IMG/VR virus record: IMGVR_UViG_3300024308_000189
Span: 1 to 23,650 of that record
Source of the DNA: a virus
Length of the DNA: 23,650 nt
Reading direction: 5' to 3' (one strand)
Shown: positions 1 through 23,650 of the stretch, in pieces
Numbering within the stretch: the first letter of the stretch is position 1
Layout of the letters: each line of letters opens with the position of its first letter
Position numbers and translations under genes: made by a program
Notes under the pieces: generated by a model
Told to the model about the DNA's origin: nothing
The model's input: only the letters and a program-made list of their open reading frames with translations
The model's database searches: none

Positions 1-877
1 TGAGCACGTGCTTGGCGAACTGGTCCAGCGCGTCCAGGTAGACGTTGGCGAAGAACTGGCTGGACAGGTTGCCGATCGGCAGGCCACGCCCGGCCGGGGC
101 GTTGGCCAGCCGCTTGTGCCGCGGCACCTGCGCCTGCTCGGCAGCAGTGGCCCGGTACTGGACACCAGCGTGTAGCGGCGAACGGCGCAGCAGTGCATGG
201 GTGGCCTGTTGGACGACCAGCGGTACGGCACGGCGCCGCAGGCGAGTGCGCAGCATCCGCCACAGGGTAGCCCGGTGGATGCTGTTGAAGAAATTGGCCA
301 CGTCGAGCTGCAGATACCAGCCACCACCCTGGCCGCTGTGCACCTGGCGCACGAACTGCTGGGCCCTGCGTACGGCCGCATGGCTGCCGCGGCCCTTGCG
401 GTTGGCGTAGCTGTCGTGGATGAACGTCGGCTCCCACAGCGCTTCCAGCTGCGGCACCAGCCAGTGGTGCACGACGCGGTCGGCGAAGTCCGGCGCATGG
501 ATCTCGCGAGCCTTCGGGCGGGTTGCCACGAAGCACGTCGAGGGCCGTGGCTCCCAGCGGCCGGCCAGCAGCTCGCGCTGCAGCTGCAGCAGGCCGTCGG
601 CCCAGCGATGGTCGAATCGCAGCTGGTTGAAGCTCGGAACCTTCTGGCGGCGCGCACGCCGCCATGCCTGGTACAACTCCTGCAGGCCTACCTCTCCCTG
701 AAACTCACCGGCACGACGCACGGCCAACGCGAACCCGTTGTTGTTGCGGTGGTTGTTGTTGACGTTGCCGTTGTTGAAATTGACGTTCCACGCGGACGCC
801 GAGGACCAGGCGGCCGCCTCCCCATACACTTGCGACCAGGCCGCGCAGCCCGGATGCGGATAGCGCGGGTTCGTCAT
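1..877 (-). CDS. DGR reverse transcriptase with in-frame TR extension (3' end outside window)
   Basis: This is an RNA-directed DNA polymerase of the diversity-generating retroelement class, which copies TR RNA into adenine-mutagenised cDNA for transfer to the VRs. The minus frame is open for 292 codons from ATG 877 to the window edge. Residues 25-56 are encoded by the TR. The RT domain starts near residue 65. Visible blocks are the motif around TRPKAREIHAPDFADRVVHH (119-138), motif A YLQLDVANFFNSI (188-200, catalytic Asp192), and GLPIGNLSSQFFANVYLDALD (265-285). The IGNLSSQ form is typical of DGR RTs, where many other RTs have QG...SP. The YxDD box should lie just beyond base 1. ATG 877 overlaps the avd stop (ATGA), so translation is probably coupled. 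No other in-frame ATG occurs before the palm domain. A GTG or TTG start after the TR cannot be excluded. Confidence 0.93.
   Translation of the reverse strand, partial: MTNPRYPHPGCAAWSQVYGEAAAWSSASAWNVNFNNGNVNNNHRNNNGFALAVRRAGEFQGEVGLQELYQAWRRARRQKVPSFNQLRFDHRWADGLLQLQRELLAGRWEPRPSTCFVATRPKAREIHAPDFADRVVHHWLVPQLEALWEPTFIHDSYANRKGRGSHAAVRRAQQFVRQVHSGQGGGWYLQLDVANFFNSIHRATLWRMLRTRLRRRAVPLVVQQATHALLRRSPLHAGVQYRATAAEQAQVPRHKRLANAPAGRGLPIGNLSSQFFANVYLDALDQFAKHVL
703..816 (-). repeat. DGR template repeat (TR)
   Basis: This is the template copy of a 114-base repeat that recurs at 1346-1459 and 1804-1913 on the same strand. Read on the minus strand it is unusually rich in AAC: ten AAC codons occur in the RT reading frame at residues 31, 35, 36, 38, 40-42 and 45-47. 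AAC-rich templates are the DGR hallmark, since adenine mutagenesis gives many amino acids but never a stop codon. The conserved 3' part, GCCGTGCGTCGTGCCGGT, would act as the initiation-of-mutagenic-homing signal. The base that follows is G here but C in both VRs, which fits the IMH*/IMH distinction. The TR lies between avd and the RT domain. Confidence 0.95.
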
Positions 878-1317
878 GAGTTGGCCCCCGCAAGGGCGGT
901 ACGGGTACTCAGTTTCTTGCCGCGCTGCGCGACGCCATCGGCTTGCGCATTCTGGGCATGGGAGACTTCGCGCAGGCGGCGGCGCCAGCCGCCGGCCTGC
1001 ATGCCCAGCTCTTCGGCCAGGCGGATAAGCATTTCAAACTGGCGGAAGCTGGCGAAGGCGCCAACCCTTTTGCCGATCTGCAGGAGCTGCTTGAGAGCAT
1101 CGATATCCCGCACCAGCACCGCCACCCACCGCGCCTGCTCGGCGCGCTCACGCCAGGCATTGTTGGCGTTGATGAACACCAACTGGGAACGCGCGCGCAG
1201 GTCGCTGCCGATCTGGTAGCGATGGTAGCGAGCGAACCGGCGCACGGCGTTCTCGATCTCGACCGCCATGTGTTCGGCGGTCTTGATGATGGGTGGGGGC
1301 TGGAATCGGGAGGTCAT
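874..1317 (-). CDS. avd: Avd-like DGR accessory variability protein
   Basis: This is a 147-residue basic protein without signal peptide or membrane segment, predicted to be helical. It matches the Avd (four-helix-bundle) type in size, in the pattern of amphipathic helices across residues 10-115 and in position. In the Bordetella phage DGR, Avd forms a pentamer that binds the RT and is needed for cDNA synthesis. The start at ATG 1317 is preceded by GAGG at a suitable distance. The gene sits 26 bases downstream of target gene 1 and its TGA overlaps the ATG of the TR-RT frame by four bases. The assignment rests on context and fold pattern and has no catalytic motif behind it, but the setting between a target and an RT makes it strong. 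Confidence 0.85.
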   Translation of the reverse strand: MTSRFQPPPIIKTAEHMAVEIENAVRRFARYHRYQIGSDLRARSQLVFINANNAWRERAEQARWVAVLVRDIDALKQLLQIGKRVGAFASFRQFEMLIRLAEELGMQAGGWRRRLREVSHAQNAQADGVAQRGKKLSTRTALAGANS

Positions 1318-1343
1318 CGGGAAAGCCTCAGCAGAAGATCAAA

Positions 1344-1769
1344 TCACTGACCGGCACGACGCACGGCCAACGCGAACCCGTCGAGGCTGCGGTGGAGGTA
1401 GCCGACGCCGCCGCCGTAGAAATTGACGTACCACGCGGACGCCGAGGACCAGGCGGCCGGGGTCTTCGACCAGTACCAGTCGTTCTGGATGTCCTTGAAG
1501 AAGTCCGTGTTGATGGCCGGCGAGTAGCGGCTGCTGTCGATCAGCAGCTGATATTCCTCGATGGTCGGCAGATCCCAGTCGGTGTGGCCGAGCAGGTCCA
1601 GGGCCTTGGCGGCGGCCTCGCACTCGGCGTGCGGAACGTCGCTGTCCACGATGTTGGTGGCGGTGAAGGTCAGGCCGTAGTCGGGCAGCAGCACGGCGAC
1701 GTGGTCGGTGGCAGTGTCCGCCAGCTCGGAACCGTCGGCGGCGATCTTCTTGAACGTGATGGGGCTCAT
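1344..1769 (-). CDS. DGR target protein 1, DUF1566/Lcl-like with C-terminal VR
   Basis: The product has 141 residues. The ATG at 1769 is chosen because GGAG lies six bases upstream; the same frame runs further upstream but has no ribosome site there. Residues about 21-141 form one domain resembling DUF1566 (Lcl C-terminal), a family with a C-type-lectin-like fold that is used as a DGR target. Features are TDHVAVLLPDYGLTF, a DWDLPTIEEYQLLID segment, YWSKTPAAWSSASAW, and the end GFALAVRRAGQ. The variable positions fall at about residues 114-130. No signal peptide, transmembrane segment or collagen-like or coiled-coil shaft is seen, so it does not look like a whole tail fibre. It is a shorter paralogue of the next gene upstream. 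The ligand is unknown. Confidence 0.88.
   Translation of the reverse strand: MSPITFKKIAADGSELADTATDHVAVLLPDYGLTFTATNIVDSDVPHAECEAAAKALDLLGHTDWDLPTIEEYQLLIDSSRYSPAINTDFFKDIQNDWYWSKTPAAWSSASAWYVNFYGGGVGYLHRSLDGFALAVRRAGQ
1346..1459 (-). repeat. DGR variable repeat 1 (VR1)
   Basis: This is the 3' end of target gene 1, aligned base for base with the TR at an offset of 643. I count 15 substitutions in the diversified part, all at positions that are adenine on the template's coding strand. The flanking non-adenine positions are identical. All ten TR AAC codons are changed, giving Y, Y, G, G, G, Y, L, S, L and D in order. Outside the core the repeat ends at the CAG-TGA of the target gene, where the TR has GAG-TTT. 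Confidence 0.96.
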
Positions 1770-1801
1770 GGTTGCTCCAGGGAAAGGGTCAAAAGGGCCA
1801 A

Positions 1802-2350
1802 TTACTGACCGGCACGACGCACGGCCAACGCGAACCCGTCGTAGTCGCGGTGGCCGTCGTCGACGCTGCCGTAGCTGAAATTGACGCCCCACGCGGACGC
1901 CGAGGACCAGGCGCAAGGCGTGCTGGTCCAGTGCCAGCGGGGCAGCACGCCGGGGAACAGAGAGGGATCGATGGCCGGCTCATGGCGGGTGTCATCGACC
2001 AGAGCGGCCAGTTCGGAGCGAGTTGGCATACCCCAGTCGTCGTAGCCCAGCAGGCGCAGCTCGCTGCAAGCCTTCTCGCAGTCGGCTTGGCTCATCGGGT
2101 CACCATCGCTGTCGCCGATGGACTTGACCGCCCACATGAGGCCGGTGGCGTGGTCGATCACCGCGACGTGGTCGGTGCGCGGGTCGCTGCCGGCAGCGCT
2201 GGTGCCATCGGCGAACAGCTTCGTGTGGCCGACGGCGTACCGGTGGATGGACTGATCGTCATCGAGCTCGATCAGATGACCGGGGCGGAGGGTTTCGCTG
2301 GAGATGAAGATCTCCGCTTCGCCCTTGGTGCGGATGGTGATGGCGTTCAT
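1802..2350 (-). CDS. DGR target protein 2, DUF1566/Lcl-like with C-terminal VR
   Basis: The product has 182 residues and starts at ATG 2350, after an AAGGA ribosome site. The N-terminal half (about 1-58) includes a stretch rich in beta-prone residues and an acidic ELDDDQ segment that target 1 lacks. Residues 59-182 repeat the target 1 domain: TDHVAVIDHATGLMW, GYDDWGMPTRSELAALVDD, WHWTSTPCAWSSASAW and the invariant end GFALAVRRAGQ. Variable residues lie at about 155-171. No export signal is visible. It lies 32 bases upstream of target 1 in the same operon and 39 bases downstream of a phage gene of unknown function. Whether it is a virion, surface or cytoplasmic binding protein cannot be told from the sequence. 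Confidence 0.88.
   Translation of the reverse strand: MNAITIRTKGEAEIFISSETLRPGHLIELDDDQSIHRYAVGHTKLFADGTSAAGSDPRTDHVAVIDHATGLMWAVKSIGDSDGDPMSQADCEKACSELRLLGYDDWGMPTRSELAALVDDTRHEPAIDPSLFPGVLPRWHWTSTPCAWSSASAWGVNFSYGSVDDGHRDYDGFALAVRRAGQ
1804..1913 (-). repeat. DGR variable repeat 2 (VR2)
   Basis: This is the 3' end of target gene 2, aligned with the TR at an offset of 1101. I count 12 substitutions, all at template adenines. All ten AAC codons are altered, giving G, S, Y, S, D, D, G, D, Y and D in order. VR2 differs from VR1 at nine of the ten codons, so the two genes were diversified separately and not copied from each other. Identity with the TR ends four bases earlier at the 5' side than for VR1. 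Confidence 0.96.
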
Positions 2351-2389
2351 TGGGTTTTCCTTGATGGATGTCGCGTTGAAGTGCGGCTA

Positions 2390-3121
2390 TCAGGCCGTGT
2401 GGTGCTTGGTGTGATGCGCCGACTTGGGGGTGGATAGTTCGCGCTTGTTGAGCGCTTCGATTGCCAGGGGCCGCACGAACCACGCCGCAAGGCCGTCCTC
2501 GGTCTCGCCCAGCCACGCGAGGCGCCAGTCCTCGCCAGGTGCCTCTGGCTTCCAGTCGTGCAACTCCTGTGCGGCGCTGTAGACGCCAGATCCGATGCCC
2601 TCTTCGGAAAACTCGCCTTCGACGACGACCAAGTCGAAGCCCTGTGCGAGGAACAGCGGCCGCAGCGATACCTCGCGACCGTCAGCCCACATGGGCACGT
2701 CCGGGTGGCACAGAATCTCGCCGTCGGCATTGCGCGCTGGGAGGCGACTCGGGTGATACAGGCCGCGCCACGGGTCGGCTGGATCGATCACGGTGCGGGT
2801 CTGATTCCTGACCAGCTCCAGCAGCTCGGTCGCCTGCGCCAGCCGGGCACGGGTGGTATCGCAGAGCGGTGTGTCGCCGTCCTGCAGGCTGCTACGCAGC
2901 GTCGAGACATGCGCGGCTACGGCGGCTTCGAACACGCGCAGATCCTGCAAACGCGGGAGGCGGTGATGCAGGTCACGCAGCGCGGTCTGGGCCTGGGCGA
3001 GAGTGATGGCCTTCGCCTGGTTCGGCAACCACACAGCTTCGACGGCGATCGCGCTGATCGTGTCGAATGCGTCGCGCAGGACGGGACAGTTCGTAGGGAG
3101 TTTCGTGAGGTTCGCGGTCAT
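2390..3121 (-). CDS. Phage protein of unknown function (243 aa)
   Basis: I do not recognise this protein. It is soluble, with an N-terminal helical half (about residues 1-105) rich in Leu, Ala and Arg that may form a coiled or helical bundle. A mixed C-terminal half (about 110-225) contains aromatic and acidic patches such as DPADPWRGLYHPSRLPARN and FDLVVVEGEFSEEG. The tail is basic and His-rich (SAHHTKHHTA). The start ATG 3121 overlaps the upstream stop as ATGA, which fixes the frame and suggests coupled translation. It is the last gene before the DGR target genes and shares their direction. No catalytic motif is evident. Confidence 0.75.
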   Translation of the reverse strand: MTANLTKLPTNCPVLRDAFDTISAIAVEAVWLPNQAKAITLAQAQTALRDLHHRLPRLQDLRVFEAAVAAHVSTLRSSLQDGDTPLCDTTRARLAQATELLELVRNQTRTVIDPADPWRGLYHPSRLPARNADGEILCHPDVPMWADGREVSLRPLFLAQGFDLVVVEGEFSEEGIGSGVYSAAQELHDWKPEAPGEDWRLAWLGETEDGLAAWFVRPLAIEALNKRELSTPKSAHHTKHHTA

Positions 3122-3510
3122 TGGCGGGCCTGATCGAATTGGGTGAAGGTGTTGACGAAGGCGCCGGCGAGCGGTGCATTGCAGACGGCATGCGCTTCGT
3201 CGGCAGGGCGACAGGGAAACGGCGGCGTGCGGCGGTACCGGCAGTTGGGGTCGTTGGCGTACTTGCCGTCCTTGAGTCGAATTACCTGGTACTCGGGGAA
3301 CGCCTCATCAGGCAGCACCTGACGTGCCTCCTGCATCAGCGCGACGAATCGCGCCTGCCACTCGACCGGCATCGACTGCAGGGTGCGTCGCGGCACCACG
3401 TGGTAGGCCGCGCGACTGAGGCCGAAGGCGTGCCATGCCGGGCCATCGGAGTAGGTGCTGCCGGGCCTGCCCGGTTCAGAGACGGTCGCTGCGTGCGATT
3501 CGTTTCTCAT
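3118..3510 (-). CDS. Phage protein of unknown function (130 aa)
   Basis: The start is placed at ATG 3510 because GAGG precedes it by about six bases. An upstream in-frame ATG at 3552 would overlap the previous gene and lacks a ribosome site. The protein is soluble. Its central part (WQARFVALMQEARQVLPDE) looks helical, and a short region has two cysteines (NCRYRRTPPFPCRP), possibly a metal or structural pair. It ends in ATGA with the next gene. I find no family I can name. Position in the leftward phage operon is the only functional clue. Confidence 0.7.
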   Translation of the reverse strand: MRNESHAATVSEPGRPGSTYSDGPAWHAFGLSRAAYHVVPRRTLQSMPVEWQARFVALMQEARQVLPDEAFPEYQVIRLKDGKYANDPNCRYRRTPPFPCRPADEAHAVCNAPLAGAFVNTFTQFDQARQ

Positions 3511-3517
3511 GGTTGCC

Positions 3518-4006
3518 TCAGTCGATTTCATGGACTGCCACGCGCTCTGCATAGCTGCCGTGGCTGGCCGCGTGACGGCTCATCAGCGGACGAAGCGGGG
3601 TGTGGCCCAGCACCTCGATGTGCCCGCCCGCTGCGAGGGAGGCGTCCAGGTCGTCGGCCAACTGCTGCCGGTCCAGTTCCCGGTGACGGATCGTGGTCGC
3701 GGCGTCACTGACGCCGGTGAGCAGGCCAACCGCGCAGGTCGGCTGCGCCCGGGCAGGTGCCGCGCGCAGCGGCGCGATCGCATGTTGCGTGTGGCTGGAT
3801 AGGCGCCAGATCCCGCGCACGCCGGAGCGATGGCAGATAGCCTGGCCGCTGCGTGCCAACCCCTTCAGCGTGTAGCCGATAGCCTGGTGGGTGCTGTTGA
3901 TGCGGCCAGCGGTCTTGATCTGTTCGACCGTTGCGCCTTGCGGGAACATGGACAGGACCTTGCGCACTTCGGCGGCTCGGCCGATCTGTTGCGGGCGGGC
4001 GCTCAT
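3518..4006 (-). CDS. Putative winged-helix DNA-binding phage protein
   Basis: The product has 162 residues. About residues 8-68 read as a winged-helix or HTH domain: RAAEVRKVLSMFPQGATVEQIKTAG, then HQAIGYTLKGLARSGQAI as the recognition-type helix, then HRSGVRGIWRLSS as a wing. The C-terminal part is Ala/Arg/His-rich with no named domain. A role in regulating or assisting replication of the phage is an inference from the fold alone. The start ATG 4006 overlaps the upstream TGA by four bases. There are seven bases between this stop and the next gene's start. Confidence 0.65.
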   Translation of the reverse strand: MSARPQQIGRAAEVRKVLSMFPQGATVEQIKTAGRINSTHQAIGYTLKGLARSGQAICHRSGVRGIWRLSSHTQHAIAPLRAAPARAQPTCAVGLLTGVSDAATTIRHRELDRQQLADDLDASLAAGGHIEVLGHTPLRPLMSRHAASHGSYAERVAVHEID

Positions 4007-4242
4007 GCTCGGGCCTCCGCGAGCAGTTCGCGCATTGCCCAGCCGTGGTGCAGGACGCGCGATGAGTGGTGAGCAACGGCATCCGGATTGTTGGTCAGGA
4101 CGAGCGTGTCCTCCAGGGGATAGGCGGTGTGGCCGTCCCAGTCGTCCAGTACCTCACGCAGGCCAAAGTGCGCGCGCAGTTCCTGTGCGTTGAATGTCTT
4201 ACCGCAGCGTTGCGGCCCGTAGATGACAACAGAACGGTTCAT
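4003..4242 (-). CDS. Small P-loop NTP-binding phage protein (79 aa)
   Basis: The frame is open far upstream, but the real start is ATG 4242. It overlaps the preceding stop as ATGA and has GAGGA about nine bases ahead. The N-terminus is a clear beta-strand plus Walker A loop, VVIYGPQRCGKT (residues 5-16). LREVLDDWDG (about 28-37) and DTLVLTNN (about 45-52) could supply a Walker B-like strand and a sensor-like Asn. At 79 residues it is much shorter than a complete AAA+ or RecA fold, so it may be a minimal nucleotide-binding module or work with a partner. It sits between two small unknown genes in the leftward operon. Confidence 0.75.
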   Translation of the reverse strand: MNRSVVIYGPQRCGKTFNAQELRAHFGLREVLDDWDGHTAYPLEDTLVLTNNPDAVAHHSSRVLHHGWAMRELLAEARA

Positions 4243-4565
4243 GCGGCGATTCCTCGCGTGCGGCGCGTAGCGCGGTTGTTGGGGGAGATCGAACGAACGC
4301 GCACGCCTTGGCGGTCGAGCCAGCGGTGCGCGGCCTGTGCGGCAAGTCGGTTGAGAGAAAACGAGACGCCACCGAGGGTGAGCGAGTGGTGCGATACCCC
4401 CACGCTCCGGCTGGCGCTGGCGGCGACCTTCAGGAGCGACTCGCGTGGAGCGGCGGTGTAGAGGCCGGCCCATAGCCAGCCTTGGCACACCATCAGCACG
4501 AGCGACTCGCCCTGGTGGCCGGTGGCGAACTGCTGCTCGACGGGCAGCGTTGGCTGCGCGCTCAT
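4239..4565 (-). CDS. Phage protein of unknown function (108 aa)
   Basis: The product has 108 residues, is soluble and basic towards its C-terminus (RATRRTRGIAA), with a hydrophobic middle segment (SLVLMVCQGWLWAGLYTA) too broken by polar residues to be a confident membrane helix. Both ends are fixed by ATGA overlaps with the neighbouring genes, which is good evidence that it is translated. No family recognised. Confidence 0.65.
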   Translation of the reverse strand: MSAQPTLPVEQQFATGHQGESLVLMVCQGWLWAGLYTAAPRESLLKVAASASRSVGVSHHSLTLGGVSFSLNRLAAQAAHRWLDRQGVRVRSISPNNRATRRTRGIAA

Positions 4566-4834
4566 GCCGTGAGCGCCAGGTCACGGGCCTTGGCGATCTC
4601 GGCCTCGGCGGCGGCGATGCCGATGGCGGTCAAGGTCGCCTTGCGCGGCAGCTGGGGGTCGTCGTACCTGATCAGCACGCGCTCATCCAGCCAGTTCATG
4701 ACGCGGCGCGTGAAGACCTTCTCCGGTCGGTTCGTGGGCGCGAATCCGCCGCGGGTGCGGTGCAGTGCGTGGTCCGAAGCGGCATGCGCTGCCAGCAGCG
4801 CGGCGCGTTCTTTCGGCTTGAGTGCGGCGGCCAT
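4562..4834 (-). CDS. Phage protein of unknown function (90 aa)
   Basis: The start is placed at ATG 4834, where AGGAG lies about eight bases upstream. The open frame extends further upstream but that part overlaps the previous gene and is low-complexity Arg/Pro. The protein is helical and Ala-rich. The segment TRRVMNWLDERVLIRYDDPQLPRKATLTAIGIAAA resembles a small helical adaptor or winged-helix fragment, but I cannot name it. It overlaps the next gene as ATGA. Confidence 0.65.
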   Translation of the reverse strand: MAAALKPKERAALLAAHAASDHALHRTRGGFAPTNRPEKVFTRRVMNWLDERVLIRYDDPQLPRKATLTAIGIAAAEAEIAKARDLALTA

Positions 4835-4848
4835 AGCGTGTCTCCTGG

Positions 4849-5169
4849 TCAGGCTGCGATGGAGGTGGAAGGGGCGGCTGAGGCGAGTTCGGCCAGCACT
4901 TCGCCGCGGTGGCGGGCGAGGTGGGAGATCGGAATGCGGTAGTGGGCCAAGGTGCTGTCGGTCCAGCGCAGCTCGGCCAACGCGGCACGGTCGCAGGGAA
5001 CCGGCCGGGTCGCGATGCCGCAGCGGTGGCACTCGATGTGGACCAGGTCGGGGCAAGCCGTCCCCAGGCGATGGCCGGTGGGGGCGCCGCTGGTGGTGAC
5101 GATCTGCGGGCGATGGCCGTGGCCGCAGGAGGGAACCGATGCAGGCAGCGGGCGGGAGGTCTGGCGCAT
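4849..5169 (-). CDS. Phage protein with possible zinc-binding cysteines (106 aa)
   Basis: The ATG 5169 is preceded by GAGGGG. The protein carries Cys/His pairs that could bind zinc: CGHGH near residue 15, then C, H and CHRCG around residues 40-51, and PCDRAAL. The arrangement is loose, so zinc binding is only a suggestion. The C-terminal part contains HLARHRGEVLAEL. Upstream spacing is two bases, so it belongs to the same transcript. Function unknown. Confidence 0.6.
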   Translation of the reverse strand: MRQTSRPLPASVPSCGHGHRPQIVTTSGAPTGHRLGTACPDLVHIECHRCGIATRPVPCDRAALAELRWTDSTLAHYRIPISHLARHRGEVLAELASAAPSTSIAA

Positions 5170-5171
5170 GG

Positions 5172-5321
5172 TCAGCCCCTCACCGAACTGCTGGTTGCCC
5201 AGCGGGCCTTGGCCGCATTGCGGTCGGCGTGGGCGCCGTGGATCTCGGCGATGCGCAGCGGCACGACAACGGCAGCCAGAAGTGCAACTGCCAGCCAGGC
5301 GATGCGGAGGCGGCGGCTCAT
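5172..5321 (-). CDS. Small single-span membrane protein (49 aa)
   Basis: The start at ATG 5321 overlaps the upstream stop as ATGA and has ACGGAG ahead. The N-terminus MSRRLRI is basic and is followed by a hydrophobic helix AWLAVALLAAVVVPL, then a polar tail with His, Asp and Lys. By the positive-inside rule the tail would lie in the periplasm. Such mini-proteins are frequent in phage early operons, with functions ranging from exclusion to host inhibition. Nothing here decides between them. Confidence 0.6.
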   Translation of the reverse strand: MSRRLRIAWLAVALLAAVVVPLRIAEIHGAHADRNAAKARWATSSSVRG

Positions 5322-5683
5322 TGCGTCGCTCCGTCGGTGCTGGACTGAGAAGATGCGAGGAGCAGGCGGTTCAGCAGGTTGAGCCACTTGTTGAGGCCCT
5401 CGGCTTCCTTCTCGGGCACCCAGAAAATGGTGCTCTCCGCTTTAAGCAGTAGATGGCCGCGGTTGTCCCTCCGAATGCCCATCAGGCGGTCCGGTAGAAG
5501 GGTGAGCTGGGTCAATGTGGCGCCATCAATGCCGCGCGCTTTCTGTCGGGCGGTCGCATTGCGGCGGAGGGCCAGCGAGAACTGACGCTCGCCCTGGTCA
5601 TATGTGATCGTCAGGGTGCAAGAGCCGGCCATCTGCACGAGGTGCACCTGTTCCCGTTCGCCCACAAATGCGCAGCGCGTCAT
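5318..5683 (-). CDS. Phage protein of unknown function (121 aa)
   Basis: The product has 121 residues. The pattern is beta-rich in the first half (VHLVQMAGSCTLTITYDQGERQFSLAL) and ends in a helix with LNKWLNLLNRLLLAS. FWVPEKEAEGLNKWLNLLN is well formed and suggests a compact folded protein. Both ends overlap neighbours as ATGA. No family or catalytic residues recognised. Confidence 0.65.
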   Translation of the reverse strand: MTRCAFVGEREQVHLVQMAGSCTLTITYDQGERQFSLALRRNATARQKARGIDGATLTQLTLLPDRLMGIRRDNRGHLLLKAESTIFWVPEKEAEGLNKWLNLLNRLLLASSQSSTDGATQ

Positions 5684-5904
5684 GCCCGCACCTCAGCAGA
5701 CATGTCGCGCGAGCAGGCTTCCAGTCGGAGGCTGGCAACGCCCATGCGCCGGGAGCGGCGCAGCTGGTTGCGGCTGTGTTCGCCCTTGCTGCGAACCCAC
5801 AGGGTTCGGGCGGTGCTGTGATCGCGTGCTGCCACTGCCCGCAGGGCCTTCACGGCCAACAACGGCAGCAGGCAGGGGCTTGGATCGGCGTAGCGATGAG
5901 ACAT
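5680..5904 (-). CDS. First gene of the leftward operon, unknown function (74 aa)
   Basis: The ATG 5904 follows AGGAG at about seven bases. The protein is small and basic (RSKGEHSRNQLRRSRRMG), which would suit nucleic-acid binding, but no fold is recognised. It is the promoter-proximal gene of the leftward operon, about 120 bases from the predicted transcription start, and overlaps the next gene as ATGA. Confidence 0.55.
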   Translation of the reverse strand: MSHRYADPSPCLLPLLAVKALRAVAARDHSTARTLWVRSKGEHSRNQLRRSRRMGVASLRLEACSRDMSAEVRA

Positions 5905-6033
5905 GGCGCGCTCCTGTTCGAAGGAGGGCGCCGGCGGGTCAGGGGCCGAGGGGGCGGCTGCTACCGGCCAGGGGAGAGGCCAGTAGGATGGCGACCCGCC
6001 GGTCGCCCGCCAGCTGCACAGCTGGCAGGGCGG
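5905..6033 (-). other. Structured leader of the leftward transcript
   Basis: There is no gene between the leftward promoter and ATG 5904. The stretch holds inverted repeats: GGCGACC/GGTCGCC (5990-5996/6001-6007) and GCCAGCTG/CAGCTGGC (6009-6016/6019-6026), the second extended by GCCC/GGGC across a one-base bulge. No T-run follows in either direction, so they are not standard intrinsic terminators. A role in mRNA stability or antitermination is possible but unproven. Confidence 0.4.
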
Positions 6034-6063
6034 ACTCTACAAACAAACTTGCGTGCTCGTCAA
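6034..6063 (-). promoter_or_regulatory. Predicted leftward early promoter
   Basis: On the minus strand TTGACG (6063-6058) and TAGAGT (6039-6034) are separated by 18 bases, a reasonable sigma-70 arrangement. Transcription would start near 6027 and enter the 5904-to-DGR operon. A repressor operator lies in the spacer and another just upstream of the -35 box. Confidence 0.55.
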
Positions 6064-6075
6064 CAAGAAAACTTG
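6040..6075. promoter_or_regulatory. Left operator pair (two 12-bp repressor sites)
   Basis: Two dyads fit the consensus CAAG-N4-CTTG: CAAACAAACTTG at 6040-6051 (one mismatch) and CAAGAAAACTTG at 6064-6075. They are 24 bases apart and both are followed by CGT. The same consensus occurs three times at 25-base spacing beside the repressor gene. The positions over and next to the leftward promoter suggest direct repression. Confidence 0.65.
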
Positions 6076-6185
6076 CGTCATTGCGGTTGGAGTGGACTTG
6101 TGCCGGCCAGGAGGCTGTCCTCGCCGCAGCTGAATGCGCCCTCGAATGCTAACCTTCAGGCCTTCTATGGAGGGAGGGGAGCTGT

Positions 6186-6479
6186 ATGGAAGTCTTCTTC
6201 AGCACACTGGGCGCTCTGGGCGTCTGGCTGGTTGCCTTAGCCGTGCTGGCATTGGTGGTTATGGGGTTGCTCATGCCTTTTGCCGTGTTCGGCATCAAGC
6301 CGCTACTGCGGGTGCTTATCGAGGAGCAACGCAGGAACAATCGGCTGCTGGCTAGGCAGGGGTTGAGGGACCAAGGAATTGAGGCAGGGGACGTGGCAGG
6401 CGTGGCCACGTCCAAAGATGACCGTGAGCCGCAGACGCTACAGGACTTCATCCGGGAACGTGGCGGGCATAGTCCGTGA
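6186..6479 (+). CDS. Small membrane protein in the control region (97 aa)
   Basis: The start ATG 6186 has a strong GGAGGGAGGGGAG ribosome site. The N-terminal 35-40 residues form one long or two short hydrophobic helices (TLGALGVWLVALAVLALVVMG, then LLMPFAVFGIKPLL). A charged cytoplasmic-type tail follows, with a helical EEQRRNNRLLARQGLRDQG and an acidic/basic end. It converges on the next minus-strand gene with only nine bases between them. It could be a superinfection-exclusion or accessory lysogenic gene, which is inferred only from its isolated position next to the repressor block. Confidence 0.75.
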   Translation: MEVFFSTLGALGVWLVALAVLALVVMGLLMPFAVFGIKPLLRVLIEEQRRNNRLLARQGLRDQGIEAGDVAGVATSKDDREPQTLQDFIRERGGHSP

Positions 6480-6488
6480 CTGTCCTCG

Positions 6489-6842
6489 TCAAGGGTTCGG
6501 CAGCACTTCAGCCATGTTCTTGATGAGTCCAGTCTGCTCAAGCGGGAAGCCTTCCATGATGGCTTCCCTTGCTTCTTCCATCTCGCAGAGCAACGCACGA
6601 AGCTCTTGCGCTGAAAGGTCGGTTAGGCGTTGCCTCAGGACCAGGTGCTGGTCGACTAGCCAGCTCAGCTGGAAGGCTTCACATAGCAGGCGAATCCTGC
6701 GGATGTACGCGAAGGCGATCGCGTCATTTGACGCTGTCGCGTGGCACTGTCGTGGGCACCTTGCGTCGGGCGGCCGTGCCTGCTGCCGAACTTTGCTAGC
6801 GAGTGCCTGCGCGAGAGCTTCCAGTGCTGCCGCTTCCTTCAT
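6489..6842 (-). CDS. Unknown protein co-transcribed with the repressor (117 aa)
   Basis: The start is placed at ATG 6842, eight bases after AAAGGGGG. The first 47 bases overlap the end of the repressor gene. The protein is helical: Ala-rich at residues 3-18, then SWLVDQHLVLRQRLTDLSAQELRALLCEMEEAREAI. It lies immediately downstream of the repressor, so it is probably expressed from the prophage. Function unknown. Confidence 0.65.
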   Translation of the reverse strand: MKEAAALEALAQALASKVRQQARPPDARCPRQCHATASNDAIAFAYIRRIRLLCEAFQLSWLVDQHLVLRQRLTDLSAQELRALLCEMEEAREAIMEGFPLEQTGLIKNMAEVLPNP

Positions 6843-7329
6843 GATCAACCCCCTTTGAAATCTGGCGCTTCCGCAGGTGTGCGGTGAAGTCGACCACGTT
6901 GTCTGGCGTAACTGCCTTCTCCTGACGGGCGGTCAGGTAGTTGTGAGCCAAGATGACAATCGAGGCGTCGTTCGCGTCTTCTGGATCGAATGAAGACCCG
7001 AGCGCAAGGCAGGCTAGGCGGACAAGTTGGTACGACGCGGCAAGCGTAGGGGCGTCGAGTTGCACTGGTTGAGATTGTGCAGAACGGGGTGCTGAGAGGG
7101 CACAGAGCGGCTCGCCCTTGTCCCAAGTCAGGAACTGCTCAACAGACATGCCGAACGCGCGTGCCAGCTCCGGGATGTACCGGGGGCGGCGGGTCGGGGT
7201 GTCCAGCAACTGCTGGATGTGCTGGTACTTCACGTTGGGTGCGCCCGCCGCGCGGACACGGGCTGCAAGAGCCTCCACGCCAAGTCCGTGGGCCTCCATA
7301 AGGCCCCGTGTGATTTCACCTATCAACAT
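6796..7329 (-). CDS. CI-like HTH repressor without a peptidase domain
   Basis: The product has 177 residues. Residues 5-65 are a Cro/CI-type HTH region (GVEALAARVRAAG, VKYQHIQQLLDTPTRRPRYIPELARAFGMSVEQFL). The rest is helical and lacks the Ser/Lys catalytic context of S24 LexA-type repressors, so RecA-driven self-cleavage is unlikely. It is divergent from the YdaS-like gene, with three operators between them. The start ATG 7329 has no Shine-Dalgarno and lies two bases from operator O1, so the message may be leaderless or the start may be M11 (7299). I infer that it maintains lysogeny and represses both the leftward and rightward promoters. Confidence 0.8.
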   Translation of the reverse strand: MLIGEITRGLMEAHGLGVEALAARVRAAGAPNVKYQHIQQLLDTPTRRPRYIPELARAFGMSVEQFLTWDKGEPLCALSAPRSAQSQPVQLDAPTLAASYQLVRLACLALGSSFDPEDANDASIVILAHNYLTARQEKAVTPDNVVDFTAHLRKRQISKGVDHEGSGSTGSSRAGTR

Positions 7330-7330
7330 G

Positions 7331-7392
7331 CAAGCAATCTTGCACTGTTGATTCGCAAGAAAGATTGCGCTAATTTACCGCAAGAATTCTTG
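7331..7392. promoter_or_regulatory. Right operator triplet (O1-O3)
   Basis: Three dyads are spaced exactly 25 bases apart: CAAGCAATCTTG (7331-7342), CAAGAAAGATTG (7356-7367, one mismatch) and CAAGAATTCTTG (7381-7392, a perfect palindrome). O1 abuts the repressor start codon, which suggests autoregulation. O2 lies inside the rightward promoter spacer and O3 directly downstream of its -10 box. The layout resembles the lambda OR triplet. Confidence 0.75.
7348..7376 (+). promoter_or_regulatory. Predicted rightward early promoter
   Basis: TTGATT (7348-7353), a 17-base spacer and TAATTT (7371-7376) make a good sigma-70 promoter. It would start transcription near 7383 and read into the YdaS/Cro-like gene and the replication genes. 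Operator O2 occupies the spacer. Confidence 0.65.
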
Positions 7393-7406
7393 TGAACGGG
7401 CATTCC

Positions 7407-7733
7407 ATGACCCCTCTGCAACGGGCTATCGCGATCTGTGGCACCCAAAGTGAGCTGGCGCGTCGGGTTACCGGCAAGCCCGCCACGGGCTATGTCTATC
7501 ACTGGCGCAAGAACGGTGTGACTGAGGAGGTAGCGATTGCCATTGAGCGGGCCGTTGCGTCGGCGATGGCCGAGAACCAGGACGCTGCGCGGCGCGCCGA
7601 TACCCTCGGGGGAAGAGTGACCGCCGATGAACTGATCCCGGGTGTCCGCTGGGAGCGTGATGCTGACGGCGCGATCGTGGGCTACTTCAAGAGAGTCGTC
7701 GGATCGGCGGGGGTTGTTAATGCCAGCCCGTGA
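7407..7733 (+). CDS. YdaS/Cro-like transcription regulator
   Basis: The product has 108 residues from ATG 7407, the start that fits YdaS-family N-termini (MTPLQRAIAICGTQSELARR). An in-frame GTG at 7392 would add five residues but overlaps operator O3. The HTH covers about residues 4-50: QRAIAICGTQSELARRVTG, then GYVYHWRKNGVTEEVAIAIE. The C-terminal part (ELIPGVRWERDADGAIVGYFKR) is typical of longer phage YdaS/Cro proteins. Divergent from the repressor, it should act as the Cro-type antagonist for lytic commitment. Confidence 0.82.
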   Translation: MTPLQRAIAICGTQSELARRVTGKPATGYVYHWRKNGVTEEVAIAIERAVASAMAENQDAARRADTLGGRVTADELIPGVRWERDADGAIVGYFKRVVGSAGVVNASP

Positions 7734-8061
7734 TCCTGCACTAACCGTCGCCATAGCCCGCTTCGGTTGGGTTCGCGGGCACCAGCACTACCGCCTGCGC
7801 CTCATTCGGCAGCAGCTCCGCAAGGGCGGGGTGGTTTTGATGCTTCTGGCGATGATTCTCCTTCTGGTGGTCGGAGTGCAAGGGCGCCCACAAGACCGCA
7901 ACAACACCGCCTGTCCCGGTGCGAACGTCAAAGGATCGAATGGCCTGAAAGCGCATGCGCCGAGGGAAGCTGATGATCTCTGGCATAGCCGGAATTTTGA
8001 GGGCTGCACCGGCCGGCATGGAACGATGAAATGCTCGGCATTTCAGGGGGAGGGCGCATGA
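7720..8061 (+). CDS. Probable small membrane protein between cro-like and CII genes
   Basis: The frame gives 113 residues from ATG 7720, preceded by GGGGG. It overlaps the end of the cro-like gene by 14 bases, and its stop overlaps the next start as ATGA (8058-8061). A basic N-terminus is followed by one strong hydrophobic helix, VVLMLLAMILLLVVGV (about residues 39-54), and a polar tail. The tail has weak coding character, and a competing minus frame (7741-8148) exists. The overlaps at both ends and the membrane helix favour this plus-strand gene. Confidence 0.5.
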   Translation: MPARDPALTVAIARFGWVRGHQHYRLRLIRQQLRKGGVVLMLLAMILLLVVGVQGRPQDRNNTACPGANVKGSNGLKAHAPREADDLWHSRNFEGCTGRHGTMKCSAFQGEGA

Positions 8062-8588
8062 CTTGCCTTCGCTCTGATCTGCATTGGCGGGACGCCCTAA
8101 ACAATGCAGTTTCCTGCGCACCAGGTGGTGTGCAAGACGCTGCTGCACACGTGAGCAGGCGTCGCGGAAAGTCCATTACTACAGAGACGCTGCGGAAAAA
8201 GCTGCGCGGAATCGAGGGCGAGTCTGTCTCCATGGAGATGGCCGAGATCCTCACCGAGTACCTACAGCGATTCGTGGGTACGCAGGCGATGGCAACCGAC
8301 TGGGTGTGCTCATTGGCTGGACAGTTCGGCTTGATGGTGGATTACGTGCCAGCGCCACCTGTCGGCGGTTGGCCAGACGAGCTGGCGGCGATCCAGAGCA
8401 AGCTCCTCGAACTGCACAAGCTGACAGGCCAACTGGCTGGGGCGGGCATTGATGCACTGGCCGACCAACGGCTGAGCATTCCAGAGGCTGATCGCATCCA
8501 GGACCTGTCCCGCGAAGTGCGGACGCTCTGTTTCAGGCTGGAGCGGAATGCGTGCCGCGCTGCTGGTCAGCAGGGTGCTGAGGACTGA
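8058..8588 (+). CDS. CII-family phage regulatory protein
   Basis: The product has 176 residues from ATG 8058, with AGGGGGAGGG upstream. The N-terminal region fits the phage regulatory CII family (PF06892-like): a helix around HWRDALNNAVSCAPGGVQDAA, then ITTETLRKKLRG as recognition helix, then the pattern SVSMEMAEILTEYLQRF. The C-terminal part is a helical domain (DELAAIQSKLLELHKLTGQLAG). CII-type proteins activate or modulate lysogeny genes. The place between the cro-like gene and the replication genes is the expected one. Confidence 0.75.
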   Translation: MTCLRSDLHWRDALNNAVSCAPGGVQDAAAHVSRRRGKSITTETLRKKLRGIEGESVSMEMAEILTEYLQRFVGTQAMATDWVCSLAGQFGLMVDYVPAPPVGGWPDELAAIQSKLLELHKLTGQLAGAGIDALADQRLSIPEADRIQDLSREVRTLCFRLERNACRAAGQQGAED

Positions 8589-8589
8589 C

Positions 8590-8820
8590 GTGGCAGTTCA
8601 CCGCGCCCATCGATCCAAGTATCGACGGCGTGGTCAGGCCAGCGCTTCTGCGCGGCATGCCATGGAACTCGCAGCACTCGCGCTAACTGACGCGGTGCCG
8701 GGACTGATAGGCGATGAGGCATTGGCAGAGCGCGAGCGCATCCGCCAGCGACAAGAGCAGCAAGACAACCGGCAGCACTGCCTGCCTTTGGGGAACCCTG
8801 ATGTACCACGCAAGCATTGA
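8590..8820 (+). CDS. Small phage protein of unknown function (76 aa)
   Basis: The start is taken as GTG 8590, one base after the CII-like stop and six bases after GAGG. The protein is helical and charged (ALALTDAVPGLIGDEALAERERIRQRQEQQDN). No family recognised. It overlaps the next small frame by 20 bases. Confidence 0.5.
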   Translation: MAVHRAHRSKYRRRGQASASARHAMELAALALTDAVPGLIGDEALAERERIRQRQEQQDNRQHCLPLGNPDVPRKH

Positions 8821-8995
8821 TTCGGCCCCATCCCCCCGGGTGGCTTGTGAAAGGCCACGTGCTGGCCGCGCTACTGAATCCGCCCTGGCATTGAGAGCGA
8901 TTCTCGATACCAGCGTTGGGTCCTCCCTGGACCTGACGAACGCGGGTATTCCGACGCGCATTTCCTGGGTAGATAGCGGCTCGGGAAACTACTGA
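8801..8995 (+). CDS. Possible small phage protein before primase (64 aa)
   Basis: ATG 8801 follows GGGGA and gives 64 residues without a recognisable domain. The stop is directly followed by the primase ATG at 8996. Evidence for coding is only the tight packing and ribosome site, so this may be spurious. Confidence 0.4.
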   Translation: MYHASIDSAPSPRVACERPRAGRATESALALRAILDTSVGSSLDLTNAGIPTRISWVDSGSGNY

Positions 8996-11410
8996 ATGTC
9001 TGAGAACTATGGGGATGTGCTGCAGCAGCTGCAGTCCGCTGGCCTGCTGATCACCGAACTGGACACCACCGGACGCATGGTCCGTTGTCGCGTCGAGGGC
9101 TCACGCGAGCGCCGCGGCTGGTACGCGCTCCACGAACTGAACACCTCGGCTGGCGAAGTGCTGGTCGTCGGCACATACGGCGTCTGGCACGGCAACGAGA
9201 ACGGCGCAACCAAGGTCGATCTGCGCAAGCGCGACAAGACCTTCTCCGATGAACAGCGCGAAGCGCTGCGCAATCGGCTGGCCGAGGACCGCCGCCGTGC
9301 GGAATCTGCCCGTCAGACCCAAGCGAAGCGGGCTGCAGAGCGGGCGTCGTCCGCCTGGGCCAAGGCAAATGCAGTTGGCGAGGCTGATTACCTGGTCAGC
9401 AAGGGCGTGCAGGGTTTCGGCCTGCGCTATGGCACGACGGGCGCCGCACTTGTTCCGCTGCTGGACGTCAACGGGCAGGTGCACGGCCTACAGGTGTTGC
9501 GCAGCGCGAAGCTGGCGGCGGCAGGACGCAAGCCGGCCAAGGAGTACTGGCCGGCAGGCATGGTCAAGAAGGGCCACTTCCACCTAATCGGCGGAAGTCC
9601 CCAGTGGATCTTGCTGGTGGCCGAGGGCTATGCCACTGCGGCCACGTTGCACATGGCGACGGGCTACCCGGTGGCAGTAGCGTTCGACGCCGGCAACATG
9701 CTGGCCGTCGCCTCGGCACTGGCGAAGCGTTATCGCGGCATCAAGATGCTGCTGTGCGCCGATGACGACGTGCTGCAGAAGTGCCGACACTGCAAGAGCC
9801 GCCTCGTCCTTGCCGACCATCCGCAGTTCTGCCCCTCCTGCGCGCAGCCTCATGGCGCATCGAATGCAGGTCTGCTTGGTGCCGAGGCCGCAGCGCTGGA
9901 CGTGGGTGGAGCGGTGCTGCATCCGGTCTTCGCAGATGAGTCGGGCAGGCGTGAGCGCTTCATCGACAGCGGCCGCAAGATCAGCGACTTCAACGATCTG
10001 CACGCCCAAGAGGGCCTGCATGTCGTGCGGGCGCAGGTCGAGGCCCGTCTCACGGAGCTGTCCTGGCGGGTGCCAGCAGAAAAACGCGCGCCTTCCATCA
10101 CCAGCAACGGGGGCGACGGGAATGATCGCCTGGCACCGATCCACTCGCTGAGCGAGTTGCTTGAGCGCTTCGCCCTGGTCTATGGGCAGGGCGGCACGGT
10201 GTTCGACCACAAAGAACACATGTTGGTCGCACTGGGCGACATGCGCGATGCCTGCGTGCGCAAGGAATTGCACCGGGCGTGGATGGAGCATTCGGATCGG
10301 TCCATCGTGCGGGTACGCGAAGTTGACTTCGACCCCTCGTGCGAGAAACCAGGGGTGACATGCAACCTCTTTGCCGGTTGGCCGACCGTACCGCAAGAGG
10401 GCAACTGCGACCGGCTGCTGCATCTGCTCTGGCACATGTGCGGCAACGAAGCCAACCAGAAGGCGCTGTACGACTGGGTGGTCAAGTGGCTTGCTTACCC
10501 GCTGCAGCATCCTGGCGCCAAGATGAAATCGACCATCGTCATTCATGGTCCGCAGGGCACCGGCAAGAACATGTTCTTCGATGAGTACATGAAGCTCTAC
10601 GGTGACTATGGGCGCGTGTTGGACCAGGCGGCGCTGGAAGACAAGTTCAATGACTGGGCCAGCCGTAAGCTGTTCCTGCTGGCCGACGAAGTGGTCGCAC
10701 GCACCGAGGTGTACCACCTCAAGAACAAGCTCAAGGCGCTGATCACGGGCGACCGCATCCGCATCAACCCGAAGAACATCCAGGCCTACGAGGAAGACAA
10801 TCACGCGAATCTGGTGTTCCTCTCGAATGAAGCGATGCCGGTCGTTCTGGAAGAGGACGACCGGCGCCACGCGGTGATCTGGACGCCGGAGAAGCTGAGC
10901 CTGGAGTTCTACACCGAGGTGCTGGCCGATATCCGCAACGGCGCAACGGCAGCGTTGCACCACTACCTGCTGCAGGTTGACCTGACCGGGTTCACCAACG
11001 GCACCCATCCGCCGATGACCCATGCGAAGGAAGAGCTGATCGGCTTGAGCCAGGACAGCCCGCAGCGCTTCCTGGACGAGCTCTACGGCGATGACATTCC
11101 CGGGCTGAAGCCCATGCCGGCGCTCTCGAAAGAGTGGTACGAGGTCTATAAGGCCTGGTGCGCGCGTGAGGGCTTGCCGCGCCCGGCACCGTCACCAAAG
11201 TTCATCAACGCACTGGTGCGCAAGCGCCAGATTATCCACCCCGACCGGGCCCGGAAGCGCTACCAGATCGAGCAGACCGTGAACGGGCCACATGGCTTCC
11301 TGATGCTAGGCGATTGCACGGTGCCTGACGGGAAGACAGAGGCAGCATGGCTGGGCGACCAGGTCGTGTCCTTCCGCCGCATGTACTCCGACTACAAGGG
11401 GCGTGCGTGA
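8996..11410 (+). CDS. Phage primase-helicase (Toprim + SF3/D5-like)
   Basis: The 804-residue replication protein has an N-terminal region with a charged helix (86-125), then a Toprim-type primase core: LLVAEGYATAATLH (206-219, catalytic Glu210), AFDAGN (229-234) and CADDD (254-258). A CxxC...CxxC zinc ribbon (C263, C266, C279, C282) is inserted after the Asp cluster, before DFNDLH (331-336). The C-terminal half is a DUF5906/D5-like helicase: Walker A IHGPQGTGKN (516-525), Walker B KLFLLADE (558-565), sensor-like NLVFLSNE (605-612) and DDRRHAVIW (621-629). It would prime and unwind phage DNA. It abuts the upstream small gene and is followed by a repeat-rich non-coding stretch. Confidence 0.92.
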   Translation: MSENYGDVLQQLQSAGLLITELDTTGRMVRCRVEGSRERRGWYALHELNTSAGEVLVVGTYGVWHGNENGATKVDLRKRDKTFSDEQREALRNRLAEDRRRAESARQTQAKRAAERASSAWAKANAVGEADYLVSKGVQGFGLRYGTTGAALVPLLDVNGQVHGLQVLRSAKLAAAGRKPAKEYWPAGMVKKGHFHLIGGSPQWILLVAEGYATAATLHMATGYPVAVAFDAGNMLAVASALAKRYRGIKMLLCADDDVLQKCRHCKSRLVLADHPQFCPSCAQPHGASNAGLLGAEAAALDVGGAVLHPVFADESGRRERFIDSGRKISDFNDLHAQEGLHVVRAQVEARLTELSWRVPAEKRAPSITSNGGDGNDRLAPIHSLSELLERFALVYGQGGTVFDHKEHMLVALGDMRDACVRKELHRAWMEHSDRSIVRVREVDFDPSCEKPGVTCNLFAGWPTVPQEGNCDRLLHLLWHMCGNEANQKALYDWVVKWLAYPLQHPGAKMKSTIVIHGPQGTGKNMFFDEYMKLYGDYGRVLDQAALEDKFNDWASRKLFLLADEVVARTEVYHLKNKLKALITGDRIRINPKNIQAYEEDNHANLVFLSNEAMPVVLEEDDRRHAVIWTPEKLSLEFYTEVLADIRNGATAALHHYLLQVDLTGFTNGTHPPMTHAKEELIGLSQDSPQRFLDELYGDDIPGLKPMPALSKEWYEVYKAWCAREGLPRPAPSPKFINALVRKRQIIHPDRARKRYQIEQTVNGPHGFLMLGDCTVPDGKTEAAWLGDQVVSFRRMYSDYKGRA

Positions 11411-11752
11411 TCACTATGCCCATTGACGTGCGGGGAGTGCGGGATGTGCGGGCAGATGTGCGGGCATTGATTTGCCGTGAATCGCTTGCAGCAGTAGGCG
11501 TGTGCGGGACGTGCGGGCATCGGCCTACATGGGCGGGCGCGGGCGCGAACGGGTATCGCGCTGCAAAGCCGCAATGCGTCTCGCGTGCGTATGTGGGTGA
11601 CCGCACATCCCGCACACACCGCACACGCCTTGTGCCATGTCGATTCGGCGGCTATCGCATCCCGCACACGCCACCGCACAGCCCGCACATGCTCACGCGC
11701 GCGCGTTTTTCCGCTTTAACGATCTTCGAAGGAAATGGAGTAGGGGGAATCA
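11411..11752. repeat. Inverted arrays of GTGCGGG, candidate origin or cos region
   Basis: I see no convincing gene in these 342 bases. The left part has six GTGCGGG copies at 11428, 11437, 11446, 11458, 11502 and 11511. The right part has the inverse CCCGCAC at 11609, 11661 and 11682, with ACCGCAC variants at 11600, 11618 and 11673. Spacing is mostly 9 or 12 bases. The two arms face each other around a GC-rich centre. Lying between the helicase gene and terS, the region could be the replication origin (iterons) or the cos site with small-terminase binding repeats. Sequence alone does not decide. Confidence 0.6.
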
Positions 11753-12397
11753 ATGGCTGAGGAAGACGTGACGATCACTGGCAAAGAGCTGGCCTCGCTG
11801 ATCGGCTGCAAGCCGTCCTACGTGGTAGAACTGAGGAAGAAGGGCAGGGTGGTGGTCGGTGATGGAGGCAAGGGATTCCTGAAGGCCGCCTCCCTGGAGC
11901 TCTACGCTCGCACCGCAGACCCGGTCTATGCCGGTGTCGCCCAGCGCCACGCAGATGAGCGCGGTAGCGCGCTGGTGGGGAGCGGGGAGGGGGTCGATGC
12001 TGTAGACGCCGACGTCGATGACGACGAAGAGGATGGCGACGACGACGATGCCAAGACTTCACGGGTAGGTCGGCCCCAGACCCCAGACTCCGCGCGCAAG
12101 GCCAAGGCGCTGGCCGACAAGGCAGAGACCGACGCGCACATGGCCCACATCGCGCTGCAGAAGGAGCTAGGGCTGCTGCTGCCGCGTGCGGACGTGGAGG
12201 CATTCCTCGCTGAGCATGCAACGACGTTCCGGGGTGCGATGGAACGCCTGGCTGACACGCTGGCGCCGCAGCTCGCCGCAACGCTGGATGAGGCCGGTTG
12301 CCGGCGGCTGGTCTGGGATGAGGTGAGCCACGCCCTGGAAGAACTCAGCCAGGGCTTCCGCACGTTGGCGGCCAAGGCAGCGGAGGCTGCGGAATGA
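11753..12397 (+). CDS. terS: Terminase small subunit
   Basis: The product has 214 residues from ATG 11753 after a strong purine-rich site (AGTAGGGGGAAT). Residues 6-45 form a Nu1-like winged HTH (VTITGKELASLIGCKPSYVVELRKKG). A very acidic linker follows (about 82-99, runs of Asp and Glu). The helical C-terminal part (120-214) would oligomerise and contact the large subunit. The protein recognises the packaging site and starts DNA packaging. It overlaps terL as ATGA. Confidence 0.85.
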   Translation: MAEEDVTITGKELASLIGCKPSYVVELRKKGRVVVGDGGKGFLKAASLELYARTADPVYAGVAQRHADERGSALVGSGEGVDAVDADVDDDEEDGDDDDAKTSRVGRPQTPDSARKAKALADKAETDAHMAHIALQKELGLLLPRADVEAFLAEHATTFRGAMERLADTLAPQLAATLDEAGCRRLVWDEVSHALEELSQGFRTLAAKAAEAAE

Positions 12398-14313
12398 TGG
12401 AGGCACAGAGCTGCCTGGCGTCGGTGCTGGCGCGCTCGCTGCAGCCGCGGCGGCCCATGAGCGTTTCGCAGTGGTGCGACGAACACATGCGCCTGTCCAC
12501 CAAGAGCGGCAGCAAGCCCGGGCGCTGGGTGACGGACCGCAACCCGCCACTGCGTGAGCCGATGGACAACATGTCCGCCCGTAGCCCGGTGCATGACCAG
12601 GTCTGCATGTTCCCGATCCAGTTCGGCAAGAGCCAGCTGGCGACCAATTCCATGGCCTATTGGATGGACTATGCGCCGGGCCCGATGATGTATGCGCTGC
12701 CGGGTGAGGTGTCCATGAACAAGTGGATCGCCCAGAAGCTGAACCCGATGATCGAGGTCTGCGCAGCAGTCAAGAAGGCGCTGACCAGCACCGCCAGCCG
12801 CGACAGCGCGAACCAGCGCACGTTCAAGGACTTCGCTGGCGGCCAGCTGTTCGTGGAGCACATGGGTAGCCCGCAGCGCCTGAAGTCCTCGACGGTGAAG
12901 TACCTGCAGGTGGATGAGATCGATGAGGCCCCGCAGCAGCTCTCCACCGGCGACGATCCGGTGAAGATGCTGGACGGCCGCACGTCGTCTTTCCCGACCA
13001 CCTACAAGCGCCAGTACATCAGCACGCCTGGCATCGCCGGACTCAGCCGGATCGCCAAGCTGTACGACAAGAGCGACCAGCGCCGCTATCACGTGCCGTG
13101 CCCCCACTGCGGCCATTACCAGGCGCTGCAGTGGAGTGGCCTGGTGTGGTCGCCCGATAAGAGCCACGCGTGGTACGCCTGTTGCGAGTGCGGTGTCGCC
13201 ATCGAGGAACACTTCAAAACCGACATGATTGCCAACGGCCGCTGGGTGGCGGCCAACCCTGACTCGCCCATTCGCGGCTACACCATAAACTGCCTGTACT
13301 ACCAGTTCGGGCTGGGGCCGCGCTGGTTGGACCTGGTGAAGGAGTGGCTGGAGGCGCAGGGTGATCCTGCCTCCCTCAAAACCTTCGTGAATGACCGGCT
13401 GGCCGAGACGTGGGAAGACCCGTCAATGCGCGCGGTCAAGCACAATGTGATCAAGGATCGCGCCGAGCCGTACACCCTGCGCTTGGCTCCGCTCGGGGTG
13501 CTGGCGGTCACGGTGGGTGTCGATACCCAGGATGGTCGCCTGGCGGTTCACACCATTGGCTGGGGGCGTGGCATGACCGCCTGGACACTCGACTATGTGG
13601 AACTGCAAGGTGATCCCGCAGAGGACGCCGTGTGGGTTGCGCTGACGGACCTGCTGAACCGCGCCATCGAGCGAGCGGACGGCTCTCTTCTGCGTCCGAT
13701 GGCGGTCGCTATCGACGCCGGTGGTCACCGCACGGAGGCGGTCAAGAACTACGTCCGCCAGCGGCGTGTCACCAGGCCCATGTGTATTTTCGGCGCCGTT
13801 CCGAACAACGCCCCCGTGCTGTCGAAGGGCAAGCTGGCTGACGTAACCTGGAACGGCAAAACTGACAAGCGTGGCATCACCATTCACCACGTCGGCACCG
13901 TGGCTGCGAAGCACTATCTGTATAGCCGCCTCTCCGCCGATGCGGAGCGCGCTGTCGAGACGCGATTGGTGCATTTCAGCGATGAGTTGCCGGATGAATA
14001 CTTCCCCGGTTTGGTGTCGGAGGTCTACAACCCGGTGAAGAACCGATTCGAGAAGAGGGTTACACGTAACGAGCCGCTGGACACTTGGGTCTATGCCTAC
14101 GCCGCCGCGCATCACCCGGAGGTCCGCCTGCATCGCTACACGCGTGCAGACTGGGACGTATTGGAGGCCCGCTTGCTGCTGACTGTGAACAGTGCTGATT
14201 CCCGTGAAACAGAGGCAGCGCCGGCCGATGTCCAGGCGAAGAGTGTTTCGCGTGGAACGCAACAGGTCCGTCCGCGTAGCAGCGGGCTGGCGCGAGATGG
14301 GTGGGCGCTCTGA
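12394..14313 (+). CDS. terL: Terminase large subunit, GpA family
   Basis: The 639-residue packaging motor is of the lambda gpA type (PF05876-like). The ATPase part has FPIQFGKSQLATN (73-85, Walker A-like) and YLQVDEIDEAP (170-180, Walker B). A zinc-ribbon-like pair follows (C236, C239 and C263/264, C266). The nuclease part begins with TVGVDTQDGRL (373-383, Asp377 as likely metal ligand). GpA-family terminases usually cut at cos sites. ATG 12394 overlaps the terS stop; ATG 12397 is an alternative start. The end overlaps the next gene by one base (TGATG). Confidence 0.93.
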   Translation: MMEAQSCLASVLARSLQPRRPMSVSQWCDEHMRLSTKSGSKPGRWVTDRNPPLREPMDNMSARSPVHDQVCMFPIQFGKSQLATNSMAYWMDYAPGPMMYALPGEVSMNKWIAQKLNPMIEVCAAVKKALTSTASRDSANQRTFKDFAGGQLFVEHMGSPQRLKSSTVKYLQVDEIDEAPQQLSTGDDPVKMLDGRTSSFPTTYKRQYISTPGIAGLSRIAKLYDKSDQRRYHVPCPHCGHYQALQWSGLVWSPDKSHAWYACCECGVAIEEHFKTDMIANGRWVAANPDSPIRGYTINCLYYQFGLGPRWLDLVKEWLEAQGDPASLKTFVNDRLAETWEDPSMRAVKHNVIKDRAEPYTLRLAPLGVLAVTVGVDTQDGRLAVHTIGWGRGMTAWTLDYVELQGDPAEDAVWVALTDLLNRAIERADGSLLRPMAVAIDAGGHRTEAVKNYVRQRRVTRPMCIFGAVPNNAPVLSKGKLADVTWNGKTDKRGITIHHVGTVAAKHYLYSRLSADAERAVETRLVHFSDELPDEYFPGLVSEVYNPVKNRFEKRVTRNEPLDTWVYAYAAAHHPEVRLHRYTRADWDVLEARLLLTVNSADSRETEAAPADVQAKSVSRGTQQVRPRSSGLARDGWAL

Positions 14314-14645
14314 TGGCGAAACGTACCGAGTCAGCCGAAGAGTTGAGGGAGCGGATCCTGGCCGCGATGCGGGCCGACATAGGTATCAGTGAGCGCATGG
14401 CGCTTCCGTTCGTTGAATCCGTGATGCAGTGCTTTGCCGGAGAGCAGCCGTACTTTCCTGCAGCAGTTCGAACCTACCCCTTGGCGGAAATTCGTCGCTC
14501 TCTGGAAGCTGGGATTCCAGTGAAACAGGTCATGCGAGACTTTGACGTGTCCAGATCAAAGCTGCACGAGCTGTTCCCTGGCGGGCTTCCGAGAAAGGGA
14601 AAACAGGTGTCGTCCACGGTTTCAATGAAAGTGGAGACAAATTAG
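14313..14645 (+). CDS. Mor-like transcription regulator
   Basis: The product has 110 residues from ATG 14313. The layout resembles Mu Mor/C activators: an N-terminal helical dimer part (SAEELRERILAAMRADIG), the turn FAGEQPYFP in place of the family's GGQxxYIP, then a C-terminal HTH (RRSLEAGIPVKQVMRDFDVSRSKLHELF, about 57-84). It lies within the late genes, between terL and the gpW-like gene, which is unusual for a middle-gene activator. A dyad occurs inside its 3' end and a related one just after it, possible binding sites. Confidence 0.6.
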   Translation: MAKRTESAEELRERILAAMRADIGISERMALPFVESVMQCFAGEQPYFPAAVRTYPLAEIRRSLEAGIPVKQVMRDFDVSRSKLHELFPGGLPRKGKQVSSTVSMKVETN

Positions 14646-14714
14646 TTTTCTGCTCCTTTTGAATCAGTAACTTAAGGGGGCCGCTGTCCACGGTTTTATT
14701 GAGTTCGTGGACAG
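14608..14714. promoter_or_regulatory. Two related dyads flanking the end of the Mor-like gene
   Basis: Dyad 1 is TGTC-g-TCCAC/GTGGAGACA (14608-14617/14631-14639) and dyad 2 is CTGTCCACG/CGTGGACAG (14684-14692/14706-14714). Both have 13-base centres and share TCCACGGTTT-N-A-N-TGA. The stretch between them is AT-rich compared with the surroundings. They may be regulator-binding sites or RNA hairpins. No long T-run follows. Confidence 0.45.
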
Positions 14715-14737
14715 TGCTATCCGTAGCCTATGTAGTC

Positions 14738-14956
14738 ATGAAGACTGCTCAGGAAATGCTGGATTTCTACATCGACGCGGAGGTCGCCGTTCTTTCGGGC
14801 CAGACCGTTCGCATCGGTGATCGCCAGTTGACCCGGGTGGACCTGGCTGAGATCCGTTCCGGTCGGAAAGAGTGGCAGGCTGCGGTCCTGCGTGCAGGCT
14901 CGGTCGCCGGTCGGCGGGCACGCTGGGCCAACGCCGATTTCGGTGGGGTGACCTGA
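14738..14956 (+). CDS. gpW-like head-tail connector protein (DUF6148)
   Basis: The product has 72 residues from ATG 14738 (an in-frame GTG 14732 is possible; neither has a good ribosome site). The pattern MLDFYIDAEVAVLSGQTVRIGDRQLTR followed by DLAEIRSGRKEW matches the DUF6148/gpW group, which joins head and tail in lambda-like phages and lies between terL and portal. It overlaps the portal start by one base (TGATG). Confidence 0.8.
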   Translation: MKTAQEMLDFYIDAEVAVLSGQTVRIGDRQLTRVDLAEIRSGRKEWQAAVLRAGSVAGRRARWANADFGGVT

Positions 14957-16488
14957 TGTCCTCCGCGCAGATCGCCAAGGCACGATTGGGCGCCGCTCTC
15001 GGCGCCGATCGCGCTGTTCAATCGGCGCGGGCTCAGATGGTCCCGGTAATCGCCCGCGCGCACGAAGTCACGCGCCCATCACGAAACAGAAAGCTGGCGA
15101 GGGACTGGGGCAGCGGCAATGCAATCGCAGGCATGGATGCGCGCCAGCTCCGCGATCAGGCCCGCCATTTGGAGCGCGACCTGGATCTGGCGGACAACGC
15201 GCTGAACGTCCTCGTGCAGAACACGGTTGGCGCAGGCATCGACGTGCTTTCTGCACCTCGACTTCCTGGGCAGCCGATCAACCGCGAACTGGCATTGCAG
15301 CTGGACGACCTCTGGGACGCTTGGTGGGACGCACCCGAGGCCACCCGGACGCACGACTACGGTATGTGCCAGCAGCTGCTGGCACGCAGCTGGTTCCGCG
15401 ACGGCGATGCGTTCTATCAGGATCTGATCGGCACCGTGCCGTACTTCGAGCACGGCACTGCCGTGCCCTATAGCTTCGAGATGCTGGAAGCCGACCTGGT
15501 TCCGCTGGACTTCAACGATCCGGCGCGCAACATCCTGCAAGGTGTCGAGCGCAACGCCTGGGGCCGGCCTATCGCGTTCCACGTGTACAAGAGCCATCCG
15601 GGCGATCCGATGGGCACTCGGCTGGAGACCAAGCGGGTTTCTGCCGAATTCATGCATTGCATCGCGCTGATGAAGCGCCTGCACCAGGTGCGGGGGCTCA
15701 GCGTGTTCGCGAGTGCCATGTCCCGCTTCGAGGACGTGAAGGACTACGAAGAGTCCGAACGGATTGCTGCCAAGGTGGCGGCGTCGATGACGTTCCAGAT
15801 CAAGAAGGGCAGTGGCGAGCAATACGGCGCGGATCTGGGCGGGCAGACCATCCTCCAGGACGGTGTTCCGATTCGTGAGCTGCGCCTTGCCCCCGGCGCG
15901 ATCTTCGATGATCTGCTGCCTGGCGAGTCGATTGAGAGCCTGGGTACCGACCGGCCGAATCCCAATGCCGCCACTTGGCGCAAGGAACAGTTGCGCGCAG
16001 CTGCCGGCGGCATCGGCGTGAGCTATTCCAGCCTGTCGCTGGACTACAACGGCACCTATTCGGCGCAGCGTCAGGAGCTGGTCGAGAAGTGGGGCAGCTA
16101 CCTGATGCTGGCCGAGCGCTTCATTGCCCTGTGCGTGCGACCGCAGCGCATGCGTTTCGTGGAGGCATGCGTGCTTTCGGGACGCGTGCGCCTGCCCCGT
16201 GGATGGACGCTGCGGGACCTGGCCGCCTCCACGTACGTCCGCCCGGTGATGCCGTGGATTGATCCGTTGAAGGAGGCCTACGCACGCGGCGAGGCGGAGG
16301 ACCGCGGCTGGGTGTCGCCGCAGCAGAACACGCTTCAGTACGGCAACAACCCCGCTGAGGTACTGCGTCAGCGTCAGGACTGGCAGGAACAGACCCAGAC
16401 CCTTGCGCCGCCGGCGCCCAACACCAGTGCAGAAGCCCGTGCCCAAGTCTTGGGCCAGCTGACGCGCGATCTTTCTAGGAGCGAATGA
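14956..16488 (+). CDS. Portal protein, lambda family
   Basis: The product has 510 residues from ATG 14956. It forms the dodecameric DNA gate at one capsid vertex. Typical lambda-portal blocks are NLRARDL-like DARQLRDQARHLERD (about 60-75), DNALNVLVQNTVGAGI (about 78-93), FEMLEADLVPLD (about 175-186) and HQVRGLSVFASAMSRF (about 240-255). GVSYSSLSLDYNGTYSAQRQELVEKW (about 354-379) follows, with a Gln-rich C-terminus. Its length is usual for the family. It is followed by one base and then the protease/capsid fusion. Confidence 0.92.
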   Translation: MSSAQIAKARLGAALGADRAVQSARAQMVPVIARAHEVTRPSRNRKLARDWGSGNAIAGMDARQLRDQARHLERDLDLADNALNVLVQNTVGAGIDVLSAPRLPGQPINRELALQLDDLWDAWWDAPEATRTHDYGMCQQLLARSWFRDGDAFYQDLIGTVPYFEHGTAVPYSFEMLEADLVPLDFNDPARNILQGVERNAWGRPIAFHVYKSHPGDPMGTRLETKRVSAEFMHCIALMKRLHQVRGLSVFASAMSRFEDVKDYEESERIAAKVAASMTFQIKKGSGEQYGADLGGQTILQDGVPIRELRLAPGAIFDDLLPGESIESLGTDRPNPNAATWRKEQLRAAAGGIGVSYSSLSLDYNGTYSAQRQELVEKWGSYLMLAERFIALCVRPQRMRFVEACVLSGRVRLPRGWTLRDLAASTYVRPVMPWIDPLKEAYARGEAEDRGWVSPQQNTLQYGNNPAEVLRQRQDWQEQTQTLAPPAPNTSAEARAQVLGQLTRDLSRSE

Positions 16489-16489
16489 C

Positions 16490-18715
16490 ATGCGTGCACG
16501 TCTGTTGGCCAGCGCGATCCAGAACACCATCCGCGCGGACGCGGCAACCGAAGCCGAGCTTGGCCCGGCCCTGTATCAGGTCCGGGCAGAGGCCGATGTC
16601 GCCGACGTGATGATCTATGGCGCCATCGGTGGCTACCTGTTCGAAGAGTCGGTTTCCGCTGCAGACCTGGTCGAGCGGATCGGCCAGATCACGGCCGGCA
16701 CCATTCATGTGCGGCTGAATAGTGTCGGTGGTGTTGTCGCCGATGGCATGGCAATCCACAACGCGCTGCAGGCCCATCCGGCACACAAGATCGTCACCGT
16801 GGAGGGGCAGGCCGCATCCATCGCCTCGCTGATCCTGCAGGCTGGCGATGAGCGCCGGGTCTATGCCAGCTCCCTGGTCATGGTTCATGCGCCACGTACC
16901 GTGGCTGCCGGCAGCGCTACCGCATTCCGTCAGAACGCAGAGGCGCTGGACGCGCACGCGGCGGCAATGCTGGAGGCCTATGCAGCCCGCTCCGGCCGGC
17001 GTGAAGAGATGGAGCGACTGCTTACCGACGACGCCGACCATTGGTTCTCCGGTCCGCAGGCCGTCGATGCCGGTCTGGCCGATCTGGTGGTGGACGCCGA
17101 CCCCGGTGCCACGGCCATGTGGACGTCGGCATCTACCGTCGCCATCAGCGGCTATTTGCAGTCCATCGAGGGGGCTGGCGCGCCAGTTCTTGCCCAGCTG
17201 CGCCGCAGCATCGTCGCCAGCCTCTCTCCGCAAGTATTCGCCTCGCTTCCCGAGGTCAGTCAGTCGGCCGTGATCGGCCATATCGAGGATCCAACAATGA
17301 AGAAGCAGTACAGCGCCATCCTCGCGAACGCCGGTCGACAGAGCCCGGCAGTCGCAACCACCGCTGCCACGCCAGCCACCCCGGTCGTCGCTGCGGCTCC
17401 CGCTCCAGCGCCGGCCGCGGGCGATCCGGTCCAGGCCGCTCTGGGTGCATTGCGTGAGCGCAATACCCAGATTCAGGCTATCGCGCTGCCCCACATGGGC
17501 AACGCGCAGGTCCGTGAGTACGTGGATGGCGTGATCGCGCAGGCGGACTCCAACATCACCGCCGATGCGGTGGGCCGCCACATCCTGGCACTGTTGGGCA
17601 GCAATGCCGCTCCGCTCAACGGCGGTTCGGGCGTCGTCGCAGGCGCTGATCAGCGTGATCTGAGCCGCGCAGCCATGTCCAACGCAATCCAGGCCCGCGC
17701 CGGCCTGGTTCAGGCAACGGATGGTAACCCCTTCCGTGGCATGTCCATGACCGAGATCGCCCGAGCCTGCGTGCAGCAGGCCGGTGTGGACACCCGTGGT
17801 ATGGAGCGCCTGGAAGTGGTCGGTATGGCGTTCACCCACAGCAGCTCGGACTTCCCGCAGCTGCTGGGCGACGCCTCGCGCCGGGCGCTGCTGCAAGGCT
17901 ACCAGGAGGTTGAAGAAACCTTCGACCAGTACACCCGAGCGGTGAACGTGGGTGATTTCAAGCCGACCAACTTGGTCGGACTGGGCGCATTCTCGGATCT
18001 GGACATTGTTCCGGAGGGTGGCGAGTACAAGCAGGGCTCGTTCTCTGAGCAGTCGCAGGCCATGAAGATCGTGACCTACGGCAAGCTGTTCACCATCACC
18101 CGCCAGGCCATCATTAACGACGACTTGGGAGTGTTCGGCGACGTGCCGCGCAAGATGGGCCAGGCTGCACGCCGCACGCTCGCGAAGGCGGTGTTCGACC
18201 TCATCAACAGCAACCCGATCCTGGCTGACGGCAAGCGCCTGTTCCACGCTGACCACAAGAACCTGCTGCCTGCCGCGCTGATCAGCACTGCCAGCGTAGG
18301 CGCGATGCAGGCTGCGATGCGCCTGCAGAAGGATGCTGACGGCAATCTCATCCAGGTGCCGATGCGCGGTCTGTTGACGCCGGTGGCGCTGAGTGGCCTG
18401 GCAAAAACCGTGCGCACCGCCCAGTTCGCCGTGGGGGCGGGCGTTGGCAGCAACGACCCCAACATCGTGCGCGAAACCTTCGAAGTCTGGGATGACGGGC
18501 GTCTGGACGCCAAGGATGCACAGGCCTGGTACGGCATCTCCAACCCCGCCTACGTAGACGGGATCGTGGTGGGCTACCTCGACGGCAACCAGACGCCGTA
18601 TCTGGAGCAGCACCAGGGCTTCACCGTCGACGGCGTGTCCTGGAAGGTGCGCTTGGATGCGGCGCCGGCCATTGCGGACTACCGCGGCATCTACAAGAAC
18701 CCGGGTAACCCCTGA
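16490..18715 (+). CDS. Prohead protease/major capsid fusion protein
   Basis: The 741-residue protein fuses a ClpP-like head-maturation protease (about 35-205) to a Mu gpT-like major capsid protein (about 410-741). Protease signs are VRLNSVGGVVADGMAIHNAL (75-93, GG loop), GQAASIAS (106-113, likely nucleophile Ser110) and LVMVHAPR (129-136, likely His133), then EAVxxGLxD-like GPQAVDAGLADLV (188-200). The linker (about 285-320) is Ala/Pro-rich. An internal ATG at 17297 (M270, MKKQYSAI) follows GAGG by eight bases and could start a separate scaffold/capsid product. The main start, ATG 16490, has TAGGAG upstream. Self-cleavage should release mature capsid subunits. Confidence 0.9.
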   Translation: MRARLLASAIQNTIRADAATEAELGPALYQVRAEADVADVMIYGAIGGYLFEESVSAADLVERIGQITAGTIHVRLNSVGGVVADGMAIHNALQAHPAHKIVTVEGQAASIASLILQAGDERRVYASSLVMVHAPRTVAAGSATAFRQNAEALDAHAAAMLEAYAARSGRREEMERLLTDDADHWFSGPQAVDAGLADLVVDADPGATAMWTSASTVAISGYLQSIEGAGAPVLAQLRRSIVASLSPQVFASLPEVSQSAVIGHIEDPTMKKQYSAILANAGRQSPAVATTAATPATPVVAAAPAPAPAAGDPVQAALGALRERNTQIQAIALPHMGNAQVREYVDGVIAQADSNITADAVGRHILALLGSNAAPLNGGSGVVAGADQRDLSRAAMSNAIQARAGLVQATDGNPFRGMSMTEIARACVQQAGVDTRGMERLEVVGMAFTHSSSDFPQLLGDASRRALLQGYQEVEETFDQYTRAVNVGDFKPTNLVGLGAFSDLDIVPEGGEYKQGSFSEQSQAMKIVTYGKLFTITRQAIINDDLGVFGDVPRKMGQAARRTLAKAVFDLINSNPILADGKRLFHADHKNLLPAALISTASVGAMQAAMRLQKDADGNLIQVPMRGLLTPVALSGLAKTVRTAQFAVGAGVGSNDPNIVRETFEVWDDGRLDAKDAQAWYGISNPAYVDGIVVGYLDGNQTPYLEQHQGFTVDGVSWKVRLDAAPAIADYRGIYKNPGNP
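17285..17299 (+). promoter_or_regulatory. Internal ribosome-binding site within the fusion gene
   Basis: GAGG at 17285-17288 is eight bases ahead of an in-frame ATG (17297-17299) at codon 270, just after the protease domain and before the Ala/Pro linker. In lambda the scaffold Nu3 is made from an internal start inside the protease gene C, so a similar product is plausible here. Confidence 0.5.
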
Positions 18716-18727
18716 CCGTCTCGCATC

Positions 18728-18753
18728 GAGGTCGCCGCATTAGCGGCGGCCTC
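18728..18753 (+). terminator. Strong hairpin after the capsid gene (possible attenuator)
   Basis: GAGGTCGCCGC and GCGGCGGCCTC form an 11-pair stem with one G-U and loop ATTA. There is no T-run after it, so it is more likely a processing or partial-termination element than a full terminator. Confidence 0.4.
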
Positions 18754-18784
18754 CTGAACCCCCTCACGCATCCGGAGAGTATTT

Positions 18785-19138
18785 ATGAAGAACGCACATC
18801 AGGACGGCCGCGTGCTCGACGTGACCCTGGCCGCTGACACCAAGAGTGGCGAGTTGGTGGTACAGGGCAAGCTGGTTGCCGTCGCTGTCACCGATGGCAA
18901 GGCCGGCGAGATCATTGCGACGCATGTCGAAGGCGTTTTCGAGGTCCCCAAACTGCCCGCCGCCGTGTTCGCTGTCGGCGCCACTGTCAATTGGGACACC
19001 GCCGCCGGCCACGCGATCGCTGCTGCTGCCGGTGCTGACCAGGTTGGCGACATCGGCTTCGCAGTCTACCCGGCAGCAGCCGGTGCGCTGACCGTTTTCG
19101 TCCGGTTGACCCCGGGCTCCGCCGCAGCAGGCGCGTAA
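18785..19138 (+). CDS. Capsid decoration-type protein, DUF2190
   Basis: The product has 117 residues from ATG 18785, with CGGAGAG ahead. The beta-rich, Val/Ala/Gly-rich sequence fits DUF2190: GELVVQGKLVAVAVTDGKAGE, VEGVFEVPKL, then GATVNWDTAAGHAI and VGDIGFAVYPAAAGA. These proteins lie next to major capsid genes and are thought to decorate or stabilise the head. A strong terminator follows the gene. Confidence 0.82.
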   Translation: MKNAHQDGRVLDVTLAADTKSGELVVQGKLVAVAVTDGKAGEIIATHVEGVFEVPKLPAAVFAVGATVNWDTAAGHAIAAAAGADQVGDIGFAVYPAAAGALTVFVRLTPGSAAAGA

Positions 19139-19147
19139 CCGAACAGG

Positions 19148-19196
19148 CCGGCACCGCTCACATACGCCCGGGTGGCGTGAGCGGTGCCGGTTCTTC
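19148..19196 (+). terminator. Intrinsic terminator after the head genes
   Basis: CCGGCACCGCTCAC (19148-19161) and GTGAGCGGTGCCGG (19177-19190) are perfect 14-base inverted repeats followed by TTCTTC. The stem is strong and the T-tract modest. It separates the head genes from the lysis genes, so some read-through or a further promoter is needed for the genes beyond. Confidence 0.7.
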
Positions 19197-19218
19197 AACA
19201 GCGACAACGGGGGATGGC

Positions 19219-19650
19219 ATGGGCACCACCAGCACGCCGCGCGGCGTACGTAACAACAATCCTGGCAACATCGACCGTACCAGCACGCCGTGGCAGGGTG
19301 AGGATCGGTCCGCCGCGGCCATCGCGCGCGAGCAGCGCTTCTGCGTGTTCCTGACCCCTCAGGCCGGGTTCCGCGCTCTGGCGAAGACCCTGCTCACGTA
19401 CCAGCGCAAGCATGGCCTGCGCACGGTGAAGGAGATCATCGGGCGCTGGGCACCCTCGGTGGAGAACGATACTGGTGCATACGTCCTGCAGGTTGCCACT
19501 GCGGTGGGCGTTGCGCCTTCGGAAGTCATCCGCTTGGATAACGCGGTCACTCTGAGCCGTCTGGCTACCGCTATCGCCAAGCATGAAAACGGCGGAATGT
19601 ACTGGCGCCCGGACGTGATCGACGCCGGTGTTGCAGAGGCGCTGCGCTGA
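19219..19650 (+). CDS. Probable muralytic or virion-associated protein
   Basis: The product has 143 residues from ATG 19219, which has GGGGGA upstream. An in-frame GTG at 19177 lies in the terminator stem and is discarded. The sequence has the widespread pattern RNNNPGNIDR, FCVFLTPQAGFRALAKTLLTYQRKHGLRTVKEIIGRWAP and ENDTGAYVLQVA. It is common in phage proteins labelled structural or peptidoglycan-degrading. With a membrane protein and Rz/Rz1 following, I infer an endolysin-like role, but I cannot point to a proven catalytic residue. No signal peptide is seen. It overlaps the next gene by one base. Confidence 0.6.
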   Translation: MGTTSTPRGVRNNNPGNIDRTSTPWQGEDRSAAAIAREQRFCVFLTPQAGFRALAKTLLTYQRKHGLRTVKEIIGRWAPSVENDTGAYVLQVATAVGVAPSEVIRLDNAVTLSRLATAIAKHENGGMYWRPDVIDAGVAEALR

Positions 19651-19991
19651 TGGTCGGGGGCGGCGTCACCGCTACGGCTCCCTGGTGGGCTGCAGGCAGC
19701 GTGGTAGCGCTGTGGCTGCTCCGCGAGACGTGGACGGCGTTCCTCTCTCGTAGGAAGGAGCGTACCGAGACCGACGCCAACGTGGATCTCATCAAGGGCC
19801 TGTCCGACCGTGTCTCCTTCCTCGATCAGAGGGTCACCGCCCAGGATGAGCGGCTGCAGGCTGAAATGCTGCTGCGGCTCAGGGCGCAGGAGGAGGCCAG
19901 CGCCCTGCGCACGCGTGTGCGCCAGCTCGAATCGACGCTGCGGGGCCTTGGTGCGGTTATCCCGCCCGAAGACCCGGTGGTGTCCCCATGA
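19650..19991 (+). CDS. Holin-like membrane protein with coiled coil
   Basis: The product has 113 residues. There is one hydrophobic segment near the N-terminus (APWWAAGSVVALWLLRETW, about 10-28), a basic stretch RRKERTE, then a heptad-type coiled coil from about 45 to 98 (VDLIKGLSDRVSFLDQRVTAQ onward). Its place between an endolysin-like gene and Rz suggests a holin or lysis accessory role. One-span proteins with long coiled coils also occur as DUF2730-type phage proteins, so the holin call is tentative. It overlaps Rz as ATGA. Confidence 0.6.
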   Translation: MVGGGVTATAPWWAAGSVVALWLLRETWTAFLSRRKERTETDANVDLIKGLSDRVSFLDQRVTAQDERLQAEMLLRLRAQEEASALRTRVRQLESTLRGLGAVIPPEDPVVSP

Positions 19992-20479
19992 TCCGCACCC
20001 TCGTCGTCGCCATTCTTCTGCTGCTGGGCGTCATCGTCTGGCAGCGCGGCTCGGTGTCCATCGCGCACCGTGCGGCCGACCAGGCCGCGTCCAGCCGTGA
20101 CGCCATGGAAATCGAGCGTGATGCCGCTCGCGCTGAGGCCGATGCCGCAGCCAAAACCCTGAAGGCAGAGCGTGGCAGCGCCGCCGCCGCGAACAACCTG
20201 GCATCCAAGTACGAAAAGGAAAAGAACGATGCACAGAAGGCATCTGATCGCCTCATCGCTGATCTTCGCGCTGGCAACCAGCGCCTGCACCAGCGTTGGC
20301 AAGCGTCCGTCGCCACCGCAGAGCTGTCCGCGGCCGCCGCTGCCGGCAGCCAGCCTGATGGTCGAGCCGACGACCGAATTGAAAGTGCGGGCCGAGCTAT
20401 TGGCGCCGCCGCCCAGTGCGACGCCCAGGTGAGGGCACTGCAGGCTTACGCAATGCTGTGTTCGGGAGGTGCGCGGTGA
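19988..20479 (+). CDS. Rz: Inner-membrane spanin (Rz-like)
   Basis: The product has 163 residues. An N-terminal signal-anchor helix (TLVVAILLLLGVIVW, 4-18) precedes a long periplasmic coiled coil rich in Ala, Glu, Asp and Lys. The C-terminal part has two cysteines (QCDAQVRA and LCSGG). It is the i-spanin partner that, with Rz1, fuses inner and outer membranes at the end of lysis. A complete Rz1 lies inside it in the +1 frame. The stop overlaps the next start as GTGA. Confidence 0.82.
   Translation: MIRTLVVAILLLLGVIVWQRGSVSIAHRAADQAASSRDAMEIERDAARAEADAAAKTLKAERGSAAAANNLASKYEKEKNDAQKASDRLIADLRAGNQRLHQRWQASVATAELSAAAAAGSQPDGRADDRIESAGRAIGAAAQCDAQVRALQAYAMLCSGGAR
20229..20432 (+). CDS. Rz1: Outer-membrane lipoprotein spanin (Rz1-like), embedded in Rz
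   Basis: The product has 67 residues in the +1 frame wholly inside Rz. The ATG 20229 has AAGGA upstream. A basic N-terminus and hydrophobic stretch (HLIASSLIFALATSAC) end in a lipobox with Cys20 as the lipidation site. The mature part is Pro-rich (PSPPQSCPRPPLP), the hallmark of o-spanins. The embedded arrangement is that of lambda Rz/Rz1. Confidence 0.85.
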   Translation: MHRRHLIASSLIFALATSACTSVGKRPSPPQSCPRPPLPAASLMVEPTTELKVRAELLAPPPSATPR

Positions 20480-20811
20480 GCGAGGTCGACTTCCTTCGCG
20501 ATCTGGATGGCACCTTGCACGCCGCCTTTGCGCTGGCAGGCATGGCGTCGCAAGGTCGGTACACGGCCAAGGATGGTCCGACCACCGAGGGTGTGCGTGC
20601 CTATGTGGAGCGCGACGTTGAGACCATCGGTGAACTGCGTCAGTTCAGGTCAGGCCGTGTGGAGATCGCGTACCTGCGTTCGGACGTAGCGCCTGACCAA
20701 GGCGATCGCTTCGAGGTGGTTTCGAGCGCGTTCGGTACTGAGGTCTTCGTCAACAGTAAGAAGATCAGCGATGACGGCTCGCAGAGCCGCTGGCTGGTGA
20801 CCCGTGGCTGA
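20476..20811 (+). CDS. Head-tail joining/completion protein
   Basis: The product has 111 residues from GTG 20476, which overlaps the Rz stop and follows GGGAGG. The protein is beta-rich (QFRSGRVEIAYLRSDVAPDQGDRFEVV, then ISDDGSQSRWLVTRG). This fits the lambda gpFII-like or head-closure group found after head genes, with a dedicated position before the tail terminator. The exact family is uncertain. Confidence 0.6.
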   Translation: MSEVDFLRDLDGTLHAAFALAGMASQGRYTAKDGPTTEGVRAYVERDVETIGELRQFRSGRVEIAYLRSDVAPDQGDRFEVVSSAFGTEVFVNSKKISDDGSQSRWLVTRG

Positions 20812-21286
20812 CCTGGCAGAGCCGCTGTCGTGGCAGCTGGTGGAGTTCCTGGCTGCTCGCGTCCGCCTGATCTCGCGCAGCAGTGGCTTCCGCACCGACA
20901 TCGGTGCGGGCGCCGTAATCATCGATGAAACCGAGATCAGCGAGGACAGCACCGAGCCAGCAACGATCATCTCTGTCCGCCAGCTTTCGCGCAGTGGTGG
21001 CGGTGTGGCCCAGTCCAGTTCCGATGCGGCCATCACCATCGAGTTCGAAGTTCCGCGTGGCAGCGATGAGGCGAATCCTAGGCTGCTCGTTCATCGCGCG
21101 CGCCATGACCTGATCCGCGCCCTGACGTTCAAAGAGAAGTCGCTGCCGCTGGGGGTGACCAGTTTCGAGCTGCTCGAAACCCAGCTGGCGACCCTGGAGG
21201 ACGATGCCGGGCATACCGCCGTAGTCGCTCAGATCACCGCGCGGGCTGGTCTGACCGAGACCTTTGAGCCCGTGTCCAACCCGTAA
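20804..21286 (+). CDS. Tail terminator/minor tail protein
   Basis: The product has 160 residues from GTG 20804, overlapping the previous gene by eight bases. It shows an N-terminal helix (WQLVEFLAARVRLIS), mixed strands (TIISVRQLSRSGG, AAITIEFEVPRG), a helix ARHDLIRAL and a C-terminal strand AQITARAGLTET. This is the usual composition of gpU-like tail terminator proteins, which sit just before the tail tube gene. The call rests on position and fold pattern. Confidence 0.6.
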   Translation: MADLAEPLSWQLVEFLAARVRLISRSSGFRTDIGAGAVIIDETEISEDSTEPATIISVRQLSRSGGGVAQSSSDAAITIEFEVPRGSDEANPRLLVHRARHDLIRALTFKEKSLPLGVTSFELLETQLATLEDDAGHTAVVAQITARAGLTETFEPVSNP

Positions 21287-21299
21287 AGGAACCAGAACC

Positions 21300-22100
21300 A
21301 TGGCACAGCCAAAAGTCCGCAAATTCGCAGGTGACCTGCGCTTCTGGGAGCACGGCTCCGAGGGCGTTCGCGTCCCCGTCATCCCCGAGCCCGCCGACAA
21401 GTTCGGCAATCAGCCCCTGGAGCAGTCCTCGTTGACCTTCAGCTACGAAGCCGGCGATTCGGTGGAGATCAAGAGCAAGCGACGTGATGCTCGCTATCAG
21501 CAGATCATCCACAAGGACTCGAATCCGGGCGTCACCAACGTCTCGATCACCGCGCTGGAAGTGCCGCCGGCCTTCTTGGCTCGCATGCTGTATGGCACCC
21601 TGGTCAACACCACCGTGGCCGCCGGCTCGGCAAACGCTGTGTCGGTCACTGTTGGCAGCGTGGATACCCCCGTCAAGCTGCCGCACAACTTCATCGAAGC
21701 AACGCCGGCCCCGGTGTTCAAGAAGGGCGAAGTGGACCTGGTGAAGGGCACCGACTATGACCTCGAGCCCCGTCATGGTTTGCTGATCCCCAAGAAGGGT
21801 GGCGCGCTGCAGGCCGGCGATGTTGTGGCTGCCGACTACAGCTTCGATGCCTATCTGGAAACCGCGATCAGCGGCGGCACAACCCCGAGCAAGTCGTTCC
21901 AGGTCTTGGGCGATATGCAGGACCGCATCAGTGGCGACGAAGGGCTGCTGACGATCCCCAGTGTCGACCTGACCGTCGATGGCGACGTTGACTGGTTCAG
22001 CGATGAGCCGATTCAGGTGACCTTGACTGGCCCGGTCATCTTCCAGGCCGGCGAAACCGATCTCTACACCTTCAAGATCGCCGCGCAGTCGGCGGGCTGA
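21300..22100 (+). CDS. Major tail tube protein
   Basis: The product has 266 residues from ATG 21300, with AAAGGA nine bases ahead; the in-frame upstream codons overlap the previous gene. Beta-strand-rich sequence with VEIKSKRRDARYQQIIHKDSNPGVTNVSITALEV and DVVAADYSFDAYLETAIS is typical of siphovirus tube subunits that stack as hexamers around the tape measure. The C-terminal part (LTVDGDVDWFSDEPIQVTLTGPVIF) may be an additional domain. A hairpin follows at 22123-22149. Confidence 0.8.
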   Translation: MAQPKVRKFAGDLRFWEHGSEGVRVPVIPEPADKFGNQPLEQSSLTFSYEAGDSVEIKSKRRDARYQQIIHKDSNPGVTNVSITALEVPPAFLARMLYGTLVNTTVAAGSANAVSVTVGSVDTPVKLPHNFIEATPAPVFKKGEVDLVKGTDYDLEPRHGLLIPKKGGALQAGDVVAADYSFDAYLETAISGGTTPSKSFQVLGDMQDRISGDEGLLTIPSVDLTVDGDVDWFSDEPIQVTLTGPVIFQAGETDLYTFKIAAQSAG

Positions 22101-22122
22101 GCATACCGGTGACTTCGGCTAG

Positions 22123-22149
22123 GGGAGGGTGCCTGGAAGGCGCCCTCCC
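22123..22149 (+). terminator. Hairpin after the tail tube gene (attenuator-like)
   Basis: GGGAGGGTGCC and GGCGCCCTCCC pair over 11 bases with one G-U and a five-base loop (TGGAA), followed by GGTTTG. It may reduce transcription after the highly expressed tube gene. The T-tract is too short for a confident full terminator. Confidence 0.45.
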
Positions 22150-22171
22150 GGTTTGAAACAGGAAGGGCACT

Positions 22172-22822
22172 GTGGCATCCAATCGCAACAACAACCTGCT
22201 CAAGTACTACGTCAGCGGCCGGCGGGCAAAAGGCTTCCATGGCCTGACCGACCTGGCCGGCGAGGTGCTGAATCGGTACGACATGTCGGTGCAGCGGGCG
22301 TTCGTTGGTCTGCAGCGCCGGGCCGGGCCGGCTACTGCGCAGGAGGTCCGTGCCTCTTACAACATCCGCGCCTCTGCGCTGCGCGGGAAGTATCGCGTGG
22401 AGACGGGCGAGCGCGGCTATAGCACCGGCAAACGTGGGAGGGATGACTTCCTTTCGATCTGGGCCAGCACGCGGCAGATCTCGCTGATCGAGTTCGGTGG
22501 TCGCTGGGCCGGTCGCAAATCCCGAGGTGCCACGGCCGGCATTGGCGTGGGCGAGTCGAAGACCTACGACGGTGCCTTCATCGCCACGATCAAGGGTCGC
22601 AGGGCCATTCGGGTACGCAGCTGGGATCGCGCGCAGCAGAAGCGCCACGGTCGCGGCCCGGTCCGCATCCTGCGTGGGCCAAGCCCGTTCGAGATGCTCT
22701 CGGGTGCTGATGGCAACAGCCGCGCCCTGGAGGCCCGTCGCCGGCTGATCGAACGCTTCCACACCACCTACCTGACTGAACTGCGCCGCCAGTGGCGCGT
22801 CAACGGAAGCTCCAATGGCTGA
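22172..22822 (+). CDS. Minor tail protein (gpZ-like)
   Basis: The product has 216 residues from GTG 22172 after CAGGAAGGG. The protein is strongly basic. LTDLAGEVLNRYDMSVQRAFVGLQRRAGPATAQEVRASYNI and SRALEARRRLIERF look helical, and the IEFGGRW segment recalls the prophage minor tail Z/gpG group. It overlaps the tape measure start by eight bases. A gpZ-like role is tentative. Confidence 0.5.
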   Translation: MASNRNNNLLKYYVSGRRAKGFHGLTDLAGEVLNRYDMSVQRAFVGLQRRAGPATAQEVRASYNIRASALRGKYRVETGERGYSTGKRGRDDFLSIWASTRQISLIEFGGRWAGRKSRGATAGIGVGESKTYDGAFIATIKGRRAIRVRSWDRAQQKRHGRGPVRILRGPSPFEMLSGADGNSRALEARRRLIERFHTTYLTELRRQWRVNGSSNG

Positions 22823-23650
22823 TCGGCTGGAAGAAGCAATTCGGGTCGTCATCGAAACGCAGGGCCGCGAGGGCGTGGATGAACTGCGCGCGGCGTTTGA
22901 CGATCTGGGGGATGTCTCGGTCGAGACCGCTGGCAAGGCGACGAAGCTGCTCGACTCGCTCACTGGGCTGAACGAGGCGGCTGCGAAAGCGGATGCCTTC
23001 GACGGCATGCTGGCCGATCTCGCGGAGCTGGAAAAGCAGTTTGATGACAATCAGAAGGCCGCGCTGGCGCTCAGCCTCGGCATCGGGGAGATGGAGAAGC
23101 CCTCACGCGAGGTGCTGGCTGCCCAGCGCGATCTACGTAAGGAAGGCGAGCGCCTGAAAAAGGCGCTCAACGAGCAATGGGACGCCGTAGGCAAAGCCGA
23201 CGACGAACTTTCTTCGCTCGGCGTCAACACCGCGAACCTGGCCGATCACCAGCAGCGCCTGCGTATCGAGGCGACCCGCAGCGCGGCAGCGCTCACTGAG
23301 CAGGCCCGGGCCGCTGCGGCAGAGGCCGAGGCGGGGCGTCGGCGCAAGCAGCAGATCGAGGATGGCGAGGCTGCTTTCCGGAAGCAGGCTACTACCAGCA
23401 AGGCGGCCGCGAAGTCGTTGGCTGAGTACAGGGAGCGCGCCGCTGATGCCGCCGCCGGCAGCGGCGACCTGGCAAACGCCACGGAGAGCACGGTCAGCTG
23501 GTTCGGCAAGCTCAAGGCGGTTGCCGCTGGTGCGATCGCGTTCGTCGGCCTGAACCGAGTGGTTGATGGCATCAAGGCCATCGTGAAGGAGGGCAGCGAC
23601 GCTGAGCAGGAACTGGCTCAGCTGGAAGCGGCTTTGCACGCCACGGGGCA
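22815..23650 (+). CDS. Tape measure protein, N-terminal part (truncated by window)
   Basis: The frame is open from ATG 22815 to the window end, 278 codons. Long Ala/Glu/Lys helices (EELEKQF-type, RDLRKEGERLKKALNEQ, AEAEAGRRRKQQIEDGEAAFRKQ) lead to a hydrophobic segment around VSWFGKLKAVAAGAIAFVGLNRVVDGI (about 232-258). This is the typical opening of siphovirus tape measures, including the motif AYSELGVNT-like DELSSLGVNTANL. The protein sets tail length and forms a channel during DNA entry. Its 3' end lies outside the window. Confidence 0.85.
   Translation, partial: MADRLEEAIRVVIETQGREGVDELRAAFDDLGDVSVETAGKATKLLDSLTGLNEAAAKADAFDGMLADLAELEKQFDDNQKAALALSLGIGEMEKPSREVLAAQRDLRKEGERLKKALNEQWDAVGKADDELSSLGVNTANLADHQQRLRIEATRSAAALTEQARAAAAEAEAGRRRKQQIEDGEAAFRKQATTSKAAAKSLAEYRERAADAAAGSGDLANATESTVSWFGKLKAVAAGAIAFVGLNRVVDGIKAIVKEGSDAEQELAQLEAALHATG

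Follow-up and report, generated by a model that had tools for sequence, protein, structure and literature searches.

A template repeat within the reverse transcriptase reading frame, and a predicted RNA fold at the reverse transcriptase start, in a clade of phage DGRs

The DGR of Bordetella phage BPP-1 (avd-TR-brt) has a reverse transcriptase (RT), the accessory protein Avd and a template repeat (TR) upstream of the RT domain, with mutagenesis at adenines, a C-terminal VR and the 3' end of avd flanking the TR (PMC12875486, in the sections available), all of which are shared by the locus described here. The TR is described as non-coding (PMC4372165; PMC8867640), and an intergenic position has been named as a trait of predicted TRs (PMC8144416), at least in the accessible portions of these papers. 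Structural group 3 of DiGReF comprises DGRs with a TR that extends into the RT ORF at one of its ends, as it does here; the group is defined by the annotated ORF only, and the available text of its source reports no conserved start, frame or RNA fold (PMC3521204). Two-target DGRs and the overlap of a TR with an annotated RT ORF are already known. In the clade described below one set of nucleotides appears to act as RT start, coding region, template and folded RNA, which would make it directly testable how a DGR balances the making of its enzyme against the use of its template.

The window, a virus contig of 23,650 bp from IMG/VR, carries at its left end on the minus strand an RT gene, avd and then two genes with Lcl_C domains, and all features given below lie on that strand. 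The RT gene (2-877, residues 1-292) matches RVT_1 (E 2.9e-8) and the PHROG reverse transcriptase (E 2e-60), and its profile matches the solved RT 8ub7 (E 3e-63), which we take to be the BPP-1 enzyme; the RTs of the window and BPP-1 are about 29% identical. The avd gene (874-1317, 147 aa), of a kind frequent in DGRs though absent from some, matches PHROG Avd (E 2e-12), its score of 23 bits against Pfam bAvd being under the cut-off of 40. Target gene 1 (1344-1769, 141 aa) and target gene 2 (1802-2350, 182 aa) both match Lcl_C, which has a C-type lectin fold (E 1.6e-19 and 9e-24), and the structure model of target 2 (pLDDT 86.7) has its best match in the Legionella Lcl C-terminal domain 8q4e (E 3.4e-4), the next matches being C-type lectins with weaker E-values. 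The TR (707-816) is 110 nt long with 23 A, lies in both the RT frame and the target frame and encodes RT residues about 22-57, with VR1 at 1350-1459 and VR2 at 1808-1913, each in the 3'-terminal part of a target gene of C-type lectin fold, as is usual for a DGR. The RT, TR, avd and two target genes with their VRs that the preliminary description had placed here are borne out, and no third target was found in the window. It had also called this a complete two-target DGR in a prophage; the two targets stand, but the element is not complete in the window, where the contig edge truncates the RT past residue 292. The SQ motif is present in what is left, which ends 8 residues short of the YVDD position in a 99% identical relative (L082, YVDD at residue 300 of 455).

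Related loci were collected by RT and Avd searches, 175/176 having an RT match on the plus strand, and after the removal of 20 duplicate cassettes there were 92 distinct loci, including the window, with the RT matching from residue 1. The DGR-type RT motifs G.P.G...SQ and YVDD were found in 88 and 86 of these. That one TR feeds two targets was thought to be what is unusual about the locus, but this was ruled out as the surprise, as at least two targets occur in 74/92 loci and surveys give about one seventh (PMC3521204) or 28.6% (PMC6642488) for multi-VR DGRs and about 13% for two-target DGRs (PMC10743442), roughly 13-29% in the parts of those sources available. Of the 92 loci, 58 have two VRs, 17 have a single one, 15 have three and one has four, with none found in the remaining locus, which makes 182 VRs in all; as the loci stop at flanks or at the ends of contigs, these numbers are minima. 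By placement 89 VRs adjoin avd, 62 are second and 31 remote, and outside the VR 175/176 of the target proteins that were clustered fall into one homologous group. In L134 four diversified targets are fed by one TR. A third, remote target of 136 aa is seen in close relatives about 5.3-5.7 kb from the RT (L083:34-441; L176 at -5728).

All 27 mismatches between the TR and the two VRs (15 in VR1, 12 in VR2) are at TR adenines, with a probability of about 10^-18 if mismatches were spread evenly over the 110 positions. Ten adenine-bearing TR codons are altered in at least one VR, and a recount agrees with the earlier statement that VR1 and VR2 differ at nine of these ten. Comparison of VRs across relatives had been proposed as a check, and for this the 27 of the 92 loci with a TR no more than 2 nt from that of the window were used. 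Their 49 VRs are every one distinct and without a stop codon, and the 23 adenine columns account for 705 changes against 4 in the 83 other columns, the bases at the adenine columns being A 420, G 418, T 206 and C 83. Changes in relatives thus sit at adenines, the pattern suggested for active diversification, and not at the non-adenine positions that were to speak against it. The window locus is supported as a diversifying DGR of a temperate phage lineage, its single TR serving two paralogous targets, and from the diversity of the VRs we infer retrohoming activity.

The 3' junctions of TR and VR differ in the manner of IMH* and IMH. In the window the 3' junction of the TR is the IMH*-like GGTGAGTTTCAGGG (692-709), and all TR junctions listed are GTGAGTNT, without a stop, as against GTCAGT followed by the target stop in 164 cases among the VR classes listed; as the TR junction has no target stop, the RT frame reads through. 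The GC-rich hairpin after the VR known for BPP-1 (PMC3240598, as far as its accessible text goes) and many phage DGRs, which is not a defining feature, was not found here in canonical form, perfect stems of at least 6 occurring in 7/179 cases compared to 2/179 when shuffled. Several VRs are followed instead by a TTGGCC(C)TTTTG-like motif, such as that at window 1785-1807.

The RT start codon overlaps the avd stop codon as ATGA (874-877 in the window) in 92/92 loci, with a Shine-Dalgarno-like motif upstream in 90/92. Between this ATG and the RT domain the RT frame has a stop in 0/92 loci and the other two frames in 57/92 and 92/92, although the choice of loci by a tblastn match from residue 1 biases them towards in-frame cases. 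The usual description of the TR as non-coding, which is not a defining one given the overlaps in DiGReF group 3, would therefore not apply, with the RT frame open through the TR in all 92. The VRs are in the same frame as the TR and RT in 178/182 cases, the other 4 having no callable ORF and none being in conflict. From the ATG to a conserved AAG motif, and on to the TR junction and then the RT domain, the spacings vary in multiples of three, and the single odd value was traced to a second GTGAGT in L134. A locus from outside this set (L192) has an identical RT start and frame. The preliminary reading, of which the diversifying part stands, had overlooked both the position of the TR inside the RT frame and the conserved RNA structure around the RT start.

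The N-terminal stretch that this frame would encode ahead of the RT domain appears to be under little constraint. In the predicted RT structure residues 1-60 have a pLDDT of 33-41 and the RT fold begins from about residue 61, and for close pairs pN/pS is 0.60 before the TR, 0.44 in the TR and 0.09 in the RT. With such weak constraint at the protein level on residues 2-57 the open frame could partly reflect constraint on the RNA. On the RT tree the clade has 97 leaves (support 0.68), the 92 together with L018, L122, L127, L137 and L143. Three of the five (L127, L137, L143) begin at a contig edge inside the RT gene, and L122, whose sequence contains an N, shifts frame close to the start, with an in-frame ATG nevertheless upstream of the TR. 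L018, with an RT 74% identical and three VRs, crosses the TR in a different frame from the target frame, yet its RT is open from ATG to RT domain by way of two compensating shifts, which suggests that continuity of the frame is kept and not the peptide. It is probably the case that the sequence of the tail does not matter, whilst the unbroken RT frame and the RNA fold are kept. The sister group is L022-L024; in L024 an ORF from the homologous ATG (L024:5713-5985) crosses the TR in frame and stops after an apparent inserted repeat, before the RT. Among distant DGRs the RT and target frames match in 11/37 unambiguous loci, which is chance level, and a stop within the TR in the RT frame is found in 22/52 (L018 is among the 52).

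Synonymous change is low around the RT start, at 0.06-0.07 in the last avd windows and 0.01-0.04 over RT codons 1-60, compared to 0.14-0.37 elsewhere in the avd stretch and 0.19-0.46 after RT codon 80. An alignment of the avd end and RT start was made from 49 of 58 diverse loci (omitting L010, L101, L117, L125, L130, L139, L154, L159 and L161), and its fold has 25 pairs, of which 20 show two-sided changes. Cells are paired in 97.3% of cases against 81.0% when shuffled and 30-53% when slid, the fold having an advantage over the slid versions as it was derived from the same alignment, and there are 167 two-sided cells against 40 when shuffled, a number reached in 0/500 shuffles. The element modelled from this, R1, covers the avd 3' end, the RT ribosome-binding site, the RT start and the edge of the TR (809-974). 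Helix 3 encloses the RT start (899-905 with 821-827), and helix 4 is a hairpin (884-897) in which the RT Shine-Dalgarno strand (884-888, GRGGY or AGGGC in 49/49) is paired to 893-897. No conserved structure was found 3' of the TR (-0.04 kcal/mol). A near-invariant ACTGAGT upstream of the TR and a TCAG directly downstream could form a pairing (CUGA/UCAG) that bridges the TR, these sites (window 905-920 and 692-709) varying too little for covariation.

A search with the R1 model, for which E-values are rough, recovers L018 at 120 bits along with many distant DGRs, and six weak matches with no RT nearby (L195-L200, E 1e-6 to 1e-3) were left out as members. In 11/11 distant DGRs examined, with TRs located independently, R1 abuts the TR at -11 to +6 nt, so that the element is older than the clade, and it seems that the RT start shifted into a fold already present. 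R1 has matches in 16 of 398 genomes from the order to which G001 belongs, with more than 120 bits in 10; nine of the 10 have the ATGA start and an in-frame TR, L192 being the only new one, and the tenth is the genome of L018. R1 is unmatched in the Rfam release searched. A search of window 1-3600 for RT-15 (RF03018) had no hit at E values of 1 or below, and there was none at the gathering score in the clade loci L013, L018 and L142, so membership of R1 in that family was ruled out. Sub-threshold Rfam matches in the window to Guanidine-II (E 0.15) and mir-2071 (E 0.74) were taken as chance.

The reading that we regard as quite probable is of a diversifying DGR whose RT is translated through the in-frame TR, with the same folded RNA acting as the template for RT-Avd. 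The RT would be translated from the ATGA start by coupling to avd, as expected from what is generally known of such overlaps, and the TR RNA would be read as an N-terminal tail, disordered and some 60 residues long. Folded into the element that spans the end of avd, the start of the RT and the edge of the TR, this RNA would also be the template that RT-Avd copies. As the fold pairs the ribosome-binding site of the RT, translation of any one molecule should be in competition with its use as a template; this competition is the least certain step, and a switch between translation and template use is plausible. It may be, though we put this forward only tentatively, that the RNA has two exclusive fates, with ribosomes leaving avd opening the fold and restarting at ATGA, or the RNA being left free of ribosomes as a folded template that hides the RT start. 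By copying an RNA, RT-Avd would remove it as a messenger for the RT, a built-in brake on mutagenesis, and such a two-fate RNA would stem from the movement of the RT start into the older fold.

Another account is that this is an ordinary multi-target DGR of DiGReF group 3, in which the TR may be translated and the overlap is functionally meaningless. An in-frame ATG inside the TR is also seen in four of five RT-15 phage loci, as this would allow, but start, frame and RNA fold are fixed in the 92 loci whereas distant DGRs are at chance, and we find the account rather doubtful. The TR could also go untranslated, as in other DGRs, if a GTG or TTG inside the frame, where the TR ends or immediately behind it, is the RT start; the frame upstream would then be open only as a consequence of GC-rich sequence and of constraint on the RNA. 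The weak constraint before and in the TR and the disordered tail fit with this, as does the RT start codon that in distant DGRs is often just after the TR, and with at least one in-frame ATG, GTG or TTG between TR and RT domain in 75/92 loci, internal GTG or TTG starts are possible in many of them. None of these codons is conserved, however, and they are absent in 17/92, and together with the ATGA in every locus, the closure of the other two frames and the restoration of the frame by two shifts in L018 this makes an untranslated TR improbable. That the shared frame locks TR and RT together, such that nonsense or frameshift mutations in the TR kill the RT too and do not spread to the targets, agrees with the 178/182 VRs in frame without conflict, but is hardly likely given L018, where three VRs go together with an RT frame that departs from the target frame on the TR, and it is not needed when a single inherited layout accounts for the shared frame.

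The clade occurs mostly in Stenotrophomonas, Xanthomonas and relatives. The claim that the locus is in a prophage is drawn from its relatives, which are on bacterial contigs, with an integrase in L083 and phage S1, and not from the window itself, where no integrase was identified among the part of the ORFs scanned. Stenotrophomonas phage S1 is 85% identical over window 2458-3600, the genes beside the DGR (window 2390-3600) corresponding to S1 gp35-gp37, with no match over the DGR, and has gp32-gp34 (a methylase and two unknowns) in its place. No match was found in a plasmid collection, nor an RT at 60% identity or above in 50,697 phage records. Neither a conserved TR that is translated nor the R1 RNA turned up in the part of the literature searched, and priority is provisional.

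The DGRs with an RT-15 RNA that were compared, from phages Magia, LPPA56, Haboob, Cruim01 and SC_8_H2H8_2017 (GenBank), are alike in having a structured RNA between avd and TR which adjoins the TR, formed of a hairpin and then a multibranched domain, and in having two VRs each. They differ in that their RTs are 38-43% identical to the window RT and their RT frame on the TR is not consistently the target frame. In these phages (L178-L182) the ATG in the RT frame inside the TR, where present, is at +31 to +43 from the TR start, and the RT frame of L182 does not open until inside the TR, a different and partial overlap. In BPP-1, as described in the text available, a spacer lies between the TR and brt, whereas here the RT start is upstream of the TR, and the covarying R1 element marks the 5' edge of the TR, even in distant DGRs.

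Follow-up and report, generated by a model that had tools for sequence, protein, structure and literature searches.

Template repeats (TRs) of diversity-generating retroelements (DGRs) are usually treated as non-coding. The cassette described here, in which the TR and the reverse transcriptase (RT) share one open reading frame, raises the question of whether the repeat is also translated as the N-terminus of the RT. The window is a whole virus contig of 23,650 bases, the left end of which cuts the RT gene, and its minus strand carries two target genes bearing variable repeats (VRs), avd and the RT ORF (Table 1). On sequence criteria this element is a phage DGR. TR/VR mismatches fall at TR adenines in 15/15 and 12/12 cases, giving a TR/VR pair with adenine-specific differences; the sole non-adenine mismatch, a G>C at TR position 706, is the expected IMH*/IMH difference. 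The RT belongs to the DGR clade (phmmer against 8ub7, E 4e-20), and the RT model of a relative, L023, matches the fold of the BPP-1 DGR RT 8ub7 (Z 32.0, model residues 61-426), with the folded part beginning near residue 61. Retrohoming we infer from VR divergence. Both targets have a stop codon directly after the repeat (CAG TGA and CAG TAA); the TR instead reads GAG TTT CAG and then runs on into the RT.

Table 1. Features of the DGR cassette, in coordinates of the virus contig.
Feature	Position	Strand	Basis or remark
RT ORF with N-terminal tail	2..877	-	292 codons to contig end, RT truncated; Pfam RVT_1
ATGA: RT start codon ATG 877-875 over avd stop TGA 876-874	874..877	-	sequence
avd (accessory variability determinant)	874..1317	-	Pfam bAvd E 8.9e-05, below curated cut-off; position and relatives agree
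Template repeat (TR)	703..816	-	in RT frame, residues 21-59; TR/VR alignment
Target gene 1, containing VR1 1459-1346	1344..1769	-	start ATG 1769 read from sequence
Target gene 2 (Lcl_C domain), containing VR2 1913-1804	1802..2350	-	Pfam, TR/VR alignment
RNA three-way junction, conserved	821..905	-	covariation; closes 5 nt before TR
Shine-Dalgarno-like GGGGGC, upstream of ATG 877	884..889	-	sequence
Second covarying hairpin, inside avd 3' coding region	919..957	-	window position inferred from L023

The preliminary description of this DNA had proposed that the minus frame runs without a stop from an ATG overlapping the avd stop, through the TR and into the RT. Both the open frame, which extends to the window edge, and the ATGA overlap were found as described; the frame does cross the whole TR, but the repeat is longer than the residues 25-56 given there. 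By itself, the open frame was rejected as evidence. Since a TR must be free of stops in the target frame, in-frame read-through in one GC-rich sequence is not unlikely (a chance of about 1 in 3 as to frame), and long open RT frames are seen in BPP-1-type loci too, the unused upstream part of the BPP-1 RT frame being open for 741 nt, through the TR. In sequence comparison it is the conservation across homologues, not openness, that exceeds chance.

To this end we gathered 21 genome loci, which include isolates of Stenotrophomonas, Xanthomonas, Pseudoxanthomonas, Arenimonas and Dyella, 77 virus loci and a set of further lineages. Among the 92 xanthomonad-type loci with an identifiable avd stop, in which any ATG within 10 nt of that stop was considered in whatever frame, 89 have an ATG in an open frame with the RT. 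This unfiltered count is the actual test, as the 76 unique loci in which the distance from ATG to RT was surveyed (19 values, from 144 to 228 nt) had been pre-selected as in-frame. The overlap is ATGA in 88 loci; in L095, where the usual ATG is lost, the avd stop lies further downstream and is overlapped by a new in-frame ATG (TGATG). The three exceptions are an outgroup (L016), a locus that contains Ns (L067) and a frameshifted metagenome contig (L097), the last two, with their broken ATG frames, counting against coupling. A Shine-Dalgarno-like tetramer precedes the ATG in 89 of 90 loci, compared with 18% of random windows, and the RT ORF of complete relatives is about 450 aa long. Also on the opposing side, ATGA overlaps are common in bacterial operons. 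The comparison with homologues backs three earlier suggestions, namely that the TR would be translated as the RT N-terminus, that the ATGA would tie RT translation to that of avd, and that one RNA may be both template and message. A parsimony analysis of length changes, anchored on the first Asn codon, was discarded as not a clean test, since the anchor is noisy.

Could the RT instead start at a GTG or TTG in the 3' portion of the TR or immediately downstream of it, the frame upstream being incidental to GC-rich DNA? Such codons are present in the window (TTG 727 and GTG 721 inside the TR, and TTG 676), many relatives likewise have an in-frame GTG or TTG inside the TR, and the BPP-1-type loci demonstrate that a long open RT frame can lie unused upstream. 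In almost all of these 61 control loci, however, an ATG precedes the RT domain by about 40 nt, the frame of the TR varies and stops separate TR from RT in 23; the window has no in-frame ATG between TR and RT and thus lacks the BPP-1-type start position. Moreover, the alternative start codons are not conserved in position. No ATG, GTG or TTG occurs from the TR core to the RT domain in L072 and L011, nor from the start of the TR to RT+20 in 29 of 70 loci of the Burkholderia phage Magia type, and in the Vibrio phage VP58.5, as in several loci of its type, no start codon exists other than the one in the ATGA. A late start would also leave unexplained both the avd-stop ATG found in 89 of 92 loci and a set of compensated frameshifts. 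We consider it very unlikely, though a start inside the TR keeps some probability for the window and for those relatives with a GTG or TTG there.

These frameshifts are found in L014, L118 and L129, in each of which an indel between the ATG and the TR is cancelled by a second indel between the TR and the RT, placing the TR in another frame while the path from ATG to RT stays open. With an RT start beyond the TR, nothing would have required the second indel to offset the first. Being neighbours in the tree, L118 and L129 may represent one event. Homologues with a frameshifted TR and an intact RT had been named beforehand as evidence against a translated TR; they do exist, but as each is compensated they support translation from the ATG and, at the same time, show that the TR peptide is dispensable. 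Clean separations of TR and RT occur chiefly in outgroups.

This dispensability bears on the idea that the TR-encoded tail is a functional peptide, whether a mimic of the targets or an arm binding Avd or RNA, and is selected as protein. There is weak purifying selection, with pN/pS at 0.65 upstream of the TR (bootstrap 0.46-0.99) and 0.49 in the linker; most of the RT lies at about 0.2 or below, apart from one stretch at 0.47. Yet the TR peptide is frameshifted not only in the three loci above but in the whole Magia lineage, where the +1 frame gives a threonine-rich tail, and the tail is predicted to be disordered in both structural models (residues 1-61 of L023, with a tail pLDDT of about 30, and residues 1-84 of the Magia-type L207). 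Furthermore, the conservation upstream of the TR is largely accounted for by an RNA junction that is also kept where the RT is unfused. The segment MTxPRYxxGCxAGSQV does look conserved, but because the RNA junction lies there; in this stretch synonymous change runs at about half the RT level. We regard a selected peptide as very unlikely. The tail, of about 60 residues, is weakly constrained and predicted to be disordered.

The RNA structure that occupies the interval from the 3' end of avd to the TR consists of the hairpin in avd and the three-way junction. Within the junction, P1 pairs 905-899 with 827-821, P2 pairs 897-893 with 888-884, engaging the Shine-Dalgarno sequence, and P3 begins at the G of the ATG. 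In an alignment of 31 loci, 96.5% of cells are paired and two-sided changes occur in 21 of the 31 pairs of the wider structure, including all 8 pairs of helices 1 and 2 of the avd hairpin (957-919); none of 500 shuffles was as good and slid controls reached at most 49%. A covariance model built from these loci, R1, matches the window at 924-809 with 107 bits, and also matches held-out members, the frameshifted loci included, and the outgroups L017, L021 and L016, with L020 matched weakly. Since it also occurs where the RT is unfused, the junction probably predates the fusion of TR and RT. No Rfam family was found in a scan of the window, RT-15 (RF03018) being unmatched even at E up to 1, and a search downstream of the TR for RNA structure (a possible Sp) gave no covariation. 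We also observed the heptamer ACTGAGT at 913-907 of the minus strand, which is invariant in avd and resembles the invariant GTGAGT at the 3' edge of the TR.

The same junction weighs against the suggestion that the TR region is what remains of a third target gene that became joined to the RT. The TR is indeed in the target frame and carries the C-terminal motif of the targets. However, the likeness to the targets goes no further than the TR border, what precedes the TR is the RNA junction that unfused relatives also possess, disorder is predicted for the tail, the TR frame differs in the Magia lineage, and in the outgroups a small ORF containing the TR stands between avd and RT. Given this combination, we judge a relic extremely unlikely. 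In detail, the unfused outgroups L016, L017 and L021 (INTERMEDIATES) carry this small ORF in relay. Its start shares nucleotides with the avd stop in L017 and L021, and its own stop in turn overlaps the RT start (ATGGTGA, GTGA), while in L016 the RT ATG lies 4 nt past the TR-ORF stop. Seven BPP-1-type loci (L292, L293, L297, L307, L315, L321 and L322) have a TR-containing ORF of about 100 codons with a stop that overlaps the RT ATG, and in L292 its start overlaps the avd stop as well; by sequence, the TR in these seven is a small gene of its own. The TR seems, then, to be translated in relay in outgroups and in fusion with the RT in the xanthomonad-type clade, the direction of change being our reading of the comparison.

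The preliminary description set this layout against the usual one, but it is not unique: overlap of the TR with the RT ORF is already DiGReF structural group 3, and two other lineages have the layout. Of the 36 unique loci of the Vibrio VP58.5/Pseudoalteromonas ACA1 type with a detected TR and RT identity above 52%, 35 carry an RT ORF that opens at the avd stop and encloses a TR read in the target frame. As in the window, the RT coding sequence of VP58.5 and ACA1 begins as ATGA with the TR inside it, but theirs is a distant RT lineage with another VR sequence; a long linker follows the TR, and hardly any space is left for a junction between the start codon and the TR. The exception in the group is Vibrio phage VHML, which has a stop between TR and RT and its own RT start at -39, which may reflect either a genuine loss or an old record with a sequencing error. 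This locus (L359), with the TR outside the RT frame and avd unannotated, differs from all its close relatives. In three loci with about 50% identity, L401-L403, the TR is likewise separate.

Some loci differ from VP58.5 within the TR. L363 shows three A>G changes and L366 one (3743-3850 in both loci), with nothing else in 270 nt, and L362 (325-432) shows 17 TR changes, nearly all at A. The pattern points to occasional overwriting of the TR itself by mutagenised cDNA, which would diversify the RT tail, although metagenome chimaeras are possible.

Loci of the Magia type have the TR inside the open RT frame in 70 of 70 cases, always shifted by one, and 47 of the 70 start within 10 nt of the avd stop; the GenBank CDS for the Magia RT already includes the TR. 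Like the window element, they have an RT ORF that begins near the avd stop and spans the TR, and an RNA, Rfam RT-15, abuts the TR in the corresponding place; they differ in the +1 frame of the repeat. RT-15 is typed as an sRNA gene; in Magia-type loci (L101:2709-2891 and L239:3670-3858) it extends over the beginning of the RT ORF and so is not purely intergenic.

Taken together, frame continuity, coupled starts, RNA structure with covariation and weak constraint on the tail lead us to favour coupled translation, perhaps with a switch between message and template, over a peptide function or a target-gene relic. Translation from the avd stop through the TR into the RT, together with the RNA-junction account, is in our view highly probable. 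The RT gene would begin at the avd stop codon and include the TR. Ribosomes finishing avd would open the junction that hides the RT Shine-Dalgarno sequence, restart at the overlapping ATG, cross the TR and go on into the RT, which would thereby gain its disordered tail. Selection would keep the path from avd stop to RT unbroken, the sequence of the tail being merely tolerated. When folded, the same RNA would offer Avd-RT a junction beside the TR, as a binding site, a cDNA end point or both. In BPP-1, reverse transcription has been reported to end at a motif in the 3' end of the avd mRNA (PMC12875486), and by analogy this would fit a role for the junction at the TR border.

As this element lies directly beside the TR and also hides the RT start, we propose that a single transcript would act as message or template, not as both at once. 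This competition, suggested by position and pairing, is much less certain than the rest of the explanation, and we offer it tentatively. Equally speculative is the switch that would follow from it, in which ribosomes on avd open the junction and RT is made, whereas the fold bound by Avd-RT hides the start and marks the 5' end of the TR, leaving the RNA as template; RT level and mutagenesis would be balanced on one RNA, and coding TRs, fused or in relay, might be a general regulatory design of several origins. The earlier proposal that RT synthesis is coupled to the supply of template is a good hypothesis.

How does this arrangement relate to known systems? The window element shares with the DGR of the Bordetella phage BPP-1 the order avd-TR-RT, adenine-only TR/VR differences and the RT fold. 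In contrast, the BPP-1 RT has its own ATG after the TR, whereas here the RT begins at the avd stop and takes in the TR, and in BPP-1 the Rfam Phage_DGR RNA is downstream of the TR, whereas the RNA structure detected here is upstream. A TR overlapping the 5' end of the RT ORF, as in the window, defines DiGReF group 3, catalogued in 2012, and that study concluded that the arrangement is irrelevant to mechanism (PMC3521204). The overlap is thus already known. Our literature search, which covered few subscription journals, returned no analysis of the frame, start or RNA structure of the overlap and no paper linking DGRs to 'translational coupling', and priority for such an analysis is uncertain. 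What appears to be new is the covarying three-way junction that abuts the TR, is predicted to pair the Shine-Dalgarno sequence and holds the start codon.

With the coding-TR layout conserved in about 190 related cassettes, the TR is probably not non-coding in these elements. Should RT synthesis require ribosomes to cross the template, use of the template would compete with RT synthesis on one RNA, and how DGRs balance RT expression against mutagenesis becomes directly testable. It would also follow that RT sequences in databases include template-encoded residues, and that TR designs for engineered DGRs in these lineages must keep the reading frame. Elsewhere in the window, the plus-strand ORF at 16490-18715 contains Clp-type protease and major capsid domains together, as a protease-capsid fusion.
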